From: Thermocrinis minervae
GTDB taxonomy: Bacteria; Aquificota; Aquificia; Aquificales; Aquificaceae
Direction: 5' to 3'
Assembly: GCF_900142435.1 (NCBI RefSeq)
Contig: NZ_LT670846.1
Location: 186,001-250,000 of the forward strand
DNA length: 64,000 bases
Shown: positions 1 through 64,000 of the stretch, one piece after another
Layout: the number at the start of each line of letters is the position of its first letter
Position numbering within the stretch: position 1 is the first letter of the stretch
The notes under the pieces: generated by a model
What the model saw: only the letters and a program-made list of their open reading frames with translations
What the model was told of the DNA's origin: nothing
The model's database searches: none
Program-made: the position numbers and the translations under genes

Positions 1-2520
1 AGCCTTATAAGGCAGTACGAAAGGCAGATAGAGAGCGTAGAGAGGTCTCTAAGGAATGTCTTCTCTCCGGAAGACGTAAAGGCTTTCTTGGAAAACAAGT
101 TAAGCATAGATGGACTTGTTAAGAAGGCTCTTGAAAAGTCTAGCCTTGTCGAACAGGCAAAGGAGTTGGGCATATCGCCCGACAGGATAATGGACAAGGT
201 TGCAAAGAGAGTCTTCGGGAAAGAGCCTCCTTTTGATTACGCCGAGTACCTAGTAAAGGTAGTAGAAAGGGCTCAGGATAAGGCTCTCTCTGAAGGAAGC
301 GCAACGGTGGAGCCTTATCACATAGTCTCCGCCCTCATTGAATCAAAAGAAACTATAGCTGGTAGGATTTTAGAAGAGTTACAAGGAGGTGAAAAGATGA
401 AGGATGTAACGCAGGAGCTTAAGGAAGAGGAAAAGTCTGCCCTGGAAAGGTTTGGTGTGAACCTCACCCAGCTTGCCAGGGAAGGGAAGCTAGACCCTGT
501 CATTGGCAGGGAGAAGGAAATAAACCAAGTGATAGAGGTGTTACTAAGAAGGACCAAGAACAACCCAGTGCTCGTTGGAGATCCTGGAGTTGGAAAGACT
601 GCCATAGTGGAAGGTCTTGCACAAAGGATAGTGAACAAGGAGGTACCAGTAGAGCTTCAGGACAAGGAGATAGTTTCCGTAGACATAGGATCCCTACTGG
701 CAGGTTCTAAGTACAGAGGTGAATTTGAAGAAAGGCTAAAAAGCCTACTTGAAGAGGTAAAGCAGAAAGGTAACATAATCCTCTTCATAGATGAAGTTCA
801 CACGGTGGTGGGTGCTGGCAAAGCTGAAGGCGCCGTGGATGCAGGAAACATGCTAAAACCAGCCTTGGCCAGAGGTGAGATAAGGCTCATAGGAGCCACC
901 ACAGTGGACGAGTACAGAAAGTACATAGAGAAGGATCCTGCCTTAGAGAGAAGGTTCCAGCCCATATACGTGGATGAACCTACAGTTGAAGAAACCATAG
1001 AGATACTGAAAGGGCTAAGAAATAAGCTAGAAAACCACCACAAGGTAAAGATCTCTGATGAAGCCATAGAGGCTGCTGTAAAGCTTACCAAAAGGTACGT
1101 TACCTTCAGGAAGCTACCCGACAAAGCCATAGATGCCCTTGACCAGGCAAGCGCTCGTAAAAAACTCTCCGCCGTATCCTTACCACCTGAAGTGCAGGAA
1201 ATAGATAGGAAGATAAAGTCCCTTGAGGAAGAGATACAAAAAGCCTACCTTGCAGGTGACTACGAAAAGGAAGCCCAGTTGAAGATAAAGAAAGTTCAGC
1301 TGGAGAAGGAAAAGCAGGCCTTACTTGAAAAGATTGGTAGTGCAGACTACAGGATACAGGAGCTAAAGAAAAGGATTAGTGAATTGGACCAAGAGATAAT
1401 ACGCGCCGCAGAACTCGGAGATTATGAAAGAGAAGCGCAGTTGAAGATAGAAAAGGTAAAGCTTGAAAAGGAACTCAAAGAGCTTGAGAACAAGAAAGCG
1501 AAGGAACTTGTGGTAACTTGGGACGATGTAGCTATGGTAGTATCCGAATGGACAGGCATACCTGTAAGCAAGCTAAAGGAAGAAGAGAAGGAAAGGCTCT
1601 TACACCTTGAAGAGGAACTACACAGAAGAGTTATAGATCAAGAACACGCTGTTGTAGCTGTAGCAGAAGCAATAAGGAGGGCAAGGGCTGGTCTTAAGGA
1701 TCCTAAGAGACCCATAGCTAGCTTTATGTTCTTAGGTCCTACAGGAGTGGGTAAGACAGAGCTTTCAAAAGCTCTTGCCGAAGTACTCTTCGGGGATGAG
1801 GATGCACTCATAAGGCTTGACATGTCCGAGTTCAAAGAAGAGCACAGTGTCTCCAAGCTAATAGGTGCACCGCCAGGTTACGTGGGATACGAAGAAGGTG
1901 GAAAGCTTACAGAAGCCGTAAGGAGAAAGCCTTACTCTGTAATACTTCTTGACGAGATAGAAAAGGCTCACCCCAGGGTGTTTGATCTGTTCCTACAGGT
2001 ACTGGATGACGGAAGGCTTACAGACTCCCACGGTAGGACAGTAGACTTCAGGAACACAGTCATAATAATGACCTCCAACATAGGCTCCCAGTATCTCCTA
2101 TCCATACCTATAGAAGCTGACGAAAAGAAAGTAGAAGAAGAGTTTGAAAAGGCCAAGCAGAAGGTCTTGGAAGAGTTAAAGTACCATTTCAGGCCCGAAT
2201 TCCTAAACAGGGTAGACGAGATAATAGTCTTCAAACCACTCACCATGAAGGAGCTTCTACAGATAGTAGACCTCATAGTAGACAGCATAAACAAGAGGCT
2301 CCAAGAGAGGTCCATCAGCATAGAGCTCACAGAGGAAGCCAAGAAGCAGATAGCAAGACTCGGTTACGAACCAGCTTATGGTGCAAGACCACTTAAGAGA
2401 ACTGTGCAAAGGTACATAGAGACTCCTCTGGCAAACAAGATAATCAAGGGAGAGATATCTGACGGTCAAAAGGTGATAGTTGACTACGTGAACGGAGAGT
2501 TTATATTTACACCTCAGTAG
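1..2520 (+). CDS. ClpB/ClpC-type AAA+ unfoldase (5' end outside window)
   Basis: This is a Hsp100 ATPase that uses ATP to thread and remodel proteins in the cytoplasm. The frame is open from base 1, so the N-terminus lies upstream; a TTG at 88 is only an internal codon. Visible in order are the end of a Clp N domain, a first AAA+ module with Walker A GDPGVGKT at 577-600, a charged middle domain, and a second module with Walker A GPTGVGKT at 1735-1758, followed by a ClpB-like [12 protein letters not shown] pore loop and a C-terminal small domain. The middle domain carries two UVR-like copies about 54 codons apart (codons ~420 and ~474). I see no IGF/LGF ClpP-docking loop after the TSNIGS motif, which favours a ClpB-like disaggregase over a ClpP partner. 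The stop codon overlaps the tmRNA 5' end by one base. Confidence 0.93.
2480..2507 (+). promoter_or_regulatory. Promoter of ssrA inside the clp 3' end
   Basis: A TTGACT -35 element (2480-2485) and a TATATT -10 element (2502-2507) are separated by 16 bp. They lie within the last 14 codons of the clp gene. Transcription would begin a few bases before the mature tmRNA 5' end at 2520. RNase P would normally trim the leader. The match to sigma-70 consensus is seen directly; activity is inferred. Confidence 0.6.
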
Positions 2521-2866
2521 GGGGCGAACGGTTTCGACGGGGCTGGTGAGCTAAGGGTAGCAGGCAGGGTGGCAACCTTAACAGCCACCGGGAAAAACAC
2601 TTCCCGAAGCTGAACTCGCTCTGGCTGCCTAATTAAAAGGCAGCCGCCCTACGGTGGGTGCACCTCTGGCCTGCCGATAGGGCTCAGACACAGGGGTGTA
2701 GGAAGGTTTCTCGCTAGGCGGAAACCTTCCGAAAGGCAAGCCTAGCTATGTACCATCTTCCCTGCGGGTGGGGAAGTGGTACAGAAAACCAAACACCCGC
2801 TAAGCCTGTAGAAGCCCTTAAGCGGGCCAGTCTCGGACGAGGGTTCGATTCCCTCCGCCTCCACCA
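2520..2866 (+). ncRNA. ssrA: tmRNA (SsrA)
   Basis: This RNA rescues stalled ribosomes by acting first as alanyl-tRNA and then as mRNA for a degradation tag. The 5' end GGGGGCG (2520-2526) pairs with CGCCTCC (2856-2862), with one G-U pair, to form the 7-bp acceptor stem, and an encoded CCA closes at 2866. The T-arm GGTTCGATTCC sits just before it. The tag frame starts at 2600 (resume codon CTT) and reads LPEAELALAA with a TAA stop at 2630-2632. The Aquifex tag, from memory, is APEAELALAA. Pseudoknot-rich sequence fills 2640-2800. The first base is the last base of the clp TAG stop, and the RNA ends 2 nt before the convergent moxR stop. Confidence 0.96.
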
Positions 2867-2868
2867 AA

Positions 2869-3771
2869 TCAAGGAACTTTTACAGATCTAACAATATCCT
2901 TTACGAGGGCAAAGGAATCTATTCCTTCCCTGACTATCAGTCTATGGGAAAGCACGTAAGGGGCTACGTCTATAACGTCTTCAGGTACCACGTAATCCCT
3001 TTCTCTCATGTAAGCCACAGCCTTGGCACAGCTGGCAAGATGTATAGCACCACGTGTGGAAGCTCCTAGGATTATGTCTGGATGGCTTCTTGTTTTTCTC
3101 ACCATGTCCACTATAAAACCAGCCACTTCTTCAGAGATGTACACTCTTTTGACCTGCTGTAGGGTATTTACAATCTCCTGGAGGCTAACCAAAGGACGCA
3201 GGTTGTTTACCACCTCTAGAGGGTTTTCTCCCTTCACTATCTGTACTTCCACATCCCTGTCAGGATATCCCACAGATATACGCATGCTAAAGCGGTCTAG
3301 TTGAGATTCGGGTAAGGGATAGGTTCCGTACTGTTCTGCCGGGTTCTGGGTAGCTATCACAAAAAAGGGAAAGGGAAGCTCATAGGTGGTACCATCCAAA
3401 GTTATCTTCTTTTCGGCCATGGCCTCAAGAAGGGCACTCTGTGTCTTAGGGCTTGCCCTGTTTATCTCGTCGGCCAGGACCGTCTGGTGGAATATGGGCC
3501 CTGGTTTAAAGACAAAACTCCTCTTTTGCTGATCGTAAACGTTTACCCCCGTTATGTCCGAAGGAAGTAGATCGCTGGTAAACTGGATACGGGCAAAAGA
3601 AAGACCCAGGACCCTAGAAAGAGCTAGGGCTAGAGTGGTCTTACCTACACCTGGTACGTCTTCTATGAGCAGGTGCCCACCAGAGAGAAAACAGGCAAGT
3701 GAGAGGAACACAACCTCTTCCTTACCTTTGAGCACGCTGGATACGGCACGAAGTACCTCGCTTATGTTCAT
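2869..3771 (-). CDS. MoxR-family AAA+ ATPase
   Basis: MoxR ATPases act as chaperones that help mature or insert metal cofactors into partner complexes, often with a von Willebrand A-domain protein. The 300-aa protein has Walker A DVPGVGKT near residue 38, Walker B with the ADEINRASPKTQ sensor segment near 98, and the ATQNP sensor motif near 140, followed by the C-terminal lid typical of the family. It is full length. It lies 7 bp downstream of a flavodoxin-fold gene and is probably the last gene of the operon that starts at 5482. No VWA partner is visible in the window, so its client is unknown. Its 3' end lies 2 nt from the tmRNA 3' end. Confidence 0.9.
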   Translation of the reverse strand: MNISEVLRAVSSVLKGKEEVVFLSLACFLSGGHLLIEDVPGVGKTTLALALSRVLGLSFARIQFTSDLLPSDITGVNVYDQQKRSFVFKPGPIFHQTVLADEINRASPKTQSALLEAMAEKKITLDGTTYELPFPFFVIATQNPAEQYGTYPLPESQLDRFSMRISVGYPDRDVEVQIVKGENPLEVVNNLRPLVSLQEIVNTLQQVKRVYISEEVAGFIVDMVRKTRSHPDIILGASTRGAIHLASCAKAVAYMRERDYVVPEDVIDVAPYVLSHRLIVREGIDSFALVKDIVRSVKVP

Positions 3772-3778
3772 CTAATGC

Positions 3779-4354
3779 TTATTTTAAAAGATTTTTGAGC
3801 ACCTCCTCAACCTTGTTCAGGTAGCCCTTTCTCTCTTCGTCGCTGACGTAGGGCACCGAGTAGAAGAACTCCACACCCTTAACATCTACACCACAGAAAC
3901 CAAGAGTGGCCGAAAAGGTCTGCTTCAAACACTGAGCAAAGTCTTTGTAGTCCTCCTGGGATCCACCAAGTGTTACAAAAAATAGAGCTTTCTTATCTCC
4001 GAGGAGTCCCACAAGCCCTGAATCTCTCTCTTCATAAGCAAAGCCGTAGGAAAACACTCTATCTATGTATCCCTTGAGGATGGCTGGGAAGCTGTACCAC
4101 CACATGGGAAAGATAAAGATGAGAAAGTCCGAAGACCTTATGTAATCTTGTTCTCTCTTGACATCCTCTAGGACCTTTCCTTGTTGCAGGCTTATAAAGT
4201 CCTCAGCTGAAAGCACCGGGTTAAAACCGACGCTGTAAAGATCCCTGACCATGTACTCAACACCTAAAGATTCTAAGGTCTTTTGTACCCTCTCCAATAT
4301 GGCATGGTTAAAGCTCTTTGGATTTGGATGAGCATAGATCACAAGAGCTTTCAT
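3779..4354 (-). CDS. NAD(P)H dehydrogenase (quinone), flavodoxin_2 family
   Basis: This is a 191-aa flavodoxin-like fold protein that probably reduces quinones or other electrophiles by two electrons using NAD(P)H and bound FMN or FAD. It has the YAHPNPKSFN phosphate loop after the first strand, the FPMWWYSFPAILKGYIDRVF signature near residues 84-105, and a TLGGSQEDY segment, all usual for the MdaB/KefF-like group. It is the third gene of a minus-strand run with a DJ-1-like protein (4 bp upstream) and a WrbA-like flavoprotein. That grouping points to protection from quinones or reactive carbonyls. The physiological substrate cannot be read from sequence. Confidence 0.87.
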   Translation of the reverse strand: MKALVIYAHPNPKSFNHAILERVQKTLESLGVEYMVRDLYSVGFNPVLSAEDFISLQQGKVLEDVKREQDYIRSSDFLIFIFPMWWYSFPAILKGYIDRVFSYGFAYEERDSGLVGLLGDKKALFFVTLGGSQEDYKDFAQCLKQTFSATLGFCGVDVKGVEFFYSVPYVSDEERKGYLNKVEEVLKNLLK

Positions 4355-4358
4355 CTTC

Positions 4359-4913
4359 TTACCCCCTTAATAGTTTCATGAACTCCCTTAGCATCTGCGG
4401 AAGGTTAGGCCAGGCAAAAGCTGAGACTATGTTGCCATCTACCACAACGCCCTCGTTCACATACTGAGCTCCAAGGCTTTCCACGTCAGGCTTGCACGCT
4501 ATGTAAGCAGTCATACGCCTACCAGACAGGTCTAGCTTTGGTCTAACAGCTACTAACACCTGGACGCCGTGGCACACAACACCTATGGGTTTGTTGGTTT
4601 CAAAGAAGTGCCCCACTATACGGCTTATGTTCTCGTCCAGCCTTATGTACTCGGGAGCTCTCCCACCTGGTATAAACAGGGCATCAAATTCCTCTGGTTT
4701 TATCTCAGAAAAGGAAGCGTGGGACTGAAGTGTGTAACCCCTCTTTTCAGTGTAAGTTTCCCAGTCTTCCATGTCGTGAACTACAAGGTGTAGTTTCTTT
4801 TTCTTAGGTGAGGCGACAACGGCCTCAAACCCTTCTTCTAGAAACCTATAGTAAGGGTAGAAGACCTCAAGGGTCTCTGCTGCATCTCCAGTTATTATGA
4901 GCACCTTCTTCAT
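4359..4913 (-). CDS. DJ-1/PfpI family protein
   Basis: This 184-aa protein has the class I glutamine-amidotransferase-like fold of the DJ-1/PfpI superfamily, whose members include glyoxalases, deglycase-like enzymes, chaperones and proteases. The nucleophile elbow GVVCHGVQ places Cys114 followed by His115, and the LFIPGGRAPEYIR segment supplies the usual upstream loop. The start ATG at 4913 is preceded by AAGGAGGT within a 11-bp gap after the WrbA-like gene. It sits between two flavodoxin-fold reductases and downstream of the HxlR-controlled promoter, so a role in electrophile or carbonyl stress is the simplest inference. Confidence 0.87.
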   Translation of the reverse strand: MKKVLIITGDAAETLEVFYPYYRFLEEGFEAVVASPKKKKLHLVVHDMEDWETYTEKRGYTLQSHASFSEIKPEEFDALFIPGGRAPEYIRLDENISRIVGHFFETNKPIGVVCHGVQVLVAVRPKLDLSGRRMTAYIACKPDVESLGAQYVNEGVVVDGNIVSAFAWPNLPQMLREFMKLLRG

Positions 4914-4924
4914 GTTGTACCTCC

Positions 4925-5482
4925 TTACTCTACAAACTTGCCTTCAAAGTGTCTTATGTGTTCCAAAAGATCCTTTTTACCATCAAAGAAGGCGGCCACA
5001 TACTGGGCAAGTCTCTCTCCCAACCTCCTACAGGCTTCTATTTCCTCTTCCTTCCTTGGCTCTCCAGAGACTACGGCTCCATAGTGGAGTGTAAACTTCT
5101 TACCCACGTAGTCTGTTACCCCGAATACCAGAAAACCAAAGTTCATAAGGACCGTGAGCACTGACATACAGGCTATCTCGTTTCCACCACCCCATCCACC
5201 TGAGGAAGAGAAGGCACATCCAATCTTACCGTCTATCTCTCCCCATAGCTCTCCTAGAACATCGTCAAAGAACCTTTTGAGTTTCCAGGAGATTATGCCC
5301 ATGTTGGTAGGTGTACCCACTGCTATGCCATCTGCCCATAGAACATCCTCCTTAGTAGCCTCATCTACACGCTTTATCCTTACTTCTGTACCTTCAACCC
5401 TTCTGGCACCCTCTGCCACATAATGGGCCATCTTTTCTGTGTTGCCTGTGCGAGAATCGTAGATTATGAGAACCTTTCCCAT
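4925..5482 (-). CDS. WrbA-like flavodoxin-fold NAD(P)H:quinone oxidoreductase
   Basis: This 185-aa flavoprotein has the FMN phosphate loop SRTGNTEKM at residues 9-17, the GTPTNMG loop, and the FSSSGGWGGGNE segment that binds the isoalloxazine ring in WrbA and long-chain flavodoxins. It probably reduces quinones to hydroquinones in the cytoplasm. It is the first gene of a minus-strand operon. The ATG at 5482 has an AAGGAGG ribosome site 8 nt upstream. It is transcribed divergently from an HxlR-type regulator, with a palindromic operator in the intergenic region. WrbA proper is about 200 aa, so this is slightly short and I leave the symbol open. Confidence 0.88.
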   Translation of the reverse strand: MGKVLIIYDSRTGNTEKMAHYVAEGARRVEGTEVRIKRVDEATKEDVLWADGIAVGTPTNMGIISWKLKRFFDDVLGELWGEIDGKIGCAFSSSGGWGGGNEIACMSVLTVLMNFGFLVFGVTDYVGKKFTLHYGAVVSGEPRKEEEIEACRRLGERLAQYVAAFFDGKKDLLEHIRHFEGKFVE

Positions 5483-5506
5483 GGTTCTAACCTCCTTCTT
5501 TATGGG

Positions 5507-5536
5507 ATTTTACGAATGTATCTAGCTGTAAGTCAA
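5507..5536 (-). promoter_or_regulatory. Promoter of the flavoprotein/DJ-1 operon
   Basis: On the minus strand a TTGACT -35 element (5531-5536) and a TAAAAT -10 element (5507-5512) are separated by 18 bp, upstream of the start at 5482. A TGTAAG half-site on the plus strand (5527-5532) overlaps the -35. It matches one arm of the operator at 5559-5574, so the regulator could contact both. Confidence 0.55.
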
Positions 5537-5558
5537 GAACGGCCTTTAATGTGATATA

Positions 5559-5574
5559 CTTACATGTTTGTAAG
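5559..5574. promoter_or_regulatory. Inverted-repeat operator for the HxlR regulator
   Basis: CTTACA (5559-5564) and TGTAAG (5569-5574) form a perfect inverted repeat around TGTT. The repeat ends 2 bp before the regulator ATG at 5577 and overlaps a TATACT -10-like hexamer (5555-5560). HxlR-family proteins bind such dyads as dimers and commonly autoregulate. The regulator assignment comes from position only. Confidence 0.5.
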
Positions 5575-5576
5575 CT

Positions 5577-5933
5577 ATGGAAAAAAGTGTGTGTCCTATA
5601 GAGGTCACCCTTAACGTCATAGGTGGCAAGTGGAAGTTCCTCATAGTGAAAAACCTCTTGGGCGGTAAGAAAAGGTTCTCTGAGCTCTACAGGTCCATAG
5701 AGGGTATAACGCAGCGTATGTTAACGAAACAACTCAGAGAACTTGAGAGGGATGGGATAATCAACAGGATAGTCTACCCAGAAGTGCCACCGAAGGTTGA
5801 GTACGAGCTTACTCCCATAGGCAAGGAGCTCTATAGGGTATTTGTAAGCCTGCAGGAGTGGGGAGAGCTCTACCTGAAGGAGAAGGGCTACGAGCCTTTA
5901 GTGCCCTGCGACACAGAAATCAAACTGAGATAA
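5577..5933 (+). CDS. HxlR/MarR-like winged-helix transcriptional regulator
   Basis: This 118-aa protein is a complete HxlR-domain regulator. It begins with the characteristic CPIEVTLNVIGGKWKFLIVKNL segment containing Cys6, then a winged helix (KRFSELYRSIEGITQRMLTKQLRELERDG) and a dimerising C-terminal helix. A conserved N-terminal Cys in this family (YodB, HypR) senses quinones, diamide or hypochlorite by thiol chemistry. The gene faces an operon of two quinone-reductase-type flavoproteins and a DJ-1 protein, so I infer that it represses that operon and itself until the cysteine is modified. There is no Shine-Dalgarno; the operator lies directly before the ATG, suggesting a very short leader. 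Confidence 0.9.
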   Translation: MEKSVCPIEVTLNVIGGKWKFLIVKNLLGGKKRFSELYRSIEGITQRMLTKQLRELERDGIINRIVYPEVPPKVEYELTPIGKELYRVFVSLQEWGELYLKEKGYEPLVPCDTEIKLR

Positions 5934-5990
5934 CTCATTGCCAACGCCTCACAACAGCATACTCTTCAAGGAGGAAGGAGGGTTACAGCC

Positions 5991-6206
5991 ATGAAGTACA
6001 CTCGGGAGATGTTAAGGGACAAGCTTATCATAGATGCATCCACTGGCGAGCCTGTGAGCGAAGTAGAACTTTTAGAGGATAGGGTGAGGATTATAAAAAA
6101 GGACGGGAGTACTGTAGAGATCCCTTTAAACACCTTAAGGGGGAAGTACATAAAGATGAGGTTGGAAGGTGGGATGGGTGATATGACGGGTGCTATCTAC
6201 GTCTGA
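5991..6206 (+). CDS. Small conserved-looking protein of unknown function
   Basis: This 71-aa protein is not recognised. It has a strong ribosome site (AAGGAGGAAGGAGGG at 5969-5983) ahead of the ATG and codon use like its neighbours, so I regard it as a real gene. It is predicted to be mostly short beta strands with alternating charged and hydrophobic residues (EVELLEDRVRIIKKDGS, then VEIPLNTLRGKYIKMRL), resembling a small beta-barrel or SH3-like fold, and it ends in a glycine-rich GGMGDMTGAIYV tail. It lies 57 bp after the HxlR gene and its 3' end overlaps aroA by 10 bp. Confidence 0.62.
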   Translation: MKYTREMLRDKLIIDASTGEPVSEVELLEDRVRIIKKDGSTVEIPLNTLRGKYIKMRLEGGMGDMTGAIYV

Positions 6207-7489
6207 ACTACGCTAAAGAGGTCCTTGTAGAAGTTAGGGTAGGATACTTTCACACAGTTAGGGTCGTCTATGTAGGTCTTCCCTTGTGCTACTAGACCTG
6301 CCACGCTGAAGGCCATAGCTATACGATGATCACCGTAGGTCTTTATAGTAGCTCCCTTTAGAGACATACTTCCTTCTATGATAAAGCCATCCTCCAGCTC
6401 CTCTACCTTTGCACCCATAGCCCTTAGGTTTTCCACGATTGCCTTTATTCTGTCGCTTTCCTTGACTCTTAGCTCCTGAGCACCCCTGACTACTGACGTA
6501 CCTTCGGCAAAAGCCATTAGTACGGCAAGGATGGGAAGCTCATCTATCAAAGAAGGAACTTCCTCAGGCTTTACCTCTACAGACTTAAGCCTGTTTCCTC
6601 CTCTTACCACTACATCAGCCACAGGTTCTCCACCCAATTCCCTTAAGTTTGTATACTCTACGTGTCCACCCATCTGCCTTACCTTTCTGTAAAAGCCATC
6701 CCTAGTGGGGTTTACAAGCACGTCCTTGAGGATAAGTTCCGAACCTTCAACGAGCAAGGCAAGAGCGCAGAAAAAGGCAGCTGAGGATGGGTCTGCCGGA
6801 CACACCACTTTAGTTCCGTAGAGCTTTTGAAAGCCTTCCATCTTTACTATATGTCCATCCTTACCTTCCATCTTGTACAGGTTTACCCCAAAAGCCTTCA
6901 ACATCCTCTCTGTGTGATCGCGGGATGAATAGGGTTCTGAGATCTCTGTGTAACCTTCAGCCCTCAGACCAGCCAAAAGAAGGCTTGACTTCACTTGGGC
7001 GGATGCTCTTTTGTTGAAGAAGGATATACCCTTCAAACTTCCGCCTCTGACACATATGGGGAGCTTATCCGCGTGATGTCTTCCGTCAAGGCTTGCTCCC
7101 ATCTGTCTCAAAGGCTCCACTACCCTAAGCATTGGTCTATTCCTTAAACTCCTGTCGCCTGTAAGGACGCTAAAGAAGGGCTGCGTGGAAAGGACTCCAA
7201 GCATAAGCCTGGCTGTAGTGCCCGAGTTCGCGCAGTTAAGTACATCCTGAGGTTCCCTGAAGGTGTAGTCTGTTCCTTCAATAACTAGGTTGGTACCCTT
7301 TCTTACCACCTTAACACCCAAAGACCTTATAACCCTAAGGGTTGCCAGCGTGTCTGCAGACACAAGCCAGTCTTCTACGTAGGTTTTACCCTCAGCTATA
7401 GCTCCTAAGATGACAGCTCTGTGGGATATGGATTTGTCAGATGGTACCCTTATCTGACCCTTTACTAACTTTACCCTTGAAAGCTCCAT
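6197..7489 (-). CDS. aroA: 3-phosphoshikimate 1-carboxyvinyltransferase (EPSP synthase)
   Basis: AroA transfers the enolpyruvyl group of PEP to shikimate-3-phosphate, the sixth step of chorismate synthesis, in the cytoplasm. The 430-aa length is normal. Visible motifs are the SDKSISHRAVILG start segment with the substrate-binding Lys, NSGTTARLMLG for PEP binding, DRSLRNRPM, KESDRIKA near residue 345, and GDHRIAMAFSVAG near 385. It lies 9 bp after mtnA in the same direction. The 3' end overlaps the small plus-strand gene by 10 bp. Confidence 0.97.
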   Translation of the reverse strand: MELSRVKLVKGQIRVPSDKSISHRAVILGAIAEGKTYVEDWLVSADTLATLRVIRSLGVKVVRKGTNLVIEGTDYTFREPQDVLNCANSGTTARLMLGVLSTQPFFSVLTGDRSLRNRPMLRVVEPLRQMGASLDGRHHADKLPICVRGGSLKGISFFNKRASAQVKSSLLLAGLRAEGYTEISEPYSSRDHTERMLKAFGVNLYKMEGKDGHIVKMEGFQKLYGTKVVCPADPSSAAFFCALALLVEGSELILKDVLVNPTRDGFYRKVRQMGGHVEYTNLRELGGEPVADVVVRGGNRLKSVEVKPEEVPSLIDELPILAVLMAFAEGTSVVRGAQELRVKESDRIKAIVENLRAMGAKVEELEDGFIIEGSMSLKGATIKTYGDHRIAMAFSVAGLVAQGKTYIDDPNCVKVSYPNFYKDLFSVVQT

Positions 7490-7498
7490 GAGAATATT

Positions 7499-8455
7499 TT
7501 AGAGGGGTGGCTTTAAAACTCCCTTCTCTGTTATTATGGCGGTTATGTTCTCTGCAGGAGTTACATCAAAGGCATAATGAAGGGCTTGGGATCCTTTTGG
7601 AGCTATCTGGCAACCACCGCAGCTTTTTACCTCATCCTCTGACCTTTCTTCTATGGGTATCTGCCAGCCTTCTGCTATGTTAGGGTCAAAGGTGGAAGTA
7701 GGAGCTACCACGTAGAAGGGAATACCGTGTACTTTGGCGAGAACAGATAGAGAGTAAGTACCTATCTTGTTGGCCACGTCACCCCTTTTGGTTATCCTGT
7801 CTGCACCCACGATTACACAGTCTACTAGTCCCTTGGCCATCAAAAATCCAGCCGTGGAGTCTGTTATTATCTTGTGGGGTATATCCTCCTTGAGTAGCTC
7901 CCAAGCGGTGAGCCTAGAACCTTGAAGGTATGGTCTTGTTTCGTCCACCCATACAAAGACCTCTTTACCCATGTAGTGGGCAGACCTTATGACACCTAGG
8001 GCTGTTCCCCAACCTGCTGTGGCAAGGGCTCCTGTGTTGCAGTGGGTGAGTATCCTTACTCTGTCTGGAAGGAGCTCTGCTCCTATCTGTCCCATCCTCA
8101 TGTTTGCCTGAAGATCTTCCTCTTCTATGCTTATGGCTTCTTTTTCTAAATCCTTCCCTTCTTTAAGGGCTTTTAGCATCCTGTCCAAGGCCCAGAAGAG
8201 GTTGTAAGCCGTGGGTCTTGTGTTCTTGAGGGTTTCGTAAACGACCGTGTGATCTTCACCAGACTTGACACCCAAGACAAAGCCGTAGGCGGCCACGCAG
8301 CCTATGGCAGGAGCCCCTCTTACCACCATGTTCTTTATAGCTTCAGCCACCTGCTTATAAGTGGTGAGCTCAAGCCAAACTTCCTCTTGCGGGAGTCTTC
8401 TTTGGTCTAGCAGGAAAAGTCTATCTCCCTTCCACTCAAAGGCCTTTACTTTCAC
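7499..8455 (-). CDS. mtnA: S-methyl-5-thioribose-1-phosphate isomerase
   Basis: MtnA converts methylthioribose-1-phosphate to methylthioribulose-1-phosphate in methionine salvage, which recycles the methylthioadenosine released by polyamine synthesis. The eIF2B-like fold is shown by [14 protein letters not shown] near residue 45, the catalytic-cysteine segment [19 protein letters not shown], and the catalytic-aspartate segment [19 protein letters not shown]. At 318 aa it is somewhat shorter than the usual 340-370. Its ATG overlaps the valS stop by 4 bp, so it is co-transcribed with valS. The salvage demand fits a polyamine-rich thermophile with bpsA elsewhere in the window. Confidence 0.95.
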
Positions 8456-11448
8456 AGCTCTACCTCTCTTAGAGCCTCCAGGACGGACTGCGTCTTCTCC
8501 TTTTCCAACTCAAGCTCTTGAACTATACTCTTTATCTTCTGTACCTCTTCTTCAGGTGCCTTCCTTAGAAAGTTCTCGTTGGAGAGCTTTGAGCCAAACC
8601 TCTCAAGCTCAGATTCTATTTCCTTAAGCCTTCTGCTGTAGGACTCTATGAGAGAGCTTACGTCTATGCCTTCTTCTACGGGTATGTAGAACTCAAAATC
8701 TTTGCTAAAGCCTGCTACCGTAGCCTTTGGCTTTGTAAACACTTCCACTAGGTCTGAAAGCCTGGCCAAGCTTTTTATGTGCTCCTTGAACCTCTCAACA
8801 AGTTCCTTCTCTCCTTTGTAGTAAACCTTTATCTTCCTTGAAGGCTCTATCTTTAGGTCTGAGCGCAGGGATCTTATGGCCGTTACTATCTCCCTTAGCC
8901 TTTCTATCTTCATCTTCTCGTCAGGATAGAACTCCTGCGGGTTAGGTTTAGGGTACTCGGTCAGGGATATGCTCTCCTTGTGGGCTGTAGGAAGCTGCTG
9001 CCACAGCTCTTCAGTTATGTAAGGCATGAAAGGATGCAAGAGTCTCAAGGTCTTTTCAAAGACGTACAGTAGTGTTGATTGGGCCGTTAGCCTTTCCTTC
9101 TTTATCTGCTCTTGTCTTATCTGCTTTTCTTCCTCGGGTAGGTTTTCGTCCACTTTTGCGTAAAGCCTTAGTTTGGTCATCTCTAGGTACCAGTCGCAGA
9201 ACTCGTCCCATATAAACGAGTAGAGCTTCTGGCATGCTCTGGAAAAGTCATACTCTTCCAAAGCTCTGTTTACGTCCTGAACCGTTTCGTTGAGAAGGGT
9301 AACTATCCAAAGGTCTTCATCCCTGGGTGGAGCCAGATGAGTCATACTCTGCATAAGGTCTGGATCTAAGTTCATCAGGATAAACCTTGCAGCGTTCCAT
9401 ATTTTGTTAGCAAAGCGTTTGTATCCTTCAAACCTTTTTTCTGAGAGCTTTACATCCCTTCCCTGCTGAGTAAGTATGGCAAGGGTAAACCTAAGAGAGT
9501 CTGCACCGTACTTTTCTACTATGTCCAGAGGGTCTATCACGTTGCCCTTTGTCTTGGACATCTTCTGACCCTTTTCATCCCTCACCAGTGCATGTATGTA
9601 CACATCCTTAAAGGGCTCCTTCTTCATGAAGTAGGAACCCATCATCACCATACGGGCTACCCAGAAGAATATGATGTCGAAGCCTGTTACCAAGAGGTCT
9701 GTGGGATAGAGCTCCTTAAGCTCAGGGGTATCCTCCGGCCATCCGAAGACTCCAAAGGGCCAAAGGGCTGAAGAGAACCACGTATCAAGCACGTCCGTCT
9801 CCTGCTCTAGGTTTTCAGAAGCACACCTTTTACACCTTAGGATAAAGGTGTACGTCTTTCTGTCTTTGTTGTACCTGTACTGGGTCTTCTTCTGCGTGAG
9901 GATGGCCATGGGGTTTAGATCTTGGGAGATGAAAAGTCTTATGGAGCTGGCGTCCATGTCCATGGAGTGGTACTTGTGAAATACGAACTTCTTGTAGAAG
10001 TCCAACACTGTTATTTCGGGGTGTACAAAGGAAGGAGACTTTAGTATGCTTTCCACCTCTTCAGGTGTGAACTCCTGTCCTATCTTACCATCTGCTATCA
10101 GGTTGAAGATTATCTTATCGTAAGGTCTTTCAAAGTCCTCATCGGTAAAGACGTTTACGTGTCCGCAGTCTTTGCAGTACCAGACGGGTATACGATGGCC
10201 CCACCATATCTGCCTTGATATGCACCAATCTCTTAGGTTTTCCATCCACTGCAGGTAGACCTTCTCCCAACTTCTGGGTATGAACTTTATCCTTCCTTCC
10301 TTCACCATGTTTATGGCTGTATCCCTTATGCGTGGGTCAGACACGCGTACAAACCACTGGGTGGAAACCATAGGCTCTATTGTGGTCTTACACCTGTAGC
10401 ACTTGCCCACAGCATGGGCGTGATCTTTCACCTTCTCTAAGAGACCTAAGGCTTCAAGCTCCTGAACTATCCTCTGTCTTGCTTCGTACCTATCAAGACC
10501 TGCGAACCTTCCTGCATTCTCATTTAATCTTGCATTCAGGTCCATAACCTGAACAAAGGGAAGGTTGTGATCCTTGCCTATTTCAAAGTCATTAGGATCA
10601 TGAGCTGGAGTTATCTTTACAGCTCCTGTACCAAACTCGGGCTTTACCCTTTGGTCTGCTATGATGGGTATGTAGGGGCCTACTTTACTCCCATCGAGGG
10701 CTTCCCTTTCCCAGTCTACTAGGGGGAGCTTTACCCTTTTACCTATCAGGTGCTTGTAACGCTCATCCTCGGGGTGTACAGCCACGGCCGTGTCTCCTAG
10801 CATGGTCTCCGGTCTTGTGGTAGCCACCGTTATGTATCCAGAACCATCTTCCAGGGGATACCTGATGTAGTAAAGCTTTCCTTGCTCTTCTTCGTGCTCT
10901 ACCTCAAGGTCCGAGAGTGCAGTGTAATCTTTGGGACACCAGCTTACTATGTACTCGGACCTGTATATTAGACCCTCTTCGTACAGCCTTCTAAAGGCGT
11001 GCCTTACGGCCCTGGAAAAGCCCTCGTCTAAGGTAAACCTTTCTCTCTTCCAATCTACGCTCACACCTATTCTCTCAAGCTGCCTTCTTATGCTGTTTCT
11101 CGATACAGGAACCCATTCCCAGACCTTCTTCAGAAACTCCTCCCTTCCCAGCTCATGCCTGCTTTTTGACAGCTGCTTTTCTACCACGTACTGGGTGGCT
11201 ATGCCAGCATGGTCAAAGCCTGGAACCCAAACTACGTCCTTGCCTAACATCCTCTGCCATCTGCAGATTATGTCCTGGAGTGTCACGTTCAGGGCGTGAC
11301 CCATGTGGAGTGATCCTGTGACGTTGGGCGGTGGTATTACAACAGAGAACTTAGAATCCTCTTTTATCTCCTTGGGTGAGTAAAGAGCCCTTTCTACCCA
11401 GAGTTTAGACCATCTTTCCTCTATCTCTTTATGGTCGTATTCCTTCAT
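8452..11448 (-). CDS. valS: Valyl-tRNA synthetase with a large insertion
   Basis: ValRS charges tRNA-Val and edits misactivated threonine. The class I HIGH motif appears as HMGH (residues 48-51) and KMSKS as KMSKT (629-633). The CP1 editing domain (about 190-345) includes [12 protein letters not shown]. The anticodon domain and a C-terminal coiled coil (about 925-998) complete the protein. At 998 aa it is longer than usual (about 860-950). The extra length lies mostly between residues 433 and 537 and splits the catalytic-domain zinc ribbon: C425/C428 and C539/C542 are some 110 residues apart rather than about 20. The gene heads the valS-mtnA-aroA run. Confidence 0.97.
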
Positions 11449-11460
11449 AGAGTATGTATT

Positions 11461-12357
11461 TTACTTGAGAAGGTCCATAACCTTCTTGATGCTCACCCTC
11501 ATACGTTCAAAGGCTTGGGCAAGCCTTCCTATCTCGTCCTCAGAGGTGATGTCCACAGGCTCGTCTACGTTACCCTTTGCTATCTCTTCTGCTTTATGCT
11601 CAAGCTTACTTATGGGCTCAAACACAAGGTAGTTAAGGGCCGCTATAAGGAAGAGGATTATTCCAAGGAATATGGAAAACACAACAAGACCCTTGACAAG
11701 CCCAGAAAGCTGTGCCTTGGCAAGCACTGCATCAAATGGGACGGTTACCATGACAGCACCTACCACCTTACCCACTTCCCAGTTGGGATCGTACTGGGGT
11801 TTGTACCTCTCTAAGAGAGCCTTTGGCATGCTTTCCCTTTTTCCATGACAGGCAAGACAGCCAGCATCAGGTATCACAGCGGATGCATAAACAAACTGTT
11901 TTCCAGTAGTATCCTCCACTATACCCGTGTACTCTTTACTGTTGGTCGCCTTGAGAAAGTTTATTACCTTTGCTTCCATCTCCGAGGGTTCATCCTTTGG
12001 GTTTAAAGGATTGAAAGCCACCTGTCTTAGCTTAAAGCTTCCTAACCTCTCGCTTACGTCCTTAAAGATAGATGCTGTGAAGAAGCTAGAAGACTGAGCC
12101 TCAAGGACAAAGTCCACACCACCACAACCGCTAGCCAATAGCTCACCTATCTTGGGTCTTAGTATACCCCTCACGTACTCCCTGGAAGCCTTCGTAAAAG
12201 CCATGGCAACCCTTATCTGGTCCTCTACGTTCCTCTTGGCCTGGTTTATCTCCGAGTAGTAGGAGTAAAGTCCTACAGACAAACCTGAGACCAAACCGAT
12301 GAAAACAATAGGTATAGCCACCTTCCAGCGTATGCTCTTAGGCTTTGGAAGCCTCAT
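11461..12357 (-). CDS. Membrane c-type heme sensor with HAMP domain (DUF3365/Tll0287-like)
   Basis: This 298-aa protein has an N-terminal membrane helix (about 12-32), a periplasmic domain with one heme c motif CLACH near residues 167-171, a second membrane helix (about 220-243) and a HAMP domain to the end. Such heme-PAS-like modules are thought to sense redox state or small ligands. No kinase, cyclase or methyl-accepting domain follows the HAMP, so the output partner is missing or separate. I prefer the ATG at 12357 over the GTG at 12363 because AAGGAGGG is placed well for it. It overlaps the end of der by 20 bp and lies 12 bp upstream of valS. Confidence 0.82.
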   Translation of the reverse strand: MRLPKPKSIRWKVAIPIVFIGLVSGLSVGLYSYYSEINQAKRNVEDQIRVAMAFTKASREYVRGILRPKIGELLASGCGGVDFVLEAQSSSFFTASIFKDVSERLGSFKLRQVAFNPLNPKDEPSEMEAKVINFLKATNSKEYTGIVEDTTGKQFVYASAVIPDAGCLACHGKRESMPKALLERYKPQYDPNWEVGKVVGAVMVTVPFDAVLAKAQLSGLVKGLVVFSIFLGIILFLIAALNYLVFEPISKLEHKAEEIAKGNVDEPVDITSEDEIGRLAQAFERMRVSIKKVMDLLK

Positions 12358-13651
12358 TCCCACCCTCCTTCTGCACCAACTCCAGTCTTACAGGGGATTT
12401 ATATAATTTAAGCTCTTCTCTAAGACGCCTTATGAAGAATCTCTTATAGTTCTCCTTCCAACCTTCCACGTAGTTGGTTATAACTACCACAGTAGGTGGA
12501 GCTGTAGACTTTTGGAAGCTGTAGTACACCTTTACCTCTTTGCCTCTGTACAAGGGCGGTGGCTTTTCTTTAAGTATGTTCTGGATAGCTCTGTTCACAA
12601 AGGAGGTTTTGTGCTGTTTGGTGTAGTCTGAGTAGACCTCTAGCACCTCGTCCAGTATACTGCTCACACCTTCACCTTTGATGGCGGATGTTACCACCAC
12701 GGGAGCGTAGTCTAAAAAGTAGAGCTCCTTTCTGATGATGTTTTCCACAGTTTCTTTAGGAACCTTTACGAGGTCATACTTGTTAGCCACTATGACACAT
12801 CCCTTGTAATGTCTCTCTATCAAGCCTGCCAGTCTTTTGTCCTGCCTTGTCACACCTTCCGATATGTCCAGTACTAAACACACTACGTGAGAGAGCTCTA
12901 TGGCCTTCAAGGATCTTCCTACTGAGAAGAACTCAACCCCATACTCTACCTTAGAAGGTCTTCTTACTCCAGCCGTATCTACTAGGATGAAGGAAGTACC
13001 CTTATAGGTAAAGGGTATTTCCACAGCATCCCTGGTGGTTCCTGGTATATGGGAAACTATCACTCTCTCCTGACCGAGTATAGCGTTCACCAAGGAAGAT
13101 TTACCCACGTTTGGTCTTCCAACGAAGGAGATTTTTATACCACCAGCGGTGCTTATCTGTTCCTCACTAGGTATATCCCTGACTATCCTGTCTAAGAGTT
13201 CTGCCACACCTTTACCATGCTGTGCAGACACGAAGTAAACTTCATCAAAGCCTAGGGTGTAAAAGTCATAGGCGTTTAGGTTAGACTTCTTGTTGTCCAC
13301 CTTGTTGACTACTAGAATTGTTTTGTGCTTATAGGGATACAGTAGTTTTGCTATTTCTTGGTCTTGAGCGGTAAGGCCCTCCTTTGCATCCACTACGAAG
13401 AGTATTAGGTCTACCTTTTCCAAGTGTTGGATTACCTTCTTCCTTACCTCTTGGCTTATGTAATCCCCGCTTTCTATTACACCGCCTGTATCCATTACAG
13501 TAAAGGATTTGCCCTGCCATTGGGCTTGTGACTCTATCACGTCTCTGGTAACACCTGGCATATCATGGACTATACTAAGGCGTTTTTTTATTATCCTGTT
13601 GAAGAGTGTGGACTTCCCTACGTTTGGTCTTCCTACTATGATTACCTTCAC
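12338..13651 (-). CDS. der: GTPase Der (EngA), ribosome assembly
   Basis: Der is an essential GTPase for 50S ribosomal subunit maturation. The 437-aa protein has two tandem G domains, with P-loops GRPNVGKST (residues 7-15) and GRPNVGKSS (about 179-187), matching DTGG/DTAG switch II motifs and NKVD/NKYD specificity motifs, then a KH-like domain ending near residue 425. The start is a GTG at 13651. A TAAAAT -10 hexamer ends 6 nt upstream, which predicts a leaderless message. It is transcribed divergently from the thioesterase gene through a shared palindrome. Confidence 0.97.
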   Translation of the reverse strand: MKVIIVGRPNVGKSTLFNRIIKKRLSIVHDMPGVTRDVIESQAQWQGKSFTVMDTGGVIESGDYISQEVRKKVIQHLEKVDLILFVVDAKEGLTAQDQEIAKLLYPYKHKTILVVNKVDNKKSNLNAYDFYTLGFDEVYFVSAQHGKGVAELLDRIVRDIPSEEQISTAGGIKISFVGRPNVGKSSLVNAILGQERVIVSHIPGTTRDAVEIPFTYKGTSFILVDTAGVRRPSKVEYGVEFFSVGRSLKAIELSHVVCLVLDISEGVTRQDKRLAGLIERHYKGCVIVANKYDLVKVPKETVENIIRKELYFLDYAPVVVTSAIKGEGVSSILDEVLEVYSDYTKQHKTSFVNRAIQNILKEKPPPLYRGKEVKVYYSFQKSTAPPTVVVITNYVEGWKENYKRFFIRRLREELKLYKSPVRLELVQKEGGNEASKA

Positions 13652-13665
13652 CTTAAAATTTTAAG
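13652..13665. promoter_or_regulatory. Palindromic bidirectional -10 element (der / thioesterase)
   Basis: CTTAAAATTTTAAG is a perfect 14-bp palindrome filling most of the 22-bp gap between two divergent genes. It contains TAAAAT on the plus strand (13654-13659) and on the minus strand (13658-13663). The minus-strand hexamer is 6 nt from the der GTG; the plus-strand one is 14 nt from the ATG at 13674. Confidence 0.5.
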
Positions 13666-13673
13666 CTAAGCTC

Positions 13674-14069
13674 ATGTTCGTCTATACCAGGAGAATACAG
13701 TTTTACGAGACGGATGCCCAAGGGGTGGTACACCACTCTAACTACTTTAGGTACTTAGAAGAAGCCAGGGGGGAGCTTTTGAGATCTGTTGGCATGCCTT
13801 ACTCGGAAATAAGAAAACTTGGCTACGAGGTAGTGCTCATAGAAGCCTTTTGCCGATACAGAAGACCAGCCTTCTACGACCAAAAGATTGACATACACAT
13901 ACGTGTTAAAGAGGTAAACAGGTTTGAGTTCTCCTTTGAGTACCACATACTGGCAGAAGGTCAAAAACTTGCCGAGGCATACACCAAACATTGCCTAGTC
14001 TTTGAAGGTAAGATAGTTAGCCTACCTAAGGAGCTAAGGTCTAAGTTAGATGGGCTGGCAGGAAGCTGA
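13674..14069 (+). CDS. Hotdog-fold acyl-CoA thioesterase, YbgC/4-HBA-CoA type
   Basis: This 131-aa protein is a single hotdog domain that hydrolyses acyl-CoA or acyl-ACP thioesters. The family signature YETDAQGVVHHSNYFRYLEEAR at residues 11-32 includes the catalytic Asp of the 4-hydroxybenzoyl-CoA thioesterase/YbgC group. The remaining strands (FEFSFEYHIL, GQKLAEAYTKHCLV) complete the fold. The substrate is not predictable. In other bacteria YbgC associates with the Tol-Pal envelope system, but no tol genes are present here. It begins a tightly overlapping plus-strand run reaching mobA. Confidence 0.88.
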   Translation: MFVYTRRIQFYETDAQGVVHHSNYFRYLEEARGELLRSVGMPYSEIRKLGYEVVLIEAFCRYRRPAFYDQKIDIHIRVKEVNRFEFSFEYHILAEGQKLAEAYTKHCLVFEGKIVSLPKELRSKLDGLAGS

Positions 14070-14379
14070 CCAAGAAATCCTAAAAGAGATAGCCTCCGTA
14101 GGAGGAAATTACGGCAGGAGGATAGAAAACGTGGTGAAAGCTCTTGAAGACCTAGAGAGGAGTATGGCATACCTTAGGTCTAGACTAGACAAAAACACAG
14201 GTAGGCTCTTCTCCTTAAGACTACTCATAAGGTTGAAGAAAAAGAGGAACAAACTGTTAGAGGCTTTACAGTCGGAGGTCTACAAGCTTATAGTTTACAG
14301 GGAGGCTTTAGGGCTTACCAGACACAAGGAGGTTTACAAGGTATACGGGTTAGAAAGATGGATATCAGAAGAAAGGTAA
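14050..14379 (+). CDS. Coiled-coil protein of unknown function
   Basis: I do not recognise this 109-aa protein. It is highly charged and predicted nearly all alpha-helical. Heptad-like stretches (about residues 5-45 and 60-95) rich in Lys, Arg, Glu and Leu suggest a coiled coil. There is no signal peptide or membrane segment. The ATG at 14050 lies inside the end of the thioesterase gene (20-bp overlap), and its end overlaps murB by 22 bp, so it is embedded in the operon and should be translated by coupling. Lineage-specific conservation would be expected if it is real. Confidence 0.66.
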   Translation: MGWQEADQEILKEIASVGGNYGRRIENVVKALEDLERSMAYLRSRLDKNTGRLFSLRLLIRLKKKRNKLLEALQSEVYKLIVYREALGLTRHKEVYKVYGLERWISEER

Positions 14380-15245
14380 GATTGGACGCCTTTACTACCA
14401 TAGGCATAGGGGGAATAGCTGAGTACTTTGCCGTTCCCAGAGATCAAGAGGAGCTCGCAGATCTCATAAAGCTGGCCCAGGATAAGGGTAAACCTATACA
14501 CATACTAGGTCGCGGTGCCAACACCATATTCGGAGACTTTGAAGGCTTTGTAGTATACACAAAGAACTTCTCCAACATGAGCGTAGAGGACGAAGGAAAT
14601 AAAGGCCTGAGGGTAAAGGTGGCTGCAGGCGTAGATCTTCACAAGTTGGTAAAGCTGGCAGTAGATGAAAACCTAGAAGGGGTTTACAGGCTCGTTGGGC
14701 TACCTGCCACTGTGGGTGGTGCTGTAAGCATGAACGCCGGAGCTTTTGGTTACGAGATTTCCGAACATTTACTATCCGTTAAGTTTTTAGGATGGGATGG
14801 AAATGTCTACACAGCCATGAAGCAAGACCTTAACTTCTCTTACAGGAATTCACCCTTTCCAAGCTTGGGCGTAGTCCTAGAGTGTGAGTTTTTATTCCAG
14901 AGGACCAACAGACCTATATTTGAGGAGTTCCAGAGCATAAAGAGGTTAAGAAAGGAAAAGCAGCCCATCAACATGCCCACCAGCGGCTCTACCTTCAAGA
15001 ACCCGCAAGGACATGCAGCCGGCAAGCTCTTAGAAGAGGTGGGAATGAAGGGTTTTAGGATAGGCGGTGTAGCCTTTTCAGAAGTGCATGCCAACTTTCT
15101 GATCAACGTAGACAGAGGCACATTCCAAGACGTGCTTAAAATAATACAGGTAGCCAAAAGAAGGGTCTTAGAAACATTCGGGATTGAACTTGAAGAGGAG
15201 GTGGTCCTAGTTGGAAAGAGAGATGCCTTTGCCAGACTGGATTAA
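14358..15245 (+). CDS. murB: UDP-N-acetylenolpyruvoylglucosamine reductase
   Basis: MurB reduces the enolpyruvyl group of UDP-GlcNAc-enolpyruvate with NADPH and FAD to form UDP-MurNAc for peptidoglycan. The 295-aa protein shows the FAD-binding LGRGANTIF segment, LPATVGGAVSMNAGAFGYEI, the SYRNSPF loop, PTSGSTFKNPQG with the catalytic Ser, and the C-terminal HANFLIN segment. It is a type II MurB by length and by lack of the extra loop. The ATG lies 22 bp inside the preceding gene. Confidence 0.96.
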   Translation: MDIRRKVRLDAFTTIGIGGIAEYFAVPRDQEELADLIKLAQDKGKPIHILGRGANTIFGDFEGFVVYTKNFSNMSVEDEGNKGLRVKVAAGVDLHKLVKLAVDENLEGVYRLVGLPATVGGAVSMNAGAFGYEISEHLLSVKFLGWDGNVYTAMKQDLNFSYRNSPFPSLGVVLECEFLFQRTNRPIFEEFQSIKRLRKEKQPINMPTSGSTFKNPQGHAAGKLLEEVGMKGFRIGGVAFSEVHANFLINVDRGTFQDVLKIIQVAKRRVLETFGIELEEEVVLVGKRDAFARLD

Positions 15246-15444
15246 GGAGAGGATACTCCAGAAGGTTCACAACAAAGCTCTGGCTATGAAAGCCTTTGAG
15301 TACATAAAGCTAGTAGAGAAGGAAGATGGTACCCTATGGGTAAAGGAAGAGTTTGAGGACATGAACAACCACGCCCTGCTTTTTATGGTCCTTGCGTGTG
15401 TCAATTACACGCGAAGACTCATAGAAGGTGAGGACATAGACTGA
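15223..15444 (+). CDS. Small helical protein of unknown function
   Basis: This 73-aa protein (77 aa if the TTG at 15211 is used) is not recognised. It begins inside murB and its stop codon overlaps the next start (TGATG at 15442-15446), so it is sandwiched in the operon. It looks like two or three helices (PDWIKERILQKVHNKALAMK, then HALLFMVLACVNYTRRLIEG) without a signal peptide. The GGAGGTGG at 15197-15204 would serve the TTG, while the ATG at 15223 has a weaker GGAAAGAG. The tight placement is the main evidence that it is real. Confidence 0.6.
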   Translation: MPLPDWIKERILQKVHNKALAMKAFEYIKLVEKEDGTLWVKEEFEDMNNHALLFMVLACVNYTRRLIEGEDID

Positions 15445-15788
15445 TGCCTTGGCTTATAAGGGTAAAGAGGAAGTTTAACGCTGCCCACTACCTTACTAAC
15501 TACCACGGTAAACCCGAACCTTTACACGGTCACACCTGGACGGTGGAGGTCTTCATAAGAGCCGACAGCCTGGATGAAGGAGGTATGGGCTACGACTTTG
15601 TTGAGATAGACAGAAGGCTAAAGGAGCTTTTACCAGACTACAAACTTCTTAATGAGGTGTTTGACTTCTCACCAAGTGCAGAAAACGTAGCAAGGTGGTT
15701 ATACTATAAGTTAAAACAGGAGTATCCTACCTTAGAGAAGGTGGTAGTATGGGAGACGGAGGAATGCGGCACGGAATTCTGGGAGTGA
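15444..15788 (+). CDS. 6-pyruvoyl-tetrahydropterin synthase/QueD-like protein
   Basis: This 114-aa protein has the T-fold of the PTPS/QueD family, which acts on dihydroneopterin triphosphate in queuosine or pterin synthesis. The zinc-binding histidines are present as H15, H28 and H30 (FNAAHY and LHGH), as is a late acidic residue in VVVWETEECG. The catalytic Cys that QueD carries 4 residues before the HGH motif is replaced by Pro24, with Glu25 next to it, as in variant (PTPS-III-like) members. So it may not be a standard QueD. The start codon overlaps the upstream stop. Confidence 0.82.
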   Translation: MPWLIRVKRKFNAAHYLTNYHGKPEPLHGHTWTVEVFIRADSLDEGGMGYDFVEIDRRLKELLPDYKLLNEVFDFSPSAENVARWLYYKLKQEYPTLEKVVVWETEECGTEFWE

Positions 15789-16654
15789 GTTTGCTCCTGT
15801 CTATCTTCTCCTGCACACCAATGGTACAGCAAGCTGTTCTTCCTTCTAAAAACGTAGAGGTTGTAAAAAAAGGGAGCTTTTACGTAGCCCTCTCTGAAGA
15901 TGAGGAAAGTTTTATAGGTTACGAAGCTAGAAGGCTAGGCATACCCATCCCAGACAGGGAAGAGATAAAAAGATACCTCTCTTACTACCTGAGGAACAAA
16001 GAGTTTACAGAAAGACTTCTTCAGAGAGCAAACCACTATCTACCTACCATAAGACCTGTGCTTGAAAAGTATGGGCTTCCTGCAGAGCTCGCCATGCTGC
16101 CAGCCATAGAGAGCGCCTTTAATCCCTTTGCTGTCTCAAGGTCCGGTGCCGCAGGTCTTTGGCAGTTTATACCTTCAACAGCAAGAAGGTATGGTCTAAG
16201 GGTAGACAACCTCGTAGACGAAAGGTTTGACATCTTAAAGTCTACAGAAGCTGCAGCCCTCTATCTTAGAGACCTTTACAGTACCTTCAGAAACTGGGAG
16301 CTTACCCTTGCCAGCTACAACTGTGGTGAGAACTGCGTCTGGAGAAGGACGGGTGGAATAGACTTCTGGCAGACTTATGGTTTTCTTCCGGAGGAAACAA
16401 AGAATTACGTACCCAACTTCTTCGCTCTGTTACTTATAGCGAGAGATCCCAAAAGGTACGGTTTTAACACGGACGTGAAGATGGAAGAGGTGAAAGTAGT
16501 CCGTGTCAACAAGGACATTCAGAAGGATGAGCTTTTAGATTCCTTAAAAGTCAAGGAGGATATCTTTAAAGATTACAACCCTCACATACTCGGCAACACA
16601 GTACCCAAGGACACCTACGTATACATACCCAAGAAGGTAGTGCTGATTAAATGA
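15764..16654 (+). CDS. Lipoprotein lytic transglycosylase (SLT domain, MltD-like)
   Basis: This protein cleaves the MurNAc-GlcNAc bond in peptidoglycan. From the ATG at 15764 the 296-aa product starts with a lipoprotein signal ending LLSIFSC (Cys17), so it is anchored in a membrane facing the periplasm. The SLT domain has the catalytic Glu in AIESAFNPFAVS, then GAAGLWQFIPSTARRYGL and the ASYNCGENCV segment. MltD usually has C-terminal LysM repeats, which are absent here; the last 60 residues are a short unclassified tail. I prefer this ATG to the one at 15749 because GGAGACGGAGGA directly precedes it and the signal then begins properly. Confidence 0.9.
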   Translation: MRHGILGVSLLLSIFSCTPMVQQAVLPSKNVEVVKKGSFYVALSEDEESFIGYEARRLGIPIPDREEIKRYLSYYLRNKEFTERLLQRANHYLPTIRPVLEKYGLPAELAMLPAIESAFNPFAVSRSGAAGLWQFIPSTARRYGLRVDNLVDERFDILKSTEAAALYLRDLYSTFRNWELTLASYNCGENCVWRRTGGIDFWQTYGFLPEETKNYVPNFFALLLIARDPKRYGFNTDVKMEEVKVVRVNKDIQKDELLDSLKVKEDIFKDYNPHILGNTVPKDTYVYIPKKVVLIK

Positions 16655-17214
16655 TCCCAGAGTGTTACATACTGGCAGGAGGCAAAAGCAGGCGATTCGG
16701 CCAGGACAAAACCCTTTACCCAATAGAAGGAAAACCTATGATACTACACGTGGTAGAGCTAGCCAGAAGAGTGTCTGAAAGGGTCTTTATACTCTCCAAA
16801 GATGTTCAAAAGTATGCCTTCATAAAAGGTGTAGATATCCTAAAAGACTATGTGCACGAACAGTTTGCTCTGGCTGGTGTATACACTGCCCTTAAACGCA
16901 CATCCTATGAAAAAGTGCTTATCCTTTCTGCTGATATGCCCTACCTAAGGCCGGATATATTGACCCATCTATGGAAAAGTTCCCAACCAGATGTTAGCTT
17001 ATACAAGGTTAACGAAAAACTGTATCCTTTCCCAGGTGTGTACTACAGAAGTGTATTACCCCCTTTAGAGGATTACATACTAAAGGGTAGAAGAAGGGTA
17101 GGAAAGTTTTTAGAACTTCTAAGGATAAACACCCTAACAAGCGAAGAGAAGAGAGCCTTTACCAACGTGAACACTCTTGAGGATATACTTCAGGCGGGGG
17201 CAGAGCCCCCATAA
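16651..17214 (+). CDS. mobA: Molybdenum cofactor guanylyltransferase
   Basis: MobA attaches GMP to molybdopterin to make the guanine-dinucleotide cofactor of DMSO-reductase-family enzymes such as formate dehydrogenase or nitrate reductase. The 187-aa protein has the nucleotidyltransferase signature YILAGGKSRRFGQDKTL (residues 6-22), an SADMPYL metal-binding segment near 93-99, and the family's FTNVNTLEDI end. The start overlaps the upstream stop (ATGA). It ends 3 bp before the convergent HU stop codon. Confidence 0.93.
   Translation: MIPECYILAGGKSRRFGQDKTLYPIEGKPMILHVVELARRVSERVFILSKDVQKYAFIKGVDILKDYVHEQFALAGVYTALKRTSYEKVLILSADMPYLRPDILTHLWKSSQPDVSLYKVNEKLYPFPGVYYRSVLPPLEDYILKGRRRVGKFLELLRINTLTSEEKRAFTNVNTLEDILQAGAEPP
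17196..17210. terminator. GC hairpin between convergent mobA and HU genes
   Basis: GGGGGC (17196-17201) and GCCCCC (17205-17210) form a perfect 6-bp GC stem with a 3-nt loop at the end of mobA. There is no T-tract on either strand, so this is not a standard intrinsic terminator. A role at the junction of two convergent genes is inferred from position. Confidence 0.35.
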
Positions 17215-17217
17215 GGG

Positions 17218-17490
17218 TTACTTGATGGACTCTCTGAGGTCCTTGGCAGGCCTGAAGACCACCACCTTCCTTGCAGGTATTTCTATCACCTTACCTGTCC
17301 TGGGATTCCTTCCCTTTCTTGCAGCTCTCTGTCTAACGGTGAATATCCCAAAACCAGGAATTGCTACTCTTTCACCCTTCTTGAGAGCTGCAGAGACAGC
17401 ACTCACAGCAGCCTTCAAAGCAGCATCGGCCTGCTTCTTGGTTATGCCGGCCTGCTTGGCTATTGCAGAAACAAGCTCCGCCTTTGTCAT
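17218..17490 (-). CDS. hup: HU-family nucleoid DNA-binding protein
   Basis: HU dimers bend and compact DNA. The 90-aa product is a typical full-length HU, beginning MTKAELVSAIAKQAGITKKQADAALKA by position, with the GERVAIPGFGIFTV beta region, the DNA-binding arm signature (RKGRNPRTGKVIEIPA) and a terminal helix. The reading frame is open 46 codons further upstream, but the ATG at 17490 has AGGAGGG well placed and starts at the family N-terminus. It has its own promoter at 17524-17552. An abundant HU fits the need for DNA protection at high temperature. Confidence 0.96.
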   Translation of the reverse strand: MTKAELVSAIAKQAGITKKQADAALKAAVSAVSAALKKGERVAIPGFGIFTVRQRAARKGRNPRTGKVIEIPARKVVVFRPAKDLRESIK

Positions 17491-17523
17491 GGCTTTCCCT
17501 CCTTTAAAGCTTTGTCTTTCAAT

Positions 17524-17552
17524 AATATAACACACAGTGCTAAACCTTTCAA
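17524..17552 (-). promoter_or_regulatory. Promoter of the HU gene
   Basis: On the minus strand TTGAAA (-35, 17547-17552) and TATATT (-10, 17524-17529) are separated by 17 bp, 34 bp upstream of the HU ATG. A plus-strand TATAAT at 17587-17592 probably serves the divergent ccl gene, 10 nt from its ATG. Confidence 0.6.
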
Positions 17553-17602
17553 TATCCGCAACTGGATGAACCTCCGGTGGTACGTTTATAATATTTAATG
17601 CC

Positions 17603-18382
17603 ATGGAGAAGAAGTGGAGAACGGCCATAACTCAACACATAGGACATGAAACATACATAAGGGGCTACAGGCTTTTAGATCTTGTAGGTAACCTCACCTT
17701 CGCCCAGGCTATCTACCTGATCCTCAAAGGTGAGCTACCCAACGAGAAAGAGTCCAAGATGATGGAAGCTATATTCGTGTCGGTCATAGACCATGGCATA
17801 GCTCCACCTTCTGCTATAGCCGCAAGAGCTGTCGCATCTGGTGGAAACTCTCTAAACGTAGGTGTGGCCGCGGGAGTTCTGGCTTTTGGTTCAGCCCATG
17901 GGGGAGCTCTAGAAGATGCCATGAGGTTCATACAAGAAGGTGTTGCCAGCCAAAAGCCAGTACAAGACATAGTAAAGGAGTACTTAGAGAGCAAAAAACC
18001 CATACCAGGGTACGGCCACAGGTACTACAAAGACTTTGACCCAAGGACCAAAAGGCTCATGGATATAGCCAAAGAGCTAGGTTTTTATGACAAGCACTGT
18101 CAGTTTGCTCAGGAGGTAGAAGAAGAAATAGCAAGGCAAAAGGGTAAAAGGTTGGTTCTTAACGTAGACGGAGCCATAGCTGCAGTGGTTTCCGAGATGG
18201 GCTTTGACTGGCGCCTTGGAAAAGGATTTTTCATCATAGGAAGGGTACCAGGTCTAGTAGCACACGTTTACGAAGAACTTACGATGGAAAAACCCTTCTC
18301 TAAGAGGTTAGACGAAGAGAAGGAGACAGAATATATAGGTGTGCCACCCAGAGAGCTTCCACCAGAGTTTAGGAAACTCTAA
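17603..18382 (+). CDS. ccl: Citryl-CoA lyase (citrate-synthase-like)
   Basis: Citryl-CoA lyase splits citryl-CoA into acetyl-CoA and oxaloacetate. In Hydrogenobacter it works with citryl-CoA synthetase to replace ATP citrate lyase in the reductive TCA cycle, the CO2-fixation route. The 259-aa protein resembles the catalytic C-terminal part of citrate synthase: SAHGGALEDAM near residues 92-102 (active His), GYGHRYYKDFDPR near 136-148 (second His), and the LNVDGAIAAVVSEMGFDW segment. It is far shorter than a normal citrate synthase (about 370-430), matching the described Ccl. A citryl-CoA lyase call rests on size and lineage; a divergent citrate synthase is the alternative. The 3' end overlaps the convergent dehydrogenase by 14 bp. 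Confidence 0.85.
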   Translation: MEKKWRTAITQHIGHETYIRGYRLLDLVGNLTFAQAIYLILKGELPNEKESKMMEAIFVSVIDHGIAPPSAIAARAVASGGNSLNVGVAAGVLAFGSAHGGALEDAMRFIQEGVASQKPVQDIVKEYLESKKPIPGYGHRYYKDFDPRTKRLMDIAKELGFYDKHCQFAQEVEEEIARQKGKRLVLNVDGAIAAVVSEMGFDWRLGKGFFIIGRVPGLVAHVYEELTMEKPFSKRLDEEKETEYIGVPPRELPPEFRKL

Positions 18383-19400
18383 GCACTATCTTTCCAAAGT
18401 GCTTGGACTCTTCCAGGTATCTGTGGGCCTCTGGGGCCTCCTTCAAATCAAAAACCTTGTCCACCACGGGTTTTAGTAGACCTCGATCGTATAGCTCTGA
18501 TATCTTAAACAGGTCTGCTCTGGGCCCCATGTAGACACCGAGCAGCTCTATCTCCCTTACGAAGATGTACCTTATGTCTATTTTTGTCTCACTTCCTGTA
18601 GTAGTTCCGAAGAAAACCAACTTTCCACCCTTTCTCAGGCACTCCACACTCTTCCAGAAGGTGGAGCTTCCCACATGGTCCATCACTATGTCCACACCTT
18701 CTTTAAAGATCGATCTTACCTCTTTGACCACATCCTGCGTGTAATGGTTTATAACCACATCAGCCCCAAGCTCTTTGCATCTCCTGGCTTTTTCCTCGTT
18801 TCCTGCCGTTGTTATGACAAAGGCTCCAAAGAGCTTAGCAACCTGTATACCCACTACACCAACACCGGAAGAGCCACCCCATATGAGAACCTTATGGTAA
18901 GGCTTTATCTGAGCCTTCTCAACTAGAGCGTTCCAAACAGTAAGAGATGTAAGGGGAAAGCTGCAAGCCTCCTCAAAGCTCAAGTTTTTAGGCTTTGGTA
19001 AGACGTTTCTCTCCGGAACCTTAACAAACTCTGCATAAGCTCCCTTAGTTTTGAGTCCTAGTATGTCGTAATCCCTACAATGGTTATCATGTCCCTTCTG
19101 GCAGTCGTAGCACACGCCACAGGATAGCCCAGGAGCTACTATAACCTCATCTCCTTCTTTCACACTTTTAACACCTTCTCCCACTTTGCATACAACACCA
19201 CTAACATCTGAACCTAAGATATGAGGCAGCTGCGGTTTTACAGCCAACGCTCCCATCCTAACCCAAAGGTCAAGGTGGTTAAGGGCTACGCACTTAACCT
19301 TTATGAGTACCTCACCAGGACCTACAGAAGGTTCCGGAAAATCCTCTACGTACTGTAGGTTCTCAACACCACCGAAGTCCTTCAAAACTACTGCACGCAT
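18369..19400 (-). CDS. Zinc-type alcohol dehydrogenase/quinone oxidoreductase
   Basis: This 343-aa protein belongs to the medium-chain dehydrogenase/reductase superfamily. The GroES-like domain holds the structural zinc site CGVCYDCQKGHDNHC (about residues 94-108). The Rossmann domain has the GGSSGVGVVGIQVAKLFG nucleotide loop near 175. In the catalytic zinc site Cys is conserved at VKCVALNHLDL (C38), but the following residues are quinone-reductase-like, so the substrate (alcohol, aldehyde or quinone) is open. It is the last gene of a three-gene minus-strand operon, 5 bp after the His/Lys-repeat gene. Confidence 0.88.
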   Translation of the reverse strand: MRAVVLKDFGGVENLQYVEDFPEPSVGPGEVLIKVKCVALNHLDLWVRMGALAVKPQLPHILGSDVSGVVCKVGEGVKSVKEGDEVIVAPGLSCGVCYDCQKGHDNHCRDYDILGLKTKGAYAEFVKVPERNVLPKPKNLSFEEACSFPLTSLTVWNALVEKAQIKPYHKVLIWGGSSGVGVVGIQVAKLFGAFVITTAGNEEKARRCKELGADVVINHYTQDVVKEVRSIFKEGVDIVMDHVGSSTFWKSVECLRKGGKLVFFGTTTGSETKIDIRYIFVREIELLGVYMGPRADLFKISELYDRGLLKPVVDKVFDLKEAPEAHRYLEESKHFGKIVLRVS

Positions 19401-19405
19401 GTAAG

Positions 19406-19663
19406 TTACATCCCATTTACCATGTTCTCAAGCTTTACACCTTCACCCTCTTGCGGACTGTTTATGTGGTGGGAATGCCTAACTTTAAACGTTACTTTGT
19501 GTTTTCTATGCTTTTTGTGTTTTTTGTGTTTCTTGTGTTTCTTGTGCTTGCTAAACTTAACCACCTTCATCCTTTTTTCTTTAGCGTCTGCATGGTTAAC
19601 AAACACAGGCTCTAGCAGGCTAAAAGAAAAAAGGGCTAGCATAAGAAATAGTAGCTTCCTCAT
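19406..19663 (-). CDS. Small secreted His/Lys-repeat protein
   Basis: This 85-aa protein has a clear signal peptide (MRKLLFLMLALFSFSLLEPV, probably cleaved after HADA near residue 27). The mature part contains five consecutive HKK-type triplets between His40 and His55, then further His residues (RHSHHINSP), giving a very basic, His-rich chain of about 58 residues. Such spacing could bind Ni, Cu, Zn or heme, or bind polyanions; no family is recognised. The ATG has AGGAGGTG 7 nt upstream. It lies 2 bp after the polyferredoxin gene and 5 bp before the dehydrogenase, so all three are co-transcribed. Confidence 0.75.
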   Translation of the reverse strand: MRKLLFLMLALFSFSLLEPVFVNHADAKEKRMKVVKFSKHKKHKKHKKHKKHRKHKVTFKVRHSHHINSPQEGEGVKLENMVNGM

Positions 19664-19665
19664 GA

Positions 19666-20202
19666 TTACACCTCCTCTTGAGTAGTATACACCTCAAACA
19701 GCTCTCTGTAGAGCTCCGAGTCTATCCTCCTAGCAGTGTGCCTCTCCTTTGGTATTTCATCCAACTCAACAAAGTAAAGGCAGTTGGTAACACATTTAGA
19801 GACGCAGGAAGGTAAAAGACCCCTTTCTACTCTACTGTAGCAGTAGTCACACTTTTCTACCTTCATGGTGGATGGGTTAAAGCTTATAGCACCGTAAGGA
19901 CAAGCTATTATGCAGGCTTTGCAGCCTATACACAACGGCTTTTCCACGTACACTATACCATCCTTTTCCCTCTTCTTCATAGCAGAAGTAGGACATGCAA
20001 ACACGCATGGAGCAGGATCGCAGTGAAAGCAGTTCATGGGAAGGAAGAAAGCATCGGCAGCGTCACCCACGTGTCCTATCCTGAAGACCTTCATAGGTCT
20101 TATGCCAAACTCCTCTATACCTTTTTCCTGCTTACATGCCACCTCACAGGAGAGGCAGCCTATACATCTGTCAAGGTCTATGAGCATAACTGGTTTTGCC
20201 AT
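19666..20202 (-). CDS. Four-cluster [4Fe-4S] electron-transfer protein (NrfC/DmsB/HycB-like)
   Basis: This 178-aa protein carries four cysteine sets: CIGCLSCEVAC (residues 12-22), CFHCDPAPCVFAC (about 58-70), CIGCKACIIAC (about 91-101) and CDYCYSRVERG...CVSKC (about 119-137). This is the layout of the beta subunit of molybdopterin oxidoreductases and similar membrane complexes, which passes electrons between a catalytic subunit and quinone. No catalytic or membrane-anchor subunit is adjacent. There is no Tat signal, so it is cytoplasmic. A TATAAT lies 10 nt before the ATG. It heads the operon with the His/Lys-repeat protein and a dehydrogenase. Confidence 0.88.
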   Translation of the reverse strand: MAKPVMLIDLDRCIGCLSCEVACKQEKGIEEFGIRPMKVFRIGHVGDAADAFFLPMNCFHCDPAPCVFACPTSAMKKREKDGIVYVEKPLCIGCKACIIACPYGAISFNPSTMKVEKCDYCYSRVERGLLPSCVSKCVTNCLYFVELDEIPKERHTARRIDSELYRELFEVYTTQEEV

Positions 20203-20243
20203 ACTACCTGTGATTATAACTTAGCGGTTAAAATACTATACCC

Positions 20244-21161
20244 ATGGAGTACGCATTCTTTGAAGGCAAGATAGTTCCCGTAGAAGAGGCCAAGATAAGC
20301 ATAAAGACCAACTCTTTCCACTACGGTACTGCCGTGTTTGAGGGGATAAGGGCCTACTGGAACGAAAAAGACCAACAGCTCTATATGCTCTTCGCAAAGG
20401 AACACTATGACAGGCTCATCAGGAACGCAAGGGCTCTTTTTATGGAACTCCCCTACACGGCCGAAGATTTAGTAGAGATAACCAAAGAACTCTTAAGAAA
20501 GAACCAGATAAGGCAGGATGTCTACATAAGACCCATAGCCTATTTTAAGGACCTTGCACTGACTCCAAAGCTCGTAGGTTTCACACCTGAGGTGGCCATA
20601 TACACCTACAATTTTGGAAGATACCTAAACACTTCTTCAGGTATAAGGGTAAAGGTGTCCTCCTGGAGAAGGAACGACGACAACTCTATACCCTCAAGGT
20701 GGAAGGTGGCGGGAGCTTACGTCAACAGTGCGCTGGCCAAGACAGAAGCCCTGCTAGCAGGATACGACGAGGCCATAATGCTTAACCAACACGGCTTTTT
20801 GGCAGAAGGCTCAGGCGAGAACATATTTCTGATAAGGGAAGGGAAGGCTATAACACCTTCCTACCAGGAGCACATACTGGAGGGTATAACTAGGAAGGCT
20901 GTGATTATGCTACTCAAAAAGGAACTCGTAATGGAGGTTATAGAAAGACCTGTGGCCAGGAGTGAACTTTACGTAGCCGACGAGATATTCTTGACAGGTA
21001 CCGCTGCTGAGATAACTCCTGTGGTAGAAGTAGATAATAGGAAGGTAGGAAACGGCGAAATAGGGCCTATAACGAGGGAGCTTCAAGAGATCTACTTTAA
21101 CGCCGTAAGAGGTAACATAGAAAGGTACAAGGTCTGGCTAACACCCGTGTATGAAAAATAG
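20244..21161 (+). CDS. ilvE: Branched-chain amino acid aminotransferase
   Basis: IlvE is a class IV (D-amino-acid-transaminase fold) PLP enzyme that performs the last step of Leu, Ile and Val synthesis. The 305-aa protein has the HYGTAVFEGIRAY N-terminal segment, the PLP lysine K154 in RWKVAGAYVNS, and the LAEGSGENIFL signature near residues 191-201, followed by EGITRKAVI and FLTGTAAEITPV. A TAAAAT hexamer is 9 nt before the ATG, consistent with a very short leader. It begins a plus-strand run to trmI. Confidence 0.95.
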   Translation: MEYAFFEGKIVPVEEAKISIKTNSFHYGTAVFEGIRAYWNEKDQQLYMLFAKEHYDRLIRNARALFMELPYTAEDLVEITKELLRKNQIRQDVYIRPIAYFKDLALTPKLVGFTPEVAIYTYNFGRYLNTSSGIRVKVSSWRRNDDNSIPSRWKVAGAYVNSALAKTEALLAGYDEAIMLNQHGFLAEGSGENIFLIREGKAITPSYQEHILEGITRKAVIMLLKKELVMEVIERPVARSELYVADEIFLTGTAAEITPVVEVDNRKVGNGEIGPITRELQEIYFNAVRGNIERYKVWLTPVYEK

Positions 21162-22215
21162 TACATTTGAGGAGCTGAAAGAAAGAGCAGAATCCCTTCT
21201 CAGAGAGGAAAGGTTCTTATCCTCAAAGGAACCAATAAAAAGGTTGCTCAAGGACAAGGGCATACCTTACCAAGAAGAAAAGTTTGAAGTTGAAGTACTG
21301 GTTCCGCAAGAGGTAAAACTGCAGGTAGATAACAGAACTGTACCCGCTGTGGGATACGTAGGAAGCCCAAACATCGAAGTTGAAGGATACGTAAAAGAAG
21401 ACCCTTTGGCTGGAGATATAGCATTAACTCCCAAAAGGTCTGACAGAAGGGTTTTTCAGAAACTAAAGGAAAAGGGTGTAAAGGCCATTATAACGTACAT
21501 GGAAGATCTAGATGCACATTTCCACGGTAGCGCGGTGGGTCTTGACCTTCCAATAATCAACGTAAGAAAAGAACATGTAGAGTTACTCAAGGATGCATAC
21601 GTAAAGCTCAAAGTAAAGAGTAAGCTCGTAAAAACCACAGGAACCAACCTTCTGTCAGAAGTAGGAAGAGGAGCCATATTCTACCTCGTAGCGCATACTG
21701 ACACAAAGCCAGGCACTTTTGGAGCCATAGACAACGGCATAGGCTTTTTAACCCTTATATACATATTTGACGAGCTAAGAAGAGACTACAAACTTCCCTT
21801 TAAACTTAGGCTGCTACTTACAGACTTTGAAGAAGTAGGCCTTCTAGGATCAAAGCATCACGTACAGAAATTACCAAAACACACTTACTACTGTATAAAC
21901 GTAGACTCCATAGGATGGACAAACCCATCCGTCCTGTACAAGGATGCAGAAGGCTACAACGGTCAAACTATAAACGAAAAGTTTTTCAAGCACGCGTCTG
22001 AGTTCAGTGTAAACATAGAATGGAAGGCTGTACCGTCCGCCATCAGCGACCATATACCCTTTAAACAGCAGGGAGTAGAAACGCTCTTTTTGACCTCACA
22101 TCCCTTCTCTATAAGACATACGCCGTACGATAACGTTCACAGCATAGACTGGGATATGGTACGCATGTGGTTTGACCTTATACTTTCCTTCATAAGGAGG
22201 TTTCACAAGATATGA
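21151..22215 (+). CDS. M28-family zinc peptidase/aminopeptidase
   Basis: This 354-aa protein is an M28 (aminopeptidase Y/S-like) metallopeptidase. The di-zinc ligands appear in order: His in VAHTDTKPGTFGAIDNG with the following Asp, Glu-Glu in TDFEEVGLLGS, Asp in INVDSIGW, and a final His in IRHTPYDN. A PA-like insert precedes the catalytic core. I see no signal peptide, so it is probably a cytoplasmic exopeptidase. The start overlaps ilvE by 11 bp. The substrate is not predictable. Confidence 0.85.
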   Translation: MKNSTFEELKERAESLLREERFLSSKEPIKRLLKDKGIPYQEEKFEVEVLVPQEVKLQVDNRTVPAVGYVGSPNIEVEGYVKEDPLAGDIALTPKRSDRRVFQKLKEKGVKAIITYMEDLDAHFHGSAVGLDLPIINVRKEHVELLKDAYVKLKVKSKLVKTTGTNLLSEVGRGAIFYLVAHTDTKPGTFGAIDNGIGFLTLIYIFDELRRDYKLPFKLRLLLTDFEEVGLLGSKHHVQKLPKHTYYCINVDSIGWTNPSVLYKDAEGYNGQTINEKFFKHASEFSVNIEWKAVPSAISDHIPFKQQGVETLFLTSHPFSIRHTPYDNVHSIDWDMVRMWFDLILSFIRRFHKI

Positions 22216-22784
22216 TGTTTCTGCTGATTCTCATACTACCACTCCTTGTATGGTCGGATACACTTAGCAACCTAAGCAAGAAGCTTGAGAAGGTAAGGAC
22301 CATAAGGGTAGACTTTATACAGAGAGTTCAGTACCCATGGTCAGCAAGACCTGAGATTTCAAAGGGCATAATATACGCACAGAAGGGTGGCAAGTTCAGG
22401 ATAGAGTACACAAGCCCACAAAGGCTTTTGATAGTATCAAACGGTAAAGACATACTCATAGAGTACCCCGGGAAAAATATAAGGTATATAGACAACATTC
22501 AGAACAACAGATCCTCAGTGGTGGAGGCCATCTTTTTACTTTCAAAACCCCTGGAAGATGTATTTAAACCAGTGCTCGAGAGTTCAAGGAACGGTAAAGT
22601 AATGCTAACGCTTGTACCTAAGGTAAAAGATAGCACTATAGAAAGAGTAACGCTAGAGTTAGAAGACTTGGACATACGGAAGATGTGGATAGAGGCCCCA
22701 GACGGTACACGTGTGGAGCTAGAGTTCATAAACATAAAGGAGAACTTTACACCATCCCCAAACCTGTTTACAGTATGGAAATAA
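22212..22784 (+). CDS. lolA: Outer-membrane lipoprotein carrier LolA
   Basis: LolA is the periplasmic chaperone that takes lipoproteins from the LolCDE exporter to the outer membrane. The 190-aa protein starts with a short signal peptide (MMFLLILILPLLVWSD). The mature part has the LolA fold: TIRVDFIQRVQYPW, the KGGKFRIEYTSPQRLLIVSNGKDILIEYPG beta sheet core, and a C-terminal LELEDLDIRKMWIEAPDGTRVELEFINIK region. The presence of LolA implies a diderm envelope, agreeing with the lipoproteins in this window. The ATG overlaps the peptidase stop by 4 bp. Confidence 0.88.
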   Translation: MMFLLILILPLLVWSDTLSNLSKKLEKVRTIRVDFIQRVQYPWSARPEISKGIIYAQKGGKFRIEYTSPQRLLIVSNGKDILIEYPGKNIRYIDNIQNNRSSVVEAIFLLSKPLEDVFKPVLESSRNGKVMLTLVPKVKDSTIERVTLELEDLDIRKMWIEAPDGTRVELEFINIKENFTPSPNLFTVWK

Positions 22785-23233
22785 GAAGGCTTACACCAGA
22801 GGATATACCAAGCATGGTAGACCTGTATCTGGAAGGCTACAAGGGTTTGGAAGAGTATGCCTACACGAACCGAGAAGATGTAGAGGCTTACATGGGGTGG
22901 CTCTTCAGAAGAGATGTAGCTGGAATATGGGGTGCATTTGACAACGGTAAACTTGTGGGCTTTGTAGCAGCAGATGGCAACTGGTTTAGCAAGAGAGAGG
23001 GTAAAGTGGTTGGAGCCATACACGAGCTTGTAGTACATCCCAAGTACAGAGGTATGGGATTAGGTAAGAAGCTTATGAAGAAAGCTTTGGAATACTTCAA
23101 AGAAAGAGGTCTTGACCTTGCTGAACTTTGGGTGGGAGATGAAAACAAAGATGCAATAAACTTTTACAAGTCTTTGGGTTTTAAGGAAAGAGACAGGTTT
23201 AACTACTGGATAAGGATGGTAAGGAATGTTTAA
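22775..23233 (+). CDS. GNAT-family N-acetyltransferase
   Basis: This 152-aa protein transfers an acetyl group from acetyl-CoA to an unknown amine. The acetyl-CoA-binding motif A is HELVVHPKYRGMGLGKKLMKKAL near residues 85-107, followed by the ENKDAINFYKSLGF motif B. I start it at the ATG at 22775, which overlaps lolA by 10 bp; a longer frame from 22685 would merely read lolA out of frame. RimI-like protein modification or small-molecule acetylation are both possible. Confidence 0.88.
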   Translation: MEIRRLTPEDIPSMVDLYLEGYKGLEEYAYTNREDVEAYMGWLFRRDVAGIWGAFDNGKLVGFVAADGNWFSKREGKVVGAIHELVVHPKYRGMGLGKKLMKKALEYFKERGLDLAELWVGDENKDAINFYKSLGFKERDRFNYWIRMVRNV

Positions 23234-23963
23234 GGAAGGTGATTACATCCTTATAGTCTACGGAGACAAAAGATTCTTAAAAAGACTAAGTAAAGGCTTC
23301 AGCCTTAACGTAAAGGATGCAGTCTTGAAATTCGAGGATGTGGTAGGAAAGGAAGAAGGGAGCAAAGTAGGAGATTTTTACCTATTTAGACCAACGGTAG
23401 AAGAGATAATTCTGTACGGTTTTAAGAGAAAAACTCAGATAATCTATCCGAAGGATGCCTTCTACATAGCTTACACCCTTGGTTTGGACAAGAGTAAGAG
23501 GGTACTAGAGTTTGGAACTGGAAGCGGAGCCCTTACGACTGTACTTTCTCTACTCGGAGGTGAGGTGTGGACCTTTGAGGCTTCTGAGAATTTCTATAAG
23601 CTAGCCCTTAGCAACTGGGAAGCTTTTGGTCTTTGTAAGGAGGTAAAGCACTTTAACATGGACTTTATGCAAGCAGAGTTGGAAGAAGAGTTTTTTGACG
23701 CTGCCTTTGTAGACGTAAGAGAACCATGGCACTACCTTGAAAAGCTTCACAAAGTACTAAAGAAGGGAGCAAGGTGTGGATTCTTACTCCCTACAACAAA
23801 CCAAGTTAGCACCCTTCTTAAAAACCTACAGGGTTTATTCTCGGATGTGACAGTCCTCGAGATACTCCACAGGTACTACAAAACAAACCCAGATAGACTA
23901 AGGCCCGAAGACAGGATGGTAGCCCACACGGGCTATCTTATATTCTGCAGGAAGATAACGTAG
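23226..23963 (+). CDS. trmI: tRNA (adenine-N1)-methyltransferase TrmI
   Basis: TrmI methylates A58 (and in some archaea A57) of tRNAs, a modification that stabilises tRNA at high temperature. The 245-aa protein has the beta-rich N-terminal domain and the SAM-binding motif I EFGTGSGALT near residues 96-105. The acidic EASENFYKLA and AFVDVREPWHYL segments are characteristic of the TrmI/Trm61 family. Its end overlaps the convergent rsmG gene by 31 bp. Confidence 0.93.
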   Translation: MFKEGDYILIVYGDKRFLKRLSKGFSLNVKDAVLKFEDVVGKEEGSKVGDFYLFRPTVEEIILYGFKRKTQIIYPKDAFYIAYTLGLDKSKRVLEFGTGSGALTTVLSLLGGEVWTFEASENFYKLALSNWEAFGLCKEVKHFNMDFMQAELEEEFFDAAFVDVREPWHYLEKLHKVLKKGARCGFLLPTTNQVSTLLKNLQGLFSDVTVLEILHRYYKTNPDRLRPEDRMVAHTGYLIFCRKIT

Positions 23964-24439
23964 CTTTCCTTTATGTCAGGCAGGCTTATTCTGCAATAAT
24001 CAAAGCCCGTGGGAACTTCAGACCCCTTCATTATGAATATGTACCTACTTGACAGTCTCCTCAGAAGCTCAAGTATATCTTCAAGCTTCCCTAGAGCCCT
24101 ACAGACCACTAGGTCAAAAGTCCTTTCTACCTTCTCGGCCCTTGTACAGAGGACCTCATAGTCCAAAGAGAGCTTTACCTTAAGGTACTCCAAGAAGGAA
24201 CACTTCTTATGAACGCTCTCTATTAAAGTAAGGTTTATCCTGTCGCCGTAGAATATCTTTAAGGGTACACCTGGAAAGCCAGCTCCGCTACCCACATCAC
24301 AGACAGAAAGGCCATCTACGCGTATGGACTTCTCCTCAAAACAAAGGCTAAGACTGATCGAGTCTAAAAAGTGTCTTACCACTATGAGATGATCTTCTTC
24401 TATGGAGGTTAAGTTATGAACCTTGTTCCATCTTTTCAA
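23933..24439 (-). CDS. rsmG: 16S rRNA (guanine-N7)-methyltransferase RsmG, N-terminus unresolved
   Basis: RsmG methylates G527 of 16S rRNA. The SAM motif is CDVGSGAGFPGVPLKI, with the RAEKVERTFDLVVCRALG segment and a C-terminal SYRIS/SYVIF part. The TTG at 24439 is the first canonical start in frame, giving 168 aa, but it removes the normal N-terminal helix. The frame stays open upstream to about 24553, and the conserved N-terminal sequence (KELIKEVFSRNGFQLNQQQ by translation) is encoded there without any ATG, GTG or TTG. An ATA at 24535 has GGAGGA 6 nt upstream and is the best candidate start; it would overlap sco by 22 bp. Confidence 0.9.
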   Translation of the reverse strand: MKRWNKVHNLTSIEEDHLIVVRHFLDSISLSLCFEEKSIRVDGLSVCDVGSGAGFPGVPLKIFYGDRINLTLIESVHKKCSFLEYLKVKLSLDYEVLCTRAEKVERTFDLVVCRALGKLEDILELLRRLSSRYIFIMKGSEVPTGFDYCRISLPDIKESYVIFLQNIR

Positions 24440-24513
24440 CTCTTGGAGGTATACGTAGAAAAGGTCTATTTGCTGTTGATTAAGCTGAAAGCCGTTCCTT
24501 GAAAAGACCTCCT

Positions 24514-25107
24514 TTATAAGCTCCTTAGTATGTATCGCAGATCCTCCGCCATCTTATCAGGATCCTGCTTACCTGGTGTGTAGATTGCCTTTATCTTCAT
24601 ATCTGGAGTGACTAGGTAGACGCTAGCCGTATGGTCCACCAAGTAGCCCACGGCAGAACCGCTGTTTTCTACCTTCCTGTAGTAGACTTTGTACTCCTTT
24701 GCCACATTTCTTATCTCATCAGGGGTTCCAGTAAAGCCCATGAAGTTAGGATTGAAAAAGGGTACGTAGCCTTTTAGCTGCTGCGGTGTGTCCCTTTCTG
24801 GGTCAACGCTTATGAATATTACCTTAACTCTCTTTTGCTCCTCAGGGGACAACTTTTTGTACATGGTTGCGAGCCTTTGAAGTGTATCGGGGCATACGTC
24901 TGGACAGTTGGTGTAGCCGAAGAATATGAGGGCAACTTTATCCTTGCCCAGGAGTTGGGAAAGCTTCTCCCTCTTGCCATCCTGGTTGGTAAGCTCAAAG
25001 TCATACGCGGGCAGATCCACCACATGACCGTAGAACTTGTAGGGCTTTTGACAAGACCAGAGAATCATAAGGAAGGTAAAGACAAAGAGAAAGTTAAACC
25101 TACTCAT
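24514..25107 (-). CDS. SCO1/SenC copper-binding lipoprotein
   Basis: SCO proteins deliver copper to the CuA centre of cytochrome c oxidase or act as thiol reductases. The 197-aa protein has a lipoprotein signal ending LMILWSC (about Cys19), then a thioredoxin fold with the copper motif CPDVCPD near residues 69-75 and the conserved His in VDHTASVYLV near 164. It is therefore anchored in the periplasm or on the outer face. An aerobic or microaerobic terminal oxidase is implied, but no oxidase genes are in the window. Confidence 0.92.
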   Translation of the reverse strand: MSRFNFLFVFTFLMILWSCQKPYKFYGHVVDLPAYDFELTNQDGKREKLSQLLGKDKVALIFFGYTNCPDVCPDTLQRLATMYKKLSPEEQKRVKVIFISVDPERDTPQQLKGYVPFFNPNFMGFTGTPDEIRNVAKEYKVYYRKVENSGSAVGYLVDHTASVYLVTPDMKIKAIYTPGKQDPDKMAEDLRYILRSL

Positions 25108-25120
25108 AAGATACTAAATT

Positions 25121-25564
25121 TTAACCACCAAAGGCTGTTATGTAGTCAGCAACTGTGGACGCTGCTATAGACCTTGGCTTGACCACAGGTTTTAAACCCT
25201 GAGCAAGAACGTAACCTATGGCTTCCTTTATTATGATGCTTGAACCGTGCTCAGGGTTAGGGTTTATGTCTAGGTGTACCTCAAAGGGTCTGTCTTCCAC
25301 CACTTCCGCTATCTCCAAGGCTACAAGGACGGCCCTGCTTACCTCTTCCATAAGTCTCTGCCTTAGAGACTTTATCTTGTTAACCTTCTCCGTCTTCCAG
25401 AAGACCTTAGCTCCCCTACATGAATCTATATGAACCACGATAACTGTCACAAATAGGGTCTTGTCCTTCAACTGCCTTGAATCACAACCCACGTAAACGG
25501 CTGTCTGCTTTGAGGTTTCTCTTATAAACCTTTTGACCTCTTCCACGTCGCTGTACTGGGGCAT
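25121..25564 (-). CDS. RNase H-like protein of the DUF458/YkuK family
   Basis: This 147-aa protein resembles the YkuK (DUF458) family, which has an RNase H-like fold and no settled function. Recognisable parts are the AVYVGCDSRQLK opening strand with an acidic residue, FVTVIVVHID, a long helix, EVHLDINPNPEHGSS near residues 100-114, and the C-terminal KPRSIAASTVADYIT segment with positions suited to metal binding. It lies between sco and a small cysteine-rich gene, 2 bp from the latter, in one minus-strand operon. Confidence 0.78.
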   Translation of the reverse strand: MPQYSDVEEVKRFIRETSKQTAVYVGCDSRQLKDKTLFVTVIVVHIDSCRGAKVFWKTEKVNKIKSLRQRLMEEVSRAVLVALEIAEVVEDRPFEVHLDINPNPEHGSSIIIKEAIGYVLAQGLKPVVKPRSIAASTVADYITAFGG

Positions 25565-25566
25565 GT

Positions 25567-25887
25567 TTATATCTTAAAGTCTACGTTCTTTACCCAGGTG
25601 GGCCTGAAGAATATCCAATCTTTCATGTTTTCCGGCGTTCTTGAGTAGCAGACTTCACACAGAAGTCCGTTCTCTACTAGCTTAGAGTTGTCATCGCAGC
25701 AGTCTGTAAGGTTCCAAAACTCATACCCATCGTGGAAGATTAATTTTCCACATGAAAGACAGTTGTAAAGCTTACATCCCTTAGAAGCGAGAAAATCTTC
25801 AAGTTCAAGCTCTTGATCAAGCTCATCAAGTTCAAACGTGGTCTTTAAAAACTCCCTCTGCTTTTCAGATAGTTCCTTCAGCTTCAT
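25567..25887 (-). CDS. Cysteine-rich small protein of unknown function
   Basis: I do not recognise this 106-aa protein. It has a helical acidic N-terminus (about residues 1-32) and a zinc-ribbon-like middle with CKLYNCLSC (38-46), then DCC and CEVC pairs, giving up to seven cysteines that could bind one or two zincs or an Fe-S cluster. It ends with an aromatic WIFFRPTWVK segment. The start overlaps the end of cmk by 23 bp, and it lies 2 bp upstream of the YkuK-like gene, so it is part of the cmk operon. Confidence 0.65.
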   Translation of the reverse strand: MKLKELSEKQREFLKTTFELDELDQELELEDFLASKGCKLYNCLSCGKLIFHDGYEFWNLTDCCDDNSKLVENGLLCEVCYSRTPENMKDWIFFRPTWVKNVDFKI

Positions 25888-26524
25888 GCTTTTGTAATAT
25901 ATAGCTCAAGATCTCCTTTACAACCTCCTCAAGGGTCTTGTTGGTAGTGTCTACGATTATGGCATCCTCGGCAGGCCTGAAAGGATAAAGGGGTCTTTCA
26001 CTGTCTCTCTTGTCCCTCTCTACTATGCTCTTTAAAACCTCTTCATATGTTACCTTAATGCCTTTGCTTACAAGGTCTTTGTACCTCCTCCTTGCCCTTT
26101 CACGTGGATCTGCCGTTATGAAGAACTTTATGTCTGCGTTTGGGAATATATGTGTACCTACGTCCCTTCCCTCTGCTACGACCTGCCTCTGTCCCACCAA
26201 GGCCCTAAAGAACTCTATCATCTTCTCTCTTAGCTCCGGCAGAGATGCAAGCTTGGAAGCCTCTGTACTTACCTCTTCAGTGTAAAGCTCCTCAGACAAC
26301 TCTTTACCTCTGTAAAAGACTCTAGTTATGCCTATGTCAAAGACCACATCAAAATCTTCGTTAAACAAGGAAAGGGGGTATTTTACCTTATTCTGGGATG
26401 CTATATAAGCGAACAGCCTATAGACCTTACCCGTTTCAAGATACGGTAGGTTTAAAATCTTAGATAGCTCTCTAGCTACTGAGCTTTTACCACTAGCTGC
26501 AGGTCCATCCACAGCTATCTTCAT
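25865..26524 (-). CDS. cmk: Cytidylate kinase
   Basis: Cmk phosphorylates CMP and dCMP to the diphosphates. The protein begins MKIAVDGPAASGKSSVARE with the P-loop at residues 7-15; the YLETGKVYRL substrate segment is near residue 29. The AEGRDVGTHIFP motif is near 110-121 and a lid-like RARRRYKDL follows. I use the ATG at 26524 (219 aa) rather than an upstream in-frame ATG at 26545, because the family N-terminus starts here. There is no Shine-Dalgarno; a TATGAT hexamer 9 nt upstream suggests a minimal leader. It is divergent from bpsA. Confidence 0.93.
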   Translation of the reverse strand: MKIAVDGPAASGKSSVARELSKILNLPYLETGKVYRLFAYIASQNKVKYPLSLFNEDFDVVFDIGITRVFYRGKELSEELYTEEVSTEASKLASLPELREKMIEFFRALVGQRQVVAEGRDVGTHIFPNADIKFFITADPRERARRRYKDLVSKGIKVTYEEVLKSIVERDKRDSERPLYPFRPAEDAIIVDTTNKTLEEVVKEILSYILQKHEAEGTI

Positions 26525-26575
26525 AGATGTGTTATCATAATACAATTAGCTACATTTTTGAAAGGAGGTGGTGTG

Positions 26576-27643
26576 TTGAAAGTTCTAGCGCAGCTAGCTC
26601 AAAAAGCAAGAGAGATTAGTCAGGTTAGGCTTTACAAGAAAAACGTGGAAAGGGTACTTTCTGCATTGCTTGTCAGCGGTGATTTTTGGGAGTTGGTTGA
26701 CATGTCTGACCTTCCTGTACCTGCAGCTTCGGGAATAGTAAGGGTGCTAGTAGAGGAAGGTCTTGCCTTTATAGATGATGAAGAGAACATAAGGCTTACA
26801 CAAAAGGGGCTAGACCTAGTTAAAGAACTGGGTATAGAACCCTACGTGGACTACACTTGTCAAGCATGTGAGGGTAGAGGTATACCCTTCTACGCCAACA
26901 TAGAGTTCTACAGGGAATTCCTGCAAGTAACCAAAGAAAGACCTAAGGCAATAAGAGACTATGACCAGGGTTCAGTTACTCCAGAGACTACGGTTACCAG
27001 GGTTCTGTTCATGGATTCAAGGGGAGATCTGAGAAACAAGGAAATAGTAGTTCTCGGCGCTGAGGACGACCTAACAGGTCTAGCAGTTGCCCTGTTTAGG
27101 AAGGCGAAGAGGGTACTGATCTTAGATATAGACAAAAGACTCATAGACTTTGACAATGCCATATTCAAGGAGTTGGGCATAGACAACGCAGAAGCCATAG
27201 TTTGGGATCTTAGAAAACCCTTAGATAGCAGTATGCTGGGTAAGTTTGATGTGTTCGTATCAGACCCCCCAGAAACCATACCGGCCTTTAGGGCCTTCAT
27301 AGGCAGAGGAATAGCGACTCTCAAAGAAGATGGAGGAGTAGGATACTTCGGCCTCACCCTAAGAGATTCATCCGTGTTCAGATGGAGAGACTTTCAGATA
27401 GCCCTAACCACAGAGTTTGGAGTTGCCATAACCGACATAGTCCAAGACTTTAACCACTACATAACCTGGGATTACCATGCAGAGACTAAGGCAGCAGAGA
27501 TAGCTCCAGTAAAAAGGTTCCCTGAAGGCATATGGTATAGGTCTGCCTGGTACAGGATAGAGGCACTACCTGGCTTTAAGAGGTGGAACGAACCCATATC
27601 GGATGATGTTTTCTACCTTGATGAGGAAGGTTCTACCACTTGA
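26576..27643 (+). CDS. bpsA: N4-bis(aminopropyl)spermidine synthase (branched polyamine synthase)
   Basis: BpsA adds two aminopropyl groups from decarboxylated SAM to spermidine to make the quaternary branched polyamine found in thermophiles, which stabilises DNA and RNA. The 355-aa protein has an N-terminal winged-helix domain (about 1-80), a VDYTCQACEGRG segment, then a Rossmann methyltransferase-like domain with VVLGAEDDLTGLAVAL near residues 161-176, DIDKRLI and the SDPPETIPAF active-site segment near 232. The TTG at 26576 is chosen because GGAGGT lies 6 nt upstream; the ATG-like TTG at 26558 precedes that site. The stop codon overlaps the tRNA-Glu -35 element. Confidence 0.92.
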   Translation: MKVLAQLAQKAREISQVRLYKKNVERVLSALLVSGDFWELVDMSDLPVPAASGIVRVLVEEGLAFIDDEENIRLTQKGLDLVKELGIEPYVDYTCQACEGRGIPFYANIEFYREFLQVTKERPKAIRDYDQGSVTPETTVTRVLFMDSRGDLRNKEIVVLGAEDDLTGLAVALFRKAKRVLILDIDKRLIDFDNAIFKELGIDNAEAIVWDLRKPLDSSMLGKFDVFVSDPPETIPAFRAFIGRGIATLKEDGGVGYFGLTLRDSSVFRWRDFQIALTTEFGVAITDIVQDFNHYITWDYHAETKAAEIAPVKRFPEGIWYRSAWYRIEALPGFKRWNEPISDDVFYLDEEGSTT

Positions 27644-27668
27644 CAAGGGTAGACTTTTATGGTAGAAT
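27640..27668 (+). promoter_or_regulatory. Consensus promoter of tRNA-Glu (and gyrB)
   Basis: TTGACA (-35, 27640-27645) and TAGAAT (-10, 27663-27668) are separated by 17 bp, a near-perfect sigma-70 promoter. The -35 contains the bpsA TGA stop. The expected transcript start is about 15 nt before the tRNA. No separate promoter is seen before gyrB, 12 nt past the tRNA. Confidence 0.75.
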
Positions 27669-27690
27669 ATAACTTAGGTTTAGGTTTGGA

Positions 27691-30141
<2,451 letters not shown>

Positions 30142-30158
30142 GCTTGGGGTAAACTCAC

Positions 30159-30941
30159 ATGTACCAAAGGATACTTGTAGGGCTTGATCCTTCTCATCCA
30201 AGTTTATACGAGTATGCTTTTTTACTTGGTAGCATCTTAAACATACCAGTGGTAGGTATTTACGTACTAGACACAAGGCTTTTGAAGGAAGTCCTTTTGG
30301 AAGACCTTATAAGCTCGCTAGGTCTTGCACCCAAAACAGATCTTTACTCCACAGTAAAGGAGTTTATGGAAGCTCAGGCAGACTTGGTGTTAGACAGCTT
30401 TCTATCTCTAGGCAGACAGAGGGGTGTTAAGGTGTCTTCCTTCCAAACTGAAGGTGTACCTTACGAGGAAATAGTAAAACAAGCCGATCAAGAGGACCTC
30501 ATCGTAGTAGGTAAAAGGTCCAGGAAAGTGATAGAGGGTCTTATGCTAGGCTCCACTTCTGAAAGGGTTGTAAGGCTCGCCAAATGTGACGTTCTCGTAG
30601 TACCACATACAAAGAGGGATCTGAAAAGATTGGGTGTAGCCTACGATAGTAGCCAGAAAGCAAGAAAAGCCTTAGAAGTAGTTCAGAAGCTTGCAGACTT
30701 ACTTAAGGCCGAACTTACTGGTCTTTATGTAGGAGATGCGTACACAGAAGAATTACCTACCTTCATAGAGGTCAGGAAGGGTATACCAGAAGAGGAGATA
30801 GTAAAGTTCTGTGAGGAGAAAAACCTTGACCTCCTTGTAATGGGAGCCTTCTCTAAGAGTGGCATCAAAGAACTTATCCTTGGAAGTACTACCCACTTTG
30901 TGCTTAGCCATGCTAAAATACCTTTACTGCTTGTAAAATAG
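30159..30941 (+). CDS. Tandem universal stress protein (two USP domains)
   Basis: This 260-aa protein contains two UspA domains in tandem. Domain one (about 1-145) ends with the ATP-binding-type motif GKRSRKVIEGLMLGSTSERVV, and domain two (about 155-260) with GAFSKSGIKELILGSTTHFVL, so both keep the G-2x-G-9x-G-S/T nucleotide loop. It is soluble and cytoplasmic. It lies 17 bp after gyrB and 2 bp before rsmI, so it is probably co-transcribed with them. The stress it answers is not predictable. Confidence 0.9.
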   Translation: MYQRILVGLDPSHPSLYEYAFLLGSILNIPVVGIYVLDTRLLKEVLLEDLISSLGLAPKTDLYSTVKEFMEAQADLVLDSFLSLGRQRGVKVSSFQTEGVPYEEIVKQADQEDLIVVGKRSRKVIEGLMLGSTSERVVRLAKCDVLVVPHTKRDLKRLGVAYDSSQKARKALEVVQKLADLLKAELTGLYVGDAYTEELPTFIEVRKGIPEEEIVKFCEEKNLDLLVMGAFSKSGIKELILGSTTHFVLSHAKIPLLLVK

Positions 30942-30943
30942 AA

Positions 30944-31612
30944 ATGGGTAAGTTGTACGTTATAGCCACTCCTATAGGTAACTTGGGTGATATTACCTAC
31001 AGAGCTATTGAAATCTTAAAAAAAGTAAACTTTATAGCATGCGAGGATACAAGAAGGACTATGATACTTTTGAACCACTATGGGATCAAAGACAAAAAGC
31101 TTCTCTCCTACTACGAGCCTAAAGAAAGCCTGCAGGTGCCAAAGATTCTAAAGCTCCTTGAAAAGGAAGACGTAGCCCTTGTGTCTGACGCGGGCATGCC
31201 TTCCATATCTGATCCTGGCTACAAGCTCATAAAACAGTGTATACAGAAGAATATACCCGTTGAGGTCATACCCGGGCCAAGCGCCGTGACTACAGCACTA
31301 GTCGGCTCTGGACTACCCACAGACAGGTTCCTGTTTGTAGGATTCTTACCCAAGAAGGGTCTTGAAGGCTACCTTGAAGAGTTAAAAACATGCACGGATA
31401 CAACCATAATAGCCTTTGAATCTCCCAACAGAATCCTCAAGACTCTTGAGGTCATGAAAAAAGTGTTTCCACCTCAAACGGAAACGTGCGTAGCCAGAGA
31501 GCTTACAAAGATCCACGAGGAATATATAAGGGGATCACTAGAGGATGTATACAATCAGTTAAAAGAAAGGGGAGAGATCAAGGGAGAGATTGTCCTCCTC
31601 TGGAGACTGTAA
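30944..31612 (+). CDS. rsmI: 16S rRNA 2'-O-ribose C1402 methyltransferase RsmI
   Basis: RsmI methylates the ribose of C1402 in the 16S rRNA decoding centre. The 222-aa protein is of the tetrapyrrole-methylase fold and starts with the family signature LYVIATPIGNLGDITYRAIE (residues 3-22). It shows CEDTRRT, LVSDAGMPSISDPGY, GPSAVTTALVGSGLPTD and ARELTKIHEE in order. It lies between the USP gene and the reverse gyrase gene, ending 13 bp before the latter's likely ATG. Confidence 0.95.
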   Translation: MGKLYVIATPIGNLGDITYRAIEILKKVNFIACEDTRRTMILLNHYGIKDKKLLSYYEPKESLQVPKILKLLEKEDVALVSDAGMPSISDPGYKLIKQCIQKNIPVEVIPGPSAVTTALVGSGLPTDRFLFVGFLPKKGLEGYLEELKTCTDTTIIAFESPNRILKTLEVMKKVFPPQTETCVARELTKIHEEYIRGSLEDVYNQLKERGEIKGEIVLLWRL

Positions 31613-31625
31613 AATATACCAAGTT

Positions 31626-34600
31626 ATGATACCAAGCTACTTCTTAAGACTGTGTCCTAACTGCGGTGGCGATATAAGCTCTGAAAGGTTGTATGCTGGT
31701 CTTCCGTGTGAGAAGTGCATGCCAGAGATAAGGCAGGACGTATGTTCTTACGAAGACCTCAAGGGGTTTATGGAAAAGATATGCAAGATGGAGGAGGAAC
31801 TAAGCGAGTGGGAAGCCTTCTTCCAAAAGAGGATCGGCTCTAAACCTTGGAGCCTCCAACTTGCATGGGCAAAGAGGGTACTTCTGGGCAGATCCTTTGC
31901 TCTGCTCGCACCAACGGGCGTAGGAAAAACCTCCTTCGGCACATCCATGGCCGTCTTCTTAGCCAAGAAGGGTAAAAGATCTTACATAATAGTGCCTACC
32001 AAATTACTCCTGAAGCAGATCCATAACAAACTTCTCAGCTTAGGACTGGAGGAAGAAGAACTTTTGTACTTCGGTGATGAGACCGAGAAAGAAAAGGAGA
32101 AGAAAAGACAGCTTCTACAAGAGGGAAGGTTTAAGGTCCTTTTAACTACTTCCATGTTCCTCTATAGGAATTACCAAGCTATACCCAGAGGCTTTTCCTT
32201 TGTCTTTGTGGACGACGTAGATTCCTTCTTAAAAACAGCAAAGAATATAGACAAAGCCTTATACCTCCTAGGTTTTGACGAGGAGGACATTCAAAAAGCC
32301 TTAGAGCTTATAAAGGAAAAATCAAGCCACAACAGGGATTACGAGAAGATAAAGTCCCTATCCGAGGAAGTAAAGAAGTTATCTCTGAAGGCAAAGGGTG
32401 TTCTTGTGGTGTCTTCTGCCACTTCCAACCCAAGGTCAAACAGGGTAAAGCTCTTTAGAGAACTTTTAGGCTTTGAAGTAGGAACACCTACCTTCTACCT
32501 TAGAAATGTAGTAGACGCTTACGTACATGAAAGGCCTACCATTGAGACTCTAGTAAACTGGATTAGGAAGCTAGGCAAAGGGGGCTTGGTGTTTGTTTCC
32601 TCCGACATGGGCAAAGAACAAGTAGAAAAACTGAAGGAAGCTTTAAGTCACCATGGTATTAACTCCCTAACGTACGAAGAGCTGACAGAAGAGAATCTAA
32701 AGCTTTACGAAGAGGGTAAGGTAGAGGTACTCATAGGCATAGCCTCCTACAGAAACCCGCTAGCCCGTGGCTTCGATATGCCCCATGTAGTCAGGTATGC
32801 CATCTTTTACGGAGTTCCCAAGATGAGCATATCCCTAAAGCTAGAGGAAAACCTCTCACACCTCCTTTGGGCTTTAACCTCCATAAGGTCGCTAATAGTA
32901 AAGCAGCTTCCCCATTATGGGCCAACGCTAGAAAGATGGATAGAAAGACTAAGAAGGTACCAGTACTTGTCAGAGGAATTCCTCGAAGAAAAACAGGATC
33001 TAAAAGAAAAGGTTGATAACTTGAAGCTTGAAATATCCAAATTCCTGAACTCTGAAGATGTTATAGCCATACTGGAGAGCAGCAATGAAGTAACCTTAAG
33101 AAGATCGGAAGAAGGATACTATCTTGTGGTTTCGGACGTTACAGGCTATCTCCAGGCAAGCGGTAGAACATCAAGGATGTACGCCGGTGGTATAAGCAAA
33201 GGTCTTTCTCTTGTATTAGTCGATGATGTAAGAGCTCTAAACCACCTGCAAAAAAGGGTAAGATGGTTCAACGAAGATATAAAGCTTACACCCATAGAAG
33301 AAATAGACATAGGGAAAATAGTAGAGGAGATAGACAGAGATAGGGAAAAGATAAAGAATATATTGGCTGGTAAGGAAAAGCCTCAGTCTAAAGACATTCT
33401 AAAACCCATCCTCATAGTCGTGGAGTCACCCAACAAAGCTAGAACTATAGCCAACTTCTTCGGTAAGCCTGTAAGAAGAAGGGTAGGAGATCACGAACTT
33501 CTCGAAACCTCTGTAGAAGACAGATACATAATGATAACCGCATCCTTGGGACACATAACAGACCTAAACAAAGAAAGAGACTTTCACGGTGTTTATGTAA
33601 GCGAGGACAGCATTGTACCCTACTACGAAGTTATAGAGGGAAAGGAAGGTATAGTAGAGAGTCTCAGGCTTATGGCTATGGAATGTTCTGAGGTGCTTGT
33701 AGCCACAGACCCGGACACAGAGGGTGAGAAGATAGGCTGGGATATAAGGCTTATCCTCAGACCTTATGTAAAAAACATAAAACGTATGGAGTTCCACGAA
33801 GTTACCAAAAAGGCTATCTTAAAGGGGATAAAAGAACCAAGGGACTTTAACGAAAACCTAGTAAAAGCTCAGATAGTAAGAAGGATAGCTGACAGATGGG
33901 TAGGTTTTGAGTTCTCTCAAGAGCTTTGGAGAGCCTTTGGCAAAAACTGGCTTTCTGCAGGAAGAGTTCAGACGCCTGTGCTTGGTTGGATAATAAAGAG
34001 AGAGCAAGAATACCGCCAAAAGATATACAAAGTAATAATAAACCTGGACCAGGATGATAAAAGGCTAAGGATTGAATTCACCTTTGACAACAAGCAGGAA
34101 GCCAAAGAGTTCTTTGATAACTTAGACAGCATTAGAATAGAAAAAATAGAGGAAGCTGAAGAGTACATTCACCCACCGCCACCTTACAGAACGGACACAC
34201 TTTTAAAGGACGCAAGCGACAAGTTCAAATTCTCACTTCAAAAGACCATGGACCTTGCTCAAACCCTCTTTGAACTCGGCTTTATAACTTACCACCGGAC
34301 AGACTCGGTCAGAGTTTCGGACTATGGCATAGCTATAGCCAGGGAGTTCATAGAAGAAAACTTTGGCAAAGAATACTTCCATCCTAGAGTTTGGGGAGAA
34401 GGTGGAGCCCACGAATGTATAAGGCCCACAAAGAACATAGAACCAGAAGAGCTAAGATCTTTAGTACTCAGCGGGCAGGTAGAAGGTCTCAATAAAGATC
34501 ATCTAGCTATCTACACCCTTGTGTTTAAACGGTTTATGGCAAGCCAGATGAAGCCAGCTAAGGTAAGAGTAATAAAAACTCTAATAAAAGCTTTAGACAA

Positions 34601-35072
34601 AGAGCTGACTGTAAGTCTAAGAACTCATATACTTGAAGAAGGCTTTAACAATATACTTCCCATAGAACTCAACCCATCCTACGAGGATGTCACCCTGAGT
34701 ACCGAAGGAAGAAAATACTTAAAAGCATCACCGAGGGCATATCTGTACACCTACGGCGAGCTAGTTATGGAGATGAAAGAAAAGGGTATAGGTAGACCTT
34801 CCACCTATGCCACGATAGTAGAAAAGCTGATAGAAAGGGGGTACGTCATAGAGAAAAAGGGCTTCCTTATCCCCACAAGGCTTGGGAAGGAGATATACCA
34901 ATACCTGAGCTCAAAAGACCAGATAAAGGGATTCGTCTCCGAGGAGTTTACAAAAGAGTTAGAAAAGATGATGGACATGGTGGAGGATGGAAAAGAAAAC
35001 TACATAAGCATACTAAAAAAGCTATACAGGGATATAATAATCTTGGAAAAAGAGTTGGAGGTAGGAAGATGA
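31626..35072 (+). CDS. rgy: Reverse gyrase
   Basis: Reverse gyrase introduces positive supercoils and is the hallmark enzyme of hyperthermophiles. The 1148-aa protein has an N-terminal zinc finger (C10, C13, C28, C31), then the SF2 helicase module with Walker A APTGVGKT (about 95-102) and FVDDVDS as the DEAD-like box. A latch region follows, then the topoisomerase IA module with the TOPRIM VESPNKA (Glu near 600) and the catalytic Tyr889 in ITYHRTDS. The second zinc finger often found ahead of the topoisomerase TOPRIM is not visible. I choose the ATG at 31626 over an in-frame start at 31590 inside rsmI, since the zinc finger then begins naturally; there is no Shine-Dalgarno and TAAAAT lies 10 nt upstream. 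Confidence 0.96.
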   Translation: MIPSYFLRLCPNCGGDISSERLYAGLPCEKCMPEIRQDVCSYEDLKGFMEKICKMEEELSEWEAFFQKRIGSKPWSLQLAWAKRVLLGRSFALLAPTGVGKTSFGTSMAVFLAKKGKRSYIIVPTKLLLKQIHNKLLSLGLEEEELLYFGDETEKEKEKKRQLLQEGRFKVLLTTSMFLYRNYQAIPRGFSFVFVDDVDSFLKTAKNIDKALYLLGFDEEDIQKALELIKEKSSHNRDYEKIKSLSEEVKKLSLKAKGVLVVSSATSNPRSNRVKLFRELLGFEVGTPTFYLRNVVDAYVHERPTIETLVNWIRKLGKGGLVFVSSDMGKEQVEKLKEALSHHGINSLTYEELTEENLKLYEEGKVEVLIGIASYRNPLARGFDMPHVVRYAIFYGVPKMSISLKLEENLSHLLWALTSIRSLIVKQLPHYGPTLERWIERLRRYQYLSEEFLEEKQDLKEKVDNLKLEISKFLNSEDVIAILESSNEVTLRRSEEGYYLVVSDVTGYLQASGRTSRMYAGGISKGLSLVLVDDVRALNHLQKRVRWFNEDIKLTPIEEIDIGKIVEEIDRDREKIKNILAGKEKPQSKDILKPILIVVESPNKARTIANFFGKPVRRRVGDHELLETSVEDRYIMITASLGHITDLNKERDFHGVYVSEDSIVPYYEVIEGKEGIVESLRLMAMECSEVLVATDPDTEGEKIGWDIRLILRPYVKNIKRMEFHEVTKKAILKGIKEPRDFNENLVKAQIVRRIADRWVGFEFSQELWRAFGKNWLSAGRVQTPVLGWIIKREQEYRQKIYKVIINLDQDDKRLRIEFTFDNKQEAKEFFDNLDSIRIEKIEEAEEYIHPPPPYRTDTLLKDASDKFKFSLQKTMDLAQTLFELGFITYHRTDSVRVSDYGIAIAREFIEENFGKEYFHPRVWGEGGAHECIRPTKNIEPEELRSLVLSGQVEGLNKDHLAIYTLVFKRFMASQMKPAKVRVIKTLIKALDKELTVSLRTHILEEGFNNILPIELNPSYEDVTLSTEGRKYLKASPRAYLYTYGELVMEMKEKGIGRPSTYATIVEKLIERGYVIEKKGFLIPTRLGKEIYQYLSSKDQIKGFVSEEFTKELEKMMDMVEDGKENYISILKKLYRDIIILEKELEVGR

Positions 35073-35476
35073 GTCTCTTTTTGCATTCCTTGTTTGCTTA
35101 TAGCACTATATTCCTAAACTTCTTGGCAGCGATCCTCTACGCGCTAAACTACATCATACTGAAGGATGAAAGAGTGCTTAAGTACGCGATAGTGTTCCAT
35201 GGTGTATCCGTAGTGACCTCTGTGTTTGCCGCTATCAATGGCCTGTATGTATCCAATATACCCTTGGTTGCTTCCAAACTACCTTTTATCTGGGGTTTTC
35301 CACACAAGTGGAACGGACTATTCTTATCACTCGTGAACCTAGTGACCTTTGCCTTAGTATGGCTAAAGAGGGAAGCACTTGGTAGAAAGTTGCTATACAT
35401 ATCTATACTGCTAATCCTACTTTTGTTCCTCCAGACTCTAACGGGTTGGATGATAAAGCTTGTTTTCTTCGCCTGA
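35069..35476 (+). CDS. Four-helix membrane protein of unknown function
   Basis: This 135-aa protein has four predicted membrane helices (about residues 10-30, 42-62, 85-102 and 108-130) and conserved-looking His and Trp residues at FHGV and PHKWNG. The layout recalls DUF2231-like small membrane proteins, some with heme, but I cannot assign a family with confidence. The ATG overlaps the reverse gyrase stop by 4 bp, so it is translationally coupled to it. Its 3' end overlaps convergent ybeY by 39 bp. Confidence 0.7.
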   Translation: MSLFLHSLFAYSTIFLNFLAAILYALNYIILKDERVLKYAIVFHGVSVVTSVFAAINGLYVSNIPLVASKLPFIWGFPHKWNGLFLSLVNLVTFALVWLKREALGRKLLYISILLILLLFLQTLTGWMIKLVFFA

Positions 35477-35896
35477 CAAGAGCCAACCTTCCAGGGAGAA
35501 GAAAAGTTTGGCTTCTTCTCCTCCCTTCTCGTGATCATAACCCAGTAGATGTACAAGACCATGAGCTAGGAGTCTCTTCAGTTCCTCTTCCAAAGAGTGT
35601 TTCAGCTCTTGTGCTTGCCTTTTTGCAGTATCCAATGATATGACTATCTCTCCAAGCAGTGTAAATTTTCCCACATTTTCGTTTAACTCAAAAGATAGGA
35701 CATCTGTAGGCTTATCCTTGTTCCTGTAGATCCTGTTTAGCTCCCTTATGGTTTCGTCAGAACATAAAAAGACACTTACCTCTACTCCTTCAAGATCAAG
35801 CATTCTAAGGAACTTGATGAGGGTTTCTTTAAGAGTTTTCAGCCTTAGACCTTTTACCCTCTTTTCTGTCCTTATGCTTACCTTCAAACTCTTCAT
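35438..35896 (-). CDS. ybeY: Endoribonuclease YbeY (16S rRNA 3' maturation)
   Basis: YbeY is a zinc-dependent endoribonuclease in 16S rRNA 3' processing and ribosome quality control. The 152-aa protein carries the family signature HGLVHLLGYDH (H3XH5XH metal site) near residues 113-123, the NRIYRNKDKPTDVLSFE segment, and a long C-terminal tail (about 25 residues after the motif). Its ATG at 35896 lies 68 bp inside the end of phoH, in a different frame; the conserved N-terminal VSIRTEKRV strand supports that start. It is the usual phoH-ybeY pairing. Confidence 0.93.
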   Translation of the reverse strand: MKSLKVSIRTEKRVKGLRLKTLKETLIKFLRMLDLEGVEVSVFLCSDETIRELNRIYRNKDKPTDVLSFELNENVGKFTLLGEIVISLDTAKRQAQELKHSLEEELKRLLAHGLVHLLGYDHEKGGEEAKLFFSLEGWLLSGEENKLYHPTR

Positions 35897-36839
35897 AGGC
35901 TTTTATTATCTTTGCAACTATAGGATGTCTTACTACATCTTCTTGAGTAAAGTAGATAAAAGCTATGTCGTCTATGTCTTTGAGCACCTTTATAGCTTCC
36001 ACAAGACCAGACTGTTCCTTACTGGGAAGGTCTATTTGAGTGATATCCCCTGTAATTACTACCTTAGAACCAAAACCTATACGTGTGAGGAACATCTTCA
36101 TCTGTTCTCTCGTAGCGTTCTGTGCTTCATCAAGTATTATGAAAGCATCGTTTAGGGTTCTACCCCTCATGAATGCTAGAGGGGCTATCTCTATTATGTT
36201 TCTCTCAAGCATATAAGCTGCCTTATCGTAGTCCACCATATCATAGAGAGCATCGTAGAGAGGCCTAAGGTATGGGTCTACCTTCTCTGCTATACCACCT
36301 GGAAGAAAGCCTAACTTTTCACCTGCTTCTACTGCCGGTCTTGTGAGTATTATCTTGCTTACTTTGTTTTCCTTGAGATGCACCAAGGCCATGGCCATAG
36401 CTAGATATGTTTTTCCTGTTCCAGCAGGACCTATTCCGAAGACTATATCCTTCTCCTTTATGGCATCCACGTAAAGTTTCTGAGTCTTTGTCTTTGGATA
36501 TATGGCCTTTTTGCGATGTGTGACAAGTATTACTTCCTCCTTCTGCGGTTGTACCTGAATTTCCTTTACAAATTCAGCAGCTCTTTCTCTAACTTCCTGG
36601 GCTGTCATGCTTCTATTTTTTAACTCCTTTATGATGTCGGTTATGAACTTGTGAGCTCTTGCTACCTTGTCCTCTTCACCCTTTAGTATTATCTCTGTTC
36701 CTCTAGCGGTTATTTTTATACCAAAGAGCTCAGAAAAGTATTTGAGGTTTTCGTCTGCTCTACCTACTATGGCATAAAACTTTTCATCAAAACTACCAAG
36801 ATCTACCCTTTCTTCAACCTTTTCCATATTCGTTGACAT
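35829..36839 (-). CDS. PhoH-like ATPase (PhoL)
   Basis: PhoH-like proteins are cytoplasmic ATPases with putative RNA helicase activity, usually encoded beside ybeY. The 336-aa protein has an N-terminal KH-like domain (about 20-95), then the ATPase with Walker A GPAGTGKTY near residues 137-145, ILTRPAVEAGEKLGFLPG, the Walker B FIILDEAQN near 238, and a C-terminal charged tail. An ATG at 36839 is used; a second ATG lies 4 codons on. It is divergent from htpX, sharing a palindromic AT element. Confidence 0.93.
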   Translation of the reverse strand: MSTNMEKVEERVDLGSFDEKFYAIVGRADENLKYFSELFGIKITARGTEIILKGEEDKVARAHKFITDIIKELKNRSMTAQEVRERAAEFVKEIQVQPQKEEVILVTHRKKAIYPKTKTQKLYVDAIKEKDIVFGIGPAGTGKTYLAMAMALVHLKENKVSKIILTRPAVEAGEKLGFLPGGIAEKVDPYLRPLYDALYDMVDYDKAAYMLERNIIEIAPLAFMRGRTLNDAFIILDEAQNATREQMKMFLTRIGFGSKVVITGDITQIDLPSKEQSGLVEAIKVLKDIDDIAFIYFTQEDVVRHPIVAKIIKAYEEFEGKHKDRKEGKRSKAENS

Positions 36840-36853
36840 GCTATCTTGTTAGA

Positions 36854-36865
36854 ATAATATATTAT
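36854..36865. promoter_or_regulatory. Palindromic -10 element between phoH and htpX
   Basis: ATAATATATTAT is a perfect 12-bp palindrome in the 65-bp gap between divergent genes. It offers TATTAT as a -10 on each strand (36860-36865 plus, 36854-36859 minus). This mirrors the der/thioesterase intergenic palindrome. Confidence 0.45.
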
Positions 36866-36904
36866 CACTAACCACTCAGTCAACAGTAATAAAGGAGGCA
36901 AACC

Positions 36905-37771
36905 ATGGGTTATATGATAAGGAGTGCTCTATTACTTGGTCTGTTGACTGGACTTTTTCTTTTTGTAGGTCATATGATAGCAGGGAAGACGGGTATGCTC
37001 ATAGCCCTTATCATGGCAGGTATCATGAACTTTATAGCCTACTTTTTCTCAAGCAAGATAGTGCTTGCTATGTACGGAGCACGCGAGATAACTGAAGAGG
37101 AAGCCCCGTGGCTGCATAGGATTGTGGAAGAGCTTGCTAGAAATGCTAACATCCCTAAACCCAAGATATACCTGGTTCCTATGGAACAGCCAAACGCCTT
37201 CGCCACGGGGAGAGGACCTTCAGACGGAGCAGTTGCAGTAACAAGCGGTATACTACAACTGCTTGACGAGAGGGAACTAAGAGGAGTTCTTGCCCACGAG
37301 ATAGGTCATATAAAGAACAGAGATGTACTCGTAGCAACCATTGCAGCAACTATAGCCGGTGCTATCTCTTACCTCGTTAACATCTTGCAATGGTCCCTTA
37401 TATTTGGTGGAAGTAGAGAAGAGGAAAACAAAAACCCGCTATCCTTAATAGCAGCTCTTGCCACCATAATCATAACACCCATAATAGCTACCATAATCCA
37501 GCTTGCTATATCAAGGACTAGGGAGTACCTGGCAGACGAAACAGGTGCTTACATATCTGGAGACCCACTTGCCCTAGCAAGTGCTCTTGAAAAGATCCAT
37601 AACTATGTATACCAAATACCTGCAGAGGTAAACCAAGGTACGGCACACCTATTCATAGAGAATCCTCTTTCTGGACAAGGTTTATGGGAACTCTTCTCAA
37701 CTCACCCACCCACGGAGAAGAGGATAGAAAGGCTCAAAGAAATAGCCAGGAAGATGGGGAAGGCGTATTAA
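36905..37771 (+). CDS. htpX: Membrane zinc protease HtpX
   Basis: HtpX is an inner-membrane M48 metalloprotease that degrades misfolded membrane proteins. The 288-aa protein has two N-terminal membrane helices (about 5-25 and 30-50), the zinc motif HEIGH near residues 130-134, a further pair of helices (about 145-165 and 183-203), and REYLADETGA with the third zinc ligand. The start at 36905 has AAAGGAGG 7 nt upstream. Its stop overlaps the convergent thyX stop by 4 bp. Confidence 0.95.
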   Translation: MGYMIRSALLLGLLTGLFLFVGHMIAGKTGMLIALIMAGIMNFIAYFFSSKIVLAMYGAREITEEEAPWLHRIVEELARNANIPKPKIYLVPMEQPNAFATGRGPSDGAVAVTSGILQLLDERELRGVLAHEIGHIKNRDVLVATIAATIAGAISYLVNILQWSLIFGGSREEENKNPLSLIAALATIIITPIIATIIQLAISRTREYLADETGAYISGDPLALASALEKIHNYVYQIPAEVNQGTAHLFIENPLSGQGLWELFSTHPPTEKRIERLKEIARKMGKAY

Positions 37772-38715
37772 AAGCTTGCCTTCTTCTCCGTACCTTTATA
37801 ACCTACCATAGATTTTATAGCTAGAGCGAACTCTCTTATCTCTTTCTGCGCATGTCTGTCTTCTCTCAGGCTTATAAAGTTATCAAGAGAAATCCTAGGA
37901 ACGGTCCAATAGAAGCGTGTCTTCATAAATTGAGGAAGAACACCCCGTGCAAGTTCTTTCGCAACCCCAACCTCCACAAGCCTGTTGTAAAGGTTCAAAG
38001 ATTCCTTAAGATGTACTTCAATTAGGCTTAAGTATTCTTGTTGATTTTCTATAGGCTCATCCTCGCTAGCCTGCTTGTTGTACTTTGATTGTACCCTTAG
38101 GATGCTTGGTATGTAAAAGCTTATGTTATAAGAAGTGTACCTTCTGCTCACTTCGTTGAAAGACCCAAACCTATGCCTAAACCACTGCCTGGCTACAAAA
38201 AGAGGACACTCCACCACAAAGGTATAGTAATCCATGTCGGTATCTAACTCTAGGCTGTCCACAAGCCCTATCCATCCTGAAGAGGTTTCCATACGATTCT
38301 TTACAAAAGAGCTATCCAAGGTGTAGTTAGTGTTTTGTATATCCTGATTGGTCAGGAGGGCATAGCACGTGGGAAGCTTTTCTTTAACAGCTTCAAGCAC
38401 CACCTGTGGAATAAAATTCACCGCCTTCATAAGGTTGCGTAGGTTCATCCATACGTACCCACCCGAGTAGTAAGCTTGAAACGTAGGGTTATCTACGGAC
38501 GATATTAGGTTTAACCACTCTTCTTTTGAACCTTCAAAAGCTATCACCACATGCTCAAAAACGCTGGTATGTCTGTTCTCATAAAGATACTTAAGTAGAG
38601 CCTTATCCCTGTTTACATCCACTTCCTTATCATCCTTAGAGTAGGATACTCTTGCACACCTGACAATCCTTTGATCTGAACCCATTATGTATATTTTTCT
38701 TGGACTACTCAACAT
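37768..38715 (-). CDS. thyX: FAD-dependent thymidylate synthase with an internal insertion
   Basis: ThyX methylates dUMP to dTMP with FAD, NADPH and methylene-tetrahydrofolate. The ThyX motif is RHRFGSFNEVSRRY at residues 180-193, preceded by CPLFVARQWF. ARVSYSKDD, HTSVFEH (49-55) and the C-terminal RFYWTVPRISLDNFISLREDRHAQ segment complete the enzyme. At 315 aa it is about 90 residues longer than the Thermotoga enzyme. The extra sequence (about residues 62-163) lies between the HTSVFEH strand and the ThyX motif, regions that normally adjoin. The ATG overlaps the end of the OsmC-like gene by 11 bp. Confidence 0.93.
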   Translation of the reverse strand: MLSSPRKIYIMGSDQRIVRCARVSYSKDDKEVDVNRDKALLKYLYENRHTSVFEHVVIAFEGSKEEWLNLISSVDNPTFQAYYSGGYVWMNLRNLMKAVNFIPQVVLEAVKEKLPTCYALLTNQDIQNTNYTLDSSFVKNRMETSSGWIGLVDSLELDTDMDYYTFVVECPLFVARQWFRHRFGSFNEVSRRYTSYNISFYIPSILRVQSKYNKQASEDEPIENQQEYLSLIEVHLKESLNLYNRLVEVGVAKELARGVLPQFMKTRFYWTVPRISLDNFISLREDRHAQKEIREFALAIKSMVGYKGTEKKASF

Positions 38716-39109
38716 TTTCTATGCTGTAAGAGTAGGAGATATGAGCTTTTTCTTTGAGCATAGCATGAACGCTACAGTACTTTTCTAAAGACAACTTTAT
38801 AGCATCCTCTACGGCTTTGGGGTTTATATTCTTGCCTACGATCGTGTAATGTATTTCTATCTTCTCGTAGTACCTTGGATGTTCGTCTCTTCTTAAACCT
38901 AACACATCTATCCTTATGTCCTTGACTTCCTGCCTTTTCTTTTTGAGTATGATGGATACATCCACCCCAGAGCATCCTGCCAAAGAAACTAGCAGAAGCT
39001 CCATAGGTCTGTGTCCCTTTTCTCCGACCAAAAGCTGCCCAAAAGATGTAGAAGCTACGTAGGTGTTCTCCTCTTCGGATAACCGTAGACTTACCCTTTT
39101 GCTTTCCAT
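38705..39109 (-). CDS. OsmC/Ohr family protein
   Basis: OsmC-family proteins are thiol peroxidases that reduce organic hydroperoxides in the cytoplasm. The 134-aa protein carries both catalytic cysteines, one in VSLAGCSGVDVSIIL (about residue 47) on the central helix and one in EKYCSVHAML (about 112). The GEKGHRPMELLL segment resembles the OsmC subgroup rather than Ohr. It is in a minus-strand operon after accB, 2 bp away, and before thyX. Confidence 0.88.
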   Translation of the reverse strand: MESKRVSLRLSEEENTYVASTSFGQLLVGEKGHRPMELLLVSLAGCSGVDVSIILKKKRQEVKDIRIDVLGLRRDEHPRYYEKIEIHYTIVGKNINPKAVEDAIKLSLEKYCSVHAMLKEKAHISYSYSIENVE

Positions 39110-39111
39110 GG

Positions 39112-39561
39112 TCAGACGTTTGTATCGATCAAAAATAGAGGTTGCCCATACTCTACAGTTTCTCCATTCTCTACCAGTATCTTAACTACCCTCCCCGCTA
39201 CGTCGCTCTCTATCTCGTTCATCACCTTTAGGGCTTCTATTATACACAGCACCTGTCCTGGAGAAACTATGTCACCCACTTCTACAAAAGGTGGAGCGCC
39301 AGGAGATGGTGATCTATAAAAGGTACCCACCAAAGGACTTCTTATAACATGCAGGTTTTTCTCCTCTGTGGGAACAGAAGGAACCATCACCTCCAACTGC
39401 TTATGTGTTTCCGGTTTAGCAGGCATACTAAACGCCTGAGGTTCTTCAACCTTATAGGTTTCTATTGTTATCTCAAAACCTTCCGCCTTTAGGGATAACA
39501 GCCTTATGTTGCTGTTCTTTACCTCCCTTATCAGCTCCTTTATAAGCTCCTTATCCATCAC
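39112..39561 (-). CDS. accB: Biotin carboxyl carrier protein of acetyl-CoA carboxylase
   Basis: AccB carries biotin between the carboxylase and carboxyltransferase reactions in fatty-acid synthesis. The 149-aa protein has an N-terminal helix, a Pro/Glu-rich linker and the biotinyl domain from about residue 70. The target lysine is in EALKVMNEIES; most family members have EAMKM there, so Met to Leu and Met to Val are slight deviations. The start overlaps the efp stop by 4 bp, and efp-accB is a known pairing. accC is not in the window. Confidence 0.93.
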   Translation of the reverse strand: MMDKELIKELIREVKNSNIRLLSLKAEGFEITIETYKVEEPQAFSMPAKPETHKQLEVMVPSVPTEEKNLHVIRSPLVGTFYRSPSPGAPPFVEVGDIVSPGQVLCIIEALKVMNEIESDVAGRVVKILVENGETVEYGQPLFLIDTNV

Positions 39562-40127
39562 TTTACCCTTTCCACATAGCTACCAGTCCTTGTGTCCACA
39601 CGTACTATATCTCCCTCGTTCACGAAGAAGGGTACCTGTATAACTGCACCTGTTTCAAGCTTAGCAGGTTTACTACCGCCTGCTGCTGTATCACCTTTAA
39701 AAGCAGGTTCTGTTTCTACCACCTTAAGATCTACATGTTTAGGAAGCTCTATACCCACAGGTTGGCCTTTGTAGAGGAACACTACAACCGTCATCCCTTC
39801 CTTCAGAAACTTGGTCTCTTCCTTTATGTTTTCATAAGGTACAGCTATCATATCGTAGGTGGTTTGGCTTATAAAGTAGTAGTTGTCACCGTCGTTGTAT
39901 GAATACTCTGCAAACACCTGTTCAAAGTCTGCGAGTTCTATGGAGTCAGAGGATTTGTAGGTAAGTTCTATGGTGTTTCCCGTCTGCATGTTTTTGGCCT
40001 TTATCCTTACAAAGGCCTGCCCCTTACCCGGCTTAACGTGTTCGTAGTCTAAGACTCTGTACGGTTGCCCGTTATGTTCAATAAACATATCTCTTTGAAT
40101 GCTGTTTATGTCGATTTTCACACCCAT
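39558..40127 (-). CDS. efp: Translation elongation factor P
   Basis: EF-P relieves ribosome stalling at polyproline stretches. The 189-aa protein has three beta-barrel domains: the KOW-like N domain with HVKPGKGQAFVR, whose tip Lys (about residue 34) is the usual modification site, then the OB-fold domains with LPKHVDLKV and the C-terminal DTRTGSYVERV. The ATG is 6 nt downstream of TAAAAT, predicting a leaderless message. It leads the efp-accB-osmC-thyX operon, next to the long non-coding region. Confidence 0.95.
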   Translation of the reverse strand: MGVKIDINSIQRDMFIEHNGQPYRVLDYEHVKPGKGQAFVRIKAKNMQTGNTIELTYKSSDSIELADFEQVFAEYSYNDGDNYYFISQTTYDMIAVPYENIKEETKFLKEGMTVVVFLYKGQPVGIELPKHVDLKVVETEPAFKGDTAAGGSKPAKLETGAVIQVPFFVNEGDIVRVDTRTGSYVERVK

Positions 40128-40133
40128 GTTTTT

Positions 40134-40139
40134 ATTTTA
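40134..40139 (-). promoter_or_regulatory. -10 element of efp
   Basis: TAAAAT on the minus strand ends 6 nt before the efp ATG, so the predicted transcript begins at or next to the start codon. No good -35 hexamer is seen 16-18 bp upstream. Confidence 0.45.
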
Positions 40140-40250
40140 CCATGCATCCCCTATCTTCTTTCTCTTACTTACCTTAATTAATACTTATAGTGTTTTAGAA
40201 GAAGATGATGATAGGCCTTGAGTCCTGTAAACTCAACTTTTTAACAGATC

Positions 40251-40387
40251 CTTGAAAATCAATCGTTTGGTAATTTGAATTCCACACTCCATATCTAAAG
40301 TCTTTGATTCTCAAGGCTTTTCTGAAATAAAAATTGTACAGTAATTTCCTAGAGTTATGAAACATACTGGAAGTTTTTCACATCTTG
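40251..40387 (+). repeat. Stem-loop repeat, copy 1
   Basis: CTTGAAAATCAA (40251-40262) pairs with TTGATTCTCAAG (40304-40315), 11 of 12 positions, around a 41-nt loop. Similarity to copy 2 continues downstream to the TTTTTCACATC at 40374-40384. Strand is arbitrary. Confidence 0.6.
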
Positions 40388-40510
40388 TTGTGTAACTCCT
40401 ATAAATACGTGAAATTTTTAAATGTACTTTCCTAATGTTATAGTGCAGAATGTGGAAAACTCATATGATCCTTGTGTATCAAAGCTTAGACCCTGTGAAA
40501 ATCGTATGGT

Positions 40511-40650
40511 CCTAGAAAATCAACGCTTTGGCGATTTTATTTTCACATCCTGTATCCGAAGCTCTTGATTTTCTAAGTTTTTATGAAGTGAAAATTGTTC
40601 AACAAATTCCGAAACTTATAAAACATTCACAGGTTTAGGGTGTTTTCACA
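40511..40650 (+). repeat. Stem-loop repeat, copy 2
   Basis: CCTAGAAAATCAA (40511-40523) pairs with TTGATTTTCTAAG (40565-40577), 12 of 13 positions, around a loop of the same 41-nt length as copy 1. Loops are about 60 percent identical, mostly differing by transitions. One stem position changed T-A to A-T on both arms. The copies are spaced by about 260 bp. Confidence 0.6.
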
Positions 40651-40654
40651 TTTG

Positions 40655-40740
40655 AGTATGTGGAAAGTGTGAAAAGTATGTGGAAAAAGTATGTTTATAA
40701 GTTACCGATATTACGATATTTTCTACGAGTATGTGGAAAT
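40655..40740 (-). repeat. Tandem DnaA-box-like motifs
   Basis: AGTATGTGGAAA occurs three times (40655-40666, 40675-40686, 40728-40739). Read on the minus strand each gives a TTTCCACA core. A further TGTGAAAAG (40668-40676) sits directly between the first two. Four boxes in the same orientation, three of them abutting at 9-11 bp, resemble an origin's DnaA assembly site. Confidence 0.48.
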
Positions 40741-40780
40741 TGTTCAAGTTATTGAGAGTAAAGTTTTATACGTTTTTACA

Positions 40781-40927
40781 TTATGTTAACATGGTGTATT
40801 TTTAGTGCCTTATTTACAGACATTATAAAATGAGGCGTGAGAATTATGATATATATCATAAATTGAACCCGTTGCTATTAAGATTACAGATAAGTATGTG
40901 AAAAAGTTAGAAGATTATGTTAACATG
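40781..40927. repeat. Repeated 13-mer TTATGTTAACATG
   Basis: TTATGTTAACATG occurs at 40781-40793 and 40915-40927. Each copy contains the perfect palindrome ATGTTAACAT. The pair flanks the 18-bp palindrome and is 35-180 bp beyond the start of the ABC transporter's end; a protein-binding role is plausible but unassigned. Confidence 0.4.
40844..40861. repeat. 18-bp perfect AT palindrome
   Basis: TTATGATATATATCATAA is a perfect palindrome in the most A+T-rich part of the region. It could be a dimeric operator or part of an unwinding element. Confidence 0.4.
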
Positions 40928-40961
40928 TCGAAGCTATACTTACAGCCTCTGCTATGTCTTT

Positions 40962-41723
40962 TTAGGAACTTAGCTTTATCAATTCAGCTCCGAGCCCATT
41001 CTTGATAAACTCTTTGACGAAGGGTACGCTGGAGTAAAGAATCTCCTCTTTAGTACCTATCTGTACTACTCTTCCCGACTGCAGAACCATTATCCTGTCA
41101 GATATGGAAAAGGCGCTTACAAGGTCGTGAGTAACCACTATGGAGGTTATTCCCGTTTTTTCTCTTAAGGAGAGAATAAGCTGGTCTATGAGCCTGCTCG
41201 TTATTGGATCAAGGCCGCTTGTCGGTTCGTCGTATATTATAAGTCTTGGATCTGTGGCTATGGCTCTTGCTATTCCTACCCTCTTCCTCATCCCTCCAGA
41301 CAGCTCCGAAGGGTACAGGTCAAGTACCTCTTCTCCTAAACCTACAAGCTTTAGCTTCTCAATGGCGAGGTTCCTCAGTTCATCTTGGTTCCTGTCTGTC
41401 TTTTCAAGGTAATAGAAAACTACGTTCTCCCATACTTTTAAGCTGTCGAAGAGAGCAGCACCCTGAAAGACATAGCCTATCTGCTTTCTTAGTTCATCCA
41501 GCTCCACTTTTTTGAGCGAAAGAAGGTCTTTCCCCAGCACCTCTACCTTTCCAGAGGTGGGTTGCCACAATCCTACTATACATTTGGTTATGGAGGTCTT
41601 ACCGCTTCCACTACCGCCTACTATGGTGAATATTTCACCTTCTTTCACCTCGAAGGATATATCTTGAAGTATTATCCTCCCGTTTATGACCTTGGTTAAG
41701 TTCTCTACTTTTACCGCGTACAT
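40962..41723 (-). CDS. ABC transporter ATP-binding protein, MlaF-like
   Basis: This 253-aa ATPase resembles MlaF, which powers phospholipid transport between membranes in diderm bacteria. It has Walker A GGSGSGKTS near residues 37-45, the Q-loop YVFQGAALFDSL, the signature LSGGMRKRV near 142-150, and Walker B LIIYDEPTSGLDP. The FQGAALFDSLKVWENV segment and short C-terminal tail fit the MlaF/Ttg2A subfamily. The permease (MlaE) and MCE (MlaD) partners are not adjacent. Its start directly abuts the stop of the ThiS-like gene (0-bp gap). Confidence 0.9.
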   Translation of the reverse strand: MYAVKVENLTKVINGRIILQDISFEVKEGEIFTIVGGSGSGKTSITKCIVGLWQPTSGKVEVLGKDLLSLKKVELDELRKQIGYVFQGAALFDSLKVWENVVFYYLEKTDRNQDELRNLAIEKLKLVGLGEEVLDLYPSELSGGMRKRVGIARAIATDPRLIIYDEPTSGLDPITSRLIDQLILSLREKTGITSIVVTHDLVSAFSISDRIMVLQSGRVVQIGTKEEILYSSVPFVKEFIKNGLGAELIKLSS

Positions 41724-41930
41724 TCAGCCACCGCCTACTATGTGTACTATCTCTATCCGGTCTCCTTCCTTTAAGAAGACATCTTCGTACTGAGACTTGG
41801 GTACGACTGTCTGGTTTACTGCTATCGCCAGCCCCACGTTCCGTATGGGTATGTTTAAAAACTCCAGAAGACCCTTTATGGATAGACCTTGGGGTACTTC
41901 TCTTTCTTCGCCGTTTATGTAAACCTTCAT
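41724..41930 (-). CDS. ThiS-like sulfur carrier protein
   Basis: This 68-aa beta-grasp protein resembles ThiS, which delivers sulfur as a C-terminal thiocarboxylate for thiamine-thiazole synthesis. It has the ThiS pattern NGEEREVPQGLSIKGLL, LAIAVNQTVVPKSQYEDVFLKEGDRIEIVHIVGG by position, and ends Gly-Gly-Gly where ThiS usually ends Gly-Gly. No thiF, thiG or thiH is in the window, so another sulfur pathway is possible. It lies 11 bp after apgM and 0 bp before the ABC ATPase. Confidence 0.85.
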   Translation of the reverse strand: MKVYINGEEREVPQGLSIKGLLEFLNIPIRNVGLAIAVNQTVVPKSQYEDVFLKEGDRIEIVHIVGGG

Positions 41931-41941
41931 AGTTAATTAAT

Positions 41942-43156
41942 TTAGGCTCCGTACTTGGCAAGCCGTAGGGAGTGTGCTAGCATTAGGTTTATGAGCTTAT
42001 ACGCTGGGAATATGCCAAGCTCTCCCTTTAGAGCTTCCTTTTCTGTAAAGCGCTGGCTAGTTCCACCTAGCACGTAAGGGGACTTAAGGAGAACCGGGAC
42101 GGGATGCCAAGAATGACCCTTGAGTACAGAAGGTGTTGAGTGGTCTCCTGTGATTACAAGCACATCGGGGTTGAGGGATAGTATGGAGGGCAAGGCTTCG
42201 TCAAACTCTTCTATAACTCGGACCTTCCCTTTGTAGTTTCCATCCTCTCCGTAAGAGTCTGTTTTCTTGATGTGTAAGAAAAAGTAATCGTAGTCTTTGT
42301 AAAGCTCTTCGAGCTTTTGGAGCTCCTCTTGTATACCGCCCTCTACTTTTACTACCTGCATGCCCACAAGGCTTGCAAGCCCCCTGTACATGGGATATAC
42401 AGCTATGGCGCAGGCTCTTAGACCGAACCTTTCCTCAAAGTTCTTTATCTTTGGCTTTTGAGAAAATCCCCTGAGAAGAAGATAATTTGCCTTCTCTTCC
42501 TCCTTTAGAATCTCAGCCGCAAGCCTGACAAACTCTTTTGCTACCTCTGCTACCTTTTTTGCCTGTGGTGTAAGGGCCTTTGGTTCTAGGGCTTCAAGTC
42601 CCTCTTTCTGTGGATCTGTATCTGTAACCATGTCAGAACCTTCTTCTAAAGGTTCTGGGAACCTAAAGACTATGGCGCATCTGTGTTCCATACCAGACTC
42701 TATGAGAACTTCTACGTCACCTATCTTCCTTATATTCTCCTTAAGCTTCTGGGTTATCCTTCTGTTTTCTTCAGTGGGTATCCTCCCGGCTCTTCTGTCC
42801 ACTACTATAGGTCTTCCCTGCTCGTACCTAACGGTTGCGTAGTTTGCCCTTATGGCTACATCTGTATCTCTAACTTCAAGCCCAAGTCCTAAAGCTTCCA
42901 GTATCCCTCTACCTATGTTGTGTTCGGCGGGGTTGTAGCCGAATAGTCCGAGGTGTCCTGGGCCACTACCTGGTGTTATACCGATGTCTACGGGTATGTG
43001 CATCCCAAGAGCCGAAACTTTAGCTAGTTTATCAAGGTTGGGCGTGTGTGCAAGTTCAAGCTCTGTCTTACCGTCCTCCACGGGAAGACCACCTATACCA
43101 TCGAGCACTACCAGTATGAGCTTAGTGTTGTTCTGCTTTACAAGAGCTTCCAGCAT
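41942..43156 (-). CDS. apgM: Cofactor-independent phosphoglycerate mutase, archaeal type
   Basis: ApgM interconverts 3- and 2-phosphoglycerate without 2,3-bisphosphoglycerate and belongs to the alkaline-phosphatase superfamily. The 404-aa protein shows metal and nucleophile segments VVLDGIGG, TPGSGPGHLGLFGYNP near residues 62-77 (Ser nucleophile), the RANYATVR core, LHIKKTDSYGEDG, and the terminal ITGDHSTPSVLKGHSWHPVP cluster. This archaeal-type enzyme is common in Aquificales. Its start lies 35 bp inside the end of apbE. Confidence 0.94.
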   Translation of the reverse strand: MLEALVKQNNTKLILVVLDGIGGLPVEDGKTELELAHTPNLDKLAKVSALGMHIPVDIGITPGSGPGHLGLFGYNPAEHNIGRGILEALGLGLEVRDTDVAIRANYATVRYEQGRPIVVDRRAGRIPTEENRRITQKLKENIRKIGDVEVLIESGMEHRCAIVFRFPEPLEEGSDMVTDTDPQKEGLEALEPKALTPQAKKVAEVAKEFVRLAAEILKEEEKANYLLLRGFSQKPKIKNFEERFGLRACAIAVYPMYRGLASLVGMQVVKVEGGIQEELQKLEELYKDYDYFFLHIKKTDSYGEDGNYKGKVRVIEEFDEALPSILSLNPDVLVITGDHSTPSVLKGHSWHPVPVLLKSPYVLGGTSQRFTEKEALKGELGIFPAYKLINLMLAHSLRLAKYGA

Positions 43157-44018
43157 GGATATAGATTATATCAACGTACTCCAAAAAGCTCCTGTTACAC
43201 ACCACTCTACCGTTCTTGTATAGGATGAGTACTCCAAACTCTGGGTATTTGGTCATGAACTCCTCCAACTTTGAATCCTCCATAGCGTAAAGGCCAGTGG
43301 ATAGTCCATCGGTTATACCACAATCCTTGTAAGCTACCGTTACCTGCGTTATATTGTTCGGCTTACCGATTATATGCTTCCTAAAGTAGTTTCCTGATGT
43401 GGAAAGGCACACATCTTTTCTGTTGATACCTTCAAGGAGAACTCCCCCAGTCATAGGGTCGTACACGGCTATCCTCCTCCTGTGCCCCCATATCTTCATG
43501 TCACCGGCTATGGATATAAAACCCCAGGGAGTGTTTAGCTTTTGGTAGGCACTCTCTACAGCGTAGCCTTTTCCGATGCCTCCTAGGTCTATGGCCATAC
43601 CTTCCTTTTCTAGGAATACCTTCCCCTTTTCAAGCTTTATCTTCTTGTAATCTATAAGGGATAGGGCTTTATCCTTGGAGAGCAGGCCAAGCCTCTTGTA
43701 GTTTATGGTATAGGAGCCTACAGTTATGTCAAAGGCCCCATCTGTTAACTTAGAGACATAGATAGCCTCTTCTATGGCTCTGTAGGTTTCTTCCGATACA
43801 TCCACAGGTTCTTTTCCAGCCATTCTGTTTATGCGCGACACTTCAGAATTTTCTATGTAGTCAGAGAGCTTTTCCTCTATGTCCCTTAAGTACCTATAAG
43901 CTTCGTAGACTTTGTCTTCAGGTAGGTCCACTATGGCGTAAGTTCCCATAAGATGGAACAGATGCACACCTGCTATGGCCGTGTAAGCTAAAAAGAGAAA
44001 GGTTATAATCCATACCAT
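43122..44018 (-). CDS. apbE: FAD:protein FMN transferase ApbE
   Basis: ApbE attaches FMN covalently to threonines of exported redox subunits such as those of Rnf, Nqr or related complexes. The 298-aa protein starts with a signal anchor (MVWIITFLFLAYTAIAGVHL), followed by SEVSRINRMAG, the DITVGS segment, the FAD-binding DLGGIGKGYAVE near residues 146-157, GDMKIWG, and the ITDGLSTGLYAM metal-binding part. It faces the periplasm. The ATG at 44018 shares a CCATGG palindrome with the divergent gene's ATG at 44017. Confidence 0.92.
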   Translation of the reverse strand: MVWIITFLFLAYTAIAGVHLFHLMGTYAIVDLPEDKVYEAYRYLRDIEEKLSDYIENSEVSRINRMAGKEPVDVSEETYRAIEEAIYVSKLTDGAFDITVGSYTINYKRLGLLSKDKALSLIDYKKIKLEKGKVFLEKEGMAIDLGGIGKGYAVESAYQKLNTPWGFISIAGDMKIWGHRRRIAVYDPMTGGVLLEGINRKDVCLSTSGNYFRKHIIGKPNNITQVTVAYKDCGITDGLSTGLYAMEDSKLEEFMTKYPEFGVLILYKNGRVVCNRSFLEYVDIIYIHAGSSCKAEQH

Positions 44019-44274
44019 GGAAAAAGAAGTTATAGAGCTCTTGAAGGAGATTCAAGAAGATCTTAAAGATCCTTTTAACCCATACCCTCTAGAAGACAGG
44101 ATGCTGCGCCTCTTGGAAGTTTTAAAGACTCTTCCAGGTGAAGATCTTTCTCAGATGCTTCCTATCTTTGAAGAGATAAGGAAAAACATAGAAGAAAACT
44201 ATAGGATAGCTTTAGGATGGTTGGAGGAGCTAACAAGGTTTATGGAAAAAAGAGGTTTAGACTTAAGAGCTTAA
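44017..44274 (+). CDS. Small acidic helical protein of unknown function
   Basis: I do not recognise this 85-aa protein. It is acidic and predicted all-helical (EKEVIELLKEIQEDLKD, RMLRLLEVLKTLPG, EEIRKNIEENYRIALGWLEEL), without signal or membrane segments. A perfect TATAAT (44004-44009) ends 7 nt before the ATG, so the mRNA is predicted leaderless. Its 3' end overlaps the next gene by 58 bp. The start codon shares four bases with the apbE start on the other strand. Confidence 0.66.
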   Translation: MEKEVIELLKEIQEDLKDPFNPYPLEDRMLRLLEVLKTLPGEDLSQMLPIFEEIRKNIEENYRIALGWLEELTRFMEKRGLDLRA

Positions 44275-45356
44275 TCCTTCTTTTTCTTCTTTACACCCTT
44301 GCTTTTGGACTAGATGTTCAGAGCATAAACAGGCAGGCTTACTCTTCCGTAGTGTACATGGTAAAGGTTGAAGACTTTCCGGAGGAGATGGATGGCAGCC
44401 TAGTAAGGACATGGATCACGGAAGACAGATATCCAGAAGGACTTCTTTCCGAAGCGGATTATCAAAGGTTATGGAAAGCATGCTCCTTGGATAAAATACC
44501 CGATAGGGTTAAGGTATCCTTCGGCTGGACTTTAAGAAGAACGGACATGAAGATGTACCCTACGGATAAACCTGTTAGCAGAAAAGGTTCAAATATAGAC
44601 TACAATCAGTACACGCTCCTTGAACCCTTCACTCCTCTTGCTGTGCTTAATGAAAGCGGTGGATGGCTCTACGTACACGCTCCTTTCATGAGGGGATGGG
44701 TTAAAAAGGAAGATGTGTACCTTTCATCCAAAGAGGAGCTCATAAAGGTAATTAGCCTACCCTTCTTGGTAGTAACAGCTCCAGAGAAGGAAATAGGTGG
44801 GCTCTCATGGAGCATGGGTTCAAAGCTTTATTACACGCGCAAAGATGGCGATAGATACCTTATCCTGATGCCCAACATGAAAAAGCTTTGGATAGAAAAA
44901 GATAACGATCTTCATGAAGGTTATCTTAGCTTTAGTGAAGAGATAGTAAAAAGGCTTCTTGTAGCTTACCTTGGTATGCCTTACAGCTGGGGTAAGCTCG
45001 ACTGTTCTGCCTTCGTCAGGAATGTCTTTTTGGTGTTTGGAGTGGAACTTCCAAGGAACTCATCCCAACAGATGAGGGTAGGTAACTCTTACGGTTGTTG
45101 TTTTGCATCTTATGAGCAATTTAAGGAAACTCTACGAAGTTTACCTCCCTACAGAACTCTCATATTCATGAAGGGTCATGTTATGGTGTACGGTGGGTTT
45201 GAGAAGGGTCAACCTGTTGTATACCATGCCGTCCACTCCATAGTCCACGACGACAGTATCAAAAGGTATGTAGGAAAAGTTGTAAAAAACAGACTGGAGG
45301 AAGATTCTCTTAGAAACCTCTATTCTAAGGTCATTGATGTGAGGGTACTACCATAG
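44217..45356 (+). CDS. Secreted SH3-domain NlpC/P60 peptidoglycan hydrolase
   Basis: This 379-aa protein has an N-terminal basic stretch and signal peptide (KSLILLFLLYTLAFG), two SH3b-like domains (about 75-225) and a C-terminal NlpC/P60 cysteine peptidase. The catalytic Cys is in KLDCSAFVRNVF near residue 263, and the His in KGHVMVYGG near 321. It probably cleaves gamma-D-Glu-diaminopimelate bonds in peptidoglycan stem peptides. The architecture resembles YkfC/YgiM-like hydrolases with a gram-negative SH3b2 domain. The ATG at 44217 lies in the previous gene; the exact start is uncertain. Confidence 0.86.
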   Translation: MVGGANKVYGKKRFRLKSLILLFLLYTLAFGLDVQSINRQAYSSVVYMVKVEDFPEEMDGSLVRTWITEDRYPEGLLSEADYQRLWKACSLDKIPDRVKVSFGWTLRRTDMKMYPTDKPVSRKGSNIDYNQYTLLEPFTPLAVLNESGGWLYVHAPFMRGWVKKEDVYLSSKEELIKVISLPFLVVTAPEKEIGGLSWSMGSKLYYTRKDGDRYLILMPNMKKLWIEKDNDLHEGYLSFSEEIVKRLLVAYLGMPYSWGKLDCSAFVRNVFLVFGVELPRNSSQQMRVGNSYGCCFASYEQFKETLRSLPPYRTLIFMKGHVMVYGGFEKGQPVVYHAVHSIVHDDSIKRYVGKVVKNRLEEDSLRNLYSKVIDVRVLP

Positions 45357-46222
45357 GGTTCAACAGCCAGAACTAGGGGTTTTGCAGTTACAGAATGTTT
45401 GGAAAAAGCTTTACACATACCCTCCGCTACTTCCTTTGCTCTATCCTTGTGGCATAGGCTTGCTATGCTCGGACCGGCACCGCTTAGAAAAGCAGCATAA
45501 GCTCCAAATTCGTAAGCTGTTTGAATAACATCTTCAAATCCAGGGATGAGCTTAGATCTGTAAGGTTGATGAAGCTTGTCCTTTGTAGCTTCTTTCAGGA
45601 GATGGAGATTTCTAGTGACTACGCTAGCTATAAAAAGGCTTGCTCTTTGTATGTTGAATATAGCATCCTTTAGATCTACCTCACGCTTTAAAACAGCCCT
45701 TGCCTCTTCTGTAGAGAGTTCAAAGTCTGGTACTGCCAAAGCTACGTGTACTTCCTGTGGAAAGTCCAGCTTCACAAAGTAAACCTTCTCATCAACAGCA
45801 CACACTACGAAACCACCCACCAGAGCTGGTAAAAGGTTGTCCGGATGCGGTTCAAACTCAAAGGCAACTGCAAGCTTTTCTTCCAAGGAGAGTTTTTTTC
45901 CATGTATTCCTTCAAAGGCCAAAAGACCACCCACTATGGCGGTAGAGGAAGAACCAAGACCCCTAGCCGTTGGAATACTGTTCTTTTGATGTAGCTTAAA
46001 GGGCATTTCTTTATATCCAAAGACCTGACACGCCCTCTTATAGACCCTTATAAACAGGTTTCTTTCGTCCCTCGGAAGATTTTTTCCTTCACCCTCCATT
46101 GTTACCGTGTAGCATTCTGCCACTTCTACCGTAAACTCGTTGTAAAGGCTTAATGCTAGCCCAAAGGTATCAAAGCCCGCCCCTAGGTTACTCGTGCTCG
46201 CAGGCACCCTTATGTAAAGCAC
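45320..46222 (-). CDS. thrB: Homoserine kinase
   Basis: ThrB phosphorylates homoserine in threonine synthesis. The 300-aa GHMP kinase shows the VPASTSNLGAGFDTFGLAL N-terminus, the ATP loop IPTARGLGSSSTAIVGGL near residues 86-103, and the SGAGPSIASL C-terminal motif. The start is a GTG at 46222; TAAACT ends 6 nt upstream, consistent with a leaderless message. It is divergent from mreB and its end overlaps the NlpC/P60 gene by 37 bp. Confidence 0.94.
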   Translation of the reverse strand: MLYIRVPASTSNLGAGFDTFGLALSLYNEFTVEVAECYTVTMEGEGKNLPRDERNLFIRVYKRACQVFGYKEMPFKLHQKNSIPTARGLGSSSTAIVGGLLAFEGIHGKKLSLEEKLAVAFEFEPHPDNLLPALVGGFVVCAVDEKVYFVKLDFPQEVHVALAVPDFELSTEEARAVLKREVDLKDAIFNIQRASLFIASVVTRNLHLLKEATKDKLHQPYRSKLIPGFEDVIQTAYEFGAYAAFLSGAGPSIASLCHKDRAKEVAEGMCKAFSKHSVTAKPLVLAVEPYGSTLTSMTLE

Positions 46223-46280
46223 CTTTATAGTTTACAACAAGGTATGCTATAATGGTAGTGAATAAGCTGAGTAGAGCACC

Positions 46281-47318
46281 ATGAATATACTGAGTAAGAT
46301 CCTTCAAGCTCTTGGTTTCTCCTCAGGTAACATAGGAATAGACCTAGGAACTGCCAACACAGTTGTTTACTTAGAAGGTAAGGGTATAGTACTTCAAGAA
46401 CCCTCCATAGTGGCCATAGATACGAAGACTGGGCAAGTTATAGCAGTTGGTAAGGAAGCAAAAAGTATGTTAGGAAAAGCACCAGAGACCATACAGATCA
46501 TAAGGCCACTTAGGGACGGTGTAATTACAGACTTTGAAGCCACAAGGGTTATGCTTTCTAGCATAATAGAAAAGGTTCTTGGAAGAAGGCTTTTTAAACC
46601 AAGACCTTTAATAGTGGTGGGCGTTCCCTCTGGCGTTACACAGGTGGAAAAAAGAGCAGTAATAGATGCGGCAAAAGCTGCTGGTGGTAGGGAAGTATAT
46701 CTTATACCCGAACCTATGGCCGCAGCTATAGGTGCCGGTCTTCCCATTGAAGAACCGGTAGGCAACATGATCGTGGACATAGGTGGTGGTACTACTGAGA
46801 TAGCAGTCATATCCTTAGCTGGCATAGTAGTCTCTCATTCTATAAGGATAGCCGGTGATGAGATGACGGAAGCCATAATACAGTACATAAAAAGGAAACA
46901 CCATGTGCTTATCGGAGAACAAACAGCAGAAAAAATAAAGATAGAGCTTGGCAATGCCATAAGGGATGATGAAGAGACAAGCATGGAGATAAAGGGTAGG
47001 GATGTGACTGGTCTGCCCAAGATCGTTAGGGTAACTTCCAGCGAAATAACGGATGCTTTAGAAGATACTATAAGCTCTATCATAAATGCCATAAGGTCAA
47101 CTCTCGAAAGGACTCCTCCCGAACTTGCATCAGATATAGTGGAAAGAGGTATAACGTTAGCAGGTGGTGGATCATTACTTAAGAACTTGGATGTAAGGAT
47201 AAACAGAGAAACAGGTATAGAAACTAGGTATTGTGAAGATCCTATAACAGCTGTAGCGAGAGGGGTAGGTAAGGTTCTAGACAACATGGAACTTATCAGA
47301 AAAGTATCCATGGAATGA
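46281..47318 (+). CDS. mreB: Rod-shape protein MreB (actin-like)
   Basis: MreB forms membrane-associated filaments that guide lateral wall synthesis. The 345-aa protein has phosphate-1 motif IGIDLGTANTVVYLEGKG by position (residues 18-35), the VGVPSGVTQVEKRA segment, phosphate-2 VDIGGGTTEIAVIS near 165-178, and the adenosine motif LAGGGSLLKNLD near 293. An N-terminal amphipathic segment is probable. TATAAT at 46248-46253 gives a leader of about 20 nt. It leads the mreBCD operon. Confidence 0.97.
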   Translation: MNILSKILQALGFSSGNIGIDLGTANTVVYLEGKGIVLQEPSIVAIDTKTGQVIAVGKEAKSMLGKAPETIQIIRPLRDGVITDFEATRVMLSSIIEKVLGRRLFKPRPLIVVGVPSGVTQVEKRAVIDAAKAAGGREVYLIPEPMAAAIGAGLPIEEPVGNMIVDIGGGTTEIAVISLAGIVVSHSIRIAGDEMTEAIIQYIKRKHHVLIGEQTAEKIKIELGNAIRDDEETSMEIKGRDVTGLPKIVRVTSSEITDALEDTISSIINAIRSTLERTPPELASDIVERGITLAGGGSLLKNLDVRINRETGIETRYCEDPITAVARGVGKVLDNMELIRKVSME

Positions 47319-48091
47319 CACGGAAAGATTTCATTAAGTATGCAGTACTGTTGATATTTTCTCTCCTTCTTTACTTTGTAAACATACCTTTAGGAAGGGA
47401 ACTCTTGAATCTTTTTCAAAGATTGACCCTTCCAGTGTATTACCTAAAGGCAAAAGTTTCTGATACTGTAAGTAACTATGTAAGAACTTACATACTGCTC
47501 GTTGATGCCAGAAGGGAGAACGAGCTTCTTAAAAGAGAGGTAGAGTCTTTAAAGCTCTACAAAGCACAGCTTGATAGTTGTAGAATAAGCCTCGAGAAGG
47601 TAGGAATTTCTACTGGCAATACGGGCAGCACAAGGTGTGGAGTAATAGGGTACGATCCAAAGGGTGAAGATAGTTTTATATACATAGACAAAGGTAGAAA
47701 CGTTGGATTGGAAGATGGTTTTATAGTCTTTTACGGCGATAAGTTTGTGGGGTTGGTTCAGGATGTTTTCGGCGGACATGCAAAAGTCAGCACCACTTAT
47801 TCAAACAAGCTTTTCATCTCCTGTATGCTTTTAAAACAGGACCCTAAAAACTACATATACAAGGGTGGGTTTCCATACGGTGAGCTTCTTTATGTAAACT
47901 GGGAGGATCCAGTGGAAGTAGGTGATACTGTAGTACTAAGAAGTCCGAAGGATAAAAGCATTCCGGCTTTTGTGATAGGTAAAGTGATTGCTGTAGAAAA
48001 GAAACAAGGTTTTTTCAAAAAAGTGCTAGTAAAACCCGATATAGATGTGAGAAGGTTAGAGTTTGTGTATGTTTTGGATAAAAAGCTATGA
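47315..48091 (+). CDS. mreC: Rod-shape protein MreC
   Basis: MreC is the periplasmic scaffold linking MreB to wall synthases. The 258-aa protein has an N-terminal membrane helix (about 8-25), a coiled coil (about 60-90) and a beta-rich C-terminal part with the family pattern GVIGYDPKGEDSFIYIDKGRNVGLEDGFIV and GLVQDVFGGHAKVSTTYS by position. The ATG overlaps mreB (ATGA). It is of normal length. Confidence 0.94.
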   Translation: MTRKDFIKYAVLLIFSLLLYFVNIPLGRELLNLFQRLTLPVYYLKAKVSDTVSNYVRTYILLVDARRENELLKREVESLKLYKAQLDSCRISLEKVGISTGNTGSTRCGVIGYDPKGEDSFIYIDKGRNVGLEDGFIVFYGDKFVGLVQDVFGGHAKVSTTYSNKLFISCMLLKQDPKNYIYKGGFPYGELLYVNWEDPVEVGDTVVLRSPKDKSIPAFVIGKVIAVEKKQGFFKKVLVKPDIDVRRLEFVYVLDKKL

Positions 48092-48519
48092 AGTTCTACT
48101 TTTTAGTCTTATTTATTATCCTTTTGCAGTCTATACTTTTAGTTGGGATATTTCCAAGCGTGCTGTATGTTCCAAATTTCCTTTTTATAATGCTTTTTGT
48201 AAAGGCTATCCAAAATGGAGATATACTTTCAAAGGCTTTTATTTCTAGTCTTCTACTAGATATCTTATATGATACTTTGGGTTGGGTAACAAGTTCTCAT
48301 ATGTTGTCTTTGTTTTTACTTAAACTCTTTAGGTCAAGGTTTGACATAGCTAGCAAACTATCTGTAGTTATACTTGGTTCTTTTTTTATACTGTTAGAGT
48401 TTTTAATCAGGTTTTTACTCTTTAGAATAAAGTATTACTATCCATTCCATACCGGATGGTTTATGTTTATGTACTTGCTGGACTTTGTTTATCTGGTATA
48501 CATGTCTAGAAAAGTGTGA
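48088..48519 (+). CDS. mreD: Rod-shape protein MreD
   Basis: MreD is the small polytopic partner of MreC. The 143-aa protein is strongly hydrophobic, with about five membrane helices (near 2-22, 28-45, 55-75, 78-96, 105-135). It is placed directly after mreC with a 4-bp overlap, which with its topology gives the assignment. The usual downstream mrdA (PBP2) and rodA are not found; acylphosphatase follows after 139 bp of non-coding DNA. Confidence 0.86.
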   Translation: MKFYFLVLFIILLQSILLVGIFPSVLYVPNFLFIMLFVKAIQNGDILSKAFISSLLLDILYDTLGWVTSSHMLSLFLLKLFRSRFDIASKLSVVILGSFFILLEFLIRFLLFRIKYYYPFHTGWFMFMYLLDFVYLVYMSRKV

Positions 48520-48597
48520 CCAATACTAAAGCCCCTAAGGTTCTTATCTCATCCTTAAAGTCCTTTTACTATCTGATATTTCTAGCTGTTATTTCGT

Positions 48598-48615
48598 GTG
48601 TAAATTACTTTACAC
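48598..48615. promoter_or_regulatory. Inverted repeat upstream of acylphosphatase
   Basis: GTGTAAA (48598-48604) and TTTACAC (48609-48615) form a perfect 7-bp dyad around TTAC. It lies 26 bp ahead of a TAAAAT -10 hexamer (48641-48646) that would start transcription about 6 nt before the ATG at 48659. No T-tract follows, so an operator is more likely than a terminator. Confidence 0.4.
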
Positions 48616-48658
48616 TGTAGTTTATATGATTTTGTCCTGGTAAAATATAGATCTGTGG

Positions 48659-48931
48659 ATGGTGGCTTTTAGAGTGTACGTGGACGGTATAGTACAAGGG
48701 GTAGGGTTTAGAGCCTTTACAAAAAGGCTAGCAGAAAGCTACGGTCTTTCTGGATGGGTAAGGAACCTTCCAGACGGTAGGGTGGAGATCTTTGTACAAG
48801 GCGACAGGGATGTAGTATGGGAATTTCTCAAAGGAGTGTCTGAAGGCCCAAAACACGGGAGGGTAGACAGTCTTACCTTAATCAAGGAGGTACCTAAAGA
48901 TGAAGATCTGGGTTTTAGCATTAGGTATTAG
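48659..48931 (+). CDS. acyP: Acylphosphatase
   Basis: Acylphosphatase hydrolyses carboxyl-phosphate mixed anhydrides. The 90-aa protein is a full single domain with the family signature GIVQGVGFRAFTKRLAESYGLSGWVRNLPDGRVEIFVQG by position; the catalytic Arg is in GFRAF (about residue 19) and the catalytic Asn in WVRN (about 37). Length and motifs are standard. Its end overlaps the NlpD-like gene by 32 bp. Confidence 0.95.
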   Translation: MVAFRVYVDGIVQGVGFRAFTKRLAESYGLSGWVRNLPDGRVEIFVQGDRDVVWEFLKGVSEGPKHGRVDSLTLIKEVPKDEDLGFSIRY

Positions 48932-50147
48932 TCTGTTATCCATAGGTTACGCAAAGCAGACATGTACCTACTATGTGGTAAAAGAAGGAGATACACTAGA
49001 AAAAATAGCAAAGAATCAAGGAGTAAGCATTAAGGATGTAATGAAGGCTAACAAAGGTATAAACCCAGCTAGACTAAAACCAGGTACAAAGATATGTATA
49101 CCATCCTCTGAAGCACATAAGAAGACAAAACTGAAAAAAGAGGGAAAAAAAGAAGAGGAAAGGTATGCTATCTACGTTGTTAGAAAGGGTGATACCATTG
49201 AAAGCATAGCTGAAAGCTTTGGAGTAAGCCCTAAAGAGCTCATCAGGGTAAACAAGCTCAAGTCAAGAAAGCTCGTAGTTGGCCAACAGATAAAGATACC
49301 ACCAAGAACTGTTAAAGAATCATCTAAGAAAGAGTCATCCGCGGAGGTTACTGAAACTAAAGAAAAGTACACCTACTACATAGTGAAAAAGGGAGCAAGA
49401 CTTGAGCATGTTGCAAAGGCTACTGGAGTACCTTTAGAGACTTTGGAAAAGCTAAACCCTGAGCTTAAAGGAAAGTGGCTAAAGAAGGGTCAAAAGGTGA
49501 AGATTCCAGTAACCCACGCAAATGTGGAATCTGAGGAAAAGATTAAATATAAGGTACATCGTGTCAGGAGAGGAGAAACTCTTCAGTCTATAGCTAGAAA
49601 ATACGGTGTTTCTGCAGAAGAGCTTGCGAAACTAAACGGTTTAAGGAAACATACAAGGTTACATGCAGGTCAGAAAATAAAGGTACCTATCAAGGTTACG
49701 ACAGAGCCGGAGAAACCTAAAGTACAACCTGAAAAACTTCCAGCTCCACCTGTGGTAAAGGAAGCACCAGCAGAAAAGCCTGTTAGTTCTTCTACAATAG
49801 GAAGTTTACCTATGCCCGTGAGCGGAAAAATTCAGAAGGTAGCTAACGGAGTGGACATACAGGCGGAGTGTGGCAAACCTGTTAAAGCTGTGGCTGACGG
49901 TAAAGTAATATACAGCGGCAATGACCTTCAGGCTTACGGAAACATGATAATAATCCAACACGACAACTTTATAAGTGTGTATGCCTACAACCAAGAGAAC
50001 CTTGTAAAAAGGGGGGATAGCGTAGAGAAGGGTCAAGTCATAGCCAAAGTGGGAAAGAAGAATGGCTCAGACGAATGTTTACTACACTTTGAGCTTAGGA
50101 ATAAAGATGGTGCACCTGTAGATCCTACAGAACACCTTAAACCGTAG
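48900..50147 (+). CDS. NlpD-like protein: four LysM repeats and degenerate M23 domain
   Basis: This 415-aa secreted protein has a signal peptide (MKIWVLALGISLLSIGYA) and four LysM peptidoglycan-binding repeats (about 22-68, 90-134, 157-202 and 219-263), each starting with a YxVxxGD-type strand. A Pro/Lys-rich linker and an M23/LytM domain (about 300-412) follow. The first zinc ligand His is replaced by Asn (VANGVDI) and the catalytic His by Tyr (SVYAYN), while LLHFELR is kept. This is the pattern of NlpD/EnvC, which activate amidases instead of cutting. The ATG has AAGGAGGT 8 nt upstream. Confidence 0.9.
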   Translation: MKIWVLALGISLLSIGYAKQTCTYYVVKEGDTLEKIAKNQGVSIKDVMKANKGINPARLKPGTKICIPSSEAHKKTKLKKEGKKEEERYAIYVVRKGDTIESIAESFGVSPKELIRVNKLKSRKLVVGQQIKIPPRTVKESSKKESSAEVTETKEKYTYYIVKKGARLEHVAKATGVPLETLEKLNPELKGKWLKKGQKVKIPVTHANVESEEKIKYKVHRVRRGETLQSIARKYGVSAEELAKLNGLRKHTRLHAGQKIKVPIKVTTEPEKPKVQPEKLPAPPVVKEAPAEKPVSSSTIGSLPMPVSGKIQKVANGVDIQAECGKPVKAVADGKVIYSGNDLQAYGNMIIIQHDNFISVYAYNQENLVKRGDSVEKGQVIAKVGKKNGSDECLLHFELRNKDGAPVDPTEHLKP

Positions 50148-50511
50148 CATCTTCTTGGTATTCCTCTATGATTATATGCGTCCCTTGTTGGCCTTTGATG
50201 AACTTTTTAATGGTAGTTATCTTGTATATTTGACTGTCATTTTCTATAACACCTGCCTTCTCCAATACATCCCATAGACTTTTGAGCATGTTGTCTATGT
50301 CTCTTTTGCGCCTGTTTGGAAGTATAAAGGTTACTTGCATGCTTACGGGTTTGTTTATCTTCTCGCCGGTGTACTGCTGCTTTATCTCCCATATAGCTCT
50401 CACTTCCCAGTTCTTTACGCGTGGTGGCTTGAACACCTTTCCTCCTTTCTTTCTTAAGTACCTGTTGCTCTTGGGAACAGGCAGGAAAGGTAGAGTCAGC
50501 TTTATCATCAC
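50137..50511 (-). CDS. rusA: RusA-family Holliday junction resolvase
   Basis: RusA cleaves Holliday junctions symmetrically. The 124-aa protein has the family signature RRKRDIDNMLKSLWDVLEKAGVIENDSQI by position, with the catalytic Asp pair in RDIDN (about residues 73-75) and the third Asp in ENDS (about 94), and a basic N-terminal DNA-binding region (KSNRYLRKKGGKVF). RusA is usually phage-borne, but a RusA is known from Aquifex and there is no other phage gene here, so it looks like a chromosomal resolvase. It overlaps the next upstream gene by 4 bp. Confidence 0.9.
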   Translation of the reverse strand: MMIKLTLPFLPVPKSNRYLRKKGGKVFKPPRVKNWEVRAIWEIKQQYTGEKINKPVSMQVTFILPNRRKRDIDNMLKSLWDVLEKAGVIENDSQIYKITTIKKFIKGQQGTHIIIEEYQEDATV

Positions 50512-50900
50512 TTAAGCATTAGCCTGACACACAATCCAAAGGATGACAGGAGGTTAACGAGGTTTATGACCATGGAAACCCCATGCCAAAAGAGAAAGCG
50601 TTCGTAGTCTACCTGTTTTAAGTGGTGTGAGTAGGGTACTATGAAGAAGAGTTCCACAGCGGATGTAAGGAATACGAGCATAGCCAGAAGTAGGGCAACC
50701 TTATCCTGTTTGAAAAGTAAAAGGGAGGACACAAGGCCTACAACAAGACCAACCAAGAAGTAAACTGGGAAGATCTTTTCTACTACAGAGCCGGCTTGGT
50801 CCTTTGTAAGCACTCTAAAAAGCGTAGGGGCTATGAAGAAGCTAAAAAAGGAACCAAGCCCTAGGTAGAAGGAGTTTATAAAGAGCAGAAAGTTCTTCAT
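50508..50900 (-). CDS. DUF4149/TMEM205-like membrane protein
   Basis: This 130-aa protein has four predicted membrane helices (about 5-27, 45-63, 67-88 and 102-125) with the F/W-H-G-x-S-M-V-x-N-L pattern (LFWHGVSMVINLVNLL) in the last helix, as in the DUF4149/TMEM205 family. The family's function is unsettled. It lies between dapA (4-bp overlap) and rusA (4-bp overlap) in one minus-strand operon. Confidence 0.8.
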   Translation of the reverse strand: MKNFLLFINSFYLGLGSFFSFFIAPTLFRVLTKDQAGSVVEKIFPVYFLVGLVVGLVSSLLLFKQDKVALLLAMLVFLTSAVELFFIVPYSHHLKQVDYERFLFWHGVSMVINLVNLLSSFGLCVRLMLK

Positions 50901-51781
50901 ACTACTAAGGGTAAGTTATACTTTCTTAGTGTATCAAGGAGAAGCTTTTCATTCTCTGGCTTCATAGGACATAGAGGAAGCCTGAACTCCTTTTCACACA
51001 TGCCCATAGCCCAGCATGCAGTCTTTACAGGTATAGGGTTCGTCTCTATGAAGAGGACCTTAAACAGGTCGTACAGATAGTAATGCATCTGCATAGCTTT
51101 TTTAAAGTCTCCGGCAAGGGCATAGTCTACCATAGCCTTTACTTCCCTTGGCATCACGTTGCTGGCTACTGAGACTACCCCTTTTGCACCCAAGGCCATC
51201 ATGGGAAGTGTAAGGGAGTCATCACCGGAGAGTATGATAAACTCATCACCCAGCTTTTTCCTGAGCTCGGATATGCGGTCCATGTTGGGGGTGGACTCCT
51301 TGGAGCCTATTATGTTAGGGCAATCCTTTACTAGCCTGTAGACGGTATCCACAGATATCTCAACTCCGGTCCTTGAGGGTATGTTGTAGAGGATTATGGG
51401 TATGTCTACTTCATCTGCTACGGTTTTAAAGTGTTGGTACAAACCTTCCTGCGTGGGTTTGTTGTAGTAAGGAACTACCAGAAGGCACGCGTCTGCACCT
51501 GCCTTTTTAGCGTAATAGGTAAGCTCTAAAGCTTCGTGGGTAGCGTTGGCTCCAGTTCCTGCTATAACTTTTATTCTTCCTTTGGCGTAGGCTACAGCTT
51601 CCTGTATAACCCTTTCGTGTTCTTCAAAGGTGAGCGTAGGGGATTCTCCAGAGGTCCCACATACTAGGATGGCATCTGTGCCGTTGTTCACGTGAAAGTC
51701 TATAAGCTTTTTAAGGCTTTCGTAATCTACATCACCGTCCTTAAAGGGTGTGATGAGTGCAACTATAGAGCCGTAAAACAT
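50897..51781 (-). CDS. dapA: 4-hydroxy-tetrahydrodipicolinate synthase
   Basis: DapA condenses pyruvate with aspartate semialdehyde, the first step to diaminopimelate and lysine. The 294-aa TIM barrel has the GTSGESPTL loop (about 43-51), the catalytic Tyr in ILYNIPSRTG (about 133) and the Schiff-base Lys in IIGSKESTPNM (about 161). I start at the ATG at 51781, since TATAAT ends 6 nt upstream and the family N-terminus (FYGSIVALITPF) starts there; a longer frame to 51805 would run into the upstream gene. Confidence 0.96.
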   Translation of the reverse strand: MFYGSIVALITPFKDGDVDYESLKKLIDFHVNNGTDAILVCGTSGESPTLTFEEHERVIQEAVAYAKGRIKVIAGTGANATHEALELTYYAKKAGADACLLVVPYYNKPTQEGLYQHFKTVADEVDIPIILYNIPSRTGVEISVDTVYRLVKDCPNIIGSKESTPNMDRISELRKKLGDEFIILSGDDSLTLPMMALGAKGVVSVASNVMPREVKAMVDYALAGDFKKAMQMHYYLYDLFKVLFIETNPIPVKTACWAMGMCEKEFRLPLCPMKPENEKLLLDTLRKYNLPLVV

Positions 51782-51787
51782 AACAAG

Positions 51788-51793
51788 ATTATA
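51788..51793 (-). promoter_or_regulatory. -10 element of dapA
   Basis: TATAAT on the minus strand ends 6 nt before the dapA ATG and overlaps the stop region of the upstream acyl-ACP synthetase fusion. It predicts leaderless transcription separate from the upstream gene. No consensus -35 is visible. Confidence 0.5.
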
Positions 51794-54251
51794 CCCTATA
51801 TACATCCTCTATAGCCTTCTTTGTTTCTTGCACTATTTCCTCGTAGCTTTTACCATTTGGTTCTATCTTCCTGAGAAATCTAACCCTTATCTTATAAGGC
51901 TTAGGGAAGAAACTACCTATGGGCATAGCCTTAAAGGTACCTTCTATCACTACTGGCACTACTGGTACCGAAAGCTCTTTACTGAGTATGGCGAACCCCT
52001 TTTTGAAGGGCAGAAGTCTACCGTCTCTCGTTCTCGCACCCTCGGGGAATATGACAACTGTCTTACCAAGCTTTAAAAGCCAAGCGGTCTTCTGAAGAGA
52101 CCCTTGAAGGTCCTTCTGTAGGTTAACGGTGATAACGTGCGCAAACCTTGCGAAGAGGGACCTTAAACTTCCTCGAAAGTACTCTTCTTCACCCAGAAAG
52201 TAAGTCCTTTTGGCCACATCTTCAGGTAGAGCGCTAAGTAGTACAAAACCGTCCAAATAGCTAGCGTGGTTGGGAGCTAGTATGAAACCGCCACTTGGTA
52301 AATTTTCTTCAAAACTCACTTCCAGCCTATTGTACAGCTTGAAAATTACCTTTAGGATCAATCTTCCTATGGATATAAACCTAGGATGGCTTTCCACATG
52401 AAAAGGTTTACTTTCCTGTAGTATCTTTCCCCAATCTACACTGCTTGTATCCTTTTTAACAGAGTGGTTCTCTATGTATCTTATAAGGTCTTCAAACCTC
52501 ATGAGCGTGGAGAGTTCTTCTTCGGTTATCTGAAGTCCGAAAGTGCTGTGTATGAAAGCTAGTAGCTCTACCTTTCCTAAAGAATCAAGCCCTAGGTCTA
52601 TCTCAAGATGGTCATCGGCGTAAGGTTTTTTCCCTGTTAAGGACTGTATGATACTTGAGAGGGCGTCTACATAAGGCCCCTTCAGTTCTCTTCTTTCTTT
52701 CTTCTCTTGGGTACTTTTGTAAATCTCCAGTAGCTTATACCTTTTTAGCTTTCCGAGCCTTGTCTTGGGAAGCTCCTCTTTTATTAACTTGTAGCCCACT
52801 ACTCTCTTCCATTCGGGTAAACTTCTGTTGAAGGGATCTAAAACCTTCCACTTTATGTACTCTTCTATGTTTACTATACCCAGCTCTTTTAGTTTTTCCT
52901 CGTTTACTACTATAAGAGCGTGTAAACTACCGTCTATCTCAAGTATACCTACCTCCTTTATGAGACCCTTTGAGCTTTCTAAAAGACTACTTTCCATTTC
53001 CTCTGGGTCTACTTTCTTACCACCTGAGAGGACTATTATCTCTTTTATCCTTCCGGTTATGTATAAGTAGCCTTCTGTATCCATATAACCCAGATCACCC
53101 GTCATGAGATATCCTTCCTTAAAGACCTTATGTGTATCTTCTGGCTTGTTGTAGTAACCTACCATTACGTTTGGACCTTTTACCAAGATCTGACCATCTT
53201 CATCTATCTTTACGCTCACGCCTTTTATGGGTATGCCTACGGAACCGAGCTTTATCCTATTTGGTGGGTTGAAGGACACTATGGGTGATGTCTCTGTAAG
53301 CCCATAACCTTCTATGACTTTAAAGCCAAGCCTTGAGAAGAACTTTGCAGTTTTCAAGGGAAGCTTGGCGCCACCACTTACCATGAACCTCAGTCTACCA
53401 CCAAAGGCCTTGTGAATGGGGGAGAAGAGTCTTTTCCTTGCAAAGGGTAGGGGGATAGAAAGGTAGTAAAGTGTTCTACCTAATAGGTTTGAGAAGAGCC
53501 GTTCCCTTAGTTTTGCTTCAAGCATTTGGTAAAGTCTCGGTACACCCACAAGGACAGTAGGTTTATAGTCTCTCATCGTATTGAGAAGCTCATCCGAACT
53601 TAGCTTCTCCAAAAACACCACGCTGGCGCCTATACTTAAGGGAACTAAGATCGTGGTCATAAGGGGATAAGAGTGATGGAAGGGAAGGATGGCTAGTGTT
53701 CTGTCTTTACTACCTACCAGGTTAAGCTCCTTTATGGCGTCTATGTTGGAAAGGAGGTTTTTAAAAGAAAGCATAACTCCTTTGGGATTTCCTGTAGTTC
53801 CAGAAGTGTAGAGTATCAAAGCTATCTCAGAAAGCTCTCTGTAGATTGCGTGTACGTTAGGTTTGGGTAGTACAAGCCTGTCAAAGTTTATAAGCTCTAA
53901 ATCCTTTGCAACCCTTCTTATCTTTTCCTCCGTATGGTCTGAGCAGAAGACTACAGCAGGTTTTACCTCCTGGAGTATGTATAACAGATCTTGTTCTTCT
54001 ATGAGGAAGTCTATGGGTACGGCAGTACCACCTCTGGACCATATGCTGTACAGGGCATAAATCCACTCTGGTCTATTTTCCGATACTATGGCCACAGGTT
54101 TTCCAAAGAGTGGCTCAAACAGACTTGCGTAGGAGTTTATGTTATCTACAAGTTCCCTGTAGGATATTTCCTCTCCTTTGTGAATGAGTGCCACGCTTTC
54201 GGAGGCTTTTGGTTGTGGAAGTACAAGCCTCCTTTCAGGGTCATACTGCAT
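51789..54251 (-). CDS. Acyl-ACP synthetase/ACP/1-acyl-sn-glycerol-3-phosphate acyltransferase fusion
   Basis: This 820-aa protein joins three parts. Residues 1 to about 510 form an AMP-binding adenylating enzyme (ILYTSGTTGNPKGVM near 150, GYGLTETSPIVSFN near 317, MTGDLGYMD near 380). Residues about 530-600 form an acyl carrier domain with phosphopantetheine Ser557 in DLGLDSLG. Residues about 630-820 form a PlsC acyltransferase with NHASYLD (His662) and FPEGARTRDG. It should activate a fatty acid, load it on its own carrier and transfer it to lysophospholipid or glycerol phosphate, as E. coli Aas does without the carrier. It abuts the guaB stop with no gap. Confidence 0.9.
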   Translation of the reverse strand: MQYDPERRLVLPQPKASESVALIHKGEEISYRELVDNINSYASLFEPLFGKPVAIVSENRPEWIYALYSIWSRGGTAVPIDFLIEEQDLLYILQEVKPAVVFCSDHTEEKIRRVAKDLELINFDRLVLPKPNVHAIYRELSEIALILYTSGTTGNPKGVMLSFKNLLSNIDAIKELNLVGSKDRTLAILPFHHSYPLMTTILVPLSIGASVVFLEKLSSDELLNTMRDYKPTVLVGVPRLYQMLEAKLRERLFSNLLGRTLYYLSIPLPFARKRLFSPIHKAFGGRLRFMVSGGAKLPLKTAKFFSRLGFKVIEGYGLTETSPIVSFNPPNRIKLGSVGIPIKGVSVKIDEDGQILVKGPNVMVGYYNKPEDTHKVFKEGYLMTGDLGYMDTEGYLYITGRIKEIIVLSGGKKVDPEEMESSLLESSKGLIKEVGILEIDGSLHALIVVNEEKLKELGIVNIEEYIKWKVLDPFNRSLPEWKRVVGYKLIKEELPKTRLGKLKRYKLLEIYKSTQEKKERRELKGPYVDALSSIIQSLTGKKPYADDHLEIDLGLDSLGKVELLAFIHSTFGLQITEEELSTLMRFEDLIRYIENHSVKKDTSSVDWGKILQESKPFHVESHPRFISIGRLILKVIFKLYNRLEVSFEENLPSGGFILAPNHASYLDGFVLLSALPEDVAKRTYFLGEEEYFRGSLRSLFARFAHVITVNLQKDLQGSLQKTAWLLKLGKTVVIFPEGARTRDGRLLPFKKGFAILSKELSVPVVPVVIEGTFKAMPIGSFFPKPYKIRVRFLRKIEPNGKSYEEIVQETKKAIEDVYRV

Positions 54252-55709
<1,458 letters not shown>

Positions 55710-55712
55710 TTA

Positions 55713-55739
55713 ATTATATTTCCAACCGTGGCCTATATT
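55713..55739. promoter_or_regulatory. Divergent -10 elements of guaB and yceD
   Basis: The 41-bp gap contains TATAAT on the minus strand (55713-55718), 6 nt from the guaB ATG, and TATATT on the plus strand (55734-55739), 8 nt from the yceD ATG. Both genes are predicted to be leaderless or nearly so, and RNA polymerase would have to compete for the shared DNA. Confidence 0.5.
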
Positions 55740-55747
55740 TATAACCT

Positions 55748-56227
55748 ATGCCCGTGGTAAACCTAAAGGAGGCTTTTAAAAGAGGTAAAAGGTTTACAGG
55801 TAGTTACAGACTTTCACCCAAGGAAGTGGGACTGCCTGCAGACCTTGGGGAGCTAAGAGAACCCGTGGAGGTGTACTTGGAGATATACAAAGAGGACAGG
55901 GGCTACAGGGTCTTTATGTCCATCACGGGTAAGGTAGTCCTTGAATGTAGCAGATGCTTGACAGTGTTTGAGAACGACATAGGCAGGGAGCATAACTTTA
56001 GGATAGAAAGCTACCCTACCAAAGATGTGATGTACCTGAGTCCCTCTGACTTGGAAGTATCCTTCTACGAGGATGAAGAAAACGTAGACATAGCACAGCT
56101 CGTCAGAGAGCAGATTATCTTAAGCATCCCTACAAAACCCCTATGCGACCCTGAGTGTAAAGGAATACATCTTGAAGAAGCTCATGCGGACAATCCCTTT
56201 GCAGTCCTCAAGAGGTTTCTACCTTAG
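55748..56227 (+). CDS. YceD/DUF177 family protein (23S rRNA accumulation)
   Basis: The 159-aa protein is a YceD (DUF177) member, associated with 23S rRNA accumulation and usually encoded just before rpmF. It has the LECSRCLTVFE cysteine pair near residues 65-75 and the DIAQLVREQIILSIPTKPLCDPECKGI C-terminal signature, whose four cysteines could bind zinc. Ribosomal protein gene rpmF does not follow; the next gene is convergent. So the usual yceD-rpmF pairing is broken here. Confidence 0.88.
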   Translation: MPVVNLKEAFKRGKRFTGSYRLSPKEVGLPADLGELREPVEVYLEIYKEDRGYRVFMSITGKVVLECSRCLTVFENDIGREHNFRIESYPTKDVMYLSPSDLEVSFYEDEENVDIAQLVREQIILSIPTKPLCDPECKGIHLEEAHADNPFAVLKRFLP

Positions 56228-56470
56228 GTAAACCCTCTCTATGTAGATAAGGAGTTCTTCTAAGAACATATCAGTTTCTTTTTCATCCTCGAAGCTTATG
56301 CTTATCCTTTCAATGCCTCCAGTGTATAGTATGACTGTGTTAGCTCTTTTCTCTGCAGTCCTTATATGGGCGTAGGGTACCACGTACACAGACCTATCGC
56401 TCCTGTATATCATGTACCTGCTTTCAAGCACTATACCCTTTTCTGCCAAGATCTCCCTTACACTTTTCAA
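56219..56470 (-). CDS. Small protein of unknown function
   Basis: I do not recognise this 83-aa protein. It looks like an alpha/beta single domain of alternating strands (YMIYRSDRSVYVVPYAHI, ANTVILYTGGIERISISFED) closing with a helix (ETDMFLEELLIYIERV), PH- or longin-like in rhythm, without signal or membrane segments. It starts 4 bp inside the methyltransferase gene, so it is co-transcribed with that enzyme. The 3' end overlaps yceD by 9 bp. Confidence 0.62.
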   Translation of the reverse strand: MKSVREILAEKGIVLESRYMIYRSDRSVYVVPYAHIRTAEKRANTVILYTGGIERISISFEDEKETDMFLEELLIYIERVYLR

Positions 56471-57102
56471 CCCTGCAGCCCCGGTGGAATCTTTATGGGT
56501 ATGCTTTGTCTCTCTTCAAGGGTCCTGTCTGGAAACAGAGCGTATACACCAAAACAGTACTTACCTACTTCTATTACCCTTCCTACCTTTAGCCCAGCCT
56601 CTTCCAACATAAGACCCACTTCCCATTCAGAGTAGACTTCCTCTGGTGGAGGTCCCTTGTCCCTTTCCTCCTTCTTCCAATCTATGATTGCCAGATAGCC
56701 GAAGGGTTTTGCAACCCTCTCAAGTTCCTTCAAAAAGGTTATAGGGTCGGAAAGCTCATGGAACACAAAGGTCATGAGTACAAAGTCTACCGAATGCTCA
56801 GGCAAGGGTATGCTGTTTTCCTCGGACTTTAGAACCTCTACGTTTTGCAGGCCTAGGCTTTCTACCTTTTTTCTTGCGTAGTCCACAGCTTCTTGTTGAA
56901 CATCTATAGCATAAACCTTACCCTTTGGTCCAACTATAGAGGATATGTACGGTAAGTAGAAGCCTGCACCTGTACCTACATCAAGCACATGCATACCCTC
57001 TCTAAGCCCAAACTCTCTAAAGACCTTCACAGGGTCAAACAGTTCAAGGCGTGCTGGATCGTCTAACTTGCTTAGCTTCTGCGGATCGAACTTATGAGCC
57101 AT
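56467..57102 (-). CDS. Class I SAM-dependent methyltransferase (UbiE-like)
   Basis: This 211-aa methyltransferase has the Rossmann fold with motif I VLDVGTGAGFYLPY near residues 39-52, the YAIDVQQEAVDYARKK segment and motif post-I/II MTFVFHELSDP. It resembles the UbiE/MenG-like branch by HELSDP but the substrate is not predictable; quinone, arsenic or small-molecule methylation are all possible. It is followed by the small unknown gene in one operon. The start is divergent from the HIT gene. Confidence 0.82.
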   Translation of the reverse strand: MAHKFDPQKLSKLDDPARLELFDPVKVFREFGLREGMHVLDVGTGAGFYLPYISSIVGPKGKVYAIDVQQEAVDYARKKVESLGLQNVEVLKSEENSIPLPEHSVDFVLMTFVFHELSDPITFLKELERVAKPFGYLAIIDWKKEERDKGPPPEEVYSEWEVGLMLEEAGLKVGRVIEVGKYCFGVYALFPDRTLEERQSIPIKIPPGLQG

Positions 57103-57176
57103 CTTGATACCCTCTTACGTAAATTTTAATGTAAGTCTAGAAGTCTGTATGGCAATCTAAAGGCTTACAAAGAGCT

Positions 57177-57182
57177 TATAAT
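57177..57182 (+). promoter_or_regulatory. -10 element of the HIT-family gene
   Basis: TATAAT ends 7 nt before the ATG at 57190, which predicts a leaderless message. The 87-bp gap to the divergent methyltransferase contains no other clear signal. Confidence 0.5.
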
Positions 57183-57189
57183 TTTCCCT

Positions 57190-57546
57190 ATGGACTGCAT
57201 CTTCTGCAAGATAGTAAGGGGTGAGATACCTTCTAAAAAGGTTTATGAAGATGAGCTTGTATATGCTTTCTACGATATAAACCCTGTGGCACCACAGCAT
57301 ATCCTCATAGTACCCAAGAAGCACATAGTAGGTGTACAACAACTGGAGCAAGAAGACGAATGCTTGGTGGGTCACATGTTCTACGTGGCGCGTAGGATAG
57401 CCGAGCAGCTGGGGTTAGCACCTGATGAGAATCTAAACAAAGGCTACAGGCTCGTGTTCAACGTGGGTAAGGATGCAGGTCAGAGTGTCTTTCATCTTCA
57501 CTTACACCTAATAGGTGGAAGATCCATGGGTTGGCCACCTGGATGA
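57190..57546 (+). CDS. HIT-family (histidine triad) nucleotide hydrolase
   Basis: This 118-aa protein is a Hint-type purine nucleoside phosphoramidase. The N-terminal CIFCKIVRGEIPSKKVYEDE (residues 4-23) with a CxxC pair, the QHILIVPKKHI segment, and the triad HLHLHLIGG near 102-110 are diagnostic. Its stop overlaps the start of the MidA-like gene. Confidence 0.93.
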   Translation: MDCIFCKIVRGEIPSKKVYEDELVYAFYDINPVAPQHILIVPKKHIVGVQQLEQEDECLVGHMFYVARRIAEQLGLAPDENLNKGYRLVFNVGKDAGQSVFHLHLHLIGGRSMGWPPG

Positions 57547-58499
57547 TAAGCTTCAGAGATTTTATGCTCCAAAAGGTACAAGAGTATTATGCAAGTCTGC
57601 CTTTTGTAGGAAAGGACTTCTACACAGCTCCGGAGTTAGATAAAGCCTTTGGTTATGCCATCGGTGATTTTCTCTCTCAATATCTTCAGTCTTATCCCGT
57701 GGTACTTGAGCTTGGTGCTGGTAACGGTACACTTGCGTACGATCTTCTTACCTTCTTTGAAGAGAAAGGCTTAAACGTGGAATACATTATCTACGAGACA
57801 AGTACTAGCCTTAAAAAGTTTCAGAGTAAAAGGCTTGAGAGGTTTTTTAATAAAGTCCACTGGGTGGATAGACTCCCTGATACTTTTGAAGGTGTTGTGA
57901 TCTCAAACGAGTTTTTTGACTGTTTCCCAGTTCGGGTAATCAAAGGTTGGAAGGAGCTCTTTGTGAAAGATGGAGAAGCTTTCTGGAAGGAGATTCAGGA
58001 TAAGAGGGTTTTTGAGTTCATAAGAAGGATGGGTTACGAAAACGTGGACACACTCCTCGAAGTCTGTCTTGACTGCATAGACTTTTTGAAAGAACTTTCC
58101 TCCAGACTCTCCAAAGGTTACATACTCACCATAGATTATGGCTACAGGCATCCTCTTGAGGTACCGCAGGGTACGGTGGTGGGTTACAAGGGCCATAGAC
58201 TTGTGCAGGACGTACTAAAGGAAGAGGGAACCTTTGATGTGACGGCAAGCGTAAACTTTCAGGCCCTTGTGGAGTACGGTAGAGACTTTGGTCTTGAGAC
58301 TGTCTTTCTAAAGAGGTTGAGGGAGTTTTTACTCTCTTCGGAAGGCTTTATGAAGGAGCTCCAAGAGCTACCTTTAAGGGAGGATCCGGAGAGCATCCAG
58401 AGGCTCTCACGGATCAAAAACATTCTAATAAGCATGGGAGAGAGGTTCTGGGTGCTCTTCCAACAGAAAGCTCATAGGAGTCTAAGCTCTAGCTCGTAG
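57543..58499 (+). CDS. MidA/NDUFAF7-like SAM-dependent methyltransferase
   Basis: This 318-aa protein resembles the MidA family (DUF185), protein arginine methyltransferases needed for complex I assembly in mitochondria. It has FYTAPELDKAFGYAIGDFL near residues 22-41, SAM motif I VLELGAGNGTLAYDLL near 53-68, SNEFFDCFPVRV near 122-133, and TIDYGYRHPLE. The ATG at 57543 overlaps the HIT stop (ATGA), and I prefer it to an upstream start at 57531. The end overlaps the convergent secreted-protein gene by 28 bp. Confidence 0.88.
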   Translation: MISFRDFMLQKVQEYYASLPFVGKDFYTAPELDKAFGYAIGDFLSQYLQSYPVVLELGAGNGTLAYDLLTFFEEKGLNVEYIIYETSTSLKKFQSKRLERFFNKVHWVDRLPDTFEGVVISNEFFDCFPVRVIKGWKELFVKDGEAFWKEIQDKRVFEFIRRMGYENVDTLLEVCLDCIDFLKELSSRLSKGYILTIDYGYRHPLEVPQGTVVGYKGHRLVQDVLKEEGTFDVTASVNFQALVEYGRDFGLETVFLKRLREFLLSSEGFMKELQELPLREDPESIQRLSRIKNILISMGERFWVLFQQKAHRSLSSSS

Positions 58500-59980
58500 A
58501 CCTCTCCCCTGTTCTGGATAGGTATGGTTCCCTTCTTTCCTGTGAGTACATAAACTTTTCCATCCTTTGTAGAGACTATAGCCTGTATGGACTCTTCAAA
58601 GGATCCACCCCTTATCTGCTTTAGCATGAGTACACCTTGGCGCTTCTCTCCGAGTAGGAAGAGTTCTCCTCTAGTGTACTTGAGTATGTCTAAGAATCTC
58701 TGTATAACACCGCCAGTGTTCTTTATTACAAGCGCAGCTTTGAAACCTACTATATCTACTGTAGTACCCTTTGGGCTAAAGATGTAGTTGGTTTTGCCTT
58801 GGTCCAGTATAGGTATCTCTACAGATGTGTAAGAACCTCCAAAGCCTTCATCCGTGGAGTAAACTTCCTGCTCACCATCAAAAACCCTTACCCTTTGGTT
58901 TGAGTCGGTAAACACCAAGTACTTACCAAAGTAAAAGGCTGAGTCAATCCTGAAACCCCTAGGTGCCGCAAAGGGTCCCGCCTCTACAAGTTTGTCTCCT
59001 TCAAGCTTTAGCCTTACAGTCTTTCCGAACTTGTTGCTAAAGTCAAAGGTCTGTCCTACAAAGGTCTCTGTTGGTCTGCTCTTGTCCAGCACTGCCATAA
59101 ACATGGGAATATCTTTTTTTACGGACACTAGCATGTCGCCTACCATCTTCAGGATGAGGGAGCTGGCCTTATCACCCGATACCATGTTCACCAGTATGTA
59201 GTCTTTGTTCTCCTCTCCTATCCTACCTACTGACACAGATACGGGGATGCCTGCTGGCAAGCTGTAGGATGACCTAAGGAGTAGGTCATTCTTTAGTATT
59301 TCGTAAACTTCAAGCTTACTGCTGTAAAGAACCACCAAGTAATCCTTTCCATTACCGTACACGTCACCTACATCAGCTGACAACGGCAAAGAAGGGAGTA
59401 CTCTTATAAGTTTGCTCCTTCCTAGGAAGCTAAGATCTTCAAGACTTGCCCTCTGGAGGCCTGTAGTTTGAAGTGAAGGTTTGGGGAAGAAAGCAACAGG
59501 CTTTTGGTTAAACTCTACACCAAACCCATCTGAGAACTCTTTCACCACGTAAGGACAGCCTTGTCCTCTTTTAACACCTTCTACTGCGGAGCTTACTTGG
59601 AAGTAGCCTTCGTCGGAGCCTGCGTAGCAAACATCAGGCACGTACACCTTTACTCGGTCTGATGGCTTTACATCCTTACCCTCAACCAGTCTACCGACGG
59701 AGTAGCTTTCTTCAACGGTCGTTATCTTTATCCTACCTATGGGATTCTGTTCCACACCTAAGACCTTTCCAGTTACAGGGTGGACGATCTTCTGTCCTTC
59801 TCTAAGCACCAAAAGCTCTTCTCCTGGGAATAACTTTCCTTTACCAAGGTCCACTACTACCTTGTCCTTGTCCACTTTGACTACGTAACCCTGTCTGTTA
59901 AAGAACTCTTTAAGACCTTCCAGGTCAAGGGCAAACACTAAGATAGGGAGAAGCAAAAGTGTAAATGTCAACCTTCGCAT
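58472..59980 (-). CDS. Secreted beta-propeller-like protein, FlgT-C-like N region
   Basis: This 502-aa protein has a signal peptide ([17 protein letters not shown]) and no transmembrane helix afterwards, so it is periplasmic or surface-exposed. Residues about 50-110 ([44 protein letters not shown]) resemble the C-terminal domain of the flagellar protein FlgT. The rest shows repeated beta units around [29 protein letters not shown] style, consistent with an about six-bladed propeller. Two cysteine pairs may form disulfides. It lies 13 bp inside leuB in the same operon. I do not assign a function. Confidence 0.68.
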
Positions 59981-61053
59981 AGCTTTTCAACCTCCTTTGA
60001 AATAAGTTGAGCCATTTCGGTAGTTCCTACTACCGTTGTGCCTTCGGAGGATATGTCAGGAGTCCTGTAGCCCATTTGAAGGACTCTTTCTACAGCCTGT
60101 TCTATGACTGATGACTCCTTTTCTAGACCAAAGGAGTACTTTAACATCATAGCCACGGACAGGATTGTAGCTATTGGGTTTGCTATACCTTTACCGGCTA
60201 TGTCCGGTGCTGAACCATGTACTGGTTCGTAGAGGGCATGCTTATCCCCAAGGCTGGCAGAAGGTAGCATACCAAGACTGCCTGATATTACGGCAGCTTC
60301 GTCTGAAAGGATATCACCGAACATATTACCCGTGACTATGACGTCAAAGGTGGAGGGTCTTTTGATTATCTGCATGGCACAGTTGTCCACGTAGAGATGT
60401 TCTACATCCACATCTGGGAAGTTCTGTTTTTCTTCTTCGACTATCTCCCTCCAGAGAGCGCTTACCTCTAAAACGTTAGACTTATCTACGCTCGTAAGCT
60501 TCTTCCTCCTAACTCTGGCTATTTCAAAGGCTTTTCTTACAACCCTCCTAATCTGGCTCTCCGTGTAATGCATGGTGTTTATGGCGTACCTCTCACCGTT
60601 CCTGAATATACCCCTGGGTTCTCCGTAGTAGAGGTCCCCGGTTAGCTCTCTGACTACTATAAAGTCTGTTCCTTGTGCTATCTCCTTCTTTAGTGGTGAT
60701 GCATCTATGAGGGCTGTGTAGACTTTTGCAGGTCTTAGGTTTGCGTAAAGGTCAAGGGCCTTACGTATGCCCAAAAGACCCTTCTCTGGCCTTTTGTCAG
60801 TAGGAAGGTTGTCCCACTTAGGACCGCCTACGGCACCCAACAGCACAGCATCTGCCTTAAGGCACAGATCCAGGGTCTCTTGTGGGAGTGGAGTACACTT
60901 CTCGTCTATTGCTTTCCCGCCTATAAGGCCTTCTTCAAGCACGAAGTCATGTCCAAAGATCTCTCCCACACGCTTGAGCACGAGAAGGCTAGCCTCTACT
61001 ATCTCAGGACCTATCCCGTCTCCCTTCAGTACAGCTATCTTATAAACACCCAT
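59968..61053 (-). CDS. leuB: 3-isopropylmalate dehydrogenase
   Basis: LeuB oxidatively decarboxylates 3-isopropylmalate with NAD in leucine synthesis. The 361-aa protein has [15 protein letters not shown] (residues 9-23), [21 protein letters not shown], the catalytic Tyr/Lys region [15 protein letters not shown], and the terminal [27 protein letters not shown] and [18 protein letters not shown] motifs by position. TATACT ends 6 nt before the ATG. The leuB 3' end overlaps the secreted-protein gene. Confidence 0.97.
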
Positions 61054-61059
61054 AGATTT

Positions 61060-61076
61060 AGTATATTTGATAAAAT
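61060..61076. promoter_or_regulatory. Back-to-back -10 elements of leuB and sbcD
   Basis: The 29-bp gap contains TATACT on the minus strand (61060-61065), 6 nt from the leuB ATG, and TAAAAT on the plus strand (61071-61076), 6 nt from the sbcD ATG. Both predict leaderless transcription with the -10s only 5 bp apart. Confidence 0.5.
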
Positions 61077-61082
61077 GACACT

Positions 61083-62234
61083 ATGAAGCTTCTTCATATC
61101 TCTGATCTTCATGCAGGTAAAACTTTAAACAAGATTTCAAGAATTGAGGACCTTGAATACGCCTTGGAACAGGTGAAGGATGTATGCCAGAAGGAAGGTG
61201 TAGAAGTTCTTCTCATAGCTGGAGATGTTTATGACAGGAGTATACCAGACGCACAATCTGAGGAAGTTATAATGAACTTTCTCACAGATATGGCCTTAAA
61301 CAAGGTCCATGTAGTTCTCATAGCTGGTAACCACGACAGCTATGACAAGATAAAAACCCTAAAACATATGAAAAAACTCTCCTCCTACATACACCCCTTT
61401 GATAGGCCGTCTAGGAACCTAGATTCTTGTATATTCCACTATAAGGACCTTGCAGTGGCATGTTTACCCTACCCTTCTGAGAGGTTACTCACAAAACTCT
61501 CCGAAGATTCCCACAGGACGTATGCAGAAGTTGTTCAAGAATACATCAGGGCTTTAGCCAATGAGGTAGAAAAGTATCCCAATCGTGTGCTTTTGGCTCA
61601 CCTGCACGTTGAGGGTGTTACTATCGGAAATTCGGAGAGGAAGGGTAGCCTGGCGGAGTTCTACGCCATAAGGCAAGAGAGCATTCCCAGCACCTTTGAC
61701 TATGTAGCCCTTGGTCATATACACAAGCACCAAAGGCTTTTAAGGGCTCCCACGAAAGCCTATTACTCAGGCAACCTCTACCAGCTTGACTTTTCAGAAA
61801 CGAACACGGACAAGTTTATAAACCTTGTGATCTTTGAAGGGAACCAGGTAAAAGTAGAGTCCATACAGATAAGCCTCAAGCGCAAGCTTGTGAAAGAAAC
61901 AGTAGACATAAGCAATCCTATAGAGGAGTTTTTGGACAGAGTTGCCCACACTCAAGATCTCTATTGGGTAGAGCTAAAGTCCAAGGGTGTAGACCTTAGT
62001 CTTAACCTGAAGAAACAGAAGATCCAGGAAGTACTAGGAGATAGGCTAGTAAAGCTTACGTTTGTTACCGATTCAAAACCCACGGCACAGGAAAACGTAG
62101 TTTCAATAGATAGGATAGATTTAGTAGACCTATACAGTCTCTTCTACAGGACTTACAGGGGTGTGGATCCTAGCGGTGAGCTTATTGAGGAGTTTAAGAA
62201 ACTCTTAAGGGAGGCAGAGGTTGAGACCTCTTAG
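61083..62234 (+). CDS. sbcD: SbcD/Mre11 nuclease subunit
   Basis: SbcD is the Mn-dependent nuclease of the SbcCD complex that opens DNA hairpins and trims blocked ends. The 383-aa protein has the five phosphoesterase motifs: ISDLHAGK (residues 6-13), AGDVYDRS, AGNHDSYD, LLAHLHVEG and ALGHIHKHQ. A C-terminal capping domain of about 150 residues follows. The start has a TAAAAT 6 nt upstream and no Shine-Dalgarno. The stop overlaps sbcC by 14 bp. Confidence 0.95.
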   Translation: MKLLHISDLHAGKTLNKISRIEDLEYALEQVKDVCQKEGVEVLLIAGDVYDRSIPDAQSEEVIMNFLTDMALNKVHVVLIAGNHDSYDKIKTLKHMKKLSSYIHPFDRPSRNLDSCIFHYKDLAVACLPYPSERLLTKLSEDSHRTYAEVVQEYIRALANEVEKYPNRVLLAHLHVEGVTIGNSERKGSLAEFYAIRQESIPSTFDYVALGHIHKHQRLLRAPTKAYYSGNLYQLDFSETNTDKFINLVIFEGNQVKVESIQISLKRKLVKETVDISNPIEEFLDRVAHTQDLYWVELKSKGVDLSLNLKKQKIQEVLGDRLVKLTFVTDSKPTAQENVVSIDRIDLVDLYSLFYRTYRGVDPSGELIEEFKKLLREAEVETS

Positions 62235-64000
62235 GCTTACGTTGGAGGGATTCACCACTTACAAAAAGAAACAGACCATAGACTTTTCAAACTTGGAGTT
62301 CTTCCTAATACAGGGTAAAACAGGAGCCGGTAAGACGAGCCTTCTGGATGCTATGTGCTACGCTCTCTTTGGCAGGGTTCCAAGGTACAGCCAGCAGCTC
62401 CCCCACGAAGAAGTTCTGTCTAAAGGTTCTGACAAAGTGTACGTAGAGTTTAAGTTCAGCGTCAAGGGTAAGGAGTACGAAGTTGTAAGGTACTACTCTA
62501 GGATAACCGGCAGAGGAGAGGTCAGGTTTTACGAGCAGGGCAAACCCTTAAACTTGAAGGCCAAGCAGGTAGAGGAGAGAATATCACAAATACTCGGGAT
62601 GGGTTACGACGTGTTCACTAAGGTGCTAGTCCTACCACAAGGCCAGTTTGACAGGTTTTTAAAACCTCAGAAGCAAACGGAAAGAAGGGATATCCTCAAC
62701 AGGCTCATAGGCTACGAAGAGGTACTCAAGAAGCTAAGTGATAGGGTCAGCCAGGAATATCACAAGCTAGAACAAGAAATAGAGTACATGGAGAGGGAAC
62801 TCGAGGAACTAAAGTCATACACTGTAGACCTGTACGAAGAAAAGAAGGGGCGTTTAGAGGAAACTGTAGAGGCCATACGCCAGATGGACATCCAGCTTAG
62901 GGACATTCAGGAAAAGCTAAGCCACTTGGAGGAGATAAAGAGGAAATTGGACGAGCTGAACGACCTAAGGAGTAAGTTTTCTCTGCTTGAATCCAGGAAG
63001 GATGAAGTGGAAAGCTTAAAGGAGAGGATAGAGAGAGTTGAAAAAGCTAAAGAGTATGAGTCTCCCATAAAACAGTTTAAGTGGCTCTCCTCAAAGCTGG
63101 AAGATCTAAACAGACAGGAGAAGGAACTTTCCATAAAGGTTGAAAAGCTTAGAAGCTTACTTGAAGAAGAGGTTAAAGCTTTCCAAAGGTACGAAGAAGA
63201 GTACGTAAAACTAAAGGAATATAGAAAGGTCTACGACGAGCTCCTTCAGAAGAAGGAAAAGTGGGAAAGGCACACAAAGATAAGGAATGAGCTAAGTACA
63301 TTACAGTTAGAAATACACCAGCTAAAGCAGGAAATTTTAAAGCTTGAAGAGCAGATATCCCAGCATGCCAGCCAGCTGGATGCAAAGAAACAGAAGATAG
63401 AAGATCTAAACCAAAGCATTCAAGAGGAGGCAGAACTCCTAACAGAGTACAGATTGCTAACGAGCACAAAGACTAAGCTTGAAAATTTAAGAAAACAAAA
63501 GGAGGAGCTTGTAAGACAGATAGATAAGCTCCAGCAGGAGCTTTCTGGGAAGGAGAAAAGCTTAATAGAACGTATACTTGAAAGCCTGAGGGAAAGCTAC
63601 AGAAGCACAGGTCGCTGTCTTGTTTGTGGCAGGGTAGAGGACGGGCATACTAACTTGGAAGATACACACGTAGTCCAAGTGGATACAAAGCTTGTGATGA
63701 AGGTAGACGAAGATAGAAATAAGCTAGAGAAGCTAAAGGCCTCTTTAGAGAGGCTACAGGAAGAAGAAAAAGGACTCTTAAAAGACCTTCCCATAGATGT
63801 AGATAAGCTAGAGGAACACTATCAGAAGATAGTGCAAAGGCTAAGCAAGATAAAGGAAGACAAACAGACATTAAAGACTCTTACTGAAGAGTACGAAATA
63901 CTAAGCCACCTAAAGGCACAGCTGGAAAAGACTCTTGAGGCTAAGAGGACTGCCCTTCACGAAAAACTCTCTAGGATGCAAGCACTTCAGGAAGAGATAA
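62221..64000 (+). CDS. sbcC: SbcC/Rad50 ATPase subunit (3' end outside window)
   Basis: SbcC is the SMC-like ATPase partner of SbcD. The partial frame begins at TTG 62221, preceded by AGGGAGG, and runs to the window edge (593 codons). It has the Walker A GKTGAGKTS near residues 32-40, the FRVLPQGQF-type Q-loop (LVLPQGQFDRFLK), long coiled coils from about 160, and the zinc-hook CLVCGR with Cys466 and Cys469. The C-terminal ABC half with signature and Walker B lies beyond 64000. Partnering with sbcD is shown by the overlap. Confidence 0.95.
   Translation, partial: MRPLRLTLEGFTTYKKKQTIDFSNLEFFLIQGKTGAGKTSLLDAMCYALFGRVPRYSQQLPHEEVLSKGSDKVYVEFKFSVKGKEYEVVRYYSRITGRGEVRFYEQGKPLNLKAKQVEERISQILGMGYDVFTKVLVLPQGQFDRFLKPQKQTERRDILNRLIGYEEVLKKLSDRVSQEYHKLEQEIEYMERELEELKSYTVDLYEEKKGRLEETVEAIRQMDIQLRDIQEKLSHLEEIKRKLDELNDLRSKFSLLESRKDEVESLKERIERVEKAKEYESPIKQFKWLSSKLEDLNRQEKELSIKVEKLRSLLEEEVKAFQRYEEEYVKLKEYRKVYDELLQKKEKWERHTKIRNELSTLQLEIHQLKQEILKLEEQISQHASQLDAKKQKIEDLNQSIQEEAELLTEYRLLTSTKTKLENLRKQKEELVRQIDKLQQELSGKEKSLIERILESLRESYRSTGRCLVCGRVEDGHTNLEDTHVVQVDTKLVMKVDEDRNKLEKLKASLERLQEEEKGLLKDLPIDVDKLEEHYQKIVQRLSKIKEDKQTLKTLTEEYEILSHLKAQLEKTLEAKRTALHEKLSRMQALQEEI

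Follow-up and report, generated by a model that had tools for sequence, protein, structure and literature searches.

The 64-kb window analysed here, which is the whole stretch from base 186001 to base 250000 of a single source contig of 1,367,821 bp, contains one long gap between genes, and the question was what this gap does. No open reading frame of at least 60 amino acids with a start codon was present in 40128-40961. On the left the gap is bounded by efp (39558-40127, minus strand), with the gene start facing the gap, and on the right by an ABC-transporter ATPase gene (40962-41723, minus strand), with the stop codon facing the gap. The initial annotation had singled it out as the only long non-coding gap of the window, and this held true: it was the sole long one without a gene or known RNA, and the other gaps of at least 120 bp were mostly RNA genes or open frame. 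Two of them are RNA genes (the tmRNA gene at 2520-2866 and a tRNA gene) and another measures 139 bp; the stretches at 62.2-64.0 kb belong to a single SbcC-like open frame that the end of the window truncates. The tmRNA gene was matched by Rfam at 164.9 bits and was not reported by ARAGORN.

The gap is very probably where replication of this Aquificaceae chromosome begins, an oriC of the DnaA type. The identification was made because of homology, box density, and skew. A box cluster above background, a skew switch, a single copy kept in relatives, and an intact DnaA were all found. The element as a whole is:

40128..40961 (genome 226128-226961), unstranded: candidate oriC, whole element, 834 bp, 31% GC

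Twelve DnaA boxes were counted in the element by the core TYCACA, as follows.

40278..40286, plus strand: DnaA box AATTCCACA, motif scan
40374..40382, plus strand: DnaA box TTTTTCACA, exact TTWTNCACA match
40451..40459, minus strand: DnaA box TTTTCCACA, exact TTWTNCACA match
40494..40502, minus strand: DnaA box ATTTTCACA, motif scan
40539..40547, plus strand: DnaA box ATTTTCACA, motif scan
40623..40631, plus strand: weak DnaA box core ACATTCACA, motif scan
40642..40650, plus strand: DnaA box GTTTTCACA, motif scan
40659..40667, minus strand: DnaA box CTTTCCACA, motif scan, cluster member
40668..40676, minus strand: DnaA box CTTTTCACA, motif scan, cluster member
40679..40687, minus strand: DnaA box TTTTCCACA, exact TTWTNCACA match, cluster member
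40732..40740, minus strand: DnaA box ATTTCCACA, motif scan, cluster member
40897..40905, minus strand: DnaA box TTTTTCACA, exact TTWTNCACA match

The four exact TTWTNCACA matches in the gap (40374, 40451, 40679, and 40897) and the same-orientation cluster at 40659, 40668, 40679, and 40732 were thus as initially described. Over the full 64-kb window, TTWTNCACA was observed 8 times versus 4.69 expected. The density of TTYCACA was 13.2/kb in the element versus 0.34/kb across 800 kb sampled from this genome (~38-fold), and the element held 11 copies compared to 5 in the densest other 834-bp stretch sampled. Three copies of TGTGRAA separated by gaps of no more than 30 bp occurred at one place in the entire 1.37-Mb genome, which was the element, and the reversed-pattern control gave 0 matches in the whole genome. 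The second-densest box stretch in the sample, at 1.30 Mb, was rejected as a chance occurrence in coding sequence.

Skew was measured on 40 samples plus the window, together ~60% of the chromosome and 732 genes, using third-codon-position GC3 and TA3 corrected for gene orientation on a 5-kb grid. Each of the two switched sign at 225 kb, with the element located at 226.1-227.0 kb. The check named in the initial annotation, which a skew minimum elsewhere would have failed, was thus passed. When 20-kb blocks were permuted, 0 of 500 permutations reached the observed gain for GC3 or TA3 (p < 0.002). Bootstrapping over blocks placed the origin at a median of 225 kb, with a 10-90% range of 220-240 kb and a wide 2.5-97.5% range of 145-245 kb, and the best terminus by skew was at 0.45 of the circle. 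Raw skew from 20 evenly spaced 20-kb samples showed only a broad minimum at ~157-290 kb, and raw cumulative GC skew inside the window was discarded, since gene orientation dominates it. Gene orientation in this genome was unbiased, with 47% of coding bases leading, and the earlier objection that the flanking genes keep their direction therefore carries little weight. In G002, G008, G010, and G016 (400 kb sampled each), orientation-corrected skew gave no significant peak at their elements; the maxima of G008, G010, and G016 were away from the elements, and that of G002 was within 8 kb, with p = 0.35 for GC. This result, like the wide outer bootstrap range, the distant dnaA, and the imperfect trio-like repeat with its weak box, speaks against the origin reading. 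The weak skew in these relatives fits the alternating purine-rich and purine-poor stretches of Aquificae and Thermotogae genomes (PMC4070872), on account of which ordinary skew plots can mislead. For the own genome, skew at third positions was effective once corrected for orientation.

Box clusters in gaps are also found at datA- and DARS-like loci, and the element could in principle be such a DnaA-titration or reactivation site, with the true origin elsewhere. We consider this very improbable: the element sits at the skew switch, no second box cluster like it exists in the genome, and next to its AT-rich arm there is a trio-like repeat, a feature for which a titration site has no need.

An origin was also sought in relatives. 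The 822-bp query matched long gaps in G005 and G008, with local alignment scores of 112 and 70 versus shuffled means of ~33 and ~29 respectively. A sequence-only profile (R1), built from five copies of a 108-bp unit with G014 and G016 not in the model, found one strong place each in G000, G005, G008, G014, and G016, and clustered weak matches in G002, G010, and G018. The independent triple-box pattern refound the R1 places in G002, G010, G016, and G018 and added G001, G004, G011, and G015, with weak R1 matches adjoining those in G001 and G004. Weak R1 matches without boxes (e.g. L073 and L090) were left out. Altogether, one comparable gap per genome was present in 12 Aquificaceae genomes, this one and 11 others, from 8 genera. 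The origin reading of the initial annotation was supported by these single counterparts in the 11 other genomes, four of which have dnaA close by, in addition to the skew switch and the lack of any known RNA in the gap. When motifs were sought in the 12 elements without a seed, the DnaA box came back as TTTYCACAT. Convergent box arrays, with the left part pointing right and the right part pointing left, were seen in 12 of 12 elements (per-genome p values 0.0005 to 0.1). The genes flanking the element differed in most genera; their names in relatives were read from translations, not from a family search.

G005 and G014: the same kinase-like gene on one side
G008: permease and rRNA methyltransferase
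G010 and G018: bioB and a comM-like gene
G002: rimP on one side
G004 and G015: NtrC-type regulator

Different flanking genes in different genera are what a mobile piece would leave, and the element might be what remains of the origin of a plasmid, phage, or other replicon that had integrated. This is less probable still, given that nothing similar to the element was found in either the plasmid or the phage record collection, that each of the 12 genomes had exactly one element, that no mobility genes adjoined it, and that it lies at the skew switch. The least probable reading, a non-coding RNA gene or regulatory leader of efp, can draw on the efp promoter, which must fall in the left end of the gap, and on the fact that conserved non-coding DNA can be RNA, and is set against the absence of any Rfam family match in 40128-40961, conserved parts that are short box-like motifs on both strands, and the separation of efp from the element in relatives, which have efp away from their elements and for which reason the element is not an efp leader. 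Two sub-threshold Rfam matches in the gap (a plastid UTR and a snoRNA) were chance. A transcript with RNA function over the boxes had been named as a finding that would overturn the origin, and no known RNA lies there according to Rfam.

For the preferred reading, a replication origin, the location of dnaA deserves attention. A position of dnaA or dnaN next to the origin is common in bacteria and not required, and it is absent in E. coli. In this genome dnaA was 479 kb from the element, and neither gene is beside it. Four relatives have dnaA nearer to the element: G014 (~3 kb), G016 (16 kb), G018 (35 kb), and G002 (42 kb). In G004, G008, and G010 it was far away. The earlier objection that dnaA is not adjacent has little weight, because the two lie apart in several genera. 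Of the seven complete genomes, three had dnaA within 42 kb, which by a hand estimate ignoring relatedness has a chance of ~5% each and ~0.005 jointly. Our reading is that dnaA and the origin were once close and were later parted by rearrangement.

The own genome encodes a DnaA with the box-binding domain IV, as indicated by PF00308 and PF08299 matches and the KKDHTT signature; the domain carries KKDHTTAIYAVKKVE. Among the DnaA C-termini compared (L210-L239), the residues after DHTT were A/V-x-Y in seven genomes with mostly TTTYCACA boxes, and V-x-H in G002, whose boxes are TTWTCCACA. The exception was G004, which has canonical boxes yet Y, and a tie between the DnaA residue and the box sequence is for this reason only a suggestion.

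The left end of the element has the following features.

40160..40214, unstranded: inferred site of unwinding, the AT-rich arm on the left up to and including the trio-like repeat, placed by the position of the repeat here and in relatives
40197..40214, plus strand: DnaA-trio-like repeat AGAAGAAGATGATGATAG, then GCC, imperfect frame
40226..40234, minus strand: weak box-like site TGTAAACTC, ~11 bp from the trio-like repeat, read from sequence

The repeat AGAAGAAGATGATGATAG is periodic, yet the first TAG does not fall in its frame. The spacing between TGTAAACTC and the repeat matches that of the published BUS (PMC8287927), although TGTAAACTC is not a strong box match. In a BUS, three or more DnaA-trios with a central A lie no further than ~16 bp from a box; here the weak box TGTAAACTC lies 11 bp off and the frame is imperfect, and the arrangement is clear in several relatives. 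A clearer form of the trio, AATAATAATAG plus G/C, was found at the equivalent end in G002, G008, G010, and G018. RATRATAG plus G/C was present at the left end in 6 of 12 elements with constant orientation, and a trio-like repeat in 9 of 12 when ATTAATAG was allowed or the G/C rule dropped. In G002, G008, G010, G015, and G018, the sequence taken 3' to 5' with the G/C tract as starting point is GAT-AAT-AAT and so on, in agreement with the DnaA-trio description (PMC8287927).

The initial annotation had put the unwinding element on the other side, next to an 18-bp perfect palindrome. The palindrome was confirmed:

40844..40861, unstranded: palindrome TTATGATATATATCATAA, right-hand side of the element

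The unwinding element, however, was probably misplaced, with the trio-like repeat sitting at the left end; a location at ~40160-40214 appears more likely than one beside the palindrome. The form TATGATN4ATCATA occurred 0 times in 800 kb of the own genome, was present in the G005 element (L030 1806-1821), and had a loose form in G014.

As predicted from these features, DnaA would bind the ~12 boxes in two facing arrays (left mostly plus, right minus) and build oligomers. An ATP-DnaA filament would then extend from the left array onto the trio-like repeat at 40197-40214 and open the AT-rich left end. Helicases would be loaded there, and two forks would depart in opposite directions. DnaA binding, unwinding site, and loading polarity are all put forward here as properties that the arrangement of the element suggests.

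In addition to the left-end trio-like repeat, the initial annotation had overlooked two direct copies of a 117-bp unit and a second recurrent motif. The two copies are diverged and 72% identical.

40249..40365, plus strand: 117-bp unit, copy 1, R1 profile match 2.7e-24
40510..40626, plus strand: 117-bp unit, copy 2, R1 profile match 7.7e-20

When boxes were masked and motif discovery was repeated on the 12 elements, the next informative motif was GGAATATCAATAACTT-like, with a log-likelihood of 1177 versus 429-521 in mono-nucleotide shuffles; A- or T-rich low-complexity tracts outscored it. After refinement this second motif was cGnaaTaTCAAtaACTTAtG, with 3-9 copies per element. In a comparison covering five genomes it was enriched 16- to 55-fold relative to the genome background, the motif having been trained on the same elements. 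Among the 60 copies scoring at least 10, about half were followed 5-17 bp downstream by a box on the same strand; for 17 copies, a box on the opposite strand came 1-8 bp downstream. The copies in this element, together with other recurrent motifs, were:

40340..40359, plus strand: second motif AGTAATTTCCTAGAGTTATG, score 13
40601..40620, plus strand: weak copy of the second motif AACAAATTCCGAAACTTATA, score 9
40696..40715, minus strand: second motif CGTAATATCGGTAACTTATA, score 18
40251..40262, plus strand: CTTGAAAATCAA, also in the G002, G010, G014, and G018 elements
40304..40315, minus strand: CTTGAGAATCAA, inverted partner of CTTGAAAATCAA
40782..40791, plus strand: TATGTTAACA, recurring near the right end, also in the G005 and G016 elements
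40916..40925, plus strand: TATGTTAACA, copy 2

The background frequency of CTTGAAAATCAA in the own genome was 2 per 1600 strand-kb. TATRTTAACA, which is rare across the genomes as a whole, occurred twice here (40782-40791 and 40916-40925); the G016 element also has two copies, and that of G005 has one.

The second motif, which lies next to many boxes, probably helps to position DnaA or binds an accessory protein, and the module of box plus second motif is possibly the new part of this oriC. It is a concrete part open to test. A broader proposal, which we hold with more doubt than belief, is that Aquificaceae origins are composite, combining the DnaA box with the 20-bp cGnaaTaTCAAtaACTTAtG, to which either another origin protein specific to the lineage or DnaA itself in a different mode would bind, and that the origin moves between neighbourhoods as a self-contained block with dnaA left behind.

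The element was compared with known systems. No mapped Aquificales origin was found in the literature searched, and earlier predictions in databases such as DoriC are possible. Like E. coli oriC (PMC10316083), the element has about a dozen boxes, two opposite arrays, putative unwinding DNA at one end, and no adjacent dnaA. It differs in the box sequence (TTTYCACA here versus TTA[T/A]NCACA), in length (834 bp versus ~250 bp), and in having a second recurrent motif between the boxes and a trio-like repeat. Similar to the BUS of Bacillus subtilis and Helicobacter pylori, several relatives have a box or G/C tract followed by GAT-AAT-AAT-AAT, 3' to 5' (PMC8287927), whereas the own repeat AGAAGAAGATGATGATAG does not keep frame with the first TAG and has a weak box beside it. 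The order of parts in Thermotoga maritima oriC is TTATT, eTrio, DnaA-trio, G/C-rich, and box (PMC10316083). The present element resembles it in belonging to a hyperthermophile and in having AT-rich DNA, trinucleotide repeats, a G/C tract, and boxes in order, but it has another box sequence, no exact eTrio (three TAG), and a longer array. Within the family, the G002 element has an equal layout, box arrays, the second motif, and AATAATAATAGGCGGC at one end; unlike the present element, its boxes are TTTTCCACA and TTATCCACA, its dnaA is 42 kb away, and its neighbours are different. The handling of single-stranded DNA by DnaA has a model in the Aquifex aeolicus protein. With a native origin located and comparable elements in 12 Aquificaceae, the trio and two-array unwinding models become testable with the cognate protein at high temperature.

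Similar clusters were observed in the sister family. In G022 (L246), TTTTTCCACA-CC-TATTATTATTATTATTA was present, with a dense TTATCCACA cluster directly adjoining CC-TATTATTATTATTATTA. Single dense TTATCCACA clusters were found in G020, G024, G026, and G028 (L247, L249, L250, and G028:C2:803.7-804.0 kb). By their sequence, these clusters are likely to be the origins of those genomes too.

Elsewhere in the window, a frame of 1160 amino acids at 31590-35072, named from its translation only, reads as reverse gyrase with helicase and topoisomerase parts. Reverse gyrase is a mark of hyperthermophiles.
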